Below are positions 1 to 64,000 of a stretch of DNA of 64,000 nt, one piece after another. The notes under the pieces were generated by a model, which was given only the letters and a program-made list of their open reading frames with translations, searched no databases and was not told where the DNA came from. The position numbers and the translations under genes were made by a program. Origin of the DNA: Meridianimarinicoccus sp. MJW13 (GTDB lineage Bacteria; Pseudomonadota; Alphaproteobacteria; Rhodobacterales; Rhodobacteraceae); the NCBI RefSeq assembly GCF_014901205.1, contig NZ_JACNMU010000002.1:186001-250000 (forward strand), in the 5' to 3' direction. Each line of letters starts with the position of its first letter. Position 1 is the first letter of the stretch.

Positions 1-2
1 AC

Positions 3-728
3 GACGCATTCCCGGCCGAATGGCAACGGGAAGTGGAAGCACAGATTCTGTCGGCAAAGGGATCGCGCGAGGCCGGCCAACTCCTCGCGAGCTATGTACA
101 GGCCATGTCGGGCGTCGGTGAATTCGAGCCTGCCTTGAAGTTCCTGTCGGATCTGGCGGAGTCGCGCTTCGCACAGGATCTGGGCGTACCCCTGGCCTAC
201 GATGACCTCATGGGGGCGTTGGCGGCCGAGGATCAGGAAGCCGAATTCGTCTATCTTTCAGCAGCCTACTTTCCCGACAAGAGGCTGCCCATCAGCCCGG
301 AAAATGGCGGGGCATTCGTTGACAGACTGTCGTCCCTTGGGTTCTCGACCTTGGCCAACCGATACAGATCCCTTCCCGTGCTCAAGGGGTGGACGCGAAC
401 CGAGCCCGGCGTGGTTTCCGAACCGGTTCCCCTTGCCGACGATCTGATCGCCCGCCGCTATGGACCGGTTCCGGACACGACCCCGATCCCCCAAACCGAT
501 CCGGTCGCGCCTCTGTCCGGGCAGCAACCGGTGCTGCCAGACCAGACAACCAGCCAGCCGGCGCAGACACGATCCACCGCGCTTGCAGCCGGCGGAGAGC
601 CGGCGGAAACCGGGCCCCCGACGCTGGCCGCCCAAAGGGATCTTCTGGCCCAAAGCGCCGGGCTCAGAGAAAGGGCCGAGGCCCTGTTGACAGGCTCCGG
701 CCCCGCCGCCCGGGAATCTTCCCCCTAG
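3..728 (+). CDS. C-terminal part of an unknown protein (5' end outside window)
   Basis: The reading frame is open from the left edge to the stop at 726-728, so the gene begins upstream; an in-frame GTG at 33 is only a possible internal start. The visible part is a helical, moderately acidic segment of about 120 residues. It is followed by a low-complexity tail rich in Pro, Ala, Gln and Thr, typical of a linker or disordered C-terminus, then a short helix near the end. I see no catalytic motif, membrane span or family signature. It lies 54 bases upstream of the SulP gene on the same strand and could be co-transcribed with it. Function unknown. Confidence 0.6.
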   Translation, partial: DAFPAEWQREVEAQILSAKGSREAGQLLASYVQAMSGVGEFEPALKFLSDLAESRFAQDLGVPLAYDDLMGALAAEDQEAEFVYLSAAYFPDKRLPISPENGGAFVDRLSSLGFSTLANRYRSLPVLKGWTRTEPGVVSEPVPLADDLIARRYGPVPDTTPIPQTDPVAPLSGQQPVLPDQTTSQPAQTRSTALAAGGEPAETGPPTLAAQRDLLAQSAGLRERAEALLTGSGPAARESSP

Positions 729-782
729 TCATTCTGGCCGATCACGACTAGACCGCGCCGCACGTGTGTCAGAAGTGGAGTA

Positions 783-2273
783 GTGATCTTGGACCGTTCA
801 AGCGGCCTCAGGGCAGAATGGCTTGGTAACATTCGCGCAGACTTGCTGGCAGGTCTGGTCGTGGCTCTGGCACTCATTCCCGAAGCCATCGCATTTTCGA
901 TCATCGCCGGCGTCGACCCGAAAGTCGGGCTGTATGCGTCGTTCTCGATCGCGGTCATCACCGCCATTGTCGGGGGACGACCGGGCATGATTTCGGCAGC
1001 CACGGCGGCCACGGCGGTCCTGATGGTGACGCTGGTGCGCGATCACGGGCTGGAATACCTGCTGGCCGCGACCGTGCTGGCCGGATTGCTGCAGATCGGC
1101 GCCGGGATGCTGAAGCTGGGCTCGGTGATGCGCTTCGTCTCGCGATCCGTGATGACAGGCTTTGTCAACGCGCTCGCCATCCTGATCTTCCTGGCGCAGG
1201 TCCCCGAACTGACGGGCGTCACCTGGGTCACCTATGTCATGGTCGCGGCCGGTCTGGCGATCATCTATCTGTTCCCGCGCATCACGCGTGCGGTGCCCTC
1301 GCCGCTGGTCACGATTGTCGTCCTGACGCTGGCCTCGCTGGCGCTGGGGCTGGATGTGCGCACCGTCGGCGACATGGGCGCATTGCCCGACACCCTGCCG
1401 GTGTTCCTGATCCCCGACATCCCGCTGAACTTTGAAACCCTGCAGATCATCTTCCCTGTGTCCGCCGCTATTGCCGTGGTAGGCCTGCTGGAAAGCCTGA
1501 TGACAGCGTCGCTTGTGGATGATCTGACCGACACGAAAAGCGACAAGAACCGCGAGTGCATCGGACAGGGCGTGGCCAACACCGCCACCGGGTTCATCGG
1601 CGGCATGGCAGGCTGCGCCATGATCGGCCAGTCGATGATCAACGTGAAATCCGGCGGTCGGGGCCGCCTGTCGTGCTTTGCCGCCGGTGTGTTCCTGCTG
1701 ATCCTGATCGTGGGGCTGGGCGACCTGGTGCGCCAGATCCCGATGCCGGCGCTGGTGGCGATCATGATCATGGTGTCCATCGGGACCTTCTCGTGGTCCT
1801 CGATCAAGTCGCTGCGCGATCATCCGCGCAGCTCCTCCATCGTGATGCTGGCCACGGTCGTGACCACGGTCTTTACCCACAACCTGGCCATCGGCGTTCT
1901 GACTGGCGTGCTGCTGTCGGGGATCTTCTTTGCCGGCAAGATCGCGCAGATTTTCCGGGTCAGATCGGTCTTGTCCGAAGACGGGACCGAGCGCACCTAC
2001 ACGGTCGAGGGGCAGGTGTTCTTCGCCTCGGCGGATGCCTTCACCAACTCGTTCGACTTCGGAGAAGCGCTGGAACGCGTGGTCATCGACGTCACTGGCG
2101 CGCACATCTGGGACATCTCGTCGGTTGCGGCGCTGGACATGGTCGTGCTCAAGTTCCGTCGTGAAGGGGCCGATGTGGACCTGCGCGGCATGAATCGGGC
2201 CAGCGAGACCATCGTCGATCAGCTGTCGGTGTTCGACAAGCCCGGCGCGATGGACAAGCTGTTGGAGCATTGA
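783..2273 (+). CDS. SulP family inorganic anion transporter with STAS domain
   Basis: An inner-membrane secondary transporter of the SLC26/SulP family, whose members carry sulfate, bicarbonate or dicarboxylates; the substrate cannot be read from sequence. The 496-residue protein starts at a GTG. Its N-terminal membrane domain (about residues 15-390) shows the family signature around [17 protein letters not shown] and many hydrophobic helices. The cytosolic STAS domain occupies about residues 400-495, with the conserved segment [19 protein letters not shown]. It is somewhat shorter than typical 550-residue members. The next gene, a universal stress protein, starts 8 bases after the stop, so the two are probably an operon; SulP and Usp domains are often linked in bacteria. 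Confidence 0.92.
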
Positions 2274-2281
2274 GGGACAAG

Positions 2282-3130
2282 ATGGGCGAAATCATCGCGT
2301 TGGTGGACGGATCCACCTATTCCGAAAGCGTCTGCGACCATGCCGGATGGGCGGCCTCGCGACTGGGCGTGCCGGTCTCGGTGGCGCATATCCTGGGCCA
2401 TCGGCAAGGCGTCAAGGCGGACCTCAGCGGCAATATCGGGCTGGGAGCCCGCACCGCGTTGCTGGAGGAGCTGGCCGAACTGGATCAGGCCAAGGCCAAG
2501 CTGGCGCAGCGCCGCGGCCGGGCCATTCTGGAAGACGCCAAGGCGCGGATCGAAGCGTTGGGCGTCGAAGACGTGCACACGCGCCTGCGCAACGGCGATC
2601 TGGTGGAAACCCTGCACGATCTGGAAGCCAACGCCGCCCTCGTCATGATCGGCAAGCGCGGCGAAGCTGCGGATTTCGCCAAGCTGCACCTCGGCTCGAA
2701 CCTGGAGCGGGTGGTGCGCGCCTCGGACAAGCCGGTGATGGTATGCTCGCGGGCGTTCCAGCCGATCAACCGGGTGCTGATCGCCTTCGACGGCGATCCG
2801 GCCACCATGAGGGCCGTCGATCACATCGCCGAGAATGCGCTGTTTGCCGGGCTGTCCCTGCATCTTCTGACCGTCGCCAATGCCTCGACCGAGATGCGCC
2901 GCAAGCATGAGGGCGCGGTGGCGCTGCTGCGCGGCAAGGGCTTCGACGTGACCTCGGAAATCCTGCAGGGTGACACCATCCAGGTGATTTCCGACAAGGT
3001 TTCCAACGGCGAGGCCGACCTTCTGGTCATGGGCGCCTACAGCCATTCGCGGATGCGGGCACTGATCATCGGCTCGACCACGACCGAGATGATCCGCTCC
3101 TGCCAGATCCCGCTCTTGTTGTTCCGCTAA
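2282..3130 (+). CDS. Universal stress protein with two tandem Usp domains
   Basis: A cytoplasmic UspA-superfamily protein of 282 residues built from two Usp domains (about 1-150 and 155-282). The first domain keeps the ATP-binding pattern G-2X-G-10X-GS (GKRG then LGS); in the second the middle glycine is missing although IIGSTT remains, so only one domain may bind nucleotide. I chose the ATG at 2282 because the Usp fold begins immediately (MGEIIALVDGS). An in-frame TTG at 2270 would overlap the sulP stop but adds only four residues. The tight link to the SulP transporter suggests a role in regulating or sensing anion transport; this is inference. Confidence 0.9.
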   Translation: MGEIIALVDGSTYSESVCDHAGWAASRLGVPVSVAHILGHRQGVKADLSGNIGLGARTALLEELAELDQAKAKLAQRRGRAILEDAKARIEALGVEDVHTRLRNGDLVETLHDLEANAALVMIGKRGEAADFAKLHLGSNLERVVRASDKPVMVCSRAFQPINRVLIAFDGDPATMRAVDHIAENALFAGLSLHLLTVANASTEMRRKHEGAVALLRGKGFDVTSEILQGDTIQVISDKVSNGEADLLVMGAYSHSRMRALIIGSTTTEMIRSCQIPLLLFR

Positions 3131-3148
3131 GCTCAGAAAGGGCGCGCC

Positions 3149-4279
3149 ATGACCTATGTGTATCTCAAGGACGGCGACCCGGAAATCGACTCGATGCTGG
3201 CCTCGGTCTGCGAGATCGGTGGCGGCACCCGGCAGTTCAGCGATCTGAGCATCCGCCTGCGCGGCTATCCCGAGACCCGCCAGCGGGCCGAGGAAGCGGT
3301 GGCGACCGCCAAGCGTCCGCCGCGCAGCCCCCGGCACCGCAACGCCAAGATCTGGATCTACTCGGTTCAGTACAACCGGTTCCGCCATCATTTCGAAAGC
3401 CATGAAGGGTCGGTGGCGGTCGCCTGGAACGGCATCACCGGCACCCGGCGTGCCTTCATGGCTGCCGCCCGCGATGCCGGCCGCCCGACCATCTATCTGG
3501 AGCGCGCGCCGCTGCCCGGCCGGGTGACAGTGGACCCGGTGGGCATCAACCAGTTGAACAGCCTGCCGCGCGACGCCGGCTTCTACCGCGACTGGGCGGG
3601 CGACGATCCGGACCGGGCCGGACCCGGCTGGCTGGCCCTGCGCGAGAAGCTGCAGGCGCGCGCCTCGGCCCGTGCGGATGTCGGTCAGGGCAGCGGCGAC
3701 ACCGGGCTGGCGGGGCAGAAGTTCATCTTCTGCCCGTTGCAGGTGCCTGACGATACCCAGATCCGCCAGTTCAGCGGCTGGGTCCGCGACCTCGAACATT
3801 TCATCGAATTGCTGACCGAGGCCGCCGCCGATCTGCCCGAGGGCTGGCACCTGCGGTTCAAGGAGCATCCCAGTTCCAAGATCCCGCTGGGCGCGGCGCT
3901 GGAACGCGCGAAAGCCGCCCAACCCGATCGCGTGGTCATCGACAACCAGACCGACACCTTCTTTCAGGTGGACCGGTCGCAGGCGGTCATCACGCTGAAT
4001 TCCTCGGTGGGGTTGCAGGCCTTGTATTTCGAAAAGCCGGTGATCGTGCTGGGCGAAGCCTTCTTCCGCATTCCCGGTATCGTGACCCCGGTGGACAATG
4101 CTGCGGCCCTGGGCCGGGTGTTCGCCAAGGCCGGATCCCTGGATTACGACGCCGGTCTGCGCAACGCCTTCATGAACTATCTGGGCCAAGTCTATTATCC
4201 CGAGGTAGAGACCGGCCCGGATGGCCATCCCAAGTTCAAGCCCGACCTGGTGCTGCCGAAGCTTCCGGTCACAGTCTGA
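3149..4279 (+). CDS. Capsule polysaccharide synthesis-like protein (KpsS/KpsC type)
   Basis: This 376-residue protein resembles the Capsule_synth family (PF05159), which includes the KpsC/KpsS beta-Kdo transferases that build the capsule lipid linker. Supporting segments are AWNGITGTRRAFMAAARDAG followed by YLERAPLPG (residues 92-124), the basic motif FKEHP (237-241) and the strongly conserved block NSSVGLQALYFEKPVIVLG (284-302). Family members contain this Ser/Gly loop near the donor site. No signal peptide is visible, so it is probably cytoplasmic. It starts 18 bases after the Usp gene and looks co-transcribed with it, but no other capsule gene is near, so the acceptor and true reaction are uncertain. 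Confidence 0.72.
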   Translation: MTYVYLKDGDPEIDSMLASVCEIGGGTRQFSDLSIRLRGYPETRQRAEEAVATAKRPPRSPRHRNAKIWIYSVQYNRFRHHFESHEGSVAVAWNGITGTRRAFMAAARDAGRPTIYLERAPLPGRVTVDPVGINQLNSLPRDAGFYRDWAGDDPDRAGPGWLALREKLQARASARADVGQGSGDTGLAGQKFIFCPLQVPDDTQIRQFSGWVRDLEHFIELLTEAAADLPEGWHLRFKEHPSSKIPLGAALERAKAAQPDRVVIDNQTDTFFQVDRSQAVITLNSSVGLQALYFEKPVIVLGEAFFRIPGIVTPVDNAAALGRVFAKAGSLDYDAGLRNAFMNYLGQVYYPEVETGPDGHPKFKPDLVLPKLPVTV

Positions 4280-4360
4280 CACAGCGTCTCTCAAGCCCCC
4301 TTTCCCATGGGACACAAAGCCTGTAACAGACGCGCGTTATGCAAGAAGGAGTAACCCGAA

Positions 4361-5383
4361 ATGGGGTATAACGTCGTCGTCGCGGGCGCCACGGGCAATG
4401 TGGGCCGCGAAATGCTCAACATCCTCGCGGAACGTGGGTTCCCGGTGGACAAGATCGCAGCTCTTGCCTCGCGCAAGTCGCTGGGCACGGAAGTGAGCTT
4501 TGGCGACAAAACCCTCACGACCGAGGATCTGGACACCTTCGATTTCACCGGCTGGGACATCGCCCTGTTTGCCATCGGCTCGGACGCGACCAAGAAGTAT
4601 GCGCCCAAGGCCGCGGCGACGGGCTGCGTGGTGATCGACAACAGTTCGCTCTATCGCTACGACCCGAAGGTGCCGCTGGTGGTGCCGGAAGTGAACCCCG
4701 AGGCGGTTCTGGGCTACAAGGCCAAGAACATCATCGCCAACCCGAACTGCTCGACCGCACAGATGGTGGTGGCCCTGAAGCCGCTGCACGACCGCGCGCG
4801 GATCAAGCGGGTGGTGGTCAGCACCTACCAGTCGGTTTCCGGCTCGGGCAAGGATGCCATCGACGAGTTGTGGGATCAGACCAAGGGCATGTATGTGCCC
4901 GGCCAGGAAGTCGCGCCGTCGGTCTATCCCAAGCAGATTGCCTTCAACGTGATCCCGCACATCGACGTGTTCCTGGAGGACGGGACCACCAAGGAAGAAT
5001 GGAAGATGGTCGCCGAGACCAAGAAGATCATCGATCCGGCGATCAAGGTCACCGCGACCTGTGTCCGGGTTCCGGTCTTCGTGGGCCATTCGGAATCGAT
5101 CAATATCGAGTTCGAAGATCATCTGGACGAGGCCGAGGCCCGCGATATCCTGCGCGAAGCGCCGGGGATCATGGTGATCGACAAGCGCGAGGCCGGGGGC
5201 TACATCACGCCGGTTGAATGCGTCGGCGACTACGCCACCTTCATCAGCCGCATCCGTCAGGACAGCACCATCGACAATGGTCTGAACCTGTGGTGCGTCA
5301 GCGACAACCTGCGCAAGGGCGCTGCCCTGAACGCCGTGCAGATCGCCGAAACGCTGGGTGCGCGCGTCCTGAAAAAGGGCTGA
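4361..5383 (+). CDS. asd: Aspartate-semialdehyde dehydrogenase
   Basis: Catalyses NADPH-dependent reduction of aspartyl phosphate to aspartate semialdehyde, the branch point to lysine/diaminopimelate, threonine and methionine. At 340 residues it has normal length. The N-terminal Rossmann motif GATGNVGREML (residues 9-19) binds NADP. Cys130 in NPNCST is the acyl-enzyme nucleophile, and the histidine in VFVGHSES fits the catalytic base. The ATG at 4361 follows an AGAAGGAG-like ribosome site. The gene stands alone; the short gap to the convergent SRPBCC gene contains a GC hairpin (5400-5415) without a T-run, so termination there is uncertain. Confidence 0.97.
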   Translation: MGYNVVVAGATGNVGREMLNILAERGFPVDKIAALASRKSLGTEVSFGDKTLTTEDLDTFDFTGWDIALFAIGSDATKKYAPKAAATGCVVIDNSSLYRYDPKVPLVVPEVNPEAVLGYKAKNIIANPNCSTAQMVVALKPLHDRARIKRVVVSTYQSVSGSGKDAIDELWDQTKGMYVPGQEVAPSVYPKQIAFNVIPHIDVFLEDGTTKEEWKMVAETKKIIDPAIKVTATCVRVPVFVGHSESINIEFEDHLDEAEARDILREAPGIMVIDKREAGGYITPVECVGDYATFISRIRQDSTIDNGLNLWCVSDNLRKGAALNAVQIAETLGARVLKKG

Positions 5384-5440
5384 CACCAGTATTGGTCCTG
5401 GCGCGCGGGCGCGCCGGGGCCGTTCCCATGCGGCGCGGCC

Positions 5441-5983
5441 TCAGTCCGGGCTGCCGGTCTCGACCAGCCGTTTCAGGCGGCTCAGACCCTGATCCAGTTC
5501 GTCCGCGACCCAGTCATCCACCACCAGTCCCATCCAGCGCGACACCGGGTTGAACCCGGCATCGGTGGAAAACGACCAGGTGACACGGGTGCCGGTCCCG
5601 TCCGGGTCCAGCAGGAACGACGCGGTCGCAAGCTCCCAGTCTCCGAATTCCATCGATCGCGCCACCCATCGGTTGTCGGTGATCGAGGTGATGACCTGCA
5701 CGCCGTCACCAAGGGTCGGATTGTCCGAGATCCAGCTCATCCGCGCGCCGATCCCGGCCTCCGGCCCTTCAAAGATCACCTGGGCATCGGGATTGCGCGC
5801 GATCCAGGGCGACCATTCCGCCGTGGCCGTGTGCGAATCCAGATGCGGGAATACGCGTTCGGGCGGCGCGTCGATGGTGATGGACCGGCTGACCGAGATC
5901 TGATGCGGCAAGGCGAAGGCGGCCAGCGCCAGAATGGCCACCAGGGCGGCCAGTCCGGCGAGCGCGCGGATCATCCAAGTCAT
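5441..5983 (-). CDS. SRPBCC family protein with N-terminal membrane anchor
   Basis: A 180-residue protein with one hydrophobic helix at residues 2-25, then an SRPBCC/START-like fold beginning at ISVSRSITIDAPPERVFPHL. This is the typical first strand and helix of polyketide-cyclase/dehydrase-like proteins. Such folds bind hydrophobic ligands in a deep cavity; the ligand is unknown. The start at 5983 is set by the methionine at MTWMIRALAG preceded by a strong GAGGAGG site; the open frame further upstream lacks such a signal. The helix could be a signal anchor, placing the domain in the periplasm. It is convergent with asd and downstream of carbonic anhydrase on the same strand. Confidence 0.8.
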   Translation of the reverse strand: MTWMIRALAGLAALVAILALAAFALPHQISVSRSITIDAPPERVFPHLDSHTATAEWSPWIARNPDAQVIFEGPEAGIGARMSWISDNPTLGDGVQVITSITDNRWVARSMEFGDWELATASFLLDPDGTGTRVTWSFSTDAGFNPVSRWMGLVVDDWVADELDQGLSRLKRLVETGSPD

Positions 5984-6071
5984 CACCGGCCTCCTCGGGT
6001 CGGGTCGGATCAGCGCCGGCATCCTGCCGGAAGTGTCCGACCGGGCGCGGAACAACCCGCGCCCGATGGGT

Positions 6072-6749
6072 CTACAAGCTGATGAACTGGTGCGAGTCCG
6101 GGTCCAGCATCTGCAAGTCGCCGTTGGCAATATTCACCCACATGCCGTGCAGCGCCAGTTGATCGGCCTCCACGGCCTCGCGCACGAAGGGGAAGGTCAT
6201 CAGGTTCTCCAGCGAGATCACCACGGCCTGCTTTTCCAGGGCTGTGGATTGCTCGTCCCTGTCGGCGATGTCCTTCACGCGCTCGTATCCGGGGCGCAGG
6301 ATGTCGAGCCACCGGCCGACAAAGCTGTTTGGGTCGTCCAGTTCCGGCGCGTTGCCGCTGCACATCTCAAGGCATCCCGCCGCGCCGCCGCACAGGGAAT
6401 GCCCCATGATCAGCAGGTTGGTGATCTTCAGGTTGCGCACCGCGTATTCCAGCGCCGCCGAGGTGCCGTGATGATCGGTGTCGGGCGCATAAGGCGGCAC
6501 AAGGTTGGCGATGTTGCGATGCATGAAGAATTCGCCCGGCCCGGCGCCGAAGACCGATGTCACGTGCACCCGGCTGTCACAGCAGGAAATCACCATGCAG
6601 CGCGGCCGTTGACCTTCCTCTGCCAAACGGCGGTACCAAATCTTGTTTTCTGCGTGGTCGGTGGCTTTCCAGCCTCTGTACCGTTGCAGCAAGTAGCCCG
6701 GGAGGGGCCGGAGGGTCAGCGGGTGCGTGAGCGCGGTGTTCTTTTCCAT
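6072..6749 (-). CDS. Beta-class carbonic anhydrase
   Basis: Interconverts CO2 and bicarbonate in the cytoplasm. The 225-residue protein carries the beta-class zinc site: Cys57 with the Asp58-Arg60 dyad in CCDSR, His117 and Cys120 in GHSLCGG. The length and the fold segment from FMHRNIAN to GTSAALEYAV match bacterial Can/CynT-like enzymes. The ATG at 6747-6749 precedes the family-typical N-terminus, where a helix leads into GYLLQRYRGW. The enzyme is divergent from the HPt-like gene. A bicarbonate link with the SulP transporter 4 kb away is possible but not supported by operon structure. Confidence 0.95.
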   Translation of the reverse strand: MEKNTALTHPLTLRPLPGYLLQRYRGWKATDHAENKIWYRRLAEEGQRPRCMVISCCDSRVHVTSVFGAGPGEFFMHRNIANLVPPYAPDTDHHGTSAALEYAVRNLKITNLLIMGHSLCGGAAGCLEMCSGNAPELDDPNSFVGRWLDILRPGYERVKDIADRDEQSTALEKQAVVISLENLMTFPFVREAVEADQLALHGMWVNIANGDLQMLDPDSHQFISL

Positions 6750-6876
6750 AAGTCTCGAAACTAGTGCGGAGTGAATTCAATTTCGAGGTACTTCGGGCTG
6801 GAAAAGCAAGGTTTTTTTGGCAGGAACAGGGGTATGTGGAAATTCACCGGTGGGGGCCGGAATTGGGTGGGGTATC

Positions 6877-7251
6877 GTGCGGGTACATTTGCGTTTTTTC
6901 GAGTCCGAGGATCTGGATCCCGAAACTCTGGTGGCGTGTTTCAGCCAGGCGCGAGGCTGTTCGCGCGATCGTGCGGCGGTGGATCTGGTCGAATCGCTGG
7001 CGTCTCGCATGGCGGGCCTTGCGCGGGCGTTGGCCGATACGGACCTGATGGCGCTGGAGGATCATGCCAAACGGCTGCAGGCCACGGCCTCGGCGGCGGG
7101 GCTGACCCGGTTGCAGCGCGCGGCGCGGGCGGTGGCCCATTGCGCGGCGGTGAAGGATCATGTGGCGCTGGCGGCCACCGTGGCCCGCTGCCGCCGTCTG
7201 GGCGAGGCGACGATCACCCTTCTGTGGACCGCCGGCCAGGAGGTCGAGTGA
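6877..7251 (+). CDS. Small HPt-like helical protein
   Basis: A predicted 124-residue, all-helical protein. The stretch from ALEDHAKRLQATASAAGL to the end looks like a histidine phosphotransfer (HPt) domain: a histidine on one helix, small residues after it, then two further helices with an arginine-rich turn. In genuine HPt domains the motif is HxLKGxA; here it reads HAKRLQATA, so the match is partial. I prefer the GTG at 6877 after a GGGGTGGGG stretch; an in-frame TTG at 6817 would add 20 residues without family character. It lies 64 bases upstream of the aminopeptidase gene on the same strand. No kinase or response regulator is nearby, so a signalling role is inference. Confidence 0.6.
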   Translation: MRVHLRFFESEDLDPETLVACFSQARGCSRDRAAVDLVESLASRMAGLARALADTDLMALEDHAKRLQATASAAGLTRLQRAARAVAHCAAVKDHVALAATVARCRRLGEATITLLWTAGQEVE

Positions 7252-7315
7252 TCCGGCTTGCAGGCGCGTCCGAACGGCGTAGGGTGCTGGGATCGGATCA
7301 CAGGACAGGCCGCCC

Positions 7316-8707
7316 ATGGAACTCGCATTTGCCCAAGACGCCGACGCGGCGCGCCCCCTTCACCTTGTCGGCAGCGATGATCTGGAACGCTGGCTGGGCG
7401 ATCAGCCAGAGACCACCCGCACCTGGCTGACCGCTGTGGGCTTCACGGCCGAACTGGGGCAGGTGGTGGCCGTGCCCGGTGCCGATGGCAGTTGTAGCAG
7501 CGCGGTCTTTGGCTTGGGGACGGCGCAGGCGCGGGCGCGCGGGCGGTTCTGGCTGGGCCGGGCGCCGGCTGCGCTGCCGGCAGGCGACTGGGCGCTTGTG
7601 GGCGATCTGGCCCCCGAAGACGCCGCCGAGGCGGCTCTGGCCTGGTTGCTGGCGGGCTATCGCTTCACGCGTTATTCGGGCACCCCGGCGATCACGCCGC
7701 GCCTTGTGGTGCCCAAAGGCGTCGATGGCGACCGCATTCAGGCCATCGCGGCGGGCGAGGCGCTGACCCGCGACCTGATCAACACGCCCGCGTCGGACAT
7801 GGGGCCGGCGGAACTGGAACAGGCTGCCTTCGATGTGGCAGCCGAATTTGGCGCGGCAATGTCGGTCACCACGGGCGACGATCTGCTGGAGGCCAATTTC
7901 CCGATGATCCACGCGGTCGGCCGTGCCTCGCCGCGCGCGCCGCGCCTGATCGACATGCGCTGGGGCAGCGACGGCCCCCGGCTGACGCTGGTCGGCAAGG
8001 GGGTCTGTTTCGACACCGGCGGTCTGAACCTGAAGTCCGGCGCCTCGATGGGCCTGATGAAGAAGGACATGGGCGGCGCCGCGGCGGTGCTGGGGCTGGC
8101 CCGGATGATCATGGCCCTGGATCTGCCGGTGCAGTTGCGGGTGCTGATCCCGGCGGTGGAAAACGCTGTCAGCGGCGCGTCGTTCCGGCCGCAGGACATC
8201 CTGACCTCGCGCAAGGGTCTGACGGTCGAGATCAACAACACCGATGCCGAGGGCCGGCTGGTTCTTGCCGATGCGCTGGCGCTGGCGGACGAGGAAAAAC
8301 CGGATCTTCTGATCTCGATGGCGACGCTGACGGGCGCGGCGCGGGTGGCTGTCGGCCCCGATATCGCGCCCTTCTTCACCCGCGACGATGCCGCAGCGAC
8401 AACCCTTGCGTCCGGCGCAGCGCAGGTCCGCGATCCGGTCTGGCGGTTGCCCCTGCATGACCCTTACGAGCCAATGATTGAACCGGGTGTGGCCGATCTG
8501 GACAACGCCCCCAAGGGCGGGTTTGCCGGGGCCACCACCGCCGCGCTGTTCCTGCACCGCTTTGTCGAAGACGCGCTGCGCTACGTGCATTTCGACATCT
8601 ACGGCTGGCAGCCTGTGGCCGCGCCCTCGCGGCCCAAAGGCGGGGTCGGGCAGGGCACACGGGCCGTGCTGGCGGCGCTGCCAAGCCTGCTTGACCTTCC
8701 CGCGTGA
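7316..8707 (+). CDS. M17 family leucyl aminopeptidase
   Basis: A cytosolic two-metal aminopeptidase that removes N-terminal residues from peptides. The 463-residue protein has the family metal and catalytic residues: Lys228 and Asp233 in GKGVCFDTGG, Lys240, Asp251, and the signature NTDAEGRL (308-315) with Asp310, Glu312 and the catalytic Arg314. The N-terminal 150 residues are the less conserved regulatory domain. The ATG follows a GGACAGG-like site. The NlpC/P60 gene begins 35 bases downstream, so the two hydrolases are likely co-transcribed and may act on cell-wall peptides in sequence; that coupling is inferred. Confidence 0.95.
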   Translation: MELAFAQDADAARPLHLVGSDDLERWLGDQPETTRTWLTAVGFTAELGQVVAVPGADGSCSSAVFGLGTAQARARGRFWLGRAPAALPAGDWALVGDLAPEDAAEAALAWLLAGYRFTRYSGTPAITPRLVVPKGVDGDRIQAIAAGEALTRDLINTPASDMGPAELEQAAFDVAAEFGAAMSVTTGDDLLEANFPMIHAVGRASPRAPRLIDMRWGSDGPRLTLVGKGVCFDTGGLNLKSGASMGLMKKDMGGAAAVLGLARMIMALDLPVQLRVLIPAVENAVSGASFRPQDILTSRKGLTVEINNTDAEGRLVLADALALADEEKPDLLISMATLTGAARVAVGPDIAPFFTRDDAAATTLASGAAQVRDPVWRLPLHDPYEPMIEPGVADLDNAPKGGFAGATTAALFLHRFVEDALRYVHFDIYGWQPVAAPSRPKGGVGQGTRAVLAALPSLLDLPA

Positions 8708-8742
8708 AGGCGTAGGCAGGCGGTCACAACAAGGATGCCGTC

Positions 8743-9519
8743 ATGACCCAGCCCGCCCGCCCCGCGCTCAAGACCTTTCAGGTGGCGGTGCCCGTCGCCG
8801 ATCTTCTGGATCGTCCCGGCGGCACCCGCAGCCGTCAGCTTCTGTATGGCGAGGCGGTGCAGCCGCTGGCCGAGGCCGACGGGCATATCCTGGTGCGGCG
8901 GGTGGCCGATGGCTATCGCGGCGCCATGCGGCCCGAGGATCTGAGCCAGCCGGTGGAGCCGACCCATCAGGTCATCACCCTGGCCACCCATCTGTATGCC
9001 GCACCGGATTTCAAGGCGCCCGATGTGGCCAGCCTGTCCTTTGGCGCGCGGCTGACCCTGACCGGCACCGAGGGCAGCTTCGGACAGACCCACGAGGGGC
9101 TGTATGTGCCGATGGTGCATGTGGCCAAGGCGCATCTGCGGTTTTCCGACCCCGCGTCCATTGCCGAGCTGTTTCTGGGCACGCCGTACCTCTGGGGCGG
9201 CAATTCGCGCCTGGGGCTGGATTGCTCGGGGCTGGTGCAGGTGGCCTGCCTGGCCTGTGGCCTGTCCTGCCCCGGTGACAGTGGCGAACAGGCGCGGACC
9301 GCCGGGCAGGCCGTGGCCGATGCCGAGCCGCTGCAACGCAACGATCTGCTGTTCTGGAAGGGCCATGTGGCGCTGGCGGTCAGCGATGATCGCCTGATTC
9401 ACGCCAACGCGCATCACATGTCGGTGGTCTATGAATCCGCCGAAGAAGCCGTGCGCCGGATCGCGGGGCAGGGCGATGGCCCGGTGACCTCGCGGCGACG
9501 GCTGGTGCCCGCCAACTGA
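8743..9519 (+). CDS. NlpC/P60 family cysteine hydrolase with SH3-like domains
   Basis: A 258-residue peptidase of clan CA (C40 family), which cleaves gamma-D-glutamyl-meso-diaminopimelate bonds in murein peptides. Two bacterial SH3-like segments occupy about residues 10-130. The catalytic domain follows with Cys161 in LGLDCSGLVQ, His208 in KGHVAL and His220 in LIHANAHH as third residue. No signal peptide is visible, so it probably acts on recycled peptides in the cytoplasm, like the dipeptidyl-peptidase VI group. This suits its position directly behind an aminopeptidase gene. Confidence 0.93.
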   Translation: MTQPARPALKTFQVAVPVADLLDRPGGTRSRQLLYGEAVQPLAEADGHILVRRVADGYRGAMRPEDLSQPVEPTHQVITLATHLYAAPDFKAPDVASLSFGARLTLTGTEGSFGQTHEGLYVPMVHVAKAHLRFSDPASIAELFLGTPYLWGGNSRLGLDCSGLVQVACLACGLSCPGDSGEQARTAGQAVADAEPLQRNDLLFWKGHVALAVSDDRLIHANAHHMSVVYESAEEAVRRIAGQGDGPVTSRRRLVPAN

Positions 9520-9534
9520 GTCGCGGCGCGCGGC

Positions 9535-9879
9535 TCAGACCGGGCGGATCAGTTTGCGTTCCAGCACCCGCAGAACCGTTTTCAGGTCGTGCCCGCGCTT
9601 CAGGATCTGCCCGTCCATGCCGATCACCGCGTACATCCCCTGCCGGTTGCGCAGTTTAGGATGTTTCTCGATTCTATAAAGCGGGGTTTCGGCGGTGCGC
9701 CGGAAGACCGAGAACACCGCGTGGTCGCGCAGGCAGGAAATGCCATAGTCGCGCCATTCTCCGGCGGCGACCATGCGCCCGTAAAGTCCAAGGATCACGC
9801 CCAGTTCCGCGCGCTGGAAGGCCACCTGTTCGACCGGGGCGCGTGGGCCCGGAAACGGGGTCGGGGGAATCACGGTCAT
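9535..9879 (-). CDS. DUF2794 domain protein
   Basis: A 114-residue alphaproteobacterial protein of unknown function. The whole length fits DUF2794: a leading helix rich in Gln/Glu (VAFQRAELGVILGLYGRM), a central RDYGISCLRDHAVFSVFRR, then PLYRIEKHP and the C-terminal ILKRGHDLKTVLRVLERKL. Family members are single-domain cytoplasmic proteins without known catalytic residues. The gene is monocistronic. It is convergent with the NlpC/P60 gene across a 15-base gap, and 230 bases of mostly non-coding DNA separate it from imuB. Confidence 0.85.
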   Translation of the reverse strand: MTVIPPTPFPGPRAPVEQVAFQRAELGVILGLYGRMVAAGEWRDYGISCLRDHAVFSVFRRTAETPLYRIEKHPKLRNRQGMYAVIGMDGQILKRGHDLKTVLRVLERKLIRPV

Positions 9880-10056
9880 GCGTCAACTCTGGGGCCGAGG
9901 CCGGGTGAAATCAAGCGCGGCCATGCTTAACCTTCCAGCTTTCCATGTCTTTTGCCGCTTTTTGGGGCGAAGTTGGCTTGAATTTCCGGCACTAAATTCT
10001 GCGGGTGCGAGCGTTTGACGGTATAGTCAGACCCATGGCGCAGAAGCTGCCATTCT

Positions 10057-10099
10057 CCGGCACCGCCGGTTCATTGCCCCCATAGCGCGGCGGTGCCGG
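10057..10099. repeat. 11-bp inverted repeat downstream of imuB
   Basis: Perfect arms CCGGCACCGCC (10057-10067) and its complement (10089-10099) are separated by 21 bases, forming a stable hairpin in either strand. It lies just after the imuB stop and before the DUF2794 gene. A second, imperfect stem overlaps the imuB stop itself (about 10099-10127). No T-run follows on the minus strand, so an intrinsic terminator is not certain; a 3'-end stabiliser is equally possible. Confidence 0.5.
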
Positions 10100-10109
10100 G
10101 GGCCTTGGC

Positions 10110-11765
10110 TCAGCCAAAGGCCCCCTGGCAGAACCAGCCCCCCGAGCGGGTGCTGCCATGGGCATAGAACAGCCACAGCCGCGCCCCGTCTTCCGTCACC
10201 ACATCCCAGTAATCGCGCACGCCGCTGCGCCAGGCCGGATCGTCCAGCCACCATTCCGGCGCGATGCGTTCGGGGCCGCGGGTGTGCACCGGGGTCAGGC
10301 TGCGGCGGCGCCAGCGGAAGGGGCCGGTCAGGCGCGGCGTGTCGGGGGCGCTCACCGGTTCGGGCCGCCAGATCATCACCGGGCGCGGGGTCGGCGCGCG
10401 GGGCCAGTCGCCCGCAGGGTCCGACCATGCGGCGGCCAGCACCGTGGCGGTCTTTTCCGGGATATGGCTGTCGGCGGGATGCAGGCGGGTGATCGCCTCC
10501 ATGCCGACGCGGGCGCCCAGCCGGCCGATCAGATCGTCCAGTACCGGGCCGGCATCGCGGCGGGTGGTGGCGGCGCGGGCGGCGTCCAGATGGCCCTTGT
10601 GCTGGCGGGCATGCACCGCTTCGGTGCGCGGCGCGCTCAGCCGCAGCCGGTCGATCCCCGGCCCGGCGTCGATCCGGTCCAGCTTCAGCGCCAGCAACGG
10701 GCGGATGCGGTCGGGATCGGCCGAGGGGCGGGCGAGGCCGACCTCGATCTCCTGCATCTCGCGGTCGCAGCGTTCGGCCTGAAGCCGCACCAGCCGCGCG
10801 CCCAGTCCTGCCGTCCGCAGCTTGGCGCACAAGGGCGGCAGCAGCCGGTCGATCCCGGCCAGCAGGTCGTCCTCAAGCCCGATGGGGTCGGGCAGGCTGA
10901 GCCGCAGGGCAAAGCGCGGGGCGGGCTTGGCGGGCGAGACCGGCTCGGGCTCCACCCCCATGGCCTGATCCAGCCGCCGCACCAATTGCCGCCCGAACCG
11001 CCGCGCCAGCCCGGCGCGCGGCTGGCCCGCCAGATCGCCGATGCGGCGCAAGCCCAGTCGGGCCAGGGCGGCGGTGTCCTCGGCACTCAGGCGCAGGGCG
11101 GCCACCGGCAGCGGGTCCAGCGCGGCACGGGTGCGTCCGGGCGGTGCGATGCGTCCGGCGGGGGTGTCCGGAGCGGGCAGGCCGGGCGGCGCCCCGCCGC
11201 GTTCCCAATGCCGCCGCTTGGCCGCGCGCGAGCGGGTGGCGCGGGCTTCCTGGTCGATGGCATCGCCCGAGCGGACCGGGTCCGCCGCCTGCCCGGCAAA
11301 ACGCGCCAGCGCCCAGGCCGCACCCACGGTGTCGGCCAGCCCGGCGCGCACGGTCAGCCCCAGATCGGCGCAATCGGCTTCCACCTGCCGCATCAACGCC
11401 GCCTCGCCGCCGAACAGATGGGCGCAGCCGGTCAGGTCGATCAGCAGGGCGGCGGGCGGCTCTTCGGCGACCCAGGGTGAAAACCGCCCGGCCCAGCGGC
11501 GCAGCGCCGCCAGCAGCGCGGCATCGGCACGGGCATTCTCGGACCGGGTCAGCAGGTCGGGAAACATCGCCAGCGCATCGCGCAATGGCTGGCCCGCGCG
11601 CAGCCCTGCGGCCTCGGCCGCGACCGAGAGGCTGGACAGCACCTGTGCGCCGCCGCGATCGGCAACGACGGCCAGGGGCCGTTCCAGAACGTCACGATCC
11701 TGACGCAGCAGCCGTTCGGCCCCCAGGCGTGGGAACCACAAAGAGAGAACACGACGATTCGGCAT
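10110..11765 (-). CDS. imuB: ImuB-like Y-family DNA polymerase homologue
   Basis: A 551-residue protein of the ImuB branch of Y-family polymerases, part of the ImuA-ImuB-DnaE2 mutasome for SOS translesion synthesis. ImuB binds the clamp and recruits DnaE2 but usually lacks polymerase activity. The N-terminus (RVLSLWFPRLGAERLLR) and the palm/thumb-like segments around LLIDLTGCAHLFGGE match the family. This segment keeps an aspartate but lacks the canonical SxDE acidic pair, as expected for an inactive polymerase. A LexA box lies 18 bases upstream of the ATG. Unusually, neither imuA nor dnaE2 adjoins the gene within the window; both must be elsewhere or absent. Confidence 0.9.
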   Translation of the reverse strand: MPNRRVLSLWFPRLGAERLLRQDRDVLERPLAVVADRGGAQVLSSLSVAAEAAGLRAGQPLRDALAMFPDLLTRSENARADAALLAALRRWAGRFSPWVAEEPPAALLIDLTGCAHLFGGEAALMRQVEADCADLGLTVRAGLADTVGAAWALARFAGQAADPVRSGDAIDQEARATRSRAAKRRHWERGGAPPGLPAPDTPAGRIAPPGRTRAALDPLPVAALRLSAEDTAALARLGLRRIGDLAGQPRAGLARRFGRQLVRRLDQAMGVEPEPVSPAKPAPRFALRLSLPDPIGLEDDLLAGIDRLLPPLCAKLRTAGLGARLVRLQAERCDREMQEIEVGLARPSADPDRIRPLLALKLDRIDAGPGIDRLRLSAPRTEAVHARQHKGHLDAARAATTRRDAGPVLDDLIGRLGARVGMEAITRLHPADSHIPEKTATVLAAAWSDPAGDWPRAPTPRPVMIWRPEPVSAPDTPRLTGPFRWRRRSLTPVHTRGPERIAPEWWLDDPAWRSGVRDYWDVVTEDGARLWLFYAHGSTRSGGWFCQGAFG

Positions 11766-11783
11766 TATTGTGGCAGCAATAAT

Positions 11784-11798
11784 GTTCCTGTTATGTTC
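11784..11798. promoter_or_regulatory. LexA (SOS) box of imuB
   Basis: GTTC at 11784-11787 and GTTC at 11795-11798 are separated by exactly seven bases, the direct-repeat consensus GTTC-N7-GTTC bound by LexA in alphaproteobacteria. It sits 18 bases before the imuB start on the opposite strand sense, a position that would block its promoter. The match is exact and the gene is a known SOS class, so I regard the site as very likely functional. Confidence 0.85.
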
Positions 11799-11882
11799 TT
11801 ACTATGAACAAAGTGCGGCCAGAGTCGAGTCCGCGCTGCTGTTGCAGGCCGACACCGCGGGCAGAGGCTGGCGAAGAGGGGC

Positions 11883-12173
11883 TTAGCCGCAGAAAATGCG
11901 GCTGACGGTGCCCTTGGGAGATTCCGTAAAGGTCAGGCGGCTGGCGTCAAAATCGCGCGGTACGAAGCTGTCGGCGGCCAGAACCCGCACTTGCAGGGGG
12001 GTATTCACGCTGTCGACCACTTCGATCGGCTCGCCCTTCAACTCGTCGAACAGGGTGGCATCGCAGACCTGTGACGCCGGGATCGCGCCCTGCGCGCTGT
12101 CATAGCTGGGTTCGCAAGCGGCCAGAGCCAGCAGGGACAGACCGGGGAAGAGAATCGAAATGGTGACGCGCAT
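11883..12173 (-). CDS. Lipoprotein with I78 protease-inhibitor-like domain
   Basis: A 96-residue protein with a lipoprotein signal peptide: a hydrophobic stretch ending in the lipobox LAAC, with Cys20 as lipidation site. The mature part matches the I78 inhibitor family (PF11720): a cysteine near CDATLFDEL, a GEPI turn, the central VPRDFDASRLTF and the terminal SRIFCG. Two remaining cysteines (Cys37 and Cys95) could form a disulfide. Family members inhibit serine proteases in the periplasm; this window encodes several trypsin-fold proteases, but no pairing is shown. I chose the ATG at 12173 because it gives the signal peptide and has an upstream GAGG. Confidence 0.8.
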   Translation of the reverse strand: MRVTISILFPGLSLLALAACEPSYDSAQGAIPASQVCDATLFDELKGEPIEVVDSVNTPLQVRVLAADSFVPRDFDASRLTFTESPKGTVSRIFCG

Positions 12174-12300
12174 GGCAAGCCTCGTTTTGACCCGCAACCT
12201 GCCGTCCCGGAACATCCTGCGCAAGCCATGGGGCAGGAGATCGTTGTAAAGCTGTGTCTTTTGGAACATTCTTCTGCGCAAACACAGCAGGGAGTTTCAC

Positions 12301-13413
12301 ATGCGTACACGCGCCGCTGTCGCCGTCGAGGCCGGAAAGCCGCTTGAGGTCATGGACGTGAACCTTGAGGGTCCGAAGGCCGGGGAAGTCCTGGTCGAGA
12401 TCAAGGCCACCGGCATATGCCACACCGATGAATTCACCCTGTCGGGCGCCGACCCCGAGGGGCTGTTCCCGGCGATTCTGGGCCATGAAGGCGCGGGCGT
12501 GGTGCTGGAGGTCGGCCCCGGTGTCACCTCGCTGGTCCCCGGCGATCATGTGATTCCGCTGTACACGCCCGAATGCCGCGAGTGCGACTATTGCCTGAAC
12601 CCCAAGACCAACCTGTGCCAGTCGATCCGCGCGACGCAGGGCCAGGGACTGATGCCCGATGGCACCTCGCGGTTCTCGATGCTCGATGGCACGCCGATCC
12701 TGCACTACATGGGCTGTTCGACCTTCGCCAACCACACGGTGCTGCCCGAGATCGCGCTGGCCAAGGTGCGCAAGGACGCGCCCTTCGACAAGATCTGCTA
12801 CATCGGCTGCGGCGTGACCACCGGCATCGGCGCGGTGATCAACACCGCCAAGGTCGAGATCGGCAGCCGCGCCATCGTCTTCGGGCTGGGCGGCATCGGG
12901 CTGAACGTCCTTCAGGGGCTGCGGCTGGCCGGCGCCGACCAGATCGTCGGTGTTGACCTGAACGACGACAAAATCCCCATGGCCAGGCAGTTCGGCATGA
13001 CCGATTTCGTCAATCCCGGCAAGGTCGAGGGCGATCTGGTCGCCCATCTGGTCGAGCTGACCGGCGGCGGCGCCGATTACACCTTCGATGCCACCGGCAA
13101 TGTCGGCGTGATGCGCACGGCGCTGGAATCGGCACACAAGGGCTGGGGCGAAAGCGTCATCATCGGTGTGGCGCCTGCCGGGGCCGAGATTTCCACCCGT
13201 CCGTTCCAACTGGTCACCGGGCGGGTCTGGCGCGGCACCGCCTTCGGCGGGGCGCGGGGCCGCACCGATGTGCCCAGGATCGTCGACTGGTACATGCAGG
13301 GCAAGATCGAGATCGACCCGATGATCACCCACACCATGGGGTTGGAGGACATCAACAAGGGGTTTGACCTGATGCACGCGGGCGAGTCGATCCGTTCGGT
13401 CGTGGTCTACTGA
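12301..13413 (+). CDS. adhC: S-(hydroxymethyl)glutathione dehydrogenase (class III alcohol dehydrogenase)
   Basis: Oxidises S-hydroxymethylglutathione, formed from formaldehyde and glutathione, to S-formylglutathione with NAD. It also reduces S-nitrosoglutathione in this family. The 370-residue zinc enzyme has catalytic-site ligands Cys40, His62 and Glu63, the structural zinc cysteines 92, 95, 98 and 106, and the conserved CYIGCGVTTGIGAV. The ATG at 12301 follows a GGGAG site. Its product is the substrate of the S-formylglutathione hydrolase encoded at 17237, so the detoxification pathway is complete locally although the two genes are about 4 kb apart. Confidence 0.96.
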   Translation: MRTRAAVAVEAGKPLEVMDVNLEGPKAGEVLVEIKATGICHTDEFTLSGADPEGLFPAILGHEGAGVVLEVGPGVTSLVPGDHVIPLYTPECRECDYCLNPKTNLCQSIRATQGQGLMPDGTSRFSMLDGTPILHYMGCSTFANHTVLPEIALAKVRKDAPFDKICYIGCGVTTGIGAVINTAKVEIGSRAIVFGLGGIGLNVLQGLRLAGADQIVGVDLNDDKIPMARQFGMTDFVNPGKVEGDLVAHLVELTGGGADYTFDATGNVGVMRTALESAHKGWGESVIIGVAPAGAEISTRPFQLVTGRVWRGTAFGGARGRTDVPRIVDWYMQGKIEIDPMITHTMGLEDINKGFDLMHAGESIRSVVVY

Positions 13414-13441
13414 TCCCGGCACGGGCCGCCGGAGCGGCACG

Positions 13442-14251
13442 GTGACCGGTGACAGCACGACACCCGGCAGGCCATCCGGCGCGGCGCGGCTGAAGGATTG
13501 GCTGCGCGCGCTCTATACCGGATCGACGGCCCGGGCGCACAGGTTCCGCTATGGGCTGCTGATCTTCGATCTGGTGACCATCGCCTTCGTGATCGCCACC
13601 TCGTTCAGCCATCATGGGCCGGTGGTGGAATCCATCGACGCCGTGTTCGGGGTGGTGATCCTGGCCGACTTCCTGGCGCGGCTGTTCATCAACACCCGGC
13701 GGCTGCGGTTCATGCTGCGGCCGATGACCTGGGTGGACATCGTCTCGATCGTGTCGTTCCTGGCGCCGCTTGCGGGCGAGGGGCTGGGCTTCCTGCGGGT
13801 GTTGCGCACCTTGCGGCTGCTGCGCACCTATCAGTTGCTGGGGCGTCTGCGGATGGATTTTCCGCTGTTTCGCAAACATGAAGAGGTCATCGTCGCGGCA
13901 ATCAACCTTGTGGTGTTCATGTTCGTCATGACCGGGCTGGTCTATGCCACGCAGTTCCAGACCAACCCGCAGATCGGCAACTACGCCGATGCGCTGTATT
14001 TCACCGTCACCGCGCTGACCACCACCGGGTTCGGCGACATCACCCTGCAGGGAACGGTCGGGCGGCTGATCTCGGTGGTGGTGATGATCTTCGGGGTGAC
14101 GCTGTTCCTGCGGCTGGCGCAGGTGCTGTTCCGGCCCAGCAAGGTGCGCGAGCCCTGCAAGACCTGCGGGCTGGTGCTGCACGATTCCGACGCGGTGCAT
14201 TGCAAGCATTGCGGTGCGGTGATCCATATCGAGACAGAGGGGCAGGAATGA
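13442..14251 (+). CDS. Voltage-sensor-type potassium channel with C-terminal zinc ribbon
   Basis: A 269-residue ion channel subunit. S1-S3 lie at about residues 38-110. The S4 sensor has arginines every third residue (Arg119, 122, 125, 128). The pore helix and selectivity filter TTTGFGD (193-199), between the last two helices, indicate a K+ channel of the KvAP/KCNQ-like type; the filter has GFG rather than GYG. After the last helix come two CxxC pairs, Cys239/Cys242 and Cys254/Cys257, spaced like a zinc ribbon in the cytoplasm. That fusion is unusual. The gene starts at a GTG and overlaps the GNAT gene by ATGA. Confidence 0.88.
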   Translation: MTGDSTTPGRPSGAARLKDWLRALYTGSTARAHRFRYGLLIFDLVTIAFVIATSFSHHGPVVESIDAVFGVVILADFLARLFINTRRLRFMLRPMTWVDIVSIVSFLAPLAGEGLGFLRVLRTLRLLRTYQLLGRLRMDFPLFRKHEEVIVAAINLVVFMFVMTGLVYATQFQTNPQIGNYADALYFTVTALTTTGFGDITLQGTVGRLISVVVMIFGVTLFLRLAQVLFRPSKVREPCKTCGLVLHDSDAVHCKHCGAVIHIETEGQE

Positions 14252-14745
14252 GCCTGAAAATGCGCCCGGCGACCCCCGCCGATGCCGAAGCCCTGTGGAC
14301 GATCCTGAAGCCGGCCTTTCGGGCAGGCGACACCTATACGGTGGCGGCGGATATCCCGCGCGCCAAGGCGCTTGCCTTCTGGACCGCGCCGGAAAAGAGC
14401 GTATACGTGGCCGAACTGCCGTCCGGCGTGGTGGGCACCTTCTATGTGAAGGCCAACCAGGGCGGCGGCGGCGCGCATGTGTGCAACGCGGGATTCGTGG
14501 TGCATCCGCAGGCGCGCGGACAGGGGGTGGCCGGGGCGATGCTGGCGCACTCGCAAACCGTTGCGCGGGAGATGGGCTTTCGCGCCATGCAATTCAATTT
14601 CGTGGTCACGACCAATGCCGGGGCCATCGCGATCTGGGCGCGGGACGGGTTTGAAACCGTCGGCCGCTTGCCCGGCGCTTTCCGTCACCCGGTCCACGGC
14701 TATGTGGACGCGCTGGTGATGTACAAACAATTGGTGGAAACCTGA
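14248..14745 (+). CDS. GNAT family N-acetyltransferase
   Basis: A 165-residue acetyl-CoA-dependent acyltransferase of the GCN5-related fold. Motif A, the CoA-binding loop, is at VHPQARGQGVAGAML; the fold then runs through MQFNFVVTTNAGAIAIWARDG, a typical motif B. The acceptor is unknown. The ATG at 14248 overlaps the stop of the channel gene (ATGA), and its own stop overlaps the start of the NYN gene (TGATG), so the three genes are translationally coupled. An upstream in-frame start inside the channel gene is possible but adds residues outside the GNAT fold. Confidence 0.88.
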   Translation: MSLKMRPATPADAEALWTILKPAFRAGDTYTVAADIPRAKALAFWTAPEKSVYVAELPSGVVGTFYVKANQGGGGAHVCNAGFVVHPQARGQGVAGAMLAHSQTVAREMGFRAMQFNFVVTTNAGAIAIWARDGFETVGRLPGAFRHPVHGYVDALVMYKQLVET

Positions 14746-15467
14746 TGCCTGAGACTGGAACCAAACTGCTGGCCGTGCTGATCGATGCCGACAACGTGCC
14801 GGCCAGCTATGCCGAGGCGATCTTCGAAGAGATCGCCAGCTTCGGCGAATCCTCGATCCGGCGGATCTATGGAGATTTTTCGCGCGACGGGCTGAAAGGC
14901 TGGCAAAAGAAGCTGGCGCATCTGGCGATCGTGCCGATCCAGTCCCCGGCCAACACGCGGGGCAAGAACAGCTCGGATATCGCGCTGGTGATCGATGCCA
15001 TGGACATCCTGCACACCGGCCGGTTCGACGGCTTTGTGCTGGTGTCCTCGGACAGCGACTTCACCCGACTGGCCAGCCGCATCCGCGAACAGGGGATCGA
15101 CGTCTACGGCATGGGCGAGCAGAAGACCCCCGAAGCCTTCCGCCGCGCCTGCAAACGCTTCATCTACGTGGAAAACCTGACCTCGGGCGAGGCCGAACCG
15201 GCAGCGCCGGGGATCGCGACGCCGGCGCCCAGGAAGCTCAAGCCGATGGATGCGCGGGCGCTGATCTATCGCGCCATGGAGGCCATCGACCAGGATGACG
15301 ACTGGTATTCGCTGGGCCAGGTCGGCCAGCACATCACCGCCGCCAATCCGGATTTCGACCCGCGCAACTATGGCAAGAAGAAGCTGAGCGATCTTCTGGC
15401 CGATCTGAAGATGTTCGAGATGCGCCGGGGCGCGGGCAACCAGTTCGAGGTGCGCTGCCTGGATTGA
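14745..15467 (+). CDS. NYN ribonuclease-like domain fused to OST-HTH/LOTUS domain
   Basis: A 240-residue cytoplasmic protein. The NYN (PIN-like) nuclease domain spans about residues 7-145 with acidic metal-site residues Asp14 and Asp16 (LIDADN), Asp78 (NSSDIAL) and Asp103/Asp105 (SSDSDFTRLA). It is followed by an OST-HTH/LOTUS domain at about 167-238, a winged-helix module associated with RNA binding. Such LabA/YacP-related proteins are predicted RNA processing enzymes. It is the last gene of the coupled channel-GNAT-NYN operon. The RNA target and the connection to the channel are unknown. Confidence 0.9.
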   Translation: MPETGTKLLAVLIDADNVPASYAEAIFEEIASFGESSIRRIYGDFSRDGLKGWQKKLAHLAIVPIQSPANTRGKNSSDIALVIDAMDILHTGRFDGFVLVSSDSDFTRLASRIREQGIDVYGMGEQKTPEAFRRACKRFIYVENLTSGEAEPAAPGIATPAPRKLKPMDARALIYRAMEAIDQDDDWYSLGQVGQHITAANPDFDPRNYGKKKLSDLLADLKMFEMRRGAGNQFEVRCLD

Positions 15468-15477
15468 GCCGCGGGAC

Positions 15478-15510
15478 GCCTCCGGCGGGAGTATTTTTGC
15501 CAAGAAGAAG
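15478..15510 (+). repeat. Copy of a GAGTATTTTT tail element, likely terminator
   Basis: A short hairpin CTCC-GGCG-GGAG is followed by GTATTTTTGCCAAGAAGAAG. Similar tails occur at 32990-33015 and 61365-61389 in the same orientation. The hairpin plus T-run between the convergent NYN and TetR genes suggests a terminator for the NYN operon. I recall such GAGTATTTTTGGCAAGATGAAG-like elements as common in Rhodobacterales genomes; this is memory, not a search. Confidence 0.6.
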
Positions 15511-15518
15511 GGCTGCGG

Positions 15519-16142
15519 TCAGAGGCGCGGGGCGTAGCGGGCCAGGAAGGTGTCCACCGCGCCGTCGACGATCCGCGTGACCTCCTGGGGCTGGATGTTG
15601 TCGGTCAGGTTGAACACCCGGCGGTAGAACAGATCGGCGCGGCAGAGTTCGACGAATTGATCGGCAGCGAGGCGGCAATCGTCGATCCGAAGCGCGCCGC
15701 GAGCGGTGGCCGCCTGCAAGTAGTCGGTCAGATGCTGGCGCGCGACCTCGGGACCGCTTTGATAGAAGGTGCGGCCCAGTTCCGGGAATCGCTCGGCCTC
15801 GGCCACGCAGATGCGGAACACCTTGAGACCGAAGTCCGACAGGGTGAAATCGGTGATCCGGCGCGCCATGTCGGTCAGAGTCTCGCGGGGATCACTGCCA
15901 TGCGTGGCCAGGGACATGGCGGCTTCGGCCTGGCGCAGGCATTCCATCCGCGCCACTTCCAGAAACAGCAGCCGCTTGTCGCGAAAATAGCTGTAGAGCG
16001 TGGCTTTCGATACGCCTGCGGCGCGGGCGATGCTGTCAACGCTGGCGCCCTCGAATCCCTCCCGCAGGAAGACCTCGCGGGCACCGGCCACGACCTGATC
16101 GAATTTCCGGCCCCGTTTGATCGGGGCGTCATGCTTGTTCAA
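15519..16142 (-). CDS. TetR/AcrR family transcriptional regulator
   Basis: A 207-residue repressor-type protein. The N-terminal DNA-binding domain includes the helix-turn-helix around SVDSIARAAGVSKATLYSYF (residues 34-53) and the following basic KR. The C-terminal helices form the ligand and dimer domain of the AcrR-C type. Translation appears to start at a TTG (16142), since the HTH begins soon after and no ATG is available before residue 60. It is divergent from the AEC transporter, and a palindrome in the 101-base gap is the probable operator. The inducing ligand is unknown. Confidence 0.88.
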   Translation of the reverse strand: MNKHDAPIKRGRKFDQVVAGAREVFLREGFEGASVDSIARAAGVSKATLYSYFRDKRLLFLEVARMECLRQAEAAMSLATHGSDPRETLTDMARRITDFTLSDFGLKVFRICVAEAERFPELGRTFYQSGPEVARQHLTDYLQAATARGALRIDDCRLAADQFVELCRADLFYRRVFNLTDNIQPQEVTRIVDGAVDTFLARYAPRL

Positions 16143-16175
16143 GATCTGTGCACTCCCACGCTGGGGATCAGTCTA

Positions 16176-16187
16176 AACCGAACGGTT
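16176..16187. promoter_or_regulatory. Candidate TetR operator
   Basis: AACCG-AA-CGGTT is an inverted repeat with 5-bp arms lying between the divergent TetR and AEC transporter genes. TetR-family operators of related regulators often contain such ACCG-N2-CGGT cores. The site would let the regulator control both its own gene and the transporter. It is the only clear palindrome in the gap; assignment rests on position and symmetry. Confidence 0.5.
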
Positions 16188-16243
16188 CAAACGCCGCAAC
16201 CAGAGTGCTGGTCAGCGTTGAAGCCGCATGCTACCGAATTTCC

Positions 16244-17173
16244 ATGTTGGCTGTTTTTCTTCAGACACTTCCGTTCTTTGCCCTGATCGGGTTGGGCTAT
16301 GCGGCGGCACGCGGTGGCATGTTCGGGCCGGAGGCGACCTCGGCGCTGACCAGGTTCGTTTTCTATTTTGCCCTGTCGGCGATGCTGTTCCGGTTTTCGG
16401 CGGACCTGGATCTTTGGGCGGTGCTGGATTGGGACATCGTGACCGGCTATCTGCTGGCCTGCCTGGCGGTGTACCTGCTGGCCACCATTGTGGCGTTGAT
16501 GCGGCGGCGCGGGATGCAGGAGGCGGCGGTCGAGGCGCAGGTCGCGGTCATCGGCAACACCGGGTTCCTGGGAATTCCGATGCTGGTGATGCTTCTGGGC
16601 GAGGCCGCCATTGGCCCGCTGCTTCTGATCCTGTCGGTCGATCTGATCGTGTTTTCCTCGTTGATCGTCATCCTGATCACCCTTGCCCGCGACGGACGAA
16701 TGCGGCCGTCGGCGCTGCGCTCGGTGGGGCTGGGGCTGGTGCGCAACCCCATGATCGTGTCGATCTGTGCCGGTCTGGCGTGGTCGGCCTCGGGCTGGAC
16801 GCTGCCGGCCCCTGCCATGTCCTTCGTGGTGATCCTTGGGGCGGCGGCGACGCCGGGGGCGCTGTTTGCCATCGGGGCCTCGCTGGCGGACAAGTCGGCG
16901 GAACGGGTCGAGGTCGCGATCTGGCTGTCGTTCTGCAAACTGGCGCTGCATCCGGCGGCGGTGGCTTTCACCCTGCTGGTGCTGATCCCGGTGGAGCCTT
17001 TCGCCGCCACCGTTGTGATTGCCGCTGCGGCGCTGCCGGTGGCAGGCAATGTCTACATGCTGGCGCAGCACTATGGGGTGGCGCCGCAGCGGGTGTCGGC
17101 TTCGATCCTGATCTCGACGCTGGTCAGCGTGGTGACCGTGCCCATGGTGATCGCCTGGCTGACCGGCGGCTGA
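16244..17173 (+). CDS. AEC family (auxin efflux carrier-like) transporter
   Basis: A 309-residue inner-membrane protein with about ten hydrophobic helices. It starts with the family-typical VFLQTLPFFALIGLGYAAA, has the conserved FVFYFALSAMLF, and contains the NTGFLGIPMLVMLLG break characteristic of the permease half of AEC proteins. Bacterial members transport malonate, malate or other weak acids; the substrate is unknown. The start at 16244 gives the normal N-terminus, although only a weak ribosome site is visible. Divergence from a TetR gene suggests induction by a substrate or drug-like compound. Confidence 0.88.
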   Translation: MLAVFLQTLPFFALIGLGYAAARGGMFGPEATSALTRFVFYFALSAMLFRFSADLDLWAVLDWDIVTGYLLACLAVYLLATIVALMRRRGMQEAAVEAQVAVIGNTGFLGIPMLVMLLGEAAIGPLLLILSVDLIVFSSLIVILITLARDGRMRPSALRSVGLGLVRNPMIVSICAGLAWSASGWTLPAPAMSFVVILGAAATPGALFAIGASLADKSAERVEVAIWLSFCKLALHPAAVAFTLLVLIPVEPFAATVVIAAAALPVAGNVYMLAQHYGVAPQRVSASILISTLVSVVTVPMVIAWLTGG

Positions 17174-17236
17174 GGCTTGCCCGACGCGCCCCGGCGCGGT
17201 AGCCGTTGAGGCACACAAGCACAAGGATCACCGCCG

Positions 17237-18067
17237 ATGAAAACCGTATCCGAAAACCGCGCCTTTGACGGCGTTCAAGGGGTCTATGCCCATCCTTCGG
17301 TGACCTGCGGCTGCGAGATGACCTTCGCGCTGTACCTGCCGCCGGAAGCCGCGCACAGCAAGGTGCCGCTGTTGTGGTACCTGTCGGGGCTGACCTGCAC
17401 CCATGAAAACGCCATGACCAAGGCCGGCATGCAGAAATACGCGGCCGAACTGGGCATGGCGGTGTGTTTTCCCGACACCTCGCCGCGGGGCTCCGATGTG
17501 GCCGATGACACGGGCTTCGACATGGGGCAGGGGGCCGGGTTCTATGTCGATGCCACCCAGGCACCCTGGGATCCGCATTTCCGCATGTGGTCCTATGTGA
17601 CCGGCGAATTGCCCCGGCTGATCGAAGATCATTTCCCCGTCGAGATGGATCGCCAGGCCATCACCGGTCATTCCATGGGCGGGCATGGGGCGCTGACAGT
17701 GGCGATGCGGCACCCGGGGCGCTTTGCTTCGGTGTCGGCCTTTGCGCCGATTGCCAATCCCATGGTTTCGGACTGGGGCCGCAAGCAGTTCACCGCCTAT
17801 CTCGGCGAGGACGAGGCCAGTTGGAAGGCGTATGATTCCAGCCTGCTGATGCGCGAACATGGGTTCGACGGGCCGGTGCTGATCGACCAGGGCACCGACG
17901 ACCAGTTTCTGGACCTGCTGCACCCCGAGACGCTGGCCGAGGCCATGGCCGCGCGGCGGCAGGACGGGGTGTTCCGTTTCCAGAAGGGCTATGATCACAG
18001 CTATTTCTTCATGTCGAGCTTCATGGAGGCGCATATGGCCTTCCATGCGGATGCGCTGGATCTGTGA
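17237..18067 (+). CDS. fghA: S-formylglutathione hydrolase
   Basis: An esterase-D type enzyme that hydrolyses S-formylglutathione to formate and glutathione, the second step of glutathione-dependent formaldehyde oxidation. The 276-residue alpha/beta hydrolase has nucleophile Ser146 in GHSMGGHG, an oxyanion-side [11 protein letters not shown], and the catalytic histidine in [12 protein letters not shown]. The first step is encoded by adhC at 12301. Its stop overlaps the GTG start of the DUF188 gene, so the two are translationally coupled. Confidence 0.95.
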
Positions 18068-18513
18068 CTCTTTTCATCGACGCCGATGCCTGCCCGGTGA
18101 AGGCCGAGGCCGAACGGGTGGCCACGCGCCACCGGGTCGAGATGGTACTGGTCTGCAACGGCGGGCTGCGCCCCTCGGCCAATCCACTGGTGCGCCATGT
18201 CTTCGTCGACGACGGCCCGGACAAGGCCGACATGTGGATTGCCGAGAATTGCGGCGCCGGCGACGTGGTGGTGACCTCGGATCTGCCTTTGGCGGACAAA
18301 TGCCTGAAGGCCGGGGCGCAGGTCCTGCAACACGATGGCGCGGCGCTGAGCCTGGCCAATATCGGCGCACGGCTGGCGACGCGGGACCTGATGGCGGACC
18401 TGCGCGCCTCGGACCCGTTCCTGCAGGGCAGCGGGCGCGGGTTTTCGAAAGCCGATCGGTCGCGGTTCCTTCAGGCGCTGGACGGGGCCTTGGCGGCGGC
18501 CAAGAAAGGGTGA
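18064..18513 (+). CDS. YaiI/YqxD family protein (DUF188)
   Basis: A 149-residue protein of the YaiI/YqxD family, a PIN-like fold with unknown substrate. It begins at a GTG overlapping the fghA stop, with the conserved [18 protein letters not shown], followed by [26 protein letters not shown] and the basic C-terminus around [14 protein letters not shown]. The aspartates DxD and SDLPLAD could hold a metal as in related nucleases. It lies between fghA and a HAD phosphatase in a short operon. Confidence 0.9.
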
Positions 18514-18517
18514 AATC

Positions 18518-19132
18518 ATGAGTATCGACGCGGTGATCTTCGACATCGGCAATGTGCTGATCGAATGGCAGCCCGAGACCTATTACGACCGGGTCGTGGG
18601 CGAGGAGCGGCGCAAGGCCATGTTCGCCGCCGTCGATCTGCACGGCATGAACGACGAGGTCGATCGCGGCGGCGATTTCCGCGCCACCATCTATGATACC
18701 GCCGAACAGTATCCCGCATTCCGGGACGAAATCCGCATGTGGCACGACAACTGGCTGGATCTGGCGCAGCCGCGCATCGAAGGCTCCATCGCCTTGCTGC
18801 GCGACTTGCGGGCGGCGGGGGTGCCGGTGTTTGCGCTGACCAATTTCGGGATCGGGTCGTTTGAACTGGCGCGCACGCGGTATGAGTTTCTGGATGAATT
18901 CGACCGGCGCTATATCTCGGGACACATGGGGATCATCAAGCCCGACGCCGGGATCTATGCGCAGGTCGAGGCCGATTGCGGCATCGCCCCCGAGCGGTTG
19001 CTGTTCACCGACGACCGGATCGACAACATCCGCGCCGCGCAGGCGCGCGGCTGGCAGACGCATCTGTTTGACGGTGTCGCGGGCTGGCACGCGGCCTTGC
19101 GGGCACATGGATTGCCGGTGTCCGGCGGCTGA
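18518..19132 (+). CDS. HAD superfamily hydrolase (subfamily IA-like)
   Basis: A 204-residue phosphatase-type protein of the YihX/haloacid dehalogenase group. Motif I is FDIGNVLIEW with nucleophile Asp9, motif II is LTNFG, the motif III lysine is in IIKPDAGIY, and motif IV is FTDDRIDN. In the family, GNV after the nucleophile is typical of alpha-D-glucose-1-phosphatase-like enzymes; the true substrate is unknown. The gene starts 4 bases after the DUF188 stop and ends 11 bases before the convergent MFS gene. Confidence 0.9.
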   Translation: MSIDAVIFDIGNVLIEWQPETYYDRVVGEERRKAMFAAVDLHGMNDEVDRGGDFRATIYDTAEQYPAFRDEIRMWHDNWLDLAQPRIEGSIALLRDLRAAGVPVFALTNFGIGSFELARTRYEFLDEFDRRYISGHMGIIKPDAGIYAQVEADCGIAPERLLFTDDRIDNIRAAQARGWQTHLFDGVAGWHAALRAHGLPVSGG

Positions 19133-19143
19133 CGGCTTTTGGG

Positions 19144-20382
19144 TCAGGCGGCGCGGGGGACCGCCTGCCAGGGCCGCTCGCGGATCGGCAGGTGGATGAT
19201 GGCGCTGAACGCGCCGACCCCGACGCCGACCCACCAGACGACCTCGTAGCCGCCGGTCAGGTCATAGAGTTTGCCGCCCAGCCAGACCCCCATGAACGAT
19301 CCCAACTGGTGTGAGAAGAAGATCACGCCGTACAGCGTGCCCATGTAGCGCAGGCCGTAGATATGGGCGACCAGCCCCGAGGTCAGCGGCACCGTGGCCA
19401 GCCACAGCGCCCCCATCAGCCCTGAAAAGATCAGCACCGACGCCGGGGTGATTGGGGTCAGGATGAACCAGGCCGCGATCACCGTGCGCCCGGCATAAAT
19501 CCAGGCCAGCAGGTATTTCTTGGAATAGCGCTTGCCGGCCCAGCCCGCCGCCAGCGTGCCCGCGATATTGGCCAGCCCGATCATCGAGATCGACACCGCC
19601 CCCAGTGCCGAGGTGGTCGTAATTCCCATGCCCGCCAGCAACCCGCCGGGGTCGATCGGCCCGCACAATTCGGTCACGAATGCCGGGAAATGGGCGGTGA
19701 TGAAGGACAGCTGATAGCCGCAGGAGAAAAAGCCGAGAAAGATCAGCGTATAGGTCGGATCGCGAAATGCCCGGTTCAGGATCGTGCCCATCGATTCTTC
19801 CAGCTCCGTCCGGCTGACGGTGGGCGCTTTCATCATCGGCAGCACCGCCAGCGAAGCCAGCACCACCACTGCGAAGACCAGGAACACCTCTTGCCATGAC
19901 AGAAAGCTCAGCAGCCATTGCGCCACCGGCGGCCCGAAGACCTGCCCGGCCGAGCCTGCCGCGGTGGCGATGGCCAGCGACATCGAGCGGTTTTCATCCG
20001 AACTGGCCCGGCCGACCACAGCGAGGATGACCCCAAACCCGGTGCCGGCGATGCCGAAGCCCACCAGGATCTCCAGCATCTGATGCGCCTCGGGTGTCAC
20101 CGCGAAGGACGACAGCACCAGCCCGGCGGCATAGACCAGCGCGCCCAGGATGATCGCCTTGCGGTCGGTCATCTTTTCGGCCAGCGCGCCGAAGATCGGT
20201 TGGCCAAAGCCCCAGGCCAGGTTCTGGATCGCGATGGCCAGCGAAAACTCGGCACGCGGCCAGTTGAATTCGGTCGCGATCGGGATCTGGAACACGCCAA
20301 AGGCCGAGCGGATCGAGAAGCTGATCATCAGGATCAGGCAGCCGGCGACAAGGACGGGGGTGATCAGGCGAGGCTGGGACAT
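19144..20382 (-). CDS. MFS transporter
   Basis: A 412-residue major facilitator with twelve predicted helices. The first cytoplasmic loop carries EKMTDRKAI, a variant of the MFS motif A, and the second half the related GWAGKRYSKKY. Helix 1 (LMISFSIRSAFGVFQIPI) and the repeat around FGVILAVVGRASSDENRS resemble the monocarboxylate/oxalate-formate type antiporters. The substrate cannot be assigned. The gene is monocistronic, convergent with the HAD gene, and separated by 95 bases from the Deg-type protease gene on the same strand. Confidence 0.88.
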   Translation of the reverse strand: MSQPRLITPVLVAGCLILMISFSIRSAFGVFQIPIATEFNWPRAEFSLAIAIQNLAWGFGQPIFGALAEKMTDRKAIILGALVYAAGLVLSSFAVTPEAHQMLEILVGFGIAGTGFGVILAVVGRASSDENRSMSLAIATAAGSAGQVFGPPVAQWLLSFLSWQEVFLVFAVVVLASLAVLPMMKAPTVSRTELEESMGTILNRAFRDPTYTLIFLGFFSCGYQLSFITAHFPAFVTELCGPIDPGGLLAGMGITTTSALGAVSISMIGLANIAGTLAAGWAGKRYSKKYLLAWIYAGRTVIAAWFILTPITPASVLIFSGLMGALWLATVPLTSGLVAHIYGLRYMGTLYGVIFFSHQLGSFMGVWLGGKLYDLTGGYEVVWWVGVGVGAFSAIIHLPIRERPWQAVPRAA

Positions 20383-20477
20383 CGGCGGCTCCTTCCCGCC
20401 GACATTTGCCGCGCGCGCGGGCGCTGGTCAAATCAAAGCTTGTGATGGGGTCGATCAGCGGCGGGCCCGGTGCCTGC

Positions 20478-21875
<1,398 letters not shown>

Positions 21876-21960
21876 GGGCAACGGCTCTCGTCTTGGGTGC
21901 CCTTCAGATAGGAAAAACCGCCCCCGAGGTGCAAGGGGCAACCGGGAAGCAAGGGCGCAC

Positions 21961-22035
21961 CCGCGCCGCGCCGCAGGCGCGGCGCCCGGCCCAACCCCTG
22001 GCAGGCCGTCCGGCCGAAGGGGGCGGGAGGGCTCC
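21961..22035. repeat. GC-rich hairpin element in the protease-zapE gap
   Basis: Contains a perfect 10-bp stem, GCGCCGCGCC at 21963-21972 and its complement at 21976-21985, with a 3-base loop, and a second stem GGCC-GTCC-GGCC. On the minus strand the order of segments (GGGAG, CCCGCCCCCT, GTTGGGCC, GCGCCGC) resembles the element at 61302-61364. The similarity was seen by eye. It lies between divergent genes, so a terminator role is unlikely here. Confidence 0.5.
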
Positions 22036-22107
22036 CTTTCCGGTTCCGCCGGACCTGCGCGCATCGGGACGGTTTTCTTTGATCGCAACAGCCGCTAGGC
22101 CAGTGCC

Positions 22108-23259
22108 ATGACCGAGCTGCGCTACATCTATTCGACCCGTGCCGACGAGGGCACCATCCGTCCCGATCCGGCCCAGGAGGCCGTGCTGCCCGAGTTCGAG
22201 CGCATCCGTACCGCCTTGCAGGCCCCGCCGCCCAAACGCGGGCTTTTCGGGCTGGGCGGTGCCAAGCCCGAAAAGATCAAGGGGCTGTACCTGTGGGGCG
22301 GGGTGGGGCGTGGCAAATCCTTCCTGATGGACCTGTTCGTTACCCATGTGCCCGTGCCCAAGCGCCGGGTACATTTTCACGCCTTCATGCAGGAAATGCA
22401 CGCCGGCATGGCCGAAGCCCGCAAGCGCGGGGTCGAGGATGCGCTGGCACCGGTGGCCGACAAGGTCGCCGCCGAGGTGCGCCTGCTGGCCTTCGACGAG
22501 ATGCAGATCACCGACATCACCGACGCGATGCTGGTGGGCCGCCTGTTCGAACGGCTCTTTGCCGCTGGCGTGGTGATCGTGACCACCTCGAACCGGCATC
22601 CGGACGAGCTTTACAAGAACGGGCTGAACCGGCAGTTGTTCCTGCCGTTCATCGAGGAAATCAAGAAGCATCTGGTGATCTGGGAACTGGCCAGTCCCAC
22701 CGACTATCGCCAGGACCGGCTGTCGGGCGAACAAGTCTATTTCCATCCCGCCAACGACTCCGCCCGCGCAGCCATCGACAGGATCTGGCAGGACATGACC
22801 GGCGCGCCCATCGAACGCATCCGGGCCGCCCGAACCGAGGCCGCCGCCGCCGGGCTGGCGCGCGGCACCCATGCGGCCGAGTCCGCCGGGCTGGTGCTGA
22901 CCGTCAAGGGGCGGCAGGTGCTGCTGCCGCGCTTCCGCAACGGGGTGGCGCGGGCCAGCTTCTGGGATCTTTGCGGCGCCATGCTTGGCCCGGCGGATTA
23001 CCTTGCGGTGGCCGATGCGGTGCGGGTTCTGATCCTGGAAGACGTGCCACGGCTTGATTCCTCGAAGTTCAACGAGGCCAAGCGTTTCGTCACCCTGATC
23101 GACGCGCTCTACGAGGCCGGCGTCAAGCTGGTCATGAGCGCCGCGGAAGAGCCAGAGCGTCTGTATCTGGACGGCGCCGGGTCGTTCGAATTCGAACGCA
23201 CGGCCAGCCGATTGCGCGAAATGCAGTCCGCGGACTGGGGTCAATCGACAACACACTGA
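22108..23259 (+). CDS. zapE: Cell division ATPase ZapE (AFG1-like)
   Basis: A 383-residue P-loop ATPase of the AFG1/ZapE family, which associates with the Z-ring at the inner membrane and helps late division in enterobacteria. The Walker A motif is GGVGRGKS (residues 64-71) after YLW, Walker B is LLAFDEMQITD, and sensor 1 is VIVTTSNRHPDELYKNG. The long insertion between these and the C-terminal WDLCGAMLGPADY match the family. The start is an ATG at 22108. It has no co-directional neighbour for 278 bases downstream, where the pheS leader region begins. Confidence 0.94.
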   Translation: MTELRYIYSTRADEGTIRPDPAQEAVLPEFERIRTALQAPPPKRGLFGLGGAKPEKIKGLYLWGGVGRGKSFLMDLFVTHVPVPKRRVHFHAFMQEMHAGMAEARKRGVEDALAPVADKVAAEVRLLAFDEMQITDITDAMLVGRLFERLFAAGVVIVTTSNRHPDELYKNGLNRQLFLPFIEEIKKHLVIWELASPTDYRQDRLSGEQVYFHPANDSARAAIDRIWQDMTGAPIERIRAARTEAAAAGLARGTHAAESAGLVLTVKGRQVLLPRFRNGVARASFWDLCGAMLGPADYLAVADAVRVLILEDVPRLDSSKFNEAKRFVTLIDALYEAGVKLVMSAAEEPERLYLDGAGSFEFERTASRLREMQSADWGQSTTH

Positions 23260-23345
23260 ATATAAACGCTTGTCAGAAACTCTTTGTTCAGCAAAGGTAC
23301 AACCTGAGAGTGTATTTCGGTGTTTGTTAACGAGTAACCGGGTGC

Positions 23346-23386
23346 CCCCTGCCCATGTTCGCCGGCATCCGGCGAACTGGCAGGGG
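23346..23386 (+). promoter_or_regulatory. Strong hairpin in the pheS leader
   Basis: Two stacked perfect stems: CCCCTGCC (23346-23353) with GGCAGGGG (23379-23386), and GTTCGCCGG (23357-23365) with CCGGCGAAC (23369-23377), around a 3-base loop and a small internal bulge. It lies 152 bases before the pheS ATG within a 278-base gap. No T-run follows. It may be a leader-RNA structure or part of a small RNA. I find no phenylalanine-rich leader peptide and no T-box sequence in the gap. Confidence 0.5.
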
Positions 23387-23537
23387 TGTGCGCCCGCAAT
23401 CCCGCTGCGCGCAAATTTCCCTTCCGGACCTGGCCGCCCCCAAGCCTGTCTTCACCACGCGTGAACGGCGGCCTACCACCTTGTCATCGGCGGCGCGGAC
23501 GGCTAGCAGGCTGGAGAGCAGACCACAGGGGCCATCG

Positions 23538-24617
23538 ATGGACGATCTTCGGGACAAGTATCTTTCCGCCATTGCCGACGCGGCGGACGAATCCGCGCTG
23601 GAATCGCTGCGGGTTCAGGCTGTGGGCAAGAAGGGCGAGATCAATCTGAAGATGCGCGAGCTGGGCAAGATGACCGCCGAAGAACGGCAGGTCGCGGGCC
23701 CGAAGCTGAACGCGCTGAAGGATGAGATCAACTCGGCCCTGGCCGCGCGCAAGGCCGCGCTGGCCGATGTCGCGCTGGACGCGCGCCTGCGCGACGAATG
23801 GCTCGACGTGACCCTGCCCGGACGCGCCGCCGGGCGGCCCATGGGCAGCGTGCATCCGATCAGCCAGGTGACCGAGGAAATCAGCGCCATCTTCGCCGAT
23901 CTGGGATTCGCCGTGGCCGAAGGGCCGCAGATCGAAAGCGACTGGTACAATTTCGACGCGCTCAACATCCCGCCGCACCATCCCGCGCGGCAGGAGTTCG
24001 ACACGTTCTACATGCATCGCGACGGTGGCGACAATCGCCCGCCGCATGTGCTGCGCACCCATACCTCGCCGGTGCAGATCCGCGCGATGGAGAAAACCGG
24101 CGCGCCGATCCGGGTGATCGCGCCGGGCCGGGTCTATCGGTCGGACTATGACCAGACCCACACGCCGATGTTTCACCAGATCGAAGGTCTGGCCATCGAC
24201 AAGGACATCTCGATGGCGCACCTGAAGTGGGTGCTGGAGGAGTTCTTCGCCGCCTTCTTCGAGATCGACGGCATCAAGACCCGGTTCCGGGCCAGCCATT
24301 TCCCCTTTACCGAACCCTCGGCCGAGGTCGACATCCAGTGCTCCTGGGTCGATGGCCAGTTGCGCATCGGCGAAGGCGACGGCTGGATGGAGGTTCTGGG
24401 TTCGGGCATGGTGCATCCGCATGTGCTGAAATCCGCGGGCGTGGATCCCGACCAGTGGCAGGGCTTTGCCTTCGGCTTGGGGATCGACCGGCTGGCGATG
24501 CTGAAATACGGCATCCCCGATCTGCGCGCCTTCTTCGACAGTGATCTGCGCTGGCTGCGCCATTACGGGTTCAGCGCGCTGGACCGGCCGACCCTGCACG
24601 GAGGTCTCAGCCAGTGA
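23538..24617 (+). CDS. pheS: Phenylalanine--tRNA ligase alpha subunit
   Basis: The catalytic subunit of the (alpha-beta)2 enzyme that charges tRNA-Phe. The 359-residue protein has an N-terminal coiled coil (about 1-90) that binds tRNA, then a class II core with motif 2 near [20 protein letters not shown] and motif 3 in [12 protein letters not shown]. The active-site segment HPLSQ is here [11 protein letters not shown] chose the ATG at 23538 because upstream in-frame sequence is not family-like. The stop overlaps the GTG of the next gene, which separates it from pheT. Confidence 0.97.
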
Positions 24618-25321
24618 TACACGACGGCCTTGATCTGGAACGTCGCATCTTGCAGCGCATTCTGGATTGGCACGCCGAGACGGACCTCCCCGACACGGCG
24701 TTGTCGCTGTTCTGGTCCGAAGCGCCGGGTTTCTTCGACATGGCGCCCGCACCCGGCGAAGATGCCGACCATTGCTGGCACAGGTTGCAGGACACCCTGC
24801 GCGAGATGCAGAAAAAGCGGCTGATCGCCGGCACCGTGACGGTGATGGAGGTCCGCGACCTGCAGGTCGGGCCACGCGGCGTGCTGGTGCTGAAGGAACT
24901 GGAATTCGACGCGCTGAACGATCGCAAGCGGTTGCTGGAGGCCGAGCAGGACCAGTTGCGCACCGCCCAGAAAGCCGCCCATGACGAACGCGACGCGGTG
25001 TTCCGGGGCAAGCAAGAGCTGGTTCAGGCCCAGAAATCCCTGTCCGAAGTGCAGGATCGGCTGCGCGACCTGCGCGACGATCTGGATGCGGGCCGCGCAG
25101 CACTGCGGGCCGAGCAGGATGCCCTGGCCGTCGAACGCGACAAGGTCTCCCGCGCTTTGGACGAGGAACGGGCACATTTCGAGCGCTTGCTGGCCGAACG
25201 TCAGGCCGAAGCCGCCGCCGAGCAGCGCGCCGCCAGCCTCTGGCGCACCGCTGGCCTGCTGTCGCTGGTGGCCGGTGGGCTGGCCGCCCTTTTCGCCGTC
25301 AGCCAATCGGGCCTGATCTGA
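24614..25321 (+). CDS. Unknown coiled-coil protein with C-terminal membrane helix, between pheS and pheT
   Basis: A 235-residue protein that I do not recognise. Residues 1-95 form a small helical/beta domain. Residues 98-207 are a long, highly charged heptad-like coiled coil rich in Glu, Arg, Gln and Leu. Residues 211-229 are one hydrophobic helix near the end, giving a tail-anchor layout with the bulk in the cytoplasm. It starts at a GTG overlapping the pheS stop (GTGA) and ends 150 bases before pheT, so it is co-transcribed with the synthetase. Its function, and whether it relates to the synthetase, are unknown. Confidence 0.75.
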
Positions 25322-25471
25322 CCGGGGCTCCCCTCCCTTGACCCGCGCCGCCGCACCCCGTCGTTTCCGCCGGGCGGGCAGGGGCGCAGCCTCCAACTCT
25401 TCCCGCCTGCGCTTCACATCCGCCCCTGCCTGCGGTAAGCGCAACGCGAACGACCGCACGGAGCTTTCGCC

Positions 25472-27880
25472 ATGAAATTCACCCTCTCCTGGCTCAAGGA
25501 GCATCTCGACACCACGGCCACTGTGGACGAGATCGCCGAAACCCTGACCGATCTGGGGCTCGAGGTCGAAGAAGTCGTCAATCCCGCCGACCGGCTGGGC
25601 GCCTTCACGCTGGCCAAGGTGGTGAAGGCCGAGAAGCATCCCGACGCCGACAAGCTGCGGGTCTGTCAGGTCGCCACCGACAGCGGCGAGACCCAGATCG
25701 TCTGCGGTGCGCCCAATGCCCGCGAAGGCATCACCGTGGTGCTGGCGCGTCCCGGCACCTATATTCCCGGCCTCGACATGACCATCCAGGTCGGCAAGAT
25801 CCGCGGCGTCGAAAGCCATGGCATGATGTGTTCCGAGCGCGAGATGGAGCTTTCGGACGAGCACAACGGCATCATCGAACTGCCCTCGGGCGAGATCGGC
25901 GAGCGTTTCATCGACTGGCTGGCGGCCAACGATCCCGCCAAGGTCGACCCTGTAGTCGAGATCGCCATTACCCCCAACCGCTCCGATGCGCTTGGCGTGC
26001 GCGGCATCGCCCGCGATCTGGCGGCGCGCGGGCTGGGCACCCTGAAACCGGCCAAGGATGTCACGGTCGAGGGCACTTTCGACAGCCCCATCGGCGTGAC
26101 CATTGATGCAGGCACGCTGGATGAGGCGCCGTTGTTCCAGGGGCGGCTGATCCGGGGGGTCAGGAACGGTCCCAGCCCGGCGTGGCTGCAGGCGCGGCTC
26201 AAGGCCATCGGGCTGCGCCCGATCTCGGCGCTGGTGGATGTGACCAACTTCTTCACCTACGACCAGAACCGGCCCCTGCACGTCTTCGACGCCGACAAGG
26301 TCAGCGGCAACCTGCGGGTGCATCACGCCGAAGGCGGCGAGACCCTGACCGCGCTGGACGAGAAAGACTACACGCTGGAGCCGGGTATGGTGGTGATTTC
26401 CGACGACAGCGGCGTCGAGAGCATCGCGGGCATCATGGGTGGCTTGCCGACCGGCTGCACCGAGGAGACCGTGAATGTCTTTCTCGAAGCCGCCGTCTGG
26501 GAGCCGATCCAGATCGCCCGCACGGGACGCGCCCTGAAAATCAACTCCGACGCGCGCTATCGCAACGAACGCGGCATCGATCCGGCCTTCAACGGGCAGG
26601 CCATCGAACAGGCCACCGCGATGATCCTTGAACTCTGCGGTGGCGAGGCGTCCAAAGTCGTGACCGCCGGCGCGGTTCCGGATGTGGCACGCGCCTACAA
26701 GCTGGACACCGACCGGGTGCAATCTCTGGTGGGCATGACGATCCCGGCCGAGACCCAGCGCGCGACGCTGGAGGCCCTTGGCTTCGTGATGGACGGCGAC
26801 ATGGCGCAGGTGCCCAGCTGGCGCCCGGATGTGCAAGGCGAAGCCGATCTGGTCGAGGAGGTCGCGCGCGTGGCCTCGCTGACCCGTCTGGAAGGCAAGC
26901 CCCTGACCCGGCCCACGCCGCGCATTGCCCGCCCGATCCTGACGCCGATGCAGAAGCGCGAAAGCACGGCGCGCCGGGCGGCGGCGGCCCGCGGCTACAA
27001 CGAATGCGTGACCTACAGCTTCATCGATCAGGTCTCGGCCGAATTGTTCGGCGGCGGCAGCGATGCCACCATGCTGGCCAACCCAATCTCTTCCGAGATG
27101 AGCCACATGCGCCCCTCGCTGCTGCCCGGCCTGCTGCAGGCGGCAGCACGCAACCAGGCGCGCGGGTTTCTGGATCTGGCGCTGTTCGAGGCCGGTCCGG
27201 TGTTCCACGGTGGAGAGCCGGACGAGCAGGAAGTGCAGATCACCGGCCTGCTGGTCGGCCAGACCGCCGCGCGTCAGGTCGGCACCGAACGCCGTCCGGT
27301 GGATGTGTTTGACGCCAAGGCCGATGCCGAGGCGATCCTTGCGGCCATCGGCGCGCCTGCCAAGGCGCAGATCCTGCGCGGCATGAACGGCTGGTGGCAT
27401 CCGGGGCGGTCGGGCAAGATCTGCCTTGGGCCGAAGAAGGTTCTGGCAGGCTTTGGCGAATTGCACCCGCGCACCCTGGAAGCCATGGATGTGAAGGGCC
27501 CCGCCGTGGCCTTTGCCATCCACCTGGCCGCCGTGCCCTTCCCCAAGGCCAAGGGCGCGACCCGCCCGGCGCTGGTGCTGAACGATCTGCAAGCGGTGGA
27601 GCGCGACTTTGCCTTCGTCGTCGATGACGGGGTCGAGGCGCTGACGCTGGTCAATGCCGCTGCCGGGGCCGACAAGGCGCTGATCGAAAGCGTCCACGTG
27701 TTTGACGAATTCCGGGGCGAGAAGGCGCAGGCGCAGATGGGCGAAGGCAAGAAATCCCTTGCCATCTCGGTGCGGCTGCAACCCACCGACAAGACGCTCA
27801 AGGACAAGGACATCGAAGCCGTGGCCGACAAGATCATCGCAAAGGTGTCCAAGGCCACGGGCGGCACCCTGCGCGGCTAG
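25472..27880 (+). CDS. pheT: Phenylalanine--tRNA ligase beta subunit
   Basis: The large subunit of phenylalanyl-tRNA synthetase, 802 residues, the usual length. It begins with the family N-terminus MKFTLSWLKEHLDT. The EMAP-II-like tRNA-binding domain is at about 40-150, the B3/B4 editing region at about 210-390 (with RPISALVDVTNF), B5 and the catalytic-like core follow, and the C-terminal ferredoxin-like anticodon-binding domain covers about residues 700-802. It pairs with pheS. The 150-base gap before it holds inverted GC repeats (GCAGGGGCG and complement) but no recognised signal. A strong hairpin lies after the stop. Confidence 0.97.
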   Translation: MKFTLSWLKEHLDTTATVDEIAETLTDLGLEVEEVVNPADRLGAFTLAKVVKAEKHPDADKLRVCQVATDSGETQIVCGAPNAREGITVVLARPGTYIPGLDMTIQVGKIRGVESHGMMCSEREMELSDEHNGIIELPSGEIGERFIDWLAANDPAKVDPVVEIAITPNRSDALGVRGIARDLAARGLGTLKPAKDVTVEGTFDSPIGVTIDAGTLDEAPLFQGRLIRGVRNGPSPAWLQARLKAIGLRPISALVDVTNFFTYDQNRPLHVFDADKVSGNLRVHHAEGGETLTALDEKDYTLEPGMVVISDDSGVESIAGIMGGLPTGCTEETVNVFLEAAVWEPIQIARTGRALKINSDARYRNERGIDPAFNGQAIEQATAMILELCGGEASKVVTAGAVPDVARAYKLDTDRVQSLVGMTIPAETQRATLEALGFVMDGDMAQVPSWRPDVQGEADLVEEVARVASLTRLEGKPLTRPTPRIARPILTPMQKRESTARRAAAARGYNECVTYSFIDQVSAELFGGGSDATMLANPISSEMSHMRPSLLPGLLQAAARNQARGFLDLALFEAGPVFHGGEPDEQEVQITGLLVGQTAARQVGTERRPVDVFDAKADAEAILAAIGAPAKAQILRGMNGWWHPGRSGKICLGPKKVLAGFGELHPRTLEAMDVKGPAVAFAIHLAAVPFPKAKGATRPALVLNDLQAVERDFAFVVDDGVEALTLVNAAAGADKALIESVHVFDEFRGEKAQAQMGEGKKSLAISVRLQPTDKTLKDKDIEAVADKIIAKVSKATGGTLRG

Positions 27881-27928
27881 GGCCGGTGGTCAGCCGCAGG
27901 GCAGGTCCGGGGCATCCTGCACCGGACC

Positions 27929-27963
27929 GCGCCTGACCGCCCCTCGATGGGGCGGTCAGGCGC
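27929..27963. terminator. 15-bp stem hairpin between convergent pheT and YdcZ-like gene
   Basis: Perfect 15-bp arms, beginning GCGCCTGACC at 27929 and its complement ending at 27963, with a 5-base loop. It sits between the ends of two convergent genes and can fold in both transcripts. No clear T-run follows on either strand, so it may act as a bidirectional 3'-end structure or terminate weakly. Confidence 0.65.
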
Positions 27964-27977
27964 TGCCCCCCCGCCGG

Positions 27978-28421
27978 CTATTTCAGCGTGATCAGCGTCA
28001 CGCCGCCGATCACCATGGCCGCGCCCAGCAGCTTGGACAGGCTCAGCGGCGATTGCGCCATGCCGAACAGCCCAAGCTGGCCAAAGACCATCCCGGCCAG
28101 AACCTGGCCCGACACCAGCAGCACAAAGAACACCCCCAGCCCCAGCCGTGGGATCAGGTAGGACGATCCCAGGATCATCCCCGCGCTCATGATTCCGGCG
28201 CTCAGCAGCCACAGCGGAACGGTGCCGATCTTCTGGAAATCCGCCGCACGGCTGCCGGTCGCCAGTGCGATGGCGACCGAACTGACAAAAGCGATGGCGA
28301 AGAAGGGCACATTGGCCAATGATCCCGAGCCCAGGATCTGAGCCGACCGCGCGATCATCGGGAAATAGATCGACACGATGGCCCCAAGAACCAGGGCCAG
28401 CGTAATGGTTGCAATTGTCAT
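27978..28421 (-). CDS. YdcZ/DUF606 family DMT transporter-like protein
   Basis: A 147-residue membrane protein with five predicted helices, the half-size form of the drug/metabolite transporter superfamily (PF04657, DMT_YdcZ). Typical segments are the N-terminal VLGAIVSIYFPMIARSAQILG and the glycine-rich PRLGLGVFFVLLVSGQVLAGM. Half-size members must dimerise to form a transport path. The substrate is unknown. The ATG at 28421 follows GGAG. It ends convergent with pheT and lies downstream of a LysR gene on the same strand, which might control it. Confidence 0.85.
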   Translation of the reverse strand: MTIATITLALVLGAIVSIYFPMIARSAQILGSGSLANVPFFAIAFVSSVAIALATGSRAADFQKIGTVPLWLLSAGIMSAGMILGSSYLIPRLGLGVFFVLLVSGQVLAGMVFGQLGLFGMAQSPLSLSKLLGAAMVIGGVTLITLK

Positions 28422-28487
28422 GTTGGTCTCCTTTTCACAGCGCCAGCATGAGACAGGACACGCAGGTCACCAAGGGAAACCCGTGTT

Positions 28488-29375
28488 TCAGGCAATCTCC
28501 AGATGCCGGGCCAGCAGGTCAAAGACCAGCCGAATGCGGCGGCTGGTGTGGATCTCGCGATGGGTGGTCAGCCAGACCGGAAACTTCAGCGGCTCCACCT
28601 GCGGCAGCAGCCGAACCATTCCCGACGCCTGCCCGACGGCATCCGACATCATCAGGATGCCCAGCCCCCGCCGCACGCATTCCCAGGCCACCAGCCCGTT
28701 TTGCGAGTTCAGCTTGAAGTTCTCGCGCGCCACCGGATAGCCGAGGCCCTGCAGATGATCGCGCATCATGGCGGGATCGCCGAAACTGATGAAATCATGC
28801 CCAGCCAGATCCTCGACCCGCTGCGGCCGCCCACGGGTGCGCAGATAGTCGGGCGCGGCGTAAAGGCTGGCCGAGGCCTCGCCCAGCAGCCGCGCGACCA
28901 GATCGGGCTGGCTCGGGCGCACATGGCGGATGGCGACATCGGCCTCGCGGCGCATCAGGTCGCGAATGTCATTGACCGCGATGACATCGATTTCCAGCAT
29001 CGGGGCCTGCCGGCGCAATTCGCCAAGGATCGGCACCAGATGGTAGGCCGAGAAGATATCCGACGCGGTGATCCGCACCAGCCCGTCAATGGATTGCGCC
29101 TGCCCCGAGGCTGCCAGCGCCACGCGTGTCGCGGCCTCGCCCATGGCGCGCACCGGCTCCAGCAGGTCGGCCCCGGCGCGGGTCAGCGTCAGCGATTTTC
29201 CCACCCGTTCGAACAGCAACACGCCCAGTTCTTCCTCCAGCGCGGCCACCTGTCGGCCCAGCGTCGGCTGCGTCAACCCCAGCTTGCGCGCGGCGGCTGA
29301 CAGCGAGCCTTCCTCAGCCGTGGCCAGAAAAGCGCGCGCGCGGGTCCAGTCAAAGTTCGCGAGGGGATCTTTCAT
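28488..29375 (-). CDS. LysR family transcriptional regulator
   Basis: A 295-residue regulator with a winged helix-turn-helix at about residues 10-68, including the recognition segment SLSAAARKLGLTQPTLGRQV. The C-terminal two-subdomain effector-binding region follows from residue 90. The start at 29375 gives the standard distance to the HTH; upstream in-frame sequence is not LysR-like. It is divergent from a methyltransferase gene across a 91-base gap, the usual layout for a LysR gene and its target, and precedes the YdcZ-like gene. The inducer is unknown. Confidence 0.9.
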   Translation of the reverse strand: MKDPLANFDWTRARAFLATAEEGSLSAAARKLGLTQPTLGRQVAALEEELGVLLFERVGKSLTLTRAGADLLEPVRAMGEAATRVALAASGQAQSIDGLVRITASDIFSAYHLVPILGELRRQAPMLEIDVIAVNDIRDLMRREADVAIRHVRPSQPDLVARLLGEASASLYAAPDYLRTRGRPQRVEDLAGHDFISFGDPAMMRDHLQGLGYPVARENFKLNSQNGLVAWECVRRGLGILMMSDAVGQASGMVRLLPQVEPLKFPVWLTTHREIHTSRRIRLVFDLLARHLEIA

Positions 29376-29466
29376 GCAAATCTGTATAACGTATCCACGA
29401 ATTTCGGCAATTCTTCCGGGGTTTTCGTATGAGTATGCTGCGTGCAGACATTGCATGAGGGTTCAC

Positions 29467-30102
29467 ATGAAAGACGCTACACAATTCTGGGACGGAGTCG
29501 CGCCCGGCTACGCCAAGTCCCGGATCCGGGACATGGATGCTTACACCTACACGCTGGACCGCACCCGATCCTATCTGCGCGACAGTGACCGGGTGCTGGA
29601 ACTGGGCTGCGGCACCGGCTCTACCGCGTTGCAACTGGCCGATGGGGTCGGCAGCTATCTGGCCACGGATCTGTCCGGCGCGATGATCGGCATCGGGCGC
29701 GACAAGGCCACCGTGCAGGGCGCGGACAACCTGGCGTTTCGCCAGTGCGACGCGCTGGCCGCAGGGGTCGAGGGGCCGTTCGATGCGGTTCTGGGGCTCA
29801 ACCTTTTGCACCTGGTGCCGGATGCGCGCGCGGTTATGGCCCGTGCCCATGAGCTGCTGGCCCCCGGCGGGCTGCTGATCACCAAGACGCCCTGCCTGAC
29901 CGACCGCAACACGCCGCTGAAAATCCGCGCCATGCTGCTGGCCCTGCCGATCGCGCAACTGCTGGGCAAGGCCCCTGCGGTCAACTTTCTGAAGATCGCC
30001 GAACTGGAAGAGGCGACCACTGCGGCAGGGTTCGACATCATCGAGACCGGCAACTATCCGGCCCGGCCCCCCAGCCGCTATATCGTCGCGCGCAAGCGCT
30101 AG
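29467..30102 (+). CDS. Class I SAM-dependent methyltransferase
   Basis: A 211-residue Rossmann-fold methyltransferase. Motif I, the SAM-binding loop, is VLELGCGTGSTALQLA; motif II is YLATDLSGAMI; then comes the strand FDAVLGLNLLHLV, and the ribose-binding LLAPGGLL. The C-terminal part from LLALPIAQLLG to FDIIETGNYPA resembles the UbiE/MenG-like family, but the substrate is not identifiable. I chose the ATG at 29467 because it is preceded by GAGGGTT at good spacing; an ATG at 29455 would add MRVH. The gene is divergent from the LysR regulator. Confidence 0.85.
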   Translation: MKDATQFWDGVAPGYAKSRIRDMDAYTYTLDRTRSYLRDSDRVLELGCGTGSTALQLADGVGSYLATDLSGAMIGIGRDKATVQGADNLAFRQCDALAAGVEGPFDAVLGLNLLHLVPDARAVMARAHELLAPGGLLITKTPCLTDRNTPLKIRAMLLALPIAQLLGKAPAVNFLKIAELEEATTAAGFDIIETGNYPARPPSRYIVARKR

Positions 30103-30191
30103 GCCGGCGGGCGCGCCGGAAACCGCCCCAGGCGGGGCTTGGCGCGCCGCGCCCCCCGGTTTAGGGAAAGGCGCAGCAAAGGGAGAATGGC

Positions 30192-30641
30192 ATGGCATTG
30201 AAAGTTTACCTCTCGGGAGAGATCCACACTGACTGGCGCGAACAGATCGTCGAGGGATCCTCGGATCTGGACGTGCAGTTCGACAGCCCGGTCACCGATC
30301 ACGACGCCAGCGACGATTGCGGCGTGGCGATCCTGGGCGGCGAGGACAGCAAGTTCTGGCATGACCACAAGGGCGCCAAGGTGAACGCCATCCGCACCCG
30401 CAAAGGCATTGCCGATGCCGATGTGGTGGTCGTGCGCTTTGGCGAGAAATACAAGCAGTGGAACGCGGCCTTCGACGCGGGCTATGCCGCCGCGCTTGGA
30501 AAGTCGCTGATCGTGCTGCATGGGGCCGATCACCAGCACCCGCTGAAAGAGGTCGATGCCGCCGCACTGGCCGTGGCCGAGACGCCGCAGCAGGTGGTGC
30601 AGATCCTGCGCTACGTGCTGACCGGGTACCTGCCGGGCTGA
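30192..30641 (+). CDS. YtoQ family protein
   Basis: A 149-residue cytoplasmic protein of the YtoQ family, structurally related to nucleoside 2-deoxyribosyltransferase folds. It begins with KVYLSGEIHTDWREQI, has the central RTRKGIADADVVVVRFGEKYKQWNAA, and continues with the loop FDAGYAAALGKSLIVLH. The GEKYKQWNAAFDAGYA stretch is the best-conserved part of the family. Its substrate is unknown. The ATG follows an AAAGGGAGAA ribosome site. It stands alone between GC-rich non-coding stretches. Confidence 0.9.
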   Translation: MALKVYLSGEIHTDWREQIVEGSSDLDVQFDSPVTDHDASDDCGVAILGGEDSKFWHDHKGAKVNAIRTRKGIADADVVVVRFGEKYKQWNAAFDAGYAAALGKSLIVLHGADHQHPLKEVDAAALAVAETPQQVVQILRYVLTGYLPG

Positions 30642-30669
30642 CCCCGGCGGCGCGCGGCCCGGTCCCGGA

Positions 30670-31962
30670 TCAGGGGCAGGGCTGCGCGGCGAAGGCGGCG
30701 TGGCTTTCGGGGTATTTCATCGCCGACATCATCCACGCGACCTGGGTGTCGTCATAGGCGTTCACATATTGCCAGGCGATCTGCCCGTCGGGCGTCAGTT
30801 CCAGCGCCCGTCCGGCATCGGTTTCGGCCATCAGCACGTTGCCATTGTCCAGCATCTGGTGCTTGCCCCGGAACGGGGTGTAGAAATCCTCGCCGCCCTC
30901 GGTCGGCCAGAGGGTTGCCGTGGCCCGCGTGACCGGGTCGATCTGCAGGATGCGGCTGCCGCCCAGCAGGGTGGTCCAGCCGGTATCGGCGCGTGGCTCG
31001 GCCAGGGGGCGGTTGTCGAACAGGGTGATGGTGCCATCGGGCTGGAAGTCCGGATCATGGGCGCCGCTCATCGGTCCGGTCATCCACCATTTCAGATCCA
31101 TCGTCTGGCCGTCGAGGATCCAGATCTGGTTCTTGTTGCGCGCGTTGATCATCAGGTCGCCGGCCTCGAACAGCGGGAAGGCATCGGCCATCTCGGGGCG
31201 CAGAACTTCGACGTCATTGACGTGCAGCACATCCGTGGGCGTGTTGCGCAGCGCCGACACAATCCCCTGATATCCCGCGCGGACCAGCGGATCCTTCAGA
31301 TCCAGATCTTCGCGCAGGGCGCCGTCGTCGGGAGAAAAGCCACGCACCCGGTCAAAGCGCAGGGGCGTATCGGCAAGGCGGGGTTCCACCTCCATCTCGC
31401 CGCTGGCCGGGGTCCAGATGGTACCGTCGGGGGCAATGTCGATGGCATGATGCGGGCGCAGCGCGTTCTGCCATACGATCTCGCCACACCGGGAAATGCG
31501 CATCAGGCCCTGGCCATCCAGATTGGCCAGGATGTCGCCGTTCTCGTACAGATGCGCGCCGTGGATCAGGGTGTGGAACTTGTGGGCCTTTTCGTCGAAA
31601 TCGACCTCGAACAGGTCGATGGGCCATTGGTACAACTGCGCGCCATCGGCCGCGTAAAGCCGGGCGGTGAAATCGCCGTCGAACAGGCTGACCAGAAAGG
31701 TCACGCCGGGCTGGACCTGATCGGGCAGGGGCACGCTGATGCCGGGTGGTTGGTCCCGCAGGGGGGCCAGGTGCTGCACCGGGGCGACGCCGACCATGGC
31801 CTTGCCTTCGGCGTATAGCGTGCGGGCGGTCTGGATTGCCTGCTGGATCTGCGGATAGGGCGGCAGTTTCCAGACCCCCAGAAGGGCGCCCAGAAAGACC
31901 CCCAACACCAGACCCGACGCGATGGGGATGAAAAACTCGAAAAAACTGCGAAGTCGCGACAT
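30670..31962 (-). CDS. Membrane-anchored arylsulfotransferase-like protein
   Basis: A 430-residue protein with one membrane anchor at about residues 8-30 and a periplasmic beta-propeller. Segments such as HHAIDIAPDGTIW, HVNDVEVLRP, GAHDPDFQPDGTITLFDN and HQMLDNGNVLMAETD recur at blade spacing and match the arylsulfotransferase (ASST) family. The conserved histidines could include the sulfo-transfer histidine of ASST enzymes, but it is not certain this protein transfers sulfate. The start at 31962 gives the anchor. The next gene upstream on this strand (GST) is about 195 bases away, across GC-rich repeats. Confidence 0.8.
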   Translation of the reverse strand: MSRLRSFFEFFIPIASGLVLGVFLGALLGVWKLPPYPQIQQAIQTARTLYAEGKAMVGVAPVQHLAPLRDQPPGISVPLPDQVQPGVTFLVSLFDGDFTARLYAADGAQLYQWPIDLFEVDFDEKAHKFHTLIHGAHLYENGDILANLDGQGLMRISRCGEIVWQNALRPHHAIDIAPDGTIWTPASGEMEVEPRLADTPLRFDRVRGFSPDDGALREDLDLKDPLVRAGYQGIVSALRNTPTDVLHVNDVEVLRPEMADAFPLFEAGDLMINARNKNQIWILDGQTMDLKWWMTGPMSGAHDPDFQPDGTITLFDNRPLAEPRADTGWTTLLGGSRILQIDPVTRATATLWPTEGGEDFYTPFRGKHQMLDNGNVLMAETDAGRALELTPDGQIAWQYVNAYDDTQVAWMMSAMKYPESHAAFAAQPCP

Positions 31963-32156
31963 GACTGCCCTGCCCCTGAATGCCGGTGAAACCTTAGCGC
32001 GCGGGCGCGGCAGTGCCACCGGAAAAAGCCGGTAATCCGGATGCGCGTATTATCGCAGGTCGGGCCTGTGCGTTGAGGGCGAGCGCCCGGGCCCGGAAGG
32101 GGCAAGCCCCTTCGCGGTGCCCGGCCGCGGCCCGGCACGGGCCGGGCGGTGCAGCT

Positions 32157-32882
32157 TCAGGCGTTGGGATCTGCGGGCACGGCCCAGCCGCGTTGCACGG
32201 CGGGGCGCGCGTTGAAACGGTCGAGGTAGGCCGTGACGTTTCCAAAGTCGGACATGCCGACCAGTTCGCCCGCCTTGTAGAATCGGTCGAGCGCTTCCAG
32301 CCACGGCGCGATGGCAATGTCGGCGATGGAATAGTCGCCAGCGATCCAGTCACGATCCGCAAGCTGGGTGTCGAGCACGTTCAGAAGGCGTTTGGCCTCG
32401 GCGACGTAACGCTCGCGCGGGCGGGGGTCTTCGATCTCGGATCCTGCGTAGCGGTGGAAATAGCCCAACTGCCCGAACATCGGCCCGACGCCACCCATCT
32501 GGAACATCAGCCATTTCAGGACGTCGTATTTCTGCGACGCGGTCTGGCCCAGCAGTTTGCCCGACTTCTCGGCCAGGTAGATCAGGATGGCACCGCTTTC
32601 GAACAGGGCGATCGGCGTGCCATCGGGCCCATTGGGGTCCAGGATCGCCGGGATCTTGTTGTTCGGGTTGAGCGACAGGAACTCGGGGCTTTTCACATCC
32701 TCGGGCGCCAGCGTGACGCGGTGCGCCTCGTAGGCGATGCCCAGTTCCTCCAGCGCGATGGAGACCTTCACCCCGTTGGGCGTGCCCAGGGAATACAGCT
32801 GCAGGACCGTCGGATCGCTGGCGGGCCAGCGTTGGGTGATCAGAAACTGGGAGAGATCGGAAAACGTGCTGTGAACGGTCAT
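32157..32882 (-). CDS. Glutathione S-transferase family protein (YghU-like)
   Basis: A 241-residue cytoplasmic protein. The N-terminal thioredoxin-fold domain with TPNGVKVSIALEELGIAYEA (about residues 35-54) and the ESGAILIYLAEK segment, then an all-helical C-terminal domain, match the YghU/YfcG nu-class GSTs. These bind two glutathiones per site and reduce disulfide bonds rather than conjugating toxins. The start at 32882 has an AAGAAGGAT site; the open frame upstream is not GST-like. It lies 118 bases from the end of the TVP38-like gene on the same strand. Confidence 0.92.
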   Translation of the reverse strand: MTVHSTFSDLSQFLITQRWPASDPTVLQLYSLGTPNGVKVSIALEELGIAYEAHRVTLAPEDVKSPEFLSLNPNNKIPAILDPNGPDGTPIALFESGAILIYLAEKSGKLLGQTASQKYDVLKWLMFQMGGVGPMFGQLGYFHRYAGSEIEDPRPRERYVAEAKRLLNVLDTQLADRDWIAGDYSIADIAIAPWLEALDRFYKAGELVGMSDFGNVTAYLDRFNARPAVQRGWAVPADPNA

Positions 32883-32971
32883 GACAGATCCTTCTTCTTG
32901 TTGCCGATAACCTATGCGCAGGGGACACGAATGTAAGGTGCAGGGGTGCAGAGCATCTGTGCAGATCCGAA

Positions 32972-33015
32972 GGGCCGGCCCGGGATTTCGATTGAGTATT
33001 TCAGCCAAAGAGAAA
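32972..33015 (+). repeat. GAGTATTT tail element with palindrome
   Basis: A GGGCCGGCCC palindrome (32972-32981) followed by ATTTCGATTGAGTATTTCAGCCAAAGAGAAAG. The tail resembles those at 15491-15510 and 61365-61389 and runs in the same direction. The last part overlaps the final codons of the membrane-protein gene on the other strand. Likely a copy of the same small repeat family. Confidence 0.5.
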
Positions 33016-33642
33016 GATCGCGACCGGCACCGGGGCCACGGCGAGGGCAACGGTCAGGACAAAGCCATGCAACGAGAACAGGCGGCAGAACCCGGCGATC
33101 AGGCTGATGCCGCCGCCGCCGCCGATGACGAAGTTGCCCGGCAGGTTCAGCGCCACGGCAAGGATCACGAACCGGCACGACAGCAGCCGGGGCCGCGAGG
33201 AGCGCGTCAGGATGGCAAGGCGGGCTTCGGTGTCCAGCGGTTGCAACCGGCGCAGCAGGTCGGCCATGCGGGTCAGCCGGAGGCGCGACAGCAGCGCGAT
33301 GACGCGGGTTTCCGGCAGGCAGCGGCCGATCAGGAAGGCTAGTGTCAGCGCCAGCACCGTGCACAGGTAGATCAGCGGTGCAATCCCGGCACCGAGGGCC
33401 ATCATCAGCCCCAGCCCGATCTCGACCCCCGGAACGAAGGGGATCATCAACAGCACCACATAGGCCAGCATCGCCCCCCAGACCAGACCGTGGCGCAGCG
33501 GGTGCGCGCCCTCGGCCAATGCGCCCGGAAGATGCGCAAGCACCCAGTCGCTGGTATGCCGGGCGGCCAGGATCAGCGCCAGCAGCAGGACCAGACGCAT
33601 AAGCAGTCCGGCCCAGGAAAAGGGGCGTCCGGGGTTTGGCAT
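33001..33642 (-). CDS. TVP38/DedA-like membrane protein
   Basis: A 213-residue inner-membrane protein with five or six predicted helices. The segment PFVPGVEIGLGLMMALGAG with its Pro/Gly kinks and the following helix resemble the TVP38/TMEM64 (SNARE-associated) fold of DedA-like proteins, which handle lipid or ion homeostasis. The C-terminal half contains a polyglycine loop (VIGGGGGISL). The function is unknown. I start at the ATG at 33640-33642; an open frame extends further upstream but without family character. The ribosome site is weak. Confidence 0.65.
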   Translation of the reverse strand: MPNPGRPFSWAGLLMRLVLLLALILAARHTSDWVLAHLPGALAEGAHPLRHGLVWGAMLAYVVLLMIPFVPGVEIGLGLMMALGAGIAPLIYLCTVLALTLAFLIGRCLPETRVIALLSRLRLTRMADLLRRLQPLDTEARLAILTRSSRPRLLSCRFVILAVALNLPGNFVIGGGGGISLIAGFCRLFSLHGFVLTVALAVAPVPVAIFLFG

Positions 33643-33736
33643 GGGAACGGTCCAAAGGGTGCCGAATGGCAGCAAGACCCCGGAACCTTGCCGCAGATGG
33701 GGGGAAAACACCAGCACGGCAGCACGGGAGGCCCTG

Positions 33737-33771
33737 AAAACAACAAACCCCCGGGCGGAAGCCACGGGGGT
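33737..33771 (-). terminator. Rho-independent terminator of rpsU
   Basis: On the minus strand a stem of ACCCCCG (33765-33771) with CGGGGGT (33747-33753), extended by a GGC/GCC inner stem, is followed by TTGTTGTTTT (33737-33746). It lies 40 bases after the rpsU stop, with the stem and T-run expected of an intrinsic terminator. Confidence 0.8.
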
Positions 33772-33810
33772 CGTCATGGCGACAATGCCGCCGGTTCGCT
33801 GTCGAAAGAC

Positions 33811-34017
33811 TTAAAGAAGACCTTCGCGCTGCGCCTTTTTACGGGCGAGTTTGCGGGCACGGCGGATGGCCTCGGCCTTCTCGCGTGCTTTCTTCTCGGA
33901 CGGTTTCTCGAAATGCTGCTTGAGCTTCATTTCGCGGAACACGCCTTCGCGCTGAAGTTTCTTCTTCAGGGCGCGGAGGGCCTGATCGACATTGTTGTCG
34001 CGAACGCTGACCTGCAT
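33811..34017 (-). CDS. rpsU: 30S ribosomal protein bS21
   Basis: The 68-residue ribosomal protein bS21, a component of the small subunit near the anti-Shine-Dalgarno region. It begins [20 protein letters not shown] and ends in the basic, Lys/Arg-rich stretch typical of the family. The long alphaproteobacterial form is complete. An AGGAAGGTGG ribosome site precedes the ATG. It is divergent from coq9, a pairing common in alphaproteobacteria, and is followed by a clear terminator. Confidence 0.97.
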
Positions 34018-34069
34018 AGTGGTGTCACCACCTTCCTAGTTTAAAGTTGCATGAATCGCAGGAAGTGGC

Positions 34070-34098
34070 CGTATAGCAAAGGCCACCTATGTTGTCTA
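34070..34098 (-). promoter_or_regulatory. Probable sigma-70 promoter of rpsU
   Basis: Read on the minus strand, -35 TAGACA (34093-34098) and -10 TATACG (34070-34075) are separated by exactly 17 bases and lie about 55 bases before the rpsU ATG. Both hexamers are one or two bases from consensus, good for a GC-rich genome. Confidence 0.55.
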
Positions 34099-34125
34099 GC
34101 AGCGTCAGAGACATCCGAGGACCCC

Positions 34126-34833
34126 ATGACCCAACCCACGCAGACCCCGCGCGAGGTAAAAGATACCCTTCTGGCGGCGATCGAACCGCATGTGCCCTTC
34201 GACGGCTGGACCGAGTCCGCCTTCGTGGCGGCGGTGCGGGAATCGGGCATCGCACCGGCGGTGGCACGCGGCATCTGCCCGCGAGGGGCGGTAGATCTGG
34301 CGGTGCATTACCACAAGATGGGCGACGAGGAGATGCTGCGGCGGATCCGGGCCGCCGACATGGGCGAAATGAAGTTCCGCGAGAAGGTCGCCGCCGCCGT
34401 GCGCTTCCGGCTGGAGGCAGTGACGGATCGCGAGATGGTGCGGCGGGGCGCAACCCTGTTTGCCCTGCCCAATTACGCGGCCGACGGCGCCAGGGCGGTC
34501 TGGGACACAGTAGATGCGATCTGGACCGCGCTGGGGGATTCGTCCGACGACATCAACTGGTACACCAAGCGCGCCACCCTCAGCGCGGTATATTCCTCGA
34601 CTGTTCTGTATTGGCTGGGCGATGACAGCCCGGAATATGCCCGCACCTGGGCTTTTCTGGATCGCCGCATCGAAGGCGTAATGCAGTTCGAGAAGTTCAA
34701 GGCGCAGGTCAACAAGAACCCGTTGCTGAAACCGCTTTTCGCCGGGCCGAACTGGGCGCTAAGCTGGGTCAAGGCACCGACACGGGTGCCGAACACGGAC
34801 TTGCCCGGAAGCTGGTCCGAACCCAGGAATTGA
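34126..34833 (+). CDS. coq9: COQ9 family protein (ubiquinone biosynthesis)
   Basis: A 235-residue lipid-binding protein of the COQ9 family, which presents ubiquinone intermediates to the COQ7-type hydroxylase. The TetR-like helical fold shows in VAAVRESGIAPAVARGICPRGA, the conserved WYTKRATLSAVYSSTVLYWL (about residues 147-166) and the hydrophobic C-terminal amphipathic helix. I chose the ATG at 34126; an upstream in-frame ATG at 34051 would overlap the rpsU promoter. The gene is divergent from rpsU and 39 bases before a quinone-reductase-like gene, consistent with a quinone role. Confidence 0.92.
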   Translation: MTQPTQTPREVKDTLLAAIEPHVPFDGWTESAFVAAVRESGIAPAVARGICPRGAVDLAVHYHKMGDEEMLRRIRAADMGEMKFREKVAAAVRFRLEAVTDREMVRRGATLFALPNYAADGARAVWDTVDAIWTALGDSSDDINWYTKRATLSAVYSSTVLYWLGDDSPEYARTWAFLDRRIEGVMQFEKFKAQVNKNPLLKPLFAGPNWALSWVKAPTRVPNTDLPGSWSEPRN

Positions 34834-34872
34834 GCGCCCCGGTCTGCACGGGGCGGAAAGGAAAACCGACCC

Positions 34873-35865
34873 ATGCCCCTGCCTGACGCAATGCGCGCCG
34901 TGGAGATTTCCCAGCCCGGCGGCCCCGAAGTGCTGCGCACGGTGACGCGGCCGATGCCCGAACCGGGTCCGTCGGACATTCTGATCCGTGTGTCCTGGGC
35001 CGGGGTGAACCGCCCCGATGCCCTGCAACGTGCCGGCGCCTATGCCCCGCCGCCCGGTGCCTCGGATTTGCCGGGGCTGGAAGCGGCGGGGGAGGTCGTG
35101 GCGGTGGGCGCCGAGGTGACCCGCTGGCAGGTGGGCGATCACGTCTGCGCCCTGTTGCCCGGCGGTGGCTATGCCGAATACGTGGCGACACCCGCCGATC
35201 ACGCGCTGCCGGTGCCTGCCGGTCTGACGCTGGATCAGGCCGCCTGCCTGCCCGAGACCTTCTTCACCGTCTGGTCAAACGTCTTCATGCGGGCCGGTCT
35301 GCGCGCGGGCGAGACCCTGCTGGTACACGGCGGGTCCTCGGGCATTGGCACCACGGCGATCCAACTGGCCACGGCCTTTGGCGCGCGGGTGTTCACCACC
35401 GCCGGCACGCCCGAGAAATGCCGCATCTGCGAGCGGCTGGGGGCCGAGCGCGCGATCAACTATCGCGAGGAAGACTTCGTAGAGGTGCTGAAGGCCGACG
35501 GCGGCGCGCATGTGATCCTCGACATGGTGGGCGGCTCATATATTCCGCGCAACATCCGGGCCCTGCGGACCGAGGGGCGGCTGGTACAGATCGCCTTTCT
35601 GGAAGGCCCCAAGGCGGAGTTGAACTTCGCGCAGGTGATGAAGCGGCGGCTGGTCATCACCGGCTCGACCCTGCGGCCGCAAAGCGATGCGGCCAAGGCC
35701 GAGATCGCGCGGCAGCTTGAGGAGAAGGTCTGGCCGCTGCTGGGCAGCGGCGACCTGGGGCCGGTCATGGACAGCGAGTTCGCACTGGACGACGCTGCCG
35801 ATGCGCATGCGCGGATGGAAAGCAGCGCCCATATCGGAAAGATCGTCCTGAAGGTCGCAGGCTGA
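34873..35865 (+). CDS. NAD(P)H-quinone oxidoreductase (zeta-crystallin/PIG3 type)
   Basis: A 330-residue zinc-free medium-chain reductase. The N-terminal GroES-like domain includes SWAGVNRPDALQRAG (the quinone-oxidoreductase signature) and FPGLEAAG-like PGLEAAGEVVAVG. The Rossmann domain has LVHGGSSGIGTTAIQLA (residues about 144-160) for NADPH. The C-terminal part binds the quinone or enal. It follows coq9 by 39 bases and is probably co-transcribed. It ends 4 bases before the convergent TAXI gene. The exact substrate is not known. Confidence 0.92.
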   Translation: MPLPDAMRAVEISQPGGPEVLRTVTRPMPEPGPSDILIRVSWAGVNRPDALQRAGAYAPPPGASDLPGLEAAGEVVAVGAEVTRWQVGDHVCALLPGGGYAEYVATPADHALPVPAGLTLDQAACLPETFFTVWSNVFMRAGLRAGETLLVHGGSSGIGTTAIQLATAFGARVFTTAGTPEKCRICERLGAERAINYREEDFVEVLKADGGAHVILDMVGGSYIPRNIRALRTEGRLVQIAFLEGPKAELNFAQVMKRRLVITGSTLRPQSDAAKAEIARQLEEKVWPLLGSGDLGPVMDSEFALDDAADAHARMESSAHIGKIVLKVAG

Positions 35866-35869
35866 CGCT

Positions 35870-37162
35870 TCAGGCCGCGGCGGCATCCTTCAGCTTGCGA
35901 CGCACAAGATCGATGTGCACCCGCAGGGTATAGGCGTTTTCGCGGTACTTCGACGGCACCTGCACCGATTTGGCTTCCTGTTCGATGGAATCCAGCTGGG
36001 CATACAGTTCTTCACGGCGCGCTTCGGTCATGGCGCCCTCGGCCTCCTGATCGATGGCCACCAACTGGTTGTAGCGGCGGTAGATGCGGGCGCGCATCTG
36101 CCATTCGTACAGGCTGGGCACCATGCGCATCAGGGGCACCAGCAGCACCAGCAGCGGCACCAGAAGCAGGGTGACGCGGGTGATCTGGGCCGCGACCCAA
36201 TAGGGCATGTGCCGGTCCAGATAGCTGGGGCCTTTCTGCAGCAGGGTTTCGGCCTGCGAGTTCATCGGCAGGATGGTGCCCTCGGCCATGGGGAATTCCA
36301 GTTCGGAGCTGAGCAGCACCGGGCCGGAATGGATTTCCTGTGCGGCGCGCACCAGCCGGTCCACCAGCGCCGGGTGCATGTCGCCCTGCGCCACCAGCGT
36401 GGCCATCATGGCGGTCAGGGCGATGCGCTCTTCCGGGATTTCCTTTGCATAGTCCAGGGCCGAGGGCGGGATGTCGGCGGGCCGGACGTAGCCGACCCTG
36501 CGGGTCAGGGCCTCGGTATCGCGCAGCGAACTGATGTTGATGCGCGGATCGGTCAGAAGCGGCGCCAGATAGGGGGCGTCGATGGGCGCCACGAAGATCG
36601 CCACATCCACATCGCCTGCCAGCAGGGCCTCGGCGGCATCGCGCCCGCCGACCGGGTGCAGATCCTCGTAGTGGATCTTCAGCCCCAGTGTCTGCGCGGT
36701 GCTGTCGATGGCGGCGCGGGTGCCGCTGCCGGGCTCGCCCGCCGCAACCCGCAGGTCGGGCCAGTTGTTGGGATCGGCGGCGTCGATGAAATCGCTGCGA
36801 TAGAAGATCAGGAAGGGTTCCAGGAACACCGCGGCAAGCGAGGCAAGCCCGGTGGCCTTGGTGATCGGCACGCCGCCCTGGATCAGTGCCACATCGGCCT
36901 CGCCCCGGGCCAGCAGGCGTGAATTTTCCATCGACCCGGCGGTGTCGAGAATATCAAGGGTGATGCCATCGCGCCCAAGGATCGTGCGGTATTGCTCGGC
37001 GTAGGTATAGTAGCCGCCGCCGGGCCGCCCCGCCGCCATTGTCAGATGATCCGGCGGCACAAGTTCGCGAAGACCCGACAGGGCGATGAAGGCGGCGATC
37101 AGCCCGCCGATCAGGGTCAGCGGCAGCAATAGAGGGCCAAGATTGGACAGGATGCGGCGCAT
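35870..37162 (-). CDS. TAXI family TRAP solute-binding protein with C-terminal membrane helix
   Basis: A 430-residue protein. An N-terminal signal anchor is at about residues 9-31; the TAXI periplasmic binding domain spans about 38-320, with the glycine-rich entry AAGRPGGGYYTYAEQY and the internal repeats DVALIQGG and VDVAIFVAP. A second membrane helix (about 328-348) and a basic, charged cytosolic tail (349-430) follow. TAXI proteins normally feed a TRAP permease with DctQ/DctM parts. None is present in this window, and the C-terminal anchor with tail suggests sensing or signalling instead. Divergent from the CtrA-controlled operon. Confidence 0.88.
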   Translation of the reverse strand: MRRILSNLGPLLLPLTLIGGLIAAFIALSGLRELVPPDHLTMAAGRPGGGYYTYAEQYRTILGRDGITLDILDTAGSMENSRLLARGEADVALIQGGVPITKATGLASLAAVFLEPFLIFYRSDFIDAADPNNWPDLRVAAGEPGSGTRAAIDSTAQTLGLKIHYEDLHPVGGRDAAEALLAGDVDVAIFVAPIDAPYLAPLLTDPRINISSLRDTEALTRRVGYVRPADIPPSALDYAKEIPEERIALTAMMATLVAQGDMHPALVDRLVRAAQEIHSGPVLLSSELEFPMAEGTILPMNSQAETLLQKGPSYLDRHMPYWVAAQITRVTLLLVPLLVLLVPLMRMVPSLYEWQMRARIYRRYNQLVAIDQEAEGAMTEARREELYAQLDSIEQEAKSVQVPSKYRENAYTLRVHIDLVRRKLKDAAAA

Positions 37163-37256
37163 GTCATTCTCCGGTCGGGGGGCGTTCCCTGCCCCTGTTT
37201 ACCCCTAAACGCAGCTGAGCCAAAGAAAACCCCCGGATCGGAGGTCTGGAAAAAAA

Positions 37257-37270
37257 CCATAGCTATATGG
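37257..37270. promoter_or_regulatory. Palindrome CCATA-N4-TATGG
   Basis: A 14-base inverted repeat, 5-bp arms around GCTA, in the AT-rich gap between the TAXI gene and the operon at 37328. It sits 25 bases upstream of the CtrA box. It could be an operator for a divergent regulator or a second promoter element. No regulator is identified. Confidence 0.35.
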
Positions 37271-37294
37271 GGGCATGTCGTGGCTTAGTTGTGG

Positions 37295-37310
37295 TTAACT
37301 ATGCGTTAAC
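37295..37310. promoter_or_regulatory. CtrA-binding box
   Basis: TTAA at 37295-37298 and TTAAC at 37306-37310 are separated by exactly seven bases, the full CtrA consensus TTAA-N7-TTAAC of alphaproteobacteria. It is the only complete match I found in 64 kb of GC-rich DNA and lies 18 bases before the ATG at 37328. The two half sites are parts of a tandem GTTAACTATG repeat (11-base period). CtrA would thus control the operon at 37328-40233, and perhaps the divergent TAXI gene. Confidence 0.75.
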
Positions 37311-37327
37311 TATGGGGAGGGGCCCGT

Positions 37328-38035
37328 ATGTCAGAGACTCCGAAAGCCCGGATATTGTCGGACCTGTTCGCCGGGGCCGGGATGGGCCTGCTTCTGGGCA
37401 CGGTCATGGGGCTGACCACCACTCCGGTTGTTTCGGTGGTGGTGGGCGCCCTGGCGGCTCTTCTGGGCGTGTTCATGGGGCTGGATGGGTCGGGCGACGA
37501 CAGCGGCCGCACGCCGCGTGTCAACGGTGTCCGCATCGGTGCCTTGGGCGCGGCGGCAGTGATCGGATTCGGGCTGGGGCTGTACGTGCGCATCAACAAT
37601 CCGCTGGCGGAATCGCCCGTCGATCAGATGGCCCGCTGGGCCGAGGCGCTGCCCGAGGATCCGACGTTGGCCAAGCAGATGATGCTGTACGAACGGACCG
37701 GCATTTCGCCCGAGGCCTTCACCTATGGCGACACAACCCCGGCCGGGCCGGTGGTGGCGGTGATGAATGAAGAGGCGGTGAAGGCCAAATCGGCGATCCT
37801 GTTCTCGTCGCTCAGCAAGTACGACGCCTGTTCCAAGCTGGACCCGGAAGAATACGGCACCCCGGCGGATGTCTTGGCGCTTTATGCGCGCTCGACCGCC
37901 CCGGCGATGCTGAAGCGGATCAAGGCCGAAATCGAGGCACTGGACCCCGAGATGCAGCCCGCCGCCGTGATCACCGCGCATCTGGTGCTCTGCGCCGTTC
38001 AGGATGCCGAAGATGAAGAGGAGGATGGGCCATGA
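37328..38035 (+). CDS. Unknown three-helix membrane protein, first gene of CtrA-box operon
   Basis: A 235-residue protein that I do not recognise. Hydrophobic helices lie at about residues 12-30, 33-51 and 68-86, separated by a Gly/Asp loop. If the N-terminus (with Lys6/Arg8) is cytoplasmic, the 145-residue C-terminal domain is periplasmic and its two cysteines (Cys168 and one near 222) could form a disulfide. The last residues are very acidic. The stop overlaps the ATG of the secreted protease-like gene (ATGA), so both are translated together. The gene could anchor or modulate the second protein. The CtrA box lies just upstream. Confidence 0.8.
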   Translation: MSETPKARILSDLFAGAGMGLLLGTVMGLTTTPVVSVVVGALAALLGVFMGLDGSGDDSGRTPRVNGVRIGALGAAAVIGFGLGLYVRINNPLAESPVDQMARWAEALPEDPTLAKQMMLYERTGISPEAFTYGDTTPAGPVVAVMNEEAVKAKSAILFSSLSKYDACSKLDPEEYGTPADVLALYARSTAPAMLKRIKAEIEALDPEMQPAAVITAHLVLCAVQDAEDEEEDGP

Positions 38036-40233
38036 TCTGGATGTTGCGAACCGCCGCCCTGGCCCTGACGCTTGTGGCGATGATGGTGCCCCCGGCGCTG
38101 GCCGACAGCCGGCAGTCGGTGGTGCGGGTCAAATGCCTGCTGGCAAACGGCGGCGAGATGAAGGCCACGGGCTTCATCTGGCCCAAGAAGGGCCAGATGG
38201 TCACCGCGCTGCATGCGGTGGCGGGCTGTCAGGAAATCGAAGTCTACAGCCAGAAGGCCAAGCGCAGCACCGTCGCCACCCAGGCCCTGACCGTCGATCT
38301 TGAGGCCGATCTGGCGCTGCTGCAACTGGCAGACGATCTGGGACTTGAGCCGGTTCCTCACGTCGACCGCGAACCCGACCTGTCGCGGCCCTTCATGACC
38401 TGGGGCTATCCGCTGGTGCAGAAGAAGGTGATCGGCCACAAGATCGAATTCGGTCTGGGGCTGGACAGCAACATCACCACCATCGGGCAGGCCTTCGAGG
38501 GTGACGAGATCAAGGAGCTGTTCAAGCACCAGTCCTATCCCGGCAAGGCGACCCAGATCCTGCGGGTGACCAGCACCATCCAGCCCGGCCATTCCGGCGC
38601 CCCGATCTTCGACGAGCGGGGCCATGTGGTGGCCATTGCCGACGGCGGGCTGCTGGGCGGCTTCCGGGGCATCAACTGGTCAATCCCGGCGCATATCTAC
38701 CTGATCAACCTTCCCTATTCCCAGGACCCGATCCCGCAGGAAGCGTCGGATTGGGCTGGCCTGTTCAGCGCGACCCAACCCGGCAAGGCCAAGCCCTCGT
38801 CGGGCGAGGCGGTGTTCGGCGAAGATCCCGTTGCACCCCAGCACGGCGGTGAAGGTCTGGATCCCGCGCCGGCGGCCGAGCCCGAGTACCTGGGCGATCC
38901 CCAGTTCTTCCTGGGCGACGGCAGCGGGCCCTACCTGCTGCGGCAGGTGACGCTGCGCGAGGCGCTGGACTACATGTTCTTCGTGCAGCAGGACAGTTTC
39001 TACGCGACCGAGATTCAGAACCTGATGTGGGATGACGCGCTGCTGGAGGACGTCTGGTTCAACGTCTATCAGGATCCCACCACCGGCGGCACGCTGGCCT
39101 TCCCGTCGTGGGTGACCATCGACTGGCTGCCGGACGGCAATTACATCTGGGCCTACAGCAACGACTACCTGTACCAGATGACCGCCTATTTCCGGCAGGA
39201 AGAGACCTTTGAAAACGCGATGAGCCATATCTATGGCCATTCCCAGTGGATCGACGGCTTCGCGCAATGGTCCGAAAACTGGCCCAGCCAGATGACCGAT
39301 CCGATGATCGACTATGAATGGGAGCACGCGGATTACAGCCGGTCCCACGTCGGGTTTGAAGCCGAAATGAACCGTCAGGCCTTCTTCATGGAGACCAGCA
39401 CGGTGCGCGGCAGCGCCTTCCTTGGGGCCTCGTCACGCGCCCCCTATCCCGACGCCGGCCCGGCACAGCACGAACAGTTCAACGCCTTGGTGATGGAGGC
39501 CGGGATGGTCTACCTGACCAGCCTTGTCGATCTGCAGGACTGGGCGTGGGACTATGATCGCAGGTATCTGGAACGGCAGGGCATCGGCGAGGGCACGGTT
39601 GTCGGCTTTGGCAACGACAGCGACCTGACCCTGGTGCGCCAGATGAGCCTGCGGCAGGCGCTGGAGTACATCCGCTACCTGAACGAACATGATCCCTTCA
39701 TCGGCGAGATCGAGAACATGCTCTGGGACGAGTCGCTGAAGGACGAGATCTGGTTCAACGTCTATGAAGACGGGCTGACCGGGGCCACCGTCGCCGTGCC
39801 GTCCTGGATGGCGATGGAATGGAACAACGACACCGGGATGCTGTTTGCCTATAACGACACCGACACGCTGGAAATGGCGGTGGCGGTGCTGCCTGGCGAC
39901 AGTTTCGACGGCGCATTGGAACAGTTGTCACATCACGTCACGGACCTGCACGACTGGGCCGAGTGGTACGAGGCCAGCCCGCGGGACTTCCAGTGGGACT
40001 ACTTCACGCCGGATGATCAATACGCGGTTTATACCGGCTTCTACTATGGCCAGGACAATGCCACCGGCCGTGACGGGGACATGCTGATGCATCTGGCGGT
40101 GCTGAATGACGTCTTCCTGGGAACAACCGTATTCATGACACCGCTGGGCGAAGAACCGGCCGAGGAAGTGGTGCTTGAGGCCATGATGATGGAGATATCG
40201 GCCCGCTACCTGTCGGCTTTCGCCTCGTTCTGA
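38032..40233 (+). CDS. Secreted trypsin-like protein with two copies of an unknown domain
   Basis: A 733-residue exported protein. A signal peptide ends about residue 25 (ALADS). The trypsin-like domain (26-230) has His61 in TALHAVAG, Asp93 in EADLALL and Ser188 in GHSGAP, so it looks active. A Pro-rich linker (245-285) follows. Residues about 300-500 and 532-730 are two diverged copies of one domain: RQVTLREALDY / RQMSLRQALEY, then EIQNLMWDDALLEDVWFNVY / EIENMLWDESLKDEIWFNVY, offset 232 residues. I know no family for it. It ends overlapping the convergent ABC ATPase gene by 28 bases. Confidence 0.85.
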   Translation: MIWMLRTAALALTLVAMMVPPALADSRQSVVRVKCLLANGGEMKATGFIWPKKGQMVTALHAVAGCQEIEVYSQKAKRSTVATQALTVDLEADLALLQLADDLGLEPVPHVDREPDLSRPFMTWGYPLVQKKVIGHKIEFGLGLDSNITTIGQAFEGDEIKELFKHQSYPGKATQILRVTSTIQPGHSGAPIFDERGHVVAIADGGLLGGFRGINWSIPAHIYLINLPYSQDPIPQEASDWAGLFSATQPGKAKPSSGEAVFGEDPVAPQHGGEGLDPAPAAEPEYLGDPQFFLGDGSGPYLLRQVTLREALDYMFFVQQDSFYATEIQNLMWDDALLEDVWFNVYQDPTTGGTLAFPSWVTIDWLPDGNYIWAYSNDYLYQMTAYFRQEETFENAMSHIYGHSQWIDGFAQWSENWPSQMTDPMIDYEWEHADYSRSHVGFEAEMNRQAFFMETSTVRGSAFLGASSRAPYPDAGPAQHEQFNALVMEAGMVYLTSLVDLQDWAWDYDRRYLERQGIGEGTVVGFGNDSDLTLVRQMSLRQALEYIRYLNEHDPFIGEIENMLWDESLKDEIWFNVYEDGLTGATVAVPSWMAMEWNNDTGMLFAYNDTDTLEMAVAVLPGDSFDGALEQLSHHVTDLHDWAEWYEASPRDFQWDYFTPDDQYAVYTGFYYGQDNATGRDGDMLMHLAVLNDVFLGTTVFMTPLGEEPAEEVVLEAMMMEISARYLSAFASF

Positions 40234-41165
40234 GTCCGCGAGTGGGTTAGCGCAAGGAACACGTCTTCCAGATCGGGCTCCTCGGTGGCCACGTCGCGCA
40301 GGGTGATGCCGGCGTCGCGCACCCGGTCCAGAATTGCACCGGGCGAGGTTTCTGAGCGCGAATAGGCAAAGGCCAGCGTGCCGCCGGGCCGCTGTGTGGC
40401 GGTGACGCCGGCGATCTCGGGCAACGGTCCCTGCGGGGCGGTTTCCGGGGTGATGACAAGGGTCTTGGCATCCAGCCGGGCCAGCAGGTTGGCGGTGCTG
40501 TCCTGCACGATCTTCTCGCCGTGATTGACGATGGCGATCTCGTCACACATCTCTTGCGCTTCTTCCAGGTAGTGGGTGGTCAGGATGATGGTCATGCCGT
40601 CGTCGTTCAACTTGCGCACGTTGCGCCACAGCATCTGCCGCAACTCGATATCGACCCCGGCGGTGGGTTCGTCCAGTACCAGCACATGCGGATGATGCAC
40701 CAGCGCCTTGCCCAGCAGCAACCGCCGCCGCATCCCGCCCGACAGCGACCGGGCATAGGCATCGGCCTTGTCCGACAGGCCGACCATGGCCAGGATCTCG
40801 TCGGTGCGCCGCTGCGACCGGGGAATGCCGTACAGCCCTGCCTGCACCTCCATCGCACCGCGCGGCGAGAAGAACGGATCGAGGTTCAGCTCCTGCGGCA
40901 TGACGCCGATGGCAGCGCGCGACTGGCGCGGGTTCACATCCTGATCGAAGCCCCAGATCGACACTTGCCCTGCGGTCTTGTTGACCAGCCCGGCAAGAAT
41001 GTTGATGAGGGTCGATTTGCCCGCCCCGTTCGGCCCCAGAAGCCCGAAGATGGACCCTTGCGGAATGGTCAGGTCGATGCCCTTCAGCGCCTCTTTCGCC
41101 GGGGAATTGCCCTGCGCGGCATAGGTTTTGGTCAGGCCGGTGATCTCGATGGCGTTGCGGGACAT
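40206..41165 (-). CDS. ABC transporter ATP-binding protein (multidrug/NodI-like)
   Basis: A 319-residue ATPase of the CcmA/drug-exporter group. Walker A is GPNGAGKS (44-51), the signature is LSGGMRRRLL, Walker B is VLVLDEPTAG and the H-loop TTHYLEEAQEM; the final 80 residues form the extra C-terminal domain of DrrA/NodI-type proteins. Such ATPases normally sit next to their ABC-2 permease gene, but none is present on either side: downstream is the overlapping protease-like gene, upstream a zinc-finger gene. It may pair with a permease elsewhere. Start at an ATG with the ribosome site GGAGCC nearby. Confidence 0.9.
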   Translation of the reverse strand: MSRNAIEITGLTKTYAAQGNSPAKEALKGIDLTIPQGSIFGLLGPNGAGKSTLINILAGLVNKTAGQVSIWGFDQDVNPRQSRAAIGVMPQELNLDPFFSPRGAMEVQAGLYGIPRSQRRTDEILAMVGLSDKADAYARSLSGGMRRRLLLGKALVHHPHVLVLDEPTAGVDIELRQMLWRNVRKLNDDGMTIILTTHYLEEAQEMCDEIAIVNHGEKIVQDSTANLLARLDAKTLVITPETAPQGPLPEIAGVTATQRPGGTLAFAYSRSETSPGAILDRVRDAGITLRDVATEEPDLEDVFLALTHSRTQNEAKADR

Positions 41166-41366
41166 GAGAGGCTCCTGCTGGGGGCGATCCTGCGCAGATA
41201 GCCCTCCGATGGCCGAACCTCAACCCGCGGGCTGACCGTTGCCGCGTGCGGGGTGCCCTGAATTGCCGCAAGCCGCCGCGAAGGCTTGCCGCGCGGGCGT
41301 CTTTCGGTATCTTGGCGCGGCACGACGCCAGCCCTTGACGGGCAGCACAAAGCGAGGACCCGCATC

Positions 41367-41546
41367 ATGAGCATCCAGCCCCCCGAAACCGAAGTGGTCG
41401 ACACCTTCCGTGTGGCCTGCGACGGCGGCGAAGGCGCGCTTGGCCACCCGCGGGTCTGGCTGTCGATCCCGAGGGATCGCGGTTGGGTCGAATGCCCCTA
41501 TTGCGACAAGAAGATCATTCACAAGGACGCCGCCGAGGCCAACTGA
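41367..41546 (+). CDS. zf-CHCC zinc-finger protein
   Basis: A 59-residue protein of the zf-CHCC family (PF10276). The zinc ligands are the Cys of VACDGG, the His of LGHPRVWL and the two Cys of [10 protein letters not shown]. The family is related to the NDUFS6 subunit of complex I. I chose the ATG at 41367 after a CGAGGACC site; an upstream in-frame ATG would add 27 residues without conservation. It stands alone, divergent from the ABC ATPase gene and convergent with the lytic transglycosylase gene. Confidence 0.9.
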
Positions 41547-41565
41547 GCGGCGCGGGTGGCGGGGC

Positions 41566-42864
41566 CTATTGCGCCCGCACCATGCATCCGGCCCCTTGCG
41601 ACCGCAGACGCGCGCACAGCGCCTGCGCGGCCTGGCGCGTGGTCAGGCCGACCTGGGCTGCGTGGAACGGGCGCGTGGATCCGGGCAGGCGATGTTTGGC
41701 CACGGCCATCCGGGTTCCGGCAAACAGCGACTCGTTGGCGTGGTAGACCACGTTGCCGCGCCGCCGCGCCATGTCCTTGCGCGGATGGGCGGCGAAGATC
41801 ACCAGCCAGGGTGCCGCATCGGGGGCGATGATCTGTGACGGCGGCGCCTTCTGCGTGGCCAGCGCAAGACAGGCGTCGTGAAAGCTGGGCCCGAAGGGGG
41901 CGGCAAACCGGGGCATCCGGGTCGGGCGTGCCGGGGGCGGCGGGGCGTCGGGCGCGATCCAGATCTCGACCGGCTGGCCGGTGATCGTCACCACATAGGC
42001 GCGGGTTTCGCCGGGCAGACCGGACTCCCCGGCCAGATAGCGCCGCAGCCGGTTCTCGCCACCATTGTAAGCCGCCGCTGCCAGCCCGAGGTTGCCGAAC
42101 CGCTGCTCCAGATCCTTCAAATAGGCGGCAGAGGCCTCGACCGCCGGGGCCGGATCGAAAGGATCCTCCAGATCACGCAGATCGGCGGTGGAGGGGATGA
42201 ACTGGGCGATACCCTGTGCGCCCGCTGGACTGATGGCGCGGGAACTGAACCGGCTTTCCTGCCACAGCAGACGCGCCAGGAAATGCGCATCCAGTTGCTC
42301 CTGCGCCGCCGCAGCCTCGATCACCCGGCACAGGTCGGGGGCATAGCTGGGCAGCCGGATGCACAGGCGGCCGTCCGCGGTGCAGGACGCCTCCATTCGC
42401 TGCACGGGCCTTGGGCGCGGCGGCGGCAATGACAGATCGGGCCGTTCCGCCGGGCGAGCGGTCATCGGCAAGGCGGTGATCTGGCGGCGCGGCACGGCGG
42501 GCGTGGCCTCGGGCACATCGGGGCGCGGCAAGGGGGGGGTGACCTGTTCGGGATCGGTCGCTGGCGCGGCCTCGGTGTCCGGTTGGGACGCGGTCTCATC
42601 GGCCGCTTTGGTGGCAGGATCCGGCTCTGACGCTGTCTGGGGCGCTGTGACCGGGGCGGGGGTGGCCTTGGTTGCCGGCGCATCCCCGGTCTCGGGGCGC
42701 GCCAGCGGGCGGGCCGAAACCACCGACTCCTCGGCCGTTGCGGCGGGACGCGGCAGCGGTTGCGCCCATGCGCCGGTCGCCGCCAGCCACCCGGCAATCG
42801 CCAGCGGCCAAAGGTGCCCGCACCGGCGTGCCGGGTCGCGATTCTGCGGAAAACGCCTTGCCAT
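41566..42864 (-). CDS. Lytic transglycosylase (SLT domain), secreted
   Basis: A 432-residue murein-cleaving enzyme. A signal peptide ends near AWAQ (about residue 35). A long Pro/Ala/Thr-rich linker (36-150) is followed by the SLT domain with catalytic Glu203 in LLWQESRFSS, the GAQGIAQFIPST motif and AAAYNGGENRLRRY. The C-terminus (HAAQVGLTTRQAAQALCARL) resembles a SPOR-type murein-binding repeat. It cleaves peptidoglycan glycan strands to anhydro-sugars in the periplasm. It is divergent from polA and convergent with the zinc-finger gene. Confidence 0.9.
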   Translation of the reverse strand: MARRFPQNRDPARRCGHLWPLAIAGWLAATGAWAQPLPRPAATAEESVVSARPLARPETGDAPATKATPAPVTAPQTASEPDPATKAADETASQPDTEAAPATDPEQVTPPLPRPDVPEATPAVPRRQITALPMTARPAERPDLSLPPPRPRPVQRMEASCTADGRLCIRLPSYAPDLCRVIEAAAAQEQLDAHFLARLLWQESRFSSRAISPAGAQGIAQFIPSTADLRDLEDPFDPAPAVEASAAYLKDLEQRFGNLGLAAAAYNGGENRLRRYLAGESGLPGETRAYVVTITGQPVEIWIAPDAPPPPARPTRMPRFAAPFGPSFHDACLALATQKAPPSQIIAPDAAPWLVIFAAHPRKDMARRRGNVVYHANESLFAGTRMAVAKHRLPGSTRPFHAAQVGLTTRQAAQALCARLRSQGAGCMVRAQ

Positions 42865-43022
42865 TCGCGTGCCTGTGCCCGTTGCGTCCCCTGCACCCTA
42901 TCGGGGGTCCGGGGGCGGGTCGACTCTCGGTGCAACAATCGAAATTCGGGTCGCCAGCGGCGCGCCGCTCCTATAGGTCAGGGGACACGGCATTCACATG
43001 GCAGACAGGGGCACGGCGCGGC

Positions 43023-45812
43023 ATGTTCGGAAAAGGTCACCATCTTCACCTGATCGACGGATCGGCCTTCATCTTCCGCGCCTATCACGCGCTGCCCCCC
43101 CTGACGCGCAAATCCGACGGGCTGCCCATCGGCGCGGTCTCGGGCTTCTGCAACATGCTGTTCCGTTACATCGAGGGCAATACCGGCCCGGACGCACCCA
43201 CCCATGCCGCGGTGATCTTCGACCATTCCGGCAAGAGCTTCCGCAACGAGATCTACGACCTTTACAAGGCCAACCGCCCGCCTGCGCCCGAGGATCTGGT
43301 GCCGCAGTTCCCGCTGACGCGCGAGGCCACCCGCGCCTTCAACATCGCCTGCCACGAGATCGAGGGATTTGAAGCCGACGACATCATCGCCACGCTGGCC
43401 TGCCGCGCCCGCGATGCCGGGGGCCGCGTTACCATCCTGAGTTCCGACAAGGATCTGATGCAGCTTGTGGGCGGCGGGGTCGAGATGCTGGACGCCATGA
43501 AGAACGCCCGCATCGATGTCGAGGGCGTCGAGGCCAAGTTCGGTGTCGGCCCGGACCGCGTGGTCGATGTGCAGGCGCTGGCCGGTGACAGTGTCGACAA
43601 CGTGCCCGGCGCGCCGGGCATCGGCATCAAGACCGCCGCGCAGTTGATCAACGACTTCGGCGATCTGGAAACGCTGCTGGCGCGGGCCGATGAGATCAAG
43701 CAGCCCAAGCGCCGCCAGACCCTGATCGAGAAGGCCGACCAGATCCGCATGTCCAAGCGGCTGGTGCAGTTGGATTGCGACATGGAGCTGGACTTCGGTC
43801 TTGAGGATCTTGAGGTCCATGAACCCGATCCCGAGGCCCTGCTGAGCTTCCTCGCGACCATGGAATTCCGCACACTGACCAAGCGCATCGCGACGCAACT
43901 GGGCGTCGATGAGCCCGAGATCGCGGTGCCGGTCGACAGTCCCGCCGCCGCCGTAGCCGAAGAAATCCCCTTCGATGCTGCCAACTATGAAACCGTCCGC
44001 GACGCGGCGGCGCTGCAACGCTGGATCGACCTGATCTACGACCGTGGCTGGGTGGCGGTGGATACCGAAACCACCTCGTTGAACGAAATGCGCGCTGAAT
44101 TGGTGGGCATCTCGCTGGCGGTGGTGGCCGGATCGGCCTGCTACATTCCGATCACCCACAAGGCCAGCGCCGAGGATGGTCTGTTCGGCTCGGACGATCT
44201 GGCCGAGGGGCAGATGCCGATGGAGGAGGTGCTGGCGATGCTGACGCCGGTGCTGGAGGATCCCGCGATCCTGAAAATCGGCCAGAACATGAAGTACGAC
44301 GCCAAGATCTTTGCCAACATGGGCGTCGCCGTGGGCCCGGTCGATGACACGATGCTGCTGTCCTACGCCCAGCACGGCGGGTTGCACGGGCATGGCATGG
44401 ATTACCTGTCCGACCGCTATCTGAATCACAAGCCGATCCCGATCAAGCCGCTGCTGGGGTCGGGAAAATCCGCCATCACCTTCGACCGCGTGCCCATCGA
44501 CAAGGCCACGCCCTATGCCGCCGAAGATGCCGATATCACCCTGCGTCTGTGGCACCACCTGAAGCCGGGGCTGCACCGGTCCCGCGTCACCACCGTCTAT
44601 GAAACGCTGGAACGCCCGCTGATCCCGGTGCTGGCGCAGATGGAGCGCGCCGGCATCAAGGTCGATCGCGATACGCTCAGCCGCATGTCGAACGCCTTTG
44701 CCCAGAAAATGGCGGGGCTGGAGGCCGAGATCCACGACTTGGCCGGCGAAACCTTCAACGTCGGCTCGCCCAAACAGTTGGGCGAGATCCTGTTCGACAA
44801 GATGTCCCTGCCCGGTGGCAAGAAGGGCAAGACCGGGGCCTATTCCACCGGGGCCGACATTCTGGAAGATCTCGCGACCGAGCACGAATTGCCGCGCCGG
44901 GTGCTGGACTGGCGCCAGTTGTCCAAGCTGAAATCGACCTACACCGACGCGCTGCAGGAACACATCAACCCCGACACCGGGCGGGTGCACACCTCGTACA
45001 TGATCGCCGGGGCGGCGACCGGGCGGCTGGCCTCAACCGATCCGAACCTGCAGAACATCCCGATCCGCAGCGAAGAGGGCCGCCGCATTCGCGAAGCTTT
45101 CGTTGCCCCCGAGGGCCGCACGCTGGTCAGCCTCGACTATTCCCAGATCGAACTGCGCATCCTGGCCCATGTGGCCGATATCGACAGCCTGAAGCAGGCG
45201 TTCCGCGACGGGCTCGACATCCATGCGCTGACCGCGTCGGAAATGTTCAACGTGCCGCTGGAAGAGATGACCCCGGACGTGCGCCGTCAAGCCAAGGCCA
45301 TCAACTTCGGGGTGATCTATGGCATCTCGGGCTTCGGCCTGGCCCGCAACCTGCGCATTCCGCGCGCCGAGGCGCAGGGCTTCATCGACCGTTATTTCGA
45401 ACGTTTCCCCGGCATCCGCGCCTATATGGACGACACCGTCGCCTTCGCCAAAGAGCACGGCCATGTGGAAACCCTGTTCGGCCGCCGCATCCACACCCCC
45501 GAGATCGCCGCCAAGGGCCCCAAGGCCGGCTTTGCCAAGCGCGCCGCCATCAACGCGCCCATCCAGGGCACGGCGGCGGATGTGATCCGCCGCGCCATGG
45601 TGCGGATGCCCGACGCCATCGACGGCATTCCGGCCCAGATGCTGCTGCAGGTCCACGATGAATTGATCTTCGAGGTGGATCAGGGTGCCGAAGAGGTGCT
45701 GATCGACCGGGTGCGCGAGATCATGGAAGATGCCGCCATGCCTGCCGTCAAGCTGGATGTGCCACTGGTTGTGGACGCCGGTCAGGGCAAGAATTGGGCC
45801 GAGGCGCACTAG
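43023..45812 (+). CDS. polA: DNA polymerase I
   Basis: A 929-residue repair and Okazaki-fragment polymerase. The N-terminal 5'-3' exonuclease (about 1-290) has ADDIIATLA-like and SSDKDLMQLV motifs. The 3'-5' exonuclease appears complete: VAVDTETTSL (exo I), KIGQNMKYDAKIF (exo II) and YAAEDADITLRLW (exo III), so proofreading is likely kept. The polymerase domain shows motif A SLDYSQIELRILAH, motif B RRQAKAINFGVIYGIS and motif C QVHDELIFEV. The ATG at 43023 gives the standard N-terminus MFGKGHHLHLIDGSAF. The long frame upstream is an antisense overlap of the transglycosylase gene. Confidence 0.98.
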   Translation: MFGKGHHLHLIDGSAFIFRAYHALPPLTRKSDGLPIGAVSGFCNMLFRYIEGNTGPDAPTHAAVIFDHSGKSFRNEIYDLYKANRPPAPEDLVPQFPLTREATRAFNIACHEIEGFEADDIIATLACRARDAGGRVTILSSDKDLMQLVGGGVEMLDAMKNARIDVEGVEAKFGVGPDRVVDVQALAGDSVDNVPGAPGIGIKTAAQLINDFGDLETLLARADEIKQPKRRQTLIEKADQIRMSKRLVQLDCDMELDFGLEDLEVHEPDPEALLSFLATMEFRTLTKRIATQLGVDEPEIAVPVDSPAAAVAEEIPFDAANYETVRDAAALQRWIDLIYDRGWVAVDTETTSLNEMRAELVGISLAVVAGSACYIPITHKASAEDGLFGSDDLAEGQMPMEEVLAMLTPVLEDPAILKIGQNMKYDAKIFANMGVAVGPVDDTMLLSYAQHGGLHGHGMDYLSDRYLNHKPIPIKPLLGSGKSAITFDRVPIDKATPYAAEDADITLRLWHHLKPGLHRSRVTTVYETLERPLIPVLAQMERAGIKVDRDTLSRMSNAFAQKMAGLEAEIHDLAGETFNVGSPKQLGEILFDKMSLPGGKKGKTGAYSTGADILEDLATEHELPRRVLDWRQLSKLKSTYTDALQEHINPDTGRVHTSYMIAGAATGRLASTDPNLQNIPIRSEEGRRIREAFVAPEGRTLVSLDYSQIELRILAHVADIDSLKQAFRDGLDIHALTASEMFNVPLEEMTPDVRRQAKAINFGVIYGISGFGLARNLRIPRAEAQGFIDRYFERFPGIRAYMDDTVAFAKEHGHVETLFGRRIHTPEIAAKGPKAGFAKRAAINAPIQGTAADVIRRAMVRMPDAIDGIPAQMLLQVHDELIFEVDQGAEEVLIDRVREIMEDAAMPAVKLDVPLVVDAGQGKNWAEAH

Positions 45813-45828
45813 GGGGGCGGTGGCCTGT

Positions 45829-45855
45829 CCCGTGGCGCGTCGAACCTGCCACGGG
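45829..45855. terminator. 8-bp stem hairpin between convergent polA and DUF2798 gene
   Basis: CCCGTGGC (45829-45836) and its complement (45848-45855), loop 11 bases, lie between the ends of two convergent genes. No strong T-run follows on either strand; it may act bidirectionally at reduced efficiency. Confidence 0.5.
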
Positions 45856-45857
45856 CG

Positions 45858-46082
45858 TCAGGTCGTTGTCAGGCGGTTCACGATCCTGCGGGCGAACGGG
45901 GCCACCACAAGCACGGTCGGAAAGGCAATTGCCCAACTGGAAATCCAGCTGGACATCCAGAACCCGGCAAACCCCGTGACCAGCCCCAGCGCCTGCAGTG
46001 TGGCGACGCCAGAAACAAGGCAGGACATCAGGCCGCTCAGGATAAAGCCAAACAGGATCGGGGCGTAGCGTTGGGGAATCAT
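45858..46082 (-). CDS. DUF2798 family small membrane protein
   Basis: A 74-residue protein with two hydrophobic helices (about residues 8-32 and 37-61) separated by a short turn, matching DUF2798: IPQRYAPILFGFILSGLMSCLVS and WISSWAIAFPTVLVVAPFARRIV with a conserved basic end. It probably sits in the inner membrane. Its function is unknown. Transcribed alone, convergent with polA. Confidence 0.85.
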   Translation of the reverse strand: MIPQRYAPILFGFILSGLMSCLVSGVATLQALGLVTGFAGFWMSSWISSWAIAFPTVLVVAPFARRIVNRLTTT

Positions 46083-46174
46083 GGCAATCTCTGGTTTTCG
46101 CGGGAAATGGCACAGGGAACTGGCTCAGGCAATCTGTGCAGACGCGCGGCAGCCCTGCATGTCTGCACATCGGG

Positions 46175-46768
46175 TCAGTCCAGATCGACCTCGGCCGCCG
46201 GGATGATCGCGAAGAACACACCGCCCGACCATACGCCCAGCCAGTCCGCCCCCTCATGGGGCGCGACCTCGGCCAGATCCACCAAACGATAAAAGCTCTT
46301 GCGGTCGATCAGTGCCTCCAGCCCGGCGCGGACCATGACGTAGGGAGAGGGCTCTCCGGTCTGCGGATCGCGGACCACCCGGATGGGATGATCGGCCCCG
46401 GCGCTGACCACGTCGTCCACATGGGTCACAAAGGTCAGGACCTGCGCGCGGCCCGCGCCTTCGGCTGTGAAATCCACCGCCACAAAGGGCGCGTCCTCGA
46501 CCCGGATGCCGACTTTTTCCACCGGGGTGACCAGGAAGTACTTGCCGCCTTCCAGTTTCAGGATCGACGAGAACAGCTTGACCAGCGGCCGCCGTCCGAT
46601 GGGCGTGCCCATGTAGAACCAGGTGCCGTCGCGGCGGATCTCCATATCCAGATCGCCGCAGAACGGCGGGTTCCACAGATGCACCGGAGGAGGCCCCTTG
46701 CCGGTCGCCGCCTGCGCGGCCTTCACGATGCTGTCTGCATCGGGTGTCACGATGTTTTGTGCGCACAT
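46175..46768 (-). CDS. DUF1285 domain protein
   Basis: A 197-residue cytoplasmic protein fitting DUF1285: NPPFCGDLDMEIRRDGTWFY, then the PIGRRPLVKLFSSILKLE and VTPVEKVGIRVED segments, and a second beta-sandwich half. Family structures show two beta-sandwich domains with no known enzyme activity. I start at MCAQNIVTPD (46768) because the frame further upstream overlaps the divergent moxR leader. It is divergent from the MoxR operon by 70 bases, and DUF1285 genes are regularly next to it in Rhodobacterales; a shared role is inferred. Confidence 0.88.
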   Translation of the reverse strand: MCAQNIVTPDADSIVKAAQAATGKGPPPVHLWNPPFCGDLDMEIRRDGTWFYMGTPIGRRPLVKLFSSILKLEGGKYFLVTPVEKVGIRVEDAPFVAVDFTAEGAGRAQVLTFVTHVDDVVSAGADHPIRVVRDPQTGEPSPYVMVRAGLEALIDRKSFYRLVDLAEVAPHEGADWLGVWSGGVFFAIIPAAEVDLD

Positions 46769-46838
46769 GGTTTTTTGCCATTTGAGTTGCCAGCGATATG
46801 TGGCTTGAATGAAGTATAAGCCTAGCAAGGAGTTTGTC

Positions 46839-47842
<1,004 letters not shown>

Positions 47843-47846
<4 letters not shown>

Positions 47847-48739
47847 CCTCTGACCCCGCGTCTTCCACGGCCCGCTCGGGCCTGCGCCGCGATGGCGAAG
47901 CGCTGGCCGCGCCGCTGCCGCCGCTGCTGGCGGATGCGGAACACCTGGCCTCGACCATGCTTCTGGGCGATCACGGCCGCCGCCGCCCCGGCATGGGTGA
48001 AGAATTCTGGCAGTACCGTCCCGCCATGGCCAATGACGAGGCGCGGCTGATCGACTGGCGCCGCTCGGCCCGGTCGGACATGCTGTACGTCCGCGAAAAG
48101 GAATGGCAGGCGGCGCAATCGGTGGTGCTTTGGGTCGATGGTTCGCAGTCCATGGGGTTCACCTCGGGGAAGTATCCGCCCAAGGGCGACCGCGCCCGCA
48201 TGCTGGCCATGGCCATTGCCATCCTGCTGCTGCGCGGCGGCGAGCGTGTCGGTCTGACCGGGCAGGCGGTACCGCCCCGGCGCGGCGACATCCAGCTTCT
48301 GCGCATCGCCGACGGCCTGTTGGGCGCAGACGATGCGGGGGCAGATTTCGGCGCGCCGGACGTGCGTGGCATCCTGCCCAAGTCGCGGGCGCTGTTCATC
48401 TCGGATTTCATGGGGCCGCTGGTCGAGGTCGAAGCCGCGCTGACCGAAGCCGCCGACCTGGGCGTGCGTGGCGCGCTGCTGCAGGTGTTGGATCCGGCGG
48501 AAGAGGCCTTTCCCTACGATGGCCGCACGGTCTTCGAAAGCATGGGTGGGGGCCTGCGCCATGAAACGCTGGAAGCGGGCGGATTGCGCGACCGCTATCT
48601 GGACCGGCTGGCCGACCGCAAGGCACGGCTGAGCGAATTGGCCCGCATCACCGGCTGGCAGATGCTGACCCATCACACCGGCGACAGCGCGCAGTCGGCG
48701 CTTCTGTGGCTTTACGGCGCGCTGGAACGGCGGCGCTGA
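47843..48739 (+). CDS. DUF58 domain protein (VWA-like partner of MoxR)
   Basis: A 298-residue protein with the DUF58 fold around GRRRPGMGEEFWQYRPAMANDEARLIDWRRSARSD-like sequence, then a VWA-type segment VVLWVDGSQSMGF with a MIDAS-like DxSxS. DUF58 proteins are the usual partners of MoxR ATPases and probably bind a client or metal through this site. It starts at a GTG overlapping moxR (GTGA) and ends overlapping the DUF4159 gene (TGATG). Cytoplasmic or membrane-associated; no clear membrane helix is seen. Confidence 0.88.
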
Positions 48740-51525
48740 TGCTGGTTCTGGGGCCCATCGCCTTTGCCGCGCCCTGGGTGCTGACCGCGTTGGCGGTGCT
48801 GCCGGTGTTGTGGCTGATCCTGCGCGCGGTGCCGCCCGCGCCGCGCCGGCGGCGGTTTCCCGGCGTCATGCTGCTGCTGGGCCTGCGTGACGACGAAACC
48901 CAAAGCGACCGCACCCCGTGGTGGCTGCTGCTGTTGCGGATGCTGGCGGTGGCGGCGGTGATCCTGGCCTTTGCCGGTCCGATCCTGAACCCGCGCACGG
49001 CGGCAGAGCCGGGACGCGGACCGCTGCTGATCCTGCTCGACGGCACCTGGGCCGATGCCCGTGACTGGGCCGCCCGGATCGACCGGGTCGAGGCGGCTTT
49101 GGGCGAGGCCAGCCGCACCGCGCGCCCGGTCTCTATCGCCGTGACCACCGATTTGCCGGCGGGGGGGGCCGAGTTTCAGGCCGCCGACGCCTGGCGGTCC
49201 CGGCTGGCCAGCCTTGCGCCCGCGCCTTGGGCCGCCGATCCGGACACACTGGCCGGCTGGACGCGGGCGCAGCCGGACGGTTTCGACACGCTGTGGCTGT
49301 CGGACGGGCTGGCGCGCGAAGGGCGCGACGACGCCCTGGCCGCCTTGCAGGACAAGGGCCGCGTGCGGATCTTCGAAAGCCCGCGCGCGGTGCTGGCCCT
49401 GCGGCCGCCCGTCTATCTCGACGGTCTGATCGAGATCACCGCCCTGCGTGCGCGCGAAAGTGGCGCGTTACAAGTTCCGGTGGCGGCCATGGGTCTGGAT
49501 CCCACCGGGGCCGAGCGGATGCTGGCCCAGACCGAAGCCAGCTTTGCCCCCGGCGCCCGCCAGGCCGAGCTGTCGCTGTCGCTGCCGGCGGAACTGCGCA
49601 ACCGCATCACCCGTTTCGAGATCACCGGAGGCCGCTCGGCCGGGGCGGTCAGCCTGACCGACGATGCCCTGCGCCGCCGCGAGATCGCCCTGATCGCGGG
49701 CCGCGAAGATCGCGAGGGCCTGCAACTTCTGTCGCCGCTGCATTACCTTGAGCAGGCGCTGGAGCCCAATGCCGACCTAATCGACGGAGACATTGCTGAC
49801 ATCCTGCAGGCCAACCCGGATGTGATCGTGCTGGCCGATGTGGCGCGTCTGACCGGGGCCGAGACCGAGGACATCGCCGATTGGATCGACCGGGGCGGCC
49901 TGCTGCTGCGTTTTGCCGGGCCACGGCTGGCGGCGGCGGATCTGACCGATGACGCCGCGGCGGTCCTTCTGCCCGTGCGGCTGCGCGCCGGTGGGCGCAC
50001 CGTGGGCGGCGCCATGAGCTGGGGCGAGCCCAAGGCGCTGCGCCCCTTCCCCGAAACCAGCCCTTTCTATGGGCTGGACATCCCCGCCGAGGTCACGGTG
50101 ACCTCGCAGGTGCTGGCCCAGCCCGATCCAGACTTGCCCGAACGGGTCATCGCGGCACTGGCCGACGGCACCCCGCTGGTCACCCGCCAGCGCCTTGGCG
50201 CCGGGCAGATCGTGTTGTTCCACGTCACCGCCAACGCCGAATGGTCGACGCTGCCGCTGTCGGGCCTGTTCGTGCAGATGCTGGAACGACTGTCGGTGGC
50301 CGCGCGGGTGGGCACCGAAACCGCCGAGGATCTGGCCGGCACCACATGGCAGGCGGTGGAGCATCTGGATGCTTTCGGCGTGCTGGCCCCGGCGGGCATG
50401 TCCGAAGGCCTCGACGGTTCAACCCTGCTGGCATCTTCGGTGGGACCGGCGCTGCCGCCGGGGCTCTATGCCTCGGAGGATCAACGGCGGGCGGTCAATG
50501 TGATCGGTGCCGAGACCGAGCTTGCCCCGATGGTTTGGCCCGCCGGGGTGCCGGTGGAAGGGCTGGAAGTGGCGCGCGAAACCCGGCTGGCGGGGCCGCT
50601 TCTGGTTCTGGCGCTGGGTCTGATGGTGGCCGATGTGGTGGCCTCGCTGTTGCTGTCGGGGCTGCTGGGCCTGCGCCGGACCGGAACCGCGATGGTGCTG
50701 CTGGCGGGGCTGCTTCTGTCTGGGCCGGGTCCTTTGCACGCGCAGGACGCCGATCTGCTGCCGGTGGACGAAGCCGCTGCGATTCAGGCGATCAGCGAGG
50801 TCGTGCTGGCCCATGTCATCACCGGCAACCCGGCGGTGGACGACACCGCCCGCGCCGGTCTGCACGGGTTGTCCCGAACCCTGTTCGCCCGCACCTCGGT
50901 CGAACCGGGGCCGCCGGTGGCGGTGGATCTGGAGACCGACGAGTTGGCTTTCTTTCCGGTGCTCTACTGGCCGGTGACACCGGATCAGCCGCGCCCCTCG
51001 TCCGAGGCCTATGCCCGGCTGAACCGCTATTTGCGCGGCGGCGGGATGATCCTGTTCGACACCCGCGATGCCGATCTGGCGGCCATGGGCAGCGAGACGG
51101 CAAACACCCGCAAGCTGCAGGATCTGGCCCGCCCGCTGGACATCCCACCGCTGGAACCGGTGCCCGAGGATCACGTGCTGACCCGCACCTTCTATCTGTT
51201 GCAGGATTTTCCCGGCAGACACGCCCGCGGCCCGCTGTGGGTCGAAGCGGCCCCCCCCGATGCCGAGCGGGTCGAAGGCATGCCGTTCCGCAATCTCAAC
51301 GACGGGGTGACCCCGGTGGTGATCGGCAGCAACGACTGGGCGGCGGCCTGGGCGATGGACGGTCAGGGTCGCCCGATGTTCCCGGTCGGGCGCGGTTATG
51401 CCGGAGAGCGGCAGCGCGAGATGGCCTATCGCTTTGGCATCAACCTTGTGATGCATGTGCTGACCGGCAACTACAAATCCGACCAGGTGCATGTGCCCGC
51501 GCTGCTGGATCGGTTGGGGCAATAG
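48739..51525 (+). CDS. DUF4159 domain membrane protein with BatA-like N-terminus
   Basis: A 928-residue inner-membrane protein. Two N-terminal helices (about 3-26 and 60-80) with GVMLLLGLRDDET between resemble the BatA aerotolerance family (PF07584). A VWA/GATase-like middle follows, then one helix near residues 615-640, and the C-terminal DUF4159 domain, starting about residue 690, with ELAFFPVLYWPVT. It belongs to the MoxR/DUF58 module, where such proteins form a membrane platform. The start is the ATG at 48739 overlapping the previous stop. Exact role unknown. Confidence 0.88.
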   Translation: MLVLGPIAFAAPWVLTALAVLPVLWLILRAVPPAPRRRRFPGVMLLLGLRDDETQSDRTPWWLLLLRMLAVAAVILAFAGPILNPRTAAEPGRGPLLILLDGTWADARDWAARIDRVEAALGEASRTARPVSIAVTTDLPAGGAEFQAADAWRSRLASLAPAPWAADPDTLAGWTRAQPDGFDTLWLSDGLAREGRDDALAALQDKGRVRIFESPRAVLALRPPVYLDGLIEITALRARESGALQVPVAAMGLDPTGAERMLAQTEASFAPGARQAELSLSLPAELRNRITRFEITGGRSAGAVSLTDDALRRREIALIAGREDREGLQLLSPLHYLEQALEPNADLIDGDIADILQANPDVIVLADVARLTGAETEDIADWIDRGGLLLRFAGPRLAAADLTDDAAAVLLPVRLRAGGRTVGGAMSWGEPKALRPFPETSPFYGLDIPAEVTVTSQVLAQPDPDLPERVIAALADGTPLVTRQRLGAGQIVLFHVTANAEWSTLPLSGLFVQMLERLSVAARVGTETAEDLAGTTWQAVEHLDAFGVLAPAGMSEGLDGSTLLASSVGPALPPGLYASEDQRRAVNVIGAETELAPMVWPAGVPVEGLEVARETRLAGPLLVLALGLMVADVVASLLLSGLLGLRRTGTAMVLLAGLLLSGPGPLHAQDADLLPVDEAAAIQAISEVVLAHVITGNPAVDDTARAGLHGLSRTLFARTSVEPGPPVAVDLETDELAFFPVLYWPVTPDQPRPSSEAYARLNRYLRGGGMILFDTRDADLAAMGSETANTRKLQDLARPLDIPPLEPVPEDHVLTRTFYLLQDFPGRHARGPLWVEAAPPDAERVEGMPFRNLNDGVTPVVIGSNDWAAAWAMDGQGRPMFPVGRGYAGERQREMAYRFGINLVMHVLTGNYKSDQVHVPALLDRLGQ

Positions 51526-53616
51526 ATGACACGCGAGATCCTCTATGACCCGCTGATCGCGCCCGTCTTGCTGGGGGTTCTGGCCTTGGTTCTGGCGGTG
51601 GCCATTGGCGTGGCCTTCTGGCGCGGGCTGACCGGCTGGGCGCTGCGCGGCGCCGCCGGGCTGCTGGTGCTGGCGGCGCTGGCCAACCCATCGGTCCAGA
51701 TCGAGAACCGCGCCGCCCTGTCGGACATCGTGATCCTCGTGATCGACGAAAGCGCCAGCCAGCGCATCGGCGTGCGCCCCGCGCAGACCGAGGCCGCGCT
51801 GGCCCGTGTCGAGGCCGAAGTGGCGCAACTGCCCAACACCGAATTGCGCATCCTGCGGTTGGGCGACGGGCCGGGCAACGAGGGCAGCCTGCTGATGACC
51901 GCCCTGTCCGAGGCGCTTGCCGACGAGCCCCGCGCCCGCGTCGCCGGGATGCTGCTGCTGTCGGACGGCCAGTTGCACGATCTGCCGCGCGCTCCCGACC
52001 TGCCCGCCCCGTTGCATCTGCTGTTGACTGGCGAGGCGCAGGATTGGGATCGGCGGCTGGTGGTCACCAATGCGCCCTCCTTCGGTATCATGGGGGAACC
52101 TGTGTCGCTGACCCTGCGACTGGAAGACCAGGGCGCGGTGCCGCCCGAATTGCAGGGCAGCGCCGAATTGGACATCAGCATTGACGGTGCCGAGGCGCGG
52201 CGGGTGACCGTGCCCGTGGGCCGTGACATCACCGTGCCGGTGGATCTGCCGCACGGCGGCTTAAACGTGATCCGCTTTGCCACGGCCCCTGCCGCGGGTG
52301 AGTTGACCGACCGCAACAACGCCGCCGTGGTGCGCATCAACGGGGTGCGCGACCGGCTGCGGGTGCTGCTGGTGTCGGGCGAACCGCACGCGGGCGAGCG
52401 GACCTGGCGCAACCTGCTGAAATCCGACAGCTCGGTCGATCTGGTGCATTTCACCATCCTGCGCCCGCCAGAAAAGCAGGACGGGGTGCCGGTCACGGAA
52501 CTGTCACTGATCGCCTTTCCCACGCGCGAGCTGTTTCTTGAGAAAATCGACGAATTCGACCTGATCATCTTCGACCGCTACAAGCGGCGGGGCATCCTGC
52601 CGGCGCTCTACCTGGACAACATCCGCAACTACGTCGAACAGGGCGGTGCGGTGCTGGTCGCGGCAGGGCCGGATTTCGCCTCGGCGGCCAGCCTGTTCCA
52701 CTCGCCGCTGGCCGAGGTGCTGCCGGCGGAACCCACCGCACAGGTGCTGGAGCAGGGATTTCATCCCACGATCACCGATCTGGGCCGCAAGCATCCGGTG
52801 ACCGAGGCGCTGGACGCCGGCACCGTGCCCGGCGATCCGCCGCCCTGGGGCCGCTGGTTCCGGCTGATCGACGTAACCCCCTATCCCGACGCCGAGGTCG
52901 TGATGACCGGGGCCGAGGGCCGTCCGCTGCTGCTGCTGGACCGTGTGGGTGAGGGCCGCGTGGCGCTGCTGGCCTCGGATCAGGCCTGGCTGTGGAGCCG
53001 GGGCTTCGAAGGCGGCGGGCCGCAACTGGAACTGCTGCGGCGGCTGGCGCATTGGATGATGAAGGAACCCGAGCTTGAGGAAGAAGCGCTGGTGGCCGAC
53101 GGGCAGGATGGCACACTGACCATTACCCGGCGCACGCTGGGCGAGGCGCCCAGTGCCTTCGAGGTGACCCGGCCCGATGGCACCACCCTGACGCTGGAGC
53201 CGGAGCAGGTGGCACCGGGCCGGTTCGAGGCGCGGCTGGACGGGGCAGGCATCGGCCTGTACCGGGTCAACGACGGGGAGCGCGATGCGGTGGCGGCCCT
53301 TGGTCCCTCGGCCCCGCGCGAGTTTGAACAGACCATTGCCAGCGGCGATCTGCTGGATCCGCTGGTTGCCGGGACAGGCGGCGGGGTGCGCCGGATCGAG
53401 GCCGGGGTGCCGGACTTGCGCGCCGTGCGTCCGGGCCGGCCCGCCGCCGGGCGCGGCTGGCTGGGCATCACCCCGCGCGAGGCCTATCGCACCACCGACA
53501 TCTCGGTGCGCCCCTTCCTGCCGGGCTGGGCGTGGCTGGGACTGGTTGCCGCTTTCCTGATCGGCGCGTGGCTGTGGGAAGGCCGTCGCCGGGTCAGCGC
53601 GGCAGGGTCAACGTAA
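51526..53616 (+). CDS. Membrane protein with VWA- and glutamine-amidotransferase-like domains
   Basis: A 696-residue protein. Two N-terminal helices (about 10-30 and 38-55) lead to a VWA-like domain (DIVILVIDESASQRIG, with a DxSxS-like acidic site). A class I glutamine-amidotransferase-like part, including LIIFDRYKRRGILPALYLDNI and VLVAAGPDFAS, follows at about 350-480 but lacks a clear catalytic cysteine. One helix near residue 670 ends the protein. It is the fourth gene of the MoxR operon, starting directly after the DUF4159 stop. Its last 23 bases overlap the convergent gene at 53594. Function unknown. Confidence 0.85.
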   Translation: MTREILYDPLIAPVLLGVLALVLAVAIGVAFWRGLTGWALRGAAGLLVLAALANPSVQIENRAALSDIVILVIDESASQRIGVRPAQTEAALARVEAEVAQLPNTELRILRLGDGPGNEGSLLMTALSEALADEPRARVAGMLLLSDGQLHDLPRAPDLPAPLHLLLTGEAQDWDRRLVVTNAPSFGIMGEPVSLTLRLEDQGAVPPELQGSAELDISIDGAEARRVTVPVGRDITVPVDLPHGGLNVIRFATAPAAGELTDRNNAAVVRINGVRDRLRVLLVSGEPHAGERTWRNLLKSDSSVDLVHFTILRPPEKQDGVPVTELSLIAFPTRELFLEKIDEFDLIIFDRYKRRGILPALYLDNIRNYVEQGGAVLVAAGPDFASAASLFHSPLAEVLPAEPTAQVLEQGFHPTITDLGRKHPVTEALDAGTVPGDPPPWGRWFRLIDVTPYPDAEVVMTGAEGRPLLLLDRVGEGRVALLASDQAWLWSRGFEGGGPQLELLRRLAHWMMKEPELEEEALVADGQDGTLTITRRTLGEAPSAFEVTRPDGTTLTLEPEQVAPGRFEARLDGAGIGLYRVNDGERDAVAALGPSAPREFEQTIASGDLLDPLVAGTGGGVRRIEAGVPDLRAVRPGRPAAGRGWLGITPREAYRTTDISVRPFLPGWAWLGLVAAFLIGAWLWEGRRRVSAAGST

Positions 53617-53953
53617 ACTCGGCAGGCCCCCAGCCATCGGTCTGGCAACGGGCGCGGATCCGCACGTCGGACAGGTCCGCCGGGATCGCGACGCCGGTCA
53701 GGCTGCGCGTGAACGGCTGTTCCTGCACATGCGGGTGCAGCAACTCGCGATACCCCAGTACCTGTCCGTCGGGGGTCACAACCTCCCACCCATCGGCATA
53801 GTGGTCCCATCCGGTATCGGGATGGCGAAGCGTCACGTCGATGCGCCAGGTCTGGCCGGTTGCGGTGGCGCGGGCTTCCACGACCTGGGGAAGATCGGCC
53901 AGGGCTGGGGCGGCGGCGAAGAAGACGGGCAAAAACAGGGCAAATCGGGTCAT
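53594..53953 (-). CDS. Unknown exported small protein
   Basis: A 119-residue protein with a signal peptide (MTRFALFLPVFFAAAPALAD, cut after ALA). The mature part is probably an all-beta, immunoglobulin-like domain, from QTWRIDVTLRHPDTGWDH through a DGWEVVTPDG hairpin to FTLTLPR. A single cysteine remains. I do not recognise the family. The start at 53953 gives the signal peptide. It is convergent with, and overlaps by 23 bases, the last gene of the MoxR operon. Confidence 0.7.
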   Translation of the reverse strand: MTRFALFLPVFFAAAPALADLPQVVEARATATGQTWRIDVTLRHPDTGWDHYADGWEVVTPDGQVLGYRELLHPHVQEQPFTRSLTGVAIPADLSDVRIRARCQTDGWGPAEFTLTLPR

Positions 53954-53996
53954 GGGCGCAGTCTGGCACAGGTTGGCCGCCCGCACCCCTCACAGT

Positions 53997-54707
53997 TCAG
54001 TCATCGACGCCCTGCAACAACACGTCCCGTGTCTGAGAACCGAATTCGCGGCGCAGGATCACCGCCACCGTCAGCAGCGTGGTCAGGATCAGGGGCAGGG
54101 CGCCCACCAGCCAGGCCAGCGCGCCCATCGCGAAATAGATCGACCGCAGCCCGCGATTGAACGCCCTGGCCGCCGAGATGTTCAACTCGGCCGCCTGCTG
54201 GCACCGATGCGGACCGACGGGATCGTCGACCTCGTTGGGGATCGTGCCCAGCATCACCGCGCAATAACCGAAGATGCGGTTGGCCCAGACGAATTTCAGG
54301 AAGGCGTTGACCACCAGCAGCAGGATCAGGATCAGCTTCATTTCAAGCACCACCTTCGAACTTTCGGCCAGCGACAGTTCCGAGGCCAGCGTCGTCAGCT
54401 GCTCGATATTGCCGACCAGCGCAAGCCCGCCGCCCAGGGCGATCATCGCGGTCGAAGCGAAAAAGGCCGTGCCTTGCCGCAGGCTGCCGACGATCATCGA
54501 ATCGAACACGCGCGGCTCACGGGTGATGACATGGCTCATCCAGATCCGCCGGTAGCGCGCCATCAGCACGGAGACCGACGGAAAATTGCGCGGCGGATGC
54601 TCGATGTACAGCCCGACCCCCTGCCATGCCAGCAGCAGCAACAGCAGCGCGACCGCGTCAAGCCAGCTGAGCAGGCCCAGTTGGGCGGGGATCATGATGC
54701 GATCCAA
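53997..54707 (-). CDS. DUF599 family membrane protein
   Basis: A 236-residue inner-membrane protein with four or five helices. It matches DUF599: YIEHPPRNFPSVSVLMARYR, WMSHVITREPRVFDSMIVG, the conserved helix TAFFASTAMIALGGGLALV, and NISAARAFNRGLRSIYFAM. The function is unknown. Translation probably begins at the TTG at 54705-54707, which has GGAGG six bases upstream; the ATG at 54693-54695 lacks such a site. A long open frame continues upstream on this strand but is not coding. It is alone between an exported protein and the V8-like protease. Confidence 0.85.
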   Translation of the reverse strand: MDRIMIPAQLGLLSWLDAVALLLLLLAWQGVGLYIEHPPRNFPSVSVLMARYRRIWMSHVITREPRVFDSMIVGSLRQGTAFFASTAMIALGGGLALVGNIEQLTTLASELSLAESSKVVLEMKLILILLLVVNAFLKFVWANRIFGYCAVMLGTIPNEVDDPVGPHRCQQAAELNISAARAFNRGLRSIYFAMGALAWLVGALPLILTTLLTVAVILRREFGSQTRDVLLQGVDD

Positions 54708-54950
54708 GGCAAACCTCCGGTTTGGCGGACTGGCCGCGACTGCTCCTGCCATACAGACTGAGGGTCGAAGCGCGCAACCACAACCGCGCCTGCGGTTCGG
54801 GCGCGGCGGGAAATTCGTGACAGATGTCCGGGTGAAATGCGAAATCTTAAGCATGATTTCCGGGCATGGCCCGAAAATTGCCGACCATACTGGGCGAGTC
54901 GTCACATTCCACTCAAGACAGCCTGTTCCAGACATGGCATAGTTCCCTGC

Positions 54951-55724
54951 ATGATCCGTACCTGCGCAAATATCCTGTTCGGCCTTGCGCTGATGGCCGT
55001 CTCGGTCCCGGTTTCGGCCAATGAAACCGGCAGCAGCCGGGTGATGCTGAGCGTGCAGGAGCAGAAAAACTGGCAGGCCATCGGGCGGCTGAACGTCACC
55101 GGCATCGGCTATTGCACCGCAACGGCGATCGGGCCGGACCTGATCCTGACGGCAGCCCATTGCGTTGTGGACAAGCGCACCGGCAATTCCGTGCGTCCCG
55201 ACCGGGTCCATTTCCTGGCCGGGTTCCGGGCGGGCACCTTTGCGGCCCACGGCCAAGGGCGCGAGATCGTGCTGATGCAGGGGTACAACCGTTCCATGCG
55301 GACGGTGGATCGCGACATTGCCTTCATCCGGCTGGCCGCACCGCTGCCGGCCACGATCACCCCGATCTCTACCGGACGCGGCGTGCAACCGGAGTTGAGC
55401 CTGCACACGCTGTCCTACGGGCTGGACCGTGCCCAGATCCCCTCGATCGAGCGGGATTGCCGGTTGCAGAGCCGCATCGGGGCAGTGATCTATACCAGTT
55501 GCGATGGGGTTCCGGGAGTGTCGGGCGCGCCGGTCATTCAAATGGTCGATGGCAAGCCCGTGGTCGTTGCGGTGGCCTCGGCGGTGATGGCCCGTCAAAA
55601 GGCCCCGATGCTTCACGGGACGGTTCTGGCCGTGGACGCAGCCGAACATCGGCTGGAGATCCTGTTCCGCCAGTTCGAAGGCACCGATGTGTCGATGCCC
55701 GATCCGGTGCGCGACGGGTCTTGA
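54951..55724 (+). CDS. Secreted V8/trypsin-like serine protease
   Basis: A 257-residue exported protease. A signal peptide ends at about residue 23 (VSANE). The trypsin-like triad is His70 in LTAAHC, Asp122 in DRDIAFI and Ser191 in VPGVSGAP. Four cysteines, Cys55/Cys71 and Cys170/Cys184, fit two disulfides of chymotrypsin folds, and the short GTATAIGPDLIL-type entry matches glutamyl endopeptidase-like bacterial proteases. The ATG at 54951 gives the signal peptide. The stop overlaps the heat-shock promoter of the downstream Hsp20 gene, 117 bases away. Confidence 0.88.
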   Translation: MIRTCANILFGLALMAVSVPVSANETGSSRVMLSVQEQKNWQAIGRLNVTGIGYCTATAIGPDLILTAAHCVVDKRTGNSVRPDRVHFLAGFRAGTFAAHGQGREIVLMQGYNRSMRTVDRDIAFIRLAAPLPATITPISTGRGVQPELSLHTLSYGLDRAQIPSIERDCRLQSRIGAVIYTSCDGVPGVSGAPVIQMVDGKPVVVAVASAVMARQKAPMLHGTVLAVDAAEHRLEILFRQFEGTDVSMPDPVRDGS

Positions 55725-55751
55725 ACCCCATCTGACAGTTCCTAAATCTTG
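55720..55751 (+). promoter_or_regulatory. Probable RpoH (heat-shock sigma) promoter of hsp20
   Basis: CTTG at 55720-55723 and CCTAAATCTTG at 55741-55751 are separated by 17 bases. The alphaproteobacterial sigma-32 consensus is CTTG-N17-CYTATNTNNG, with 17-18 bases between. The -10 has two mismatches, the -35 none. It overlaps the stop of the protease gene and would start transcription near 55757, leaving an 85-base leader for hsp20. Confidence 0.65.
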
Positions 55752-55786
55752 GGTATCGGGTCGCCAGTCGGGGCCCGTATCTGACC

Positions 55787-55839
55787 GCGGCCGTCCTTTG
55801 GAGGCCGCACAACATCGTTGTCGCTCAATGGAGGATGAC
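55787..55839 (+). promoter_or_regulatory. Candidate ROSE-like RNA thermometer in hsp20 leader
   Basis: The leader has a stem GCGGCC (55787-55792) with GGCCGC (55803-55808), then ACAAC-ATC-GTTGT (55809-55821). A final weak stem pairs GUC (55820-55822) with GAC (55837-55839) and CUC (55824-55826) with GAG (55831-55833), inside the ribosome site GGAGG (55830-55834). Sequestering the site in a weak stem is what ROSE elements of alphaproteobacterial sHSP genes do. The last two stems partly compete. Judged by eye only. Confidence 0.4.
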
Positions 55840-55841
55840 CC

Positions 55842-56303
55842 ATGCGCAATTTTGACCTTGCACCGCTTTACCGTGCCACCGTCGGTTTCGACCAGGTGGC
55901 GGACCTGATGGATCGGGTTCTGACGTCGGATGTCAGCCAGCCCAGCTATCCGCCCTACAACATCGAAAAGACCGCCGATGACGCCTGGCGCATCTCGATC
56001 GCAGTGGCCGGCTTCACCGAGGATGAGCTTTCGGTGGAACTGCGGGAAAACGCGCTTCTGGTTTCGGCCAAGAAGGCCCCGGAAGACACCCAGCGCACCT
56101 ATCTGCATCGCGGCATCGCCACCCGCGCGTTCGAGCGCCGGTTCCATCTTGCCGATCATGTGCGCGTGACCGCCGCCTCGCATCAGGACGGCATGTTGCA
56201 CATCGACCTGGTGCGCGAAGTGCCCGAGGCCCTGAAACCGCGCCGGATCGAGATCACCAATGGTGTTCGGGACGCGGCAGGCGAGGCCCGCCCGGTCAAC
56301 TAA
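55842..56303 (+). CDS. Hsp20 family small heat-shock protein
   Basis: A 153-residue IbpA-like small heat-shock protein that holds unfolded proteins for refolding. The alpha-crystallin domain spans about residues 37-135, with the conserved beta strands WRISIAVAGFTEDEL, LLVSAKK and GIATRAFERRFHLAD, and the C-terminal IxI motif is in RRIEIT. The N-terminal MRNFDLAPLYRATVGFD is the class A form. A strong terminator follows. A heat-shock promoter and thermometer-like leader precede it. The ATG follows GGAGGATG. Confidence 0.95.
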   Translation: MRNFDLAPLYRATVGFDQVADLMDRVLTSDVSQPSYPPYNIEKTADDAWRISIAVAGFTEDELSVELRENALLVSAKKAPEDTQRTYLHRGIATRAFERRFHLADHVRVTAASHQDGMLHIDLVREVPEALKPRRIEITNGVRDAAGEARPVN

Positions 56304-56333
56304 GAACCGGCGCCACACCATCATTCGGACACT

Positions 56334-56359
56334 GGCCCGCGCTTCGGCGCGGGCCTTTT
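56334..56359 (+). terminator. Rho-independent terminator of hsp20
   Basis: GGCCCGCGC (56334-56342), TTCG loop and its complement (56347-56355), followed by TTTT. A 9-bp stem with the very stable UUCG tetraloop and a T-run, 30 bases after the hsp20 stop: a typical intrinsic terminator. Confidence 0.88.
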
Positions 56360-56452
56360 CGCGTTCGGCGGGCCTGATTGCCGCAGCCTCACGATTTGCT
56401 CGCCCATGGCCATGACTGTTCGCTAATCTGAGCGTGGTACAGGAGTTTCACC

Positions 56453-57847
56453 ATGCTGGGCATTATCGTTTCTCTATTCCTATTGATGTATTTGGCCTAT
56501 CGCGGGATCAGCGTGCTGATCCTGGCGCCGGTCCTGTCGCTGTTGGCGGCGGGTCTGTCAGGCGGCGCGCCGATCCTGGCCACCTATACGCAGGTCTTCA
56601 TGGAGGCGCTTGGCGGCTATGTCATCAAGTTCTTCCCGCTGTTCCTGCTGGGCGCGATCTTCGGCAAGCTGATGGAGGTTTCGGGCAGCGCCCGCGTCAT
56701 CGCAGAGTGGATCGTCGAGAAAGTCGGGCAGAAACAGGCGGCCCTGGCCGTGGTTCTGGCCTGCGGGGTGCTGACCTACGGTGGCGTCTCGCTGTTCGTC
56801 GTGGCCTTCGCGGTCTATCCCATCGCCGCGGCGTTGTTCGCGCGGGCGGATTACCCCAAGAAATTCATCCCGGCCACCATCGCGCTTGGCTCGTTCACCT
56901 TCACCATGACGGCGCTGCCCGGCACCCCGGCGATCCAGAACGCCATCCCGGCACCCTATTTCGGCACTGATGCCTTCGCCGCCCCGATCCTGGGGCTGCT
57001 GGCCGCGGCCATCATGTTCACGGGCGGCGTTGCCTGGCTGAACATGCGCATCGGCCGCGCCCGCGCCGCCGGGCTGGGCTATGGCGAGGAGGACCAGTAT
57101 TCCGCCATCGCCGCCTTGCCGCCCACGGTCGAGGACAACGATCCGCCCTTCTGGGCCGCGATCCTGCCGATCTTCGTGGTCATCGTCCTGAACCTGATCC
57201 TGTCGCGCTTCGTCTATCCGGCGATGGACTTCTCCTATCTGGCCGAGGACATCTACGGCGGCATCTCGATCGACGATGTGCGCGGGCTTTGGGCGATCAT
57301 CACCGCGCTGACGGCTTCGGTCCTCGTGCTGATCGCGCTCAACTGGCAACGGTTTTCCGGGACGCTGAATGCCACGATAACGCAAGGCGTCAACGGCTCG
57401 TTCCTGCCGATCTTCAACACCGCGTCCGAGGTTGGCTATGGCACCGTCATCGCCTCGCTGCCGGCCTTCGCCTTGATCAAGAACGGGGTCACCGGGATCA
57501 TGCCGGATGTGCCGCTGGTGTCGCTGGCCATCGCGGTGAATGCGCTGGCGGGGATCACCGGTTCGGCTTCGGGCGGCATGAGCATCGCGCTGGAGGCACT
57601 GGGATCGACCTATCTGGAACTGGCCGAACTGGCCAATGTCAGCCCGGAACTGCTGCACCGGGTCGCGGCCCTGTCCTCGGGCGGCTTCGACTGCCTGCCG
57701 CACAACGGCGCCGTCATCACCCTGTTGGCGATCACCAGCCTGACGCACAAGAAAAGCTATGTGGATATCTTCGTCGTCGCCGTGGCGGTGCCGGTGGTCG
57801 CGCTGATCACCGTGATCATACTGGGCAGCATGTTCGGGTCGGTCTAG
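56453..57847 (+). CDS. GntP family permease
   Basis: A 464-residue inner-membrane permease with about twelve helices of the gluconate:H+ symporter superfamily. It begins GIIVSLFLLMYLAYRGISVL, and contains the loop FFPLFLLGAIFGKLMEVSG, the GTPAIQNAIPAPYFG segment characteristic of the GntP/HbtP branch, and HRVAALSSGGFDCLPHNGAVITLL at the end. Substrates in this branch include gluconate and beta-hydroxybutyrate; which one applies is unknown. The ATG follows AGGAG. It stands alone. Confidence 0.9.
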   Translation: MLGIIVSLFLLMYLAYRGISVLILAPVLSLLAAGLSGGAPILATYTQVFMEALGGYVIKFFPLFLLGAIFGKLMEVSGSARVIAEWIVEKVGQKQAALAVVLACGVLTYGGVSLFVVAFAVYPIAAALFARADYPKKFIPATIALGSFTFTMTALPGTPAIQNAIPAPYFGTDAFAAPILGLLAAAIMFTGGVAWLNMRIGRARAAGLGYGEEDQYSAIAALPPTVEDNDPPFWAAILPIFVVIVLNLILSRFVYPAMDFSYLAEDIYGGISIDDVRGLWAIITALTASVLVLIALNWQRFSGTLNATITQGVNGSFLPIFNTASEVGYGTVIASLPAFALIKNGVTGIMPDVPLVSLAIAVNALAGITGSASGGMSIALEALGSTYLELAELANVSPELLHRVAALSSGGFDCLPHNGAVITLLAITSLTHKKSYVDIFVVAVAVPVVALITVIILGSMFGSV

Positions 57848-57865
57848 GGGTGACGCCCCAGCCGC

Positions 57866-58051
57866 CTATTTGGGGGCTGGTACAGCCAGACAGTTGCCCT
57901 GCATGTTCCGCAGGACCAGCATCTTGTCGCGGACCGCATTGGGATCGTAGCGCGGGCTGCCAAACCGCGCCCGCCCCGGTTGACCGCCCTTCGCCACGGG
58001 GACAGTCTGGCGCGATTGCAGCGGAAGAGGTTTCCCGATGGACATGCGCAC
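57866..58051 (-). CDS. Possible small protein gene opposite the GntP-hydrolase gap
   Basis: A 61-residue frame fills most of the 190-base gap between the GntP permease and the alpha/beta hydrolase, on the minus strand; its 5' end overlaps the hydrolase start. The composition (Lys, Gln, Asn, Val, with SPRYDPNAVRDKMLVLRNMQ) looks like a real peptide rather than a shadow frame, and third positions are mostly G/C. The ribosome site is weak and I do not recognise it. It could be spurious. Confidence 0.35.
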   Translation of the reverse strand: MRMSIGKPLPLQSRQTVPVAKGGQPGRARFGSPRYDPNAVRDKMLVLRNMQGNCLAVPAPK

Positions 58052-58838
58052 CGCCTATGAGATCACCGCCTACATCCCGCAGGCGGATGCGGTGATCGAG
58101 GGCTGGACCGAGGATGCGGCCGATCATCGGGCGGTCGAGGCGTCGATCGGGCGGGCCATGCTGAATCTGCCCTACGGCGATCATCCGCGGGCACGGTATG
58201 ATCTGTTCCTGCCTGCCGGGCGGCCCGAGGGGCTGGTTGTCTTTGTCCACGGCGGCTATTGGCGGCGCTTTGATCGCAGCGATTTCTCGCACTTCTCGCG
58301 CGGGGCTGTGGCGCGCGGCTGGGCGGTGGCGATGCCCTCTTATCCGCTGGTGCCCGAGGTGCGTATTTCCGGCATCACGCGGCATGTGGCACAGGCCATC
58401 ACCACGGCGGCGGCGCGGGTTCCGGCGGGGCCGGTGATCCTGGCGGGTCATTCTGCGGGCGGGCATTTGGTGGCCCGCATGGCCGAGGCGAACGGCCCCT
58501 TGCCGGCGGATGTGCAGGCGCGGGTGCAGCGTGTGGTGCCGATCTCGCCGCTGGGCGATCTGCGCCCCTTGCTGCAAACGCCGCTGAACGCTGACCTGCA
58601 TCTGGATGCGCTTGAGGCCGAGGCCGAAAGCCCGATCCTGCGCCAGCCCGCGCCCGGTCTGGCGGTGACGGTCTGGGCCGCCGAACATGAACGCCCGGTG
58701 TTCCTGCAACAGGCAGAGGATCTGGCCCGTGCCTGGGGGGCCAGGCACCGGATCGCGCCGGGCTGCCATCATCTGGACGTGATCCACGGGCTGTCAGACC
58801 CTGACAGCCGGCTGACCGAAAGCCTGTTTACGGGGTAA
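58038..58838 (+). CDS. Alpha/beta hydrolase (arylformamidase-like)
   Basis: A 266-residue esterase-type hydrolase. The oxyanion motif HGGYW (71-75), nucleophile Ser139 in GHSAGGH and the catalytic His in HHLDVIHGL match the AFMID/kynurenine formamidase-like group of the HSL-related family. The enzyme probably hydrolyses small amides or esters; whether it is kynurenine formamidase is not clear, as no other kynurenine-pathway gene is near. Starts at ATG 58038 after AGAGG; the end overlaps the convergent gene by 11 bases. Confidence 0.85.
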   Translation: MDMRTAYEITAYIPQADAVIEGWTEDAADHRAVEASIGRAMLNLPYGDHPRARYDLFLPAGRPEGLVVFVHGGYWRRFDRSDFSHFSRGAVARGWAVAMPSYPLVPEVRISGITRHVAQAITTAAARVPAGPVILAGHSAGGHLVARMAEANGPLPADVQARVQRVVPISPLGDLRPLLQTPLNADLHLDALEAEAESPILRQPAPGLAVTVWAAEHERPVFLQQAEDLARAWGARHRIAPGCHHLDVIHGLSDPDSRLTESLFTG

Positions 58839-59394
58839 AGCTGGCCAGCCCGACAAGATCCATGCTTTCCAGCATCGGCATCATCACCTCGGTGCTGGCG
58901 CCTTCGACCTGGATCAGGAAGCGGTTGGCCACCAGAGTCATCAACTGGCCGTCGGTTTCCAGCACCTTGACGCTGCCCATCCGGTGCAGCTTGCCGCCCG
59001 AGGCGGTGGCCAGCATCGGGTTGGCCAGCATCGGTGCCATCGCCATCATCATCGGACTGTCGGCCAACAGGCTGATCGAGAAGCTCTGGTCGCCATTGCT
59101 GTAGGTCGCCTCGGCGCCGGTGCCGCCGCCGGTGAAGGCCAATGCGCCGCTCATCTCGGTGCTGATCTCGCGGGTCCAGCCATCGGGAGCCTCGGGCAGA
59201 AAGGCCGCCAGCCCGTCGGTGCGCATGGCTTGCAGCAGGCTTTGCGCATAGGCCAGTTCCTCGATCGTGGCAGTGATATTGCCGCCGTCATAGGCGGCAC
59301 GGGCAGCATCCAGCGTATCGGTCACGTCATCGGCCAGTGCGGGCGTGGCGGTCAGCAGCAGGCAAAGCGCGGTGCGGGTGGGGAAGCGGATCAT
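58828..59394 (-). CDS. Unknown exported protein
   Basis: A 188-residue protein with a signal peptide (RTALCLLLTATPALAD, cut near residue 21). The mature part has helices (DTLDAARAAYDGGN, ELAYAQSLLQAMR) followed by beta strands and a methionine-rich central part (MMMAMAPML). I do not recognise the family. The methionine cluster might bind copper, but this is speculation. The gene is convergent with the alpha/beta hydrolase and overlaps its end by 11 bases. It follows the P1-peptidase gene on the same strand. Confidence 0.7.
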   Translation of the reverse strand: MIRFPTRTALCLLLTATPALADDVTDTLDAARAAYDGGNITATIEELAYAQSLLQAMRTDGLAAFLPEAPDGWTREISTEMSGALAFTGGGTGAEATYSNGDQSFSISLLADSPMMMAMAPMLANPMLATASGGKLHRMGSVKVLETDGQLMTLVANRFLIQVEGASTEVMMPMLESMDLVGLASFTP

Positions 59395-59439
59395 GGGCTC
59401 TCGACCTTGTAGACATCATTCGGGGACAGGGTGGCGCGA

Positions 59440-60438
59440 TCAGTCCGTCAGATCAACCAGCGATCGCCAGCAGGGCAGGATATCCCCCGGTTCCGGGCGG
59501 GCATGGCAGACCCCGCGGGCGATGGCGCGGGCCATGCAGGTGGCCGCCGCGTGTCCCAGATCCAGAAGGACTGTCAGATCGTCGTCGGGCAGGGGGTGCG
59601 TGCCCGACGCGGCCGCAAAGACCAGATCGCCATCCAGCAGCGTGTGCGAGGGGAACAGGGCCCGTGCCAGCCCGTCATGGGCGCAGGTGGCCAGGCGGGT
59701 GGCCTGTGCCTGCGTCAGATCCGCGTCGGTGGCGACAATGGCGATGGTGGTGCTGGTGCCGGGCTGCGTGTCCTTGCGCGGGGCCGGGTCCGGGGCCGGA
59801 TGCGGGCAGATGCCTGCGCCGCCGAATTCCTCGCCGACCTCAAAGGGCGCGGCCCAGAACTGCCGGTGCGGATGCACATTCGCCGCCCCCAGCGCGTTGA
59901 CCGCCACCAGGGCGCCCACCGTGAAGGGGCCGACCCGGACCGAGGCCGAACCCAGACCGCCTTTCAGCGTCGCGGTGGTGGCGCCGCATCCCGCGCCCAC
60001 CGACCCGAGCGCGAAATCCGGGACTGCTGCGGCCAGCGCCTGTTGGCCCAGATCGGGATAGGGAGAGGTCGTCCACCCCTTGTCGCCACCGTTCAGCAGG
60101 TCGAACAGGATAGCGCCGGGCACGATCGGCACCCGTTGGCCGCCGACCTGGAACCCACGGCCCGCGCCCCGAAGGGCCTGGCGGACGCCATCGACCGCGC
60201 CCAGCCCGAAGGCGGACCCGCCGGACAGCACCAGCGCATCCACCTGCTGCACCAGCTTGTCGGGGGCCAGAAGGTCGGTCTCGGTGGTGCCGGGCGCACC
60301 GCCCATCACATGCACGGCGGCGGTGAAAGGGGCGTCGGCGGTCAGCACGGTGGTGCCGGACTTCAGGCGTTGATCCTGGGCATTGCCGACACGGAACCCG
60401 GCAACATCGGTGATCAGATTGCGGGGGCCGGTGGGCAT
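59440..60438 (-). CDS. P1 family peptidase (DmpA/NylC-like N-terminal nucleophile)
   Basis: A 332-residue hydrolase of family S58 (DmpA, beta-aminopeptidases, nylon-oligomer hydrolase NylC). The N-terminal ITDVAGFRVGNAQD and GGAPGTTETD match, then GSAFGL (substrate loop) and the GAGCGATTATLKGGLGSAS core near the autoprocessing site. These enzymes self-cleave to form alpha and beta chains; the nucleophile here is a Thr or Ser of this region and cannot be assigned exactly. The ATG at 60438 has AGGAG upstream. Probably cytoplasmic; substrate unknown. Confidence 0.88.
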   Translation of the reverse strand: MPTGPRNLITDVAGFRVGNAQDQRLKSGTTVLTADAPFTAAVHVMGGAPGTTETDLLAPDKLVQQVDALVLSGGSAFGLGAVDGVRQALRGAGRGFQVGGQRVPIVPGAILFDLLNGGDKGWTTSPYPDLGQQALAAAVPDFALGSVGAGCGATTATLKGGLGSASVRVGPFTVGALVAVNALGAANVHPHRQFWAAPFEVGEEFGGAGICPHPAPDPAPRKDTQPGTSTTIAIVATDADLTQAQATRLATCAHDGLARALFPSHTLLDGDLVFAAASGTHPLPDDDLTVLLDLGHAAATCMARAIARGVCHARPEPGDILPCWRSLVDLTD

Positions 60439-60630
60439 GGGGTCTCTCCTGAATTGCCCTGGCAGGCTCGGGCCTGCGGCGGTGCGGGTCAACCCCGCCC
60501 TGCGACCTTCCGCGAAGCGGCAGGGTTTGTGGGCCGGCCCGCTCTGGCCTATGGTGGCCTGAACCGCAGGGTGGCTTGTTTGCGCGGCCTTGCGATCCCA
60601 AATACTGTTCTCAAGTCAACGAGAGTGACC

Positions 60631-61293
60631 ATGGTCTACGTGAAATGGATATTCTGGGGCCTCATGGTCCTGTTGCTGGGCGGGTTCCTGCACTACACGC
60701 TGCCCCGCCATGACACCCTGCGCATCGTCGAGACCGAAGTGCGGCGGGTCGAGGTGGGCGAAGGGTCGCTGTTCTGGGGCTCGTCCGAACCGGGCGCGAT
60801 GACGGCGGGCAACCGGGATGTGAAATTCATCTCGGGCGTGCGGGAAAGCGGCCGCACCAAGGTGTTCCGCAACGAGGACACGGGCTGGGGCTGGCCGCCC
60901 TACATGAAGTTCAATTCCGCCGACCTGCAGGCGCGGGCCGCGGATCTGACCTCGAGCCAGGATGCGCCGCGCTGGATCTTGGTGAAATCCTATGGCTGGC
61001 GCAACCAGCTGCTGTCGGTCTTTCCCAACGTGCTGAGCCTCAAGGAAGTCTCCGGTCCCGATCACCGGGTGATCCCGGTGTTCAACATCCTTGTGCTGAC
61101 CGGGCTTGCGGCGCTGGTGCTGGTGATCCGGGCGTTTGTGAAGCGGTTCTGGGCCAACCGGGTGGATCCGGTGGTCGAAGATGTGGCCAGCGCCTTCGAC
61201 GCCGCCGACGATCATGTGGATGCGGCGGGCCGCCGGTTCCGCGGACGGCGCGAGAAGTTCCGGGAATGGTGGGTGGAAACCTTCGGCGGCTGA
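60631..61293 (+). CDS. DUF1523 family membrane protein
   Basis: A 220-residue protein with an N-terminal helix (about 5-25, WIFWGLMVLLLGGFLHYTL) and a second near residues 148-168 (VFNILVLTGLAALVLVI), then a charged cytoplasmic helix. The conserved core, YTLPRHDTLRIVETEVRRV, DVKFISGVRESGRTKVFRNEDTGWGWPPYMKF and WILVKSYGWRNQLLSVFPNVL, defines DUF1523. Function unknown. The ATG at 60631 lies after GAGAGTGACC. Transcribed away from the P1 peptidase and convergent with the HerA-like gene across a repeat element. Confidence 0.85.
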   Translation: MVYVKWIFWGLMVLLLGGFLHYTLPRHDTLRIVETEVRRVEVGEGSLFWGSSEPGAMTAGNRDVKFISGVRESGRTKVFRNEDTGWGWPPYMKFNSADLQARAADLTSSQDAPRWILVKSYGWRNQLLSVFPNVLSLKEVSGPDHRVIPVFNILVLTGLAALVLVIRAFVKRFWANRVDPVVEDVASAFDAADDHVDAAGRRFRGRREKFREWWVETFGG

Positions 61294-61301
61294 GGCCGGG
61301 G

Positions 61302-61390
61302 AGGCTCCCGCCCCCTGCGGCCCTTGCGGGCCACAGGCGTTGGGCCGCGCGCCGCTGCGCGGCGGATTGAGTATTTTTTTCAAAAAGAAT
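61302..61390 (+). repeat. Full GAGTATTT repeat element with terminator-like hairpin
   Basis: GGGAGGCTCCC-like start, GGCCC-TTGC-GGGCC hairpin, GTTGGGCC, then CGCCGC-TGC-GCGGCG (61350-61364) and the tail GATTGAGTATTTTTTTCAAAAAGAA. The last hairpin with the T-run is a terminator candidate for the DUF1523 gene. Segments in the same order occur on the minus strand at 21961-22035, and shorter tails at 15491 and 32990. Confidence 0.6.
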
Positions 61391-61416
61391 CCGGGGCCGC
61401 GGGACGGGCCTGCCGG

Positions 61417-62958
61417 CTAGCGATTCAGAAGGCTGCCCAGCAGGCCGCGCACCATGCGCCGGCCCCGGCGGGTGGACAATTGCTGCACCATGGTTTTCGC
61501 GAAGGCCTCGCCCAGGTTCGAGGCCATCGAGCCGTTTTCACTTTTACCGGGTGAGTTCTTCCCGGTGTAGCGCGTGGCGCGGCCCGGTGAGGGTCGGGCG
61601 GCTTGCGACGGGCGGTTGAAAGTTTCGAAAGTGGCCTTCAGGTCATCCTGAGAGGCGCTTTGGGTGGTTTTGGCCGCCGCCCGTTCGGCAAGGATTTCAT
61701 GGGCGGAACGCCGGTCGACGGCGGTGTCATAGCGTTGTCCCAGCGGGGAGCCCGTGATCAGCGCCCGGCGCTCGTCCTCGCTCAGCGGTCCCATCTGGCT
61801 GGCGGGCGGCCGGATCAGGACGCGGTCGACCATGCCAGGGATGGCCTTGTCTTCCAGCAGGGACACCACCGCCTCGCCGGTGCCGACCTGCTGGATCGCT
61901 GTCGCGGTGTCGAAGGCCGGGTTGGGCCGAAAGGTCTCGGCGGCGGTTTTCAGCGCCTTGGCATCGCGCGGAGTGAAGGCGCGCAGGGCGTGCTGGATGC
62001 GGTTGCCCAGCTGCGACAGCACGTCCTCGGGGATGTCGTCGGGCAGTTGGCTGACGAAATAGACCCCCACGCCCTTGGAGCGCACCAGCCGCACCACCTG
62101 TTCGATCCGTTGCAGCAGGCTTTTCGGAGCGGTGTCGAACAGCAGATGCGCCTCGTCGAAGAAAAAGACCAGCTTCGGCTTGTCGGGGTTGCCGACCTCG
62201 GGAAGCTCTTCAAAGAGTTCCGACAGCAGCCAGAGCAGGAACATGGAATACAGGCGCGGCGTGGTGATCAGCTTGTCGGCCATCAGGATGTTGACCTGGC
62301 CGCGCCCCTGGGCGTCGGTGGTCATCAGGTCCGACAGTTGCAGTGCCGGTTCGCCCAGAAACCCGCGCACACCCTGGTTTTCCAGCACCAGCAGCGCCCG
62401 TTGCACCGCCCCCAGAGAGGCACGGGCCACATGGCCATAGTCGTGTTGCACCGCCTCGGTGTTGTCACCGATCCAGTTCAGGACCGCCCGCAGATCGTCA
62501 AGATCCAGCAGCGCCAGCCCCTGATCGTCGCAGATGCGGAAGGCGATGTTCAGAACTCCTTCCTGCACATCGGTCAGGTCCAGCATCCGGGCCAGAAGCA
62601 CTGGACCAAGTTCGCTAACCGTGGTGCGCACGGGATGGCCGGACTGGCCGAAGATGTCCCAGAACACGACAGGGCAGGCGGCGGGGGCATAGTCGGCCAG
62701 CCCGATCTGCGTTGCACGTGCGGCGATGCGATCGCTGGGCGCGCCCGGCTTGCCAAGGCCGCTGACGTCGCCTTTCACATCCGCCATGAACACCGGGACG
62801 CCGGCGGCGGAAAACCCTTCGGCGAGGATCTGCATGGTCACGGTCTTGCCGGTGCCGGTTGCACCCGCGATCAGCCCGTGACGGTTGGCCAGATCCAGTT
62901 TCAGCACCTGCGGTTCGCGATAGTCCGTGCCGCCCCCGCCGATGAAAATGCCCGACAT
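61417..62958 (-). CDS. HerA-like ATPase of the DUF853/YjgR family
   Basis: A 513-residue ATPase of the FtsK-HerA superfamily. Walker A is GATGTGKT (32-39), Walker B is [12 protein letters not shown], and the later arginine finger is in RIQHALRAF. The [11 protein letters not shown]-type segment ([16 protein letters not shown]) is typical of DUF853. Members are predicted DNA-translocating or bipolar helicases of uncertain role. The C-terminal part from about residue 425 is low-complexity. The start at 62958 gives [16 protein letters not shown]. It lies alone between a repeat and a poly-G tract. Confidence 0.9.
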
Positions 62959-63074
62959 GTCCTGCTCCCTCTGTTGCCCCGATCATGTCGGCGCGGGCGC
63001 GGTGCGGCAAGGGCATCGCGCGGCGTATTTGCGCAACCGGCCGGAAATTCCGCGGTGTCGGGGGGGGGGGCAAC

Positions 63075-63103
63075 GAAAAACCGCGGCCACAGGGGCCGCG
63101 GTT
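63075..63103 (-). terminator. Rho-independent terminator of the ABC permease gene
   Basis: Arms AACCGCGGCC (63079-63088) and complement (63094-63103), loop ACAGG. On the minus strand the 10-bp stem is followed by TTTTTC (63075-63080). It lies 26 bases after the permease stop; a clear intrinsic terminator. Confidence 0.85.
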
Positions 63104-63128
63104 TCCGCAGGTCAGCCGTGAGGGGACG

Positions 63129-64000
63129 TCAGCCCGGGCTCATGCCGCGCAGCCGTTCCGACCGGCGGCGCAGAACCTCCAGCGTGGCCAGCAGCGCGAT
63201 GGAAATCCCCACAAGCAGCGTCGCCACCGCAAGGATGGTCGGGCTGATCTGTTCGCGCAGGCCGATGAACATCTGCCATGGCAGGGTCTTCTGCCCGGCC
63301 GAGCCCACGAAGAGCACCACCACCACCTCGTCGAATGAGGTGATGAAGGCAAACAGCCCGCCCGAGATCACGCCGGGAAGGATCAGCGGCATCTGCACCC
63401 GGAAGAAGGTGGTCACCGGGTCGGCGCCCATGTTGGCCGCCGCCCGCGTCAGCGAGTTGTCGAAGCCCACCAGCGTGGCGGTCACCGTGATGATGACGAA
63501 GGGAATGCCAAGCGCTGCATGGGCCAGAACCACGCCCAGGTAGGTGCCTTGCAGGCCGATGCGCGAATAGAAGAAATACATCCCCGCCGCCGAGATGATC
63601 AGCGGCACGATCATTGGCGAGATCAGGATCGCCATGATGGCCCGGCGTCCGGGCACATGCGGCTGGCTGAGGCCGATGGCGGCCAGCGTTCCGAAACTGA
63701 CCGACAGCAGGGTCGCCACCGGGGCAATGGTCAGCGAGTTCCACAACGCCGATTGCCAGTCCGAATTGGTGAAGAAGTCCTGATAGTGCTTCAGCGAATA
63801 GCCTTCGGGCTTCAGGGCCAGCATCTCGGGGGTGAAGGTGAAGAAATCCTCGGCGTTGAAGCTGAGCGGCATCACCACGATGATCGGCGTGATCAGGAAG
63901 CCGAAGATCACCCCGCAGATTACCCGGAAGGTAAAGTGCCACAACACCTGTCCAGGGGTCAGATAGGGGGCCAGGTTTGCGCGATAGCGGCCATCGGCCA
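63129..64000 (-). CDS. Polyamine-type ABC transporter permease (PotC-like), 5' end outside window
   Basis: Inner-membrane permease of the spermidine/putrescine class. Five or six helices are seen, with the EAA-type loop RAAANMGADPVTTFFRVQMPLILPG that contacts the ATPase and the first helix VICGVIFGFLITPIIVVMPLSFNA. A GTG at 63947 could start it, but the frame stays open to the edge (ADGRYRANLAPYLTPGQV), so the true start is probably beyond the window. The substrate class is inferred from similarity. A terminator follows its stop, so it is the last gene of its operon. Confidence 0.88.
   Translation of the reverse strand, partial: ADGRYRANLAPYLTPGQVLWHFTFRVICGVIFGFLITPIIVVMPLSFNAEDFFTFTPEMLALKPEGYSLKHYQDFFTNSDWQSALWNSLTIAPVATLLSVSFGTLAAIGLSQPHVPGRRAIMAILISPMIVPLIISAAGMYFFYSRIGLQGTYLGVVLAHAALGIPFVIITVTATLVGFDNSLTRAAANMGADPVTTFFRVQMPLILPGVISGGLFAFITSFDEVVVVLFVGSAGQKTLPWQMFIGLREQISPTILAVATLLVGISIALLATLEVLRRRSERLRGMSPG

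Follow-up and report, generated by a model that had tools for sequence, protein, structure and literature searches.

The Locus

The window analysed here, a 64,000-nucleotide stretch of DNA, contains two plus-strand genes whose reading frames overlap by 4 bases (38032–38035), in agreement with an earlier sequence-only reading that had described a two-gene operon with overlapping stop and start codons. The features of the locus are the following.

37285..37310, plus strand: probable CtrA operator (predicted), with half-sites TTAG (37285), TTAAC (37295) and TTAAC (37306)
37315..37321, plus strand: likely Shine–Dalgarno sequence GGGAGGG, recognized by eye between the box and the start codon
37328..38035, plus strand: gene 1, an open reading frame for a 235-aa membrane protein with three hydrophobic segments
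38032..40233, plus strand: gene 2, a 733-aa exported trypsin-like protease with two PsbP/Mog1-like copies
38164..38637, plus strand: Trypsin_2 domain of gene 2, residues 45–202 (PF13365, 2.7e-17)
38923..39591, plus strand: C-terminal domain of gene 2, copy 1, 27% identical to copy 2
39613..40230, plus strand: C-terminal domain of gene 2, copy 2, modelled with a mean pLDDT of 89.6

The Membrane Protein

The hydrophobic regions of gene 1 span about residues 9–31, 34–52 and 65–85. A positive-inside reading suggests an N-in topology, with short cytoplasmic stretches (the N-terminus and a loop around residues 53–66), and the C-terminal part, which carries Cys168 and Cys222, is probably periplasmic. 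This bears out the description of gene 1 as a protein with three helices and a probable periplasmic part containing two cysteines. Both cysteine columns are kept at all nine loci where we found the gene pair (see below), and all three segments pass the hydropathy threshold at eight of them, the homologue in genome G490 having only two.

No Pfam family matched gene 1 above its cut-off, and no anti-sigma or DNA-binding part was recognizable among the Pfam models. A gene 1 profile run against PDB sequences gave only chance-like matches (best E 0.16), and the structure model was poor (mean pLDDT 56.4) and unfit for a fold search.

The Protease

Gene 2 begins with a signal-peptide-like stretch (judged by eye) and belongs to the Trypsin_2 family (PF13365, 64.3 bits against a cut-off of 27.6), as expected for the exported trypsin-like protein that had been proposed. 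Its triad consists of His61, Asp93 and Ser188, and the His-Asp-Ser set is kept in 9/9 loci. Among Pfam matches up to E 1, there was no PDZ family.

The closest known systems share some of these traits. With the HtrA/DegP/DegS proteases, gene 2 has in common its export, its trypsin-like serine protease domain and the order of its triad; however, it scores far below the cut-offs of TIGR02037 (HtrA/DegP; 31.6 bits vs 416.2) and TIGR02038 (12.1 bits vs 422.95), it carries PsbP/Mog1-like modules where the HtrA family has PDZ domains, and its membrane partner is separate. The best NCBIfam match of the protease domain was NF033740 (3.4e-11), the model for MarP, a mycobacterial membrane-anchored acid-resistance protease. 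MarP resembles gene 2 in being a membrane-tethered, trypsin-like protease of the periplasm, but gene 2 reaches only 42.8 bits against a cut-off of 250. Moreover, the membrane helices of MarP lie in the protease chain itself, whereas here the membrane part is encoded by a gene of its own, which lacks relatives in Pfam.

The C-Terminal Domain

The C-terminal portion of gene 2 had been thought to be a novel domain. In terms of sequence, this stands: no Pfam family matched it, including the families of the PsbP/Mog1/DcrB/LpqN fold group, which gave no match to gene 2 at E up to 1, and the domain profile found nothing among PDB sequences. The predicted fold, by contrast, is a known one. The model of copy 2 displays a PsbP/Mog1-like fold over about residues 46–204 of the model, while the first 45 or so residues fall outside most of the best structural matches. 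The best 15 Foldseek chains (E 7.0e-5 to 3.8e-4) comprised seven named PsbP, five photosystem II chains P, two BT_1490 and one NDH-PSI complex, with modest TM-scores of 0.36–0.47 by query length. Superposition on cyanobacterial PsbP (2xb3) gave Z = 10.0, with an rmsd of 3.9 Å over 143 residues and 11% identity.

Judging from this model, the domain is PsbP/Mog1-like and shares the fold of the PsbP/Mog1/DcrB/LpqN group; it differs from that group in being fused to a protease and duplicated, and in its low sequence identity. The modeled modules occupy the place that PDZ domains have in HtrA proteases. A check for known families had been suggested for both proteins: gene 1 remained without a Pfam family, while gene 2 had matches both in Trypsin_2 and, through Foldseek, among PsbP-like structures.

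The duplication itself (27% identity between the copies, BLASTP 2.8e-29 in a six-sequence database) had been overlooked in the sequence-only reading.

Distribution of the Gene Pair

When the whole gene 2 protein was used as a query, 15 of 61 relatives were matched; outside the window genome and two congeners (G001 and G005), these matches ended in the protease part, up to about residue 246. Consequently, the search for the pair relied on two markers, gene 1 and the C-terminal domain of gene 2. In one draw of 385 genomes of the class, the former turned up in 5 and the latter in 4. All four genomes with the C-terminal domain also carry gene 1, and in the fifth, G490, the protease likewise adjoins gene 1. 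An additional contig collection yielded nothing in a single-sequence scan and three matches in an alignment scan. Two of the contigs found (L039 and L040) agree with G001:C335 and G005:C86 both in length and in the proteins they encode, and each was counted once.

The count of the pair came to nine loci, of which five belong to Rhodobacteraceae and three to other alphaproteobacterial families, while one lies outside the class. Gene 1 always precedes gene 2, at a spacing of −19 to +1 bases (that of G918 being taken from the ORF start). On this sequence evidence, the two genes form a genuine but rare cassette. A literature search covering titles and the starts of abstracts found no description of the pair, so that the envelope protease unit, earlier called possibly undescribed, apparently is so.

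A further match, in G1111, was left out of the nine: it covered 66 profile positions (E 3.2e-4) and contained one stop, and no adjoining protease gene was seen.

The CtrA-Type Box

The perfect TTAA-N7-TTAAC box, TTAACTATGCGTTAAC (37295–37310), is the sole match within the window, as had been stated; dinucleotide shuffles gave an expectation of 0.02 against the one place observed. The box is palindromic, with a minus-strand match also at 37294–37309. Its end lies 17 bases from the ATG of gene 1 (37328), one fewer than the 18 first reported. An additional half-site, TTAGTTGTGGTTAAC (37285–37299), stands upstream of the perfect box, so that the half-sites TTAG, TTAAC and TTAAC follow each other at intervals of 10 and 11 bases. 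The earlier reading had overlooked this half-site. No sigma-70-like promoter was found at 37100–37400.

The box matches exactly the CtrA full site of Caulobacter and Rhodobacterales, TTAA-N7-TTAA, and the genome encodes a clear CtrA (429.5 bits vs a cut-off of 350). Each of the three congeners with the pair has a TTA(A/G)-N6/7-TTAAC site upstream of it, and in both other congeners a G-rich stretch occupies the position matching GGGAGGG. However, the perfect N7 form at the pair is confined to the window genome; it is absent in G001 and G005, where the spacing is 6 bases. The proposed CtrA control gains support from the sites in the three congeners and from the presence of CtrA. A lineage-wide CtrA link is not supported: none of the six pairs outside the genus has a TTA(A/G)-N6/7-TTAAC box within 80 bases upstream, so such control would not belong to the cassette in general.

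Could the box be an AT-rich promoter element, or a chance sequence kept by common descent in the genus? Its absence outside the genus would fit, as would the half-site interval, which is 10 bases in two congeners vs 11 in the window's perfect box. Genome-wide counts point the same way, being close to, or under, those of a reversed control pattern. The perfect box has eight matches, at six places, in the window genome vs five for the control, which by itself amounts to little enrichment; the corresponding figures are 12 vs 9 in G005 and 12 vs 6 in G001, and the N6 form gives 6 vs 15 (window genome), 7 vs 6 (G001) and 9 vs 14 (G005). On the other hand, half-sites 10–11 bases apart are kept in 3/3 congeners while sequence farther upstream differs (by eye), and operator-type sites are rare, with 6 in the 4.0 Mb of the window genome (6 places in 2.7 Mb for G001 and 8 places in 4.0 Mb for G005).

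The company of the box also argues against a non-CtrA element. Four of the five remaining perfect boxes in the genome sit 39–80 bases before likely start codons, and the genes behind them include a CckA-like kinase gene (28 bases away, if an earlier possible ATG is used) and luxI. Putative CtrA sites before quorum-sensing genes have been reported in Rhodobacterales (PMC4046655). All in all, we regard a non-CtrA origin as doubtful, and the box upstream of the pair as a probable CtrA binding site. In this genus the operator is probably CtrA-responsive and lies at the region where translation of the operon starts.

The location of the site bears on the sign of the putative control. At 17 bases from the start codon, vs 39–80 for the genome's four other gene-facing boxes, it is out of place for ordinary activation, which works from the −35 region, and its closeness to the start codon makes repression at least as likely as activation. 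In Caulobacter, as summarized in PMC6180460, CtrA sites that activate are found close to −35, and half-sites for repression overlap −10. The same paper describes 6-base-spaced CtrA sites proposed at two R. sphaeroides promoters and, for the flgB2p site, lowered activity upon mutation of either element. A simple repression reading is, however, weakened by R. capsulatus gafA, whose CtrA site coincides with the likely transcription start: mutating either half-site left gene transfer at 10–22% of wild type (PMC6363796).

Proposed Function

We favor, with a probability of about 0.5, a reading of the operon as a two-part envelope protease in which gene 1 docks and controls gene 2, under a probable CtrA-responsive operator. 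Gene 1 would be a three-helix inner-membrane protein with its C-terminal part in the periplasm, probably closed by a Cys168–Cys222 disulfide. Gene 2, given its intact triad, is predicted to be an exported, catalytically competent serine protease, whose PsbP/Mog1-like modules most likely act in binding, be it of a ligand, a substrate or gene 1. The protease would most likely be docked at the membrane in a complex with gene 1, which would control it, and would cleave selected envelope proteins. For the operator, the simplest role would be that of a transcription brake, lifted as CtrA activity falls.

Periplasmic HtrA-type proteases pick their substrates largely through PDZ domains. Gene 2 has a PsbP/Mog1-like module instead, with its own membrane protein alongside at every locus found; if the proposal is true, the pair would add a second way of guiding periplasmic proteolysis from the membrane. 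The CtrA-type operator would, likewise, show a route by which a sporadic gene pair comes under the control of a cell-cycle or stationary-phase regulator. A bolder picture, of a new form of regulated envelope proteolysis by a sensor–protease unit thinly spread over Pseudomonadota and wired to CtrA in one Rhodobacteraceae genus, where it times envelope proteolysis with the CtrA program, is speculative and, in our estimate, improbable as a whole. The cell-cycle link suggested in the sequence-only reading is likewise speculative.

The same anatomy, a membrane protein with a periplasmic part plus a serine protease of the periplasm whose modules may be sensors, would also suit a relationship in which gene 1 is the substrate. 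Ligand binding to the PsbP/Mog1-like modules would then trigger cleavage of its periplasmic part and a transmembrane signal, much as DegS cleaves RseA, and the strict pairing, with reading frames overlapping or abutting, agrees with this. Against this, the cytoplasmic stretches of gene 1 appear short, with no recognizable anti-sigma or DNA-binding part, and no regulator gene recurs beside the pair in neighborhoods read by eye. We therefore consider it unlikely that gene 1 serves as the substrate.

In G490 alone, an HTH gene lies directly upstream of the pair. Upstream of the pair in G085 there is an integrase-like gene (by eye).

The patchy spread of the pair, together with that integrase-like gene, might instead suggest a role in defense or conflict, such as that of an abortive-infection protease restrained by a membrane partner. 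Defense-linked proteases of PADLOC do match the protease domain (best 1.3e-12), but all six matches fall inside residues 27–209 of gene 2, i.e., in the generic trypsin domain, and gene 1 has none. Exported proteases are unusual in defense, no plasmid homologue was found for either gene and no viral-contig homologue for gene 1, and the neighborhoods other than that of G085 consist, by eye, mostly of ordinary genes. A defense role accordingly seems very unlikely, and docking and control of the protease by gene 1 remains our preferred reading.

A larger operon was also considered and rejected. In G005 the pair is flanked by two membrane genes, of 597 aa and 424 aa; the 424-aa product has a weak YLATT match (E 0.005, below the cut-off). 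The 424-aa gene occurs without the pair in G002, at the equivalent position ahead of a polA-like gene, and we consequently regard the locus as variable and this gene as separate from the pair.

The box, the pair and its domains

As the sequence-only reading had noted, the window contains one perfect CtrA-type box (TTAA-N7-TTAAC), and it lies ahead of two overlapping genes (hereafter the pair). Shuffled sequence held 0.02 such boxes on average.

Features of the locus
34873-35865, ADH-family oxidoreductase gene, on one side of the pair
35870-37162, minus strand, NMT1-like gene, on the same side
37285-37299, extra half-site 10 bases 5' of the box, forming TTAGTTGTGGTTAAC
37295-37310, perfect box TTAACTATGCGTTAAC, sole full match in the window
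37328-38035, gene 1, membrane protein
38032-40233, gene 2, exported trypsin-like protease
40206-41165, minus strand, ABC ATPase gene, on the other side

The 17 bases between the end of the box and the gene 1 ATG include a G-rich stretch resembling a Shine-Dalgarno sequence, and genes 1 and 2 overlap by 4 bases.

The hydropathy profile of gene 1 showed three segments (residues ~9-31, 34-52 and 65-85), all above threshold in 8 of 9 homologues and two of them in the ninth (G490). Basic residues occur at the N-terminus and in the loop preceding segment 3, a pattern that would place both inside, so that the protein beyond about residue 88 should be periplasmic. Two cysteines are present (168 and 222). 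Scores of gene 1 against the Pfam and NCBIfam models all stayed under the cut-offs, and its predicted structure was of low quality (mean pLDDT 56.4).

Gene 2 begins, by eye, with a signal-peptide-like stretch, followed by a Trypsin_2 domain (residues 45-202; 64.3 bits vs a cut-off of 27.6). The HtrA and MarP models cover its protease part alone, with scores far under their cut-offs. The remainder consists of a ~210-residue domain present twice, with 27% identity between the copies (E 2.8e-29 when six sequences were compared). When a model of copy 2 (mean pLDDT 89.6, pTM 0.85) was submitted to Foldseek, 15 chains were matched at E <=0.001, 7 of them named PsbP and 5 being photosystem II chains P, albeit with modest TM-scores (0.36-0.47 by query length). 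A follow-up structure comparison gave Z 10.0 with 2xb3 (143 residues, 3.9 Å) and lower Z values with BT_1490, LpqN, Mog1p and Tsi3. The domain had been described as novel; given the PsbP-type matches, this applies to its sequence and not to its fold, which in the model of copy 2 resembles those of PsbP, Mog1p and LpqN.

Another protease-like gene occurs in the window (21060-21359, minus strand; open frame of 538 aa). It weakly matches gene 2 residues 149-245 (E 2.9e-5) and is probably DegP-like.

Occurrence of the pair

Searches with the gene 1 sequence alone found matches in 3 of 61 relatives and 2 of 394 family genomes, the MJW13 genome being counted in both. Sequence profiles of gene 1 detected it in three of seven genus members and 5 of 385 class genomes (profile A1), and gave matches in 4 of 398 phylum genomes (profile A4). 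These frequencies are lower bounds, because the first search pass was heuristic.

Distinct loci with both genes (n = 9)
MJW13
G001, same contig as L039, Rhodobacteraceae MAG HKST-UBA100
G005, L040, HKST-UBA101
L041, Poseidonocella sp. HB161398
G085, G490, G478, G729 and G918, further genomes compared

The order, gene 1 then gene 2, is the same at all nine loci, and the two genes are -19 to +1 bases apart (gene 2 starts were picked by eye, at the signal peptide; the G918 spacing was measured from the ORF start, the computed start being one codon later). Every locus has the full protease triad and retains both cysteine columns of gene 1. The two-gene protease module is real. A profile of the C-terminal domain matched 4 of the same 385 class genomes, all among the five with gene 1; in the fifth, G490, the protease adjoins gene 1 and its C-terminal domain falls under threshold. 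The two genes thus behave as a single unit. We class it with the membrane-associated trypsin-like envelope proteases, and our literature search returned no description of it.

One phylum genome matched by profile A4, G1111, was dropped as a pair locus: its match spans 66 positions and no protease was seen alongside. The protein concerned (L043:5555-6121) is similar to gene 1 over the N-terminal helices (GASNSPVVGAFLTA), has recombinase-like and unknown genes as neighbours, and possibly has a membrane module in common with gene 1.

The slot holding the pair varies within the genus. Beyond the ABC ATPase gene, the window carries a transglycosylase gene and then a polA-like gene (by eye). In G001 the pair directly follows the oxidoreductase gene. 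In G005 it is flanked by two uncharacterised membrane genes of 597 and 424 aa (L024:3341-5134 and L024:7496-8770), followed by a transglycosylase-like gene (by eye). The second of these has a weak match to YLATT (three-TM, PF20303) and recurs in the congener G002, where profile A1, run on the seven genus members, found no gene 1; the order there, by eye, is oxidoreductase, ABC ATPase, 424-aa gene, polA-like gene.

Conservation of the box

Sites also occur upstream of the pair in G001 (TTAACCTTCCTTAAC, 10 bases from the start codon, or 13 from a second ATG immediately after the first) and G005 (TTAGGCTTGGTTAAC, 13 bases). Both have a spacing of 6 in place of 7, and scans of the two genomes for perfect N7 sites did not return either locus. 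Six-base-spaced sites have been proposed, with mutagenesis support, for R. sphaeroides flgB2p and fliI2p (PMC6180460). In the 80 bases upstream of the six pairs outside the genus, the best site has 3 mismatches in 8. CtrA control, proposed from the sequence alone together with a putative cell-cycle role, is plausible for this genus only, with sites in three congeners and a CtrA orthologue in MJW13 (429.5 bits vs a cut-off of 350).

A site with <=1 mismatch, in either spacing or strand, was present in 0.0019 of random 80-base window pieces and in 0.023 of 128 overlapping pieces from 14 stretches between long ORFs, both rates including the pair's own site. Going by the genome counts below, TTAR-N6-TTAAC would occur by chance in ~1 of 5,600 to 8,300 80-base stretches, and perhaps ~10 times as often in AT-richer intergenic DNA, by our estimate.

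Matches per genome, with reversed-pattern controls
MJW13 (4.0 Mb): N6, 6 vs 15 reversed; N7, 8 vs 5
G001 (2.7 Mb): N6, 7 (6 places) vs 6; N7, 12 vs 6
G005 (4.0 Mb): N6, 9 (8 places) vs 14; N7, 12 vs 9

The controls favour selection of CtrA-type sites weakly at best, so that numbers alone are no proof of selection.

Likely sign of the proposed regulation

In Caulobacter, CtrA sites that activate are found around -35, and half-sites with a repressing role overlap -10; mapped R. sphaeroides promoters have 12 to 33 bases from transcription start to start codon (PMC6180460). With 10-17 bases between box and start codon in the three congeners, the box would overlap the -10 to start region, a predicted arrangement that favours repression. 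Against this, the R. capsulatus gafA site coincides with the likely transcription start, and full gene transfer requires both of its half-sites (PMC6363796). No sigma-70-like promoter was found near the start of the pair in a scan without alphaproteobacterial variants.

Other perfect boxes in the genome

Box positions speak more clearly than counts. Besides the pair's, there are five perfect boxes in the MJW13 genome.

L047:1508-1523 (C16:100257-100272), before a PAS/HisKA kinase gene, 43 bases from its likely start and 28 from an earlier ATG
L046:1510-1556 (C12:298309-298355), perfect N7 box plus 6-spaced TTAACTCTGGTTAAC, between luxR-type and luxI genes, the box 80 bases from luxI
L045:1504-1520 (C12:131453-131469), palindromic, over the rpsT end, with dnaA a few hundred bases downstream
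39 bases ahead of a gene for an exported-looking protein without Pfam match
44 bases ahead of an MshEN-glycosyltransferase gene

The kinase frame, by its coordinates, terminates in a receiver domain, like that of CckA; we take it to be CckA-like, and a box ahead of this hybrid kinase gene suggests phosphorelay feedback. The box between luxR and the following luxI makes it likely that quorum sensing is under CtrA control here, as described for Dinoroseobacter; TTAA-N7-TTAAC is the consensus that Wang et al. worked with in D. shibae, and they report that quorum-sensing genes are preceded by putative CtrA sites in some members of the Rhodobacterales and Rhizobiales (PMC4046655). The rpsT-end box could bear on dnaA expression or on the origin.
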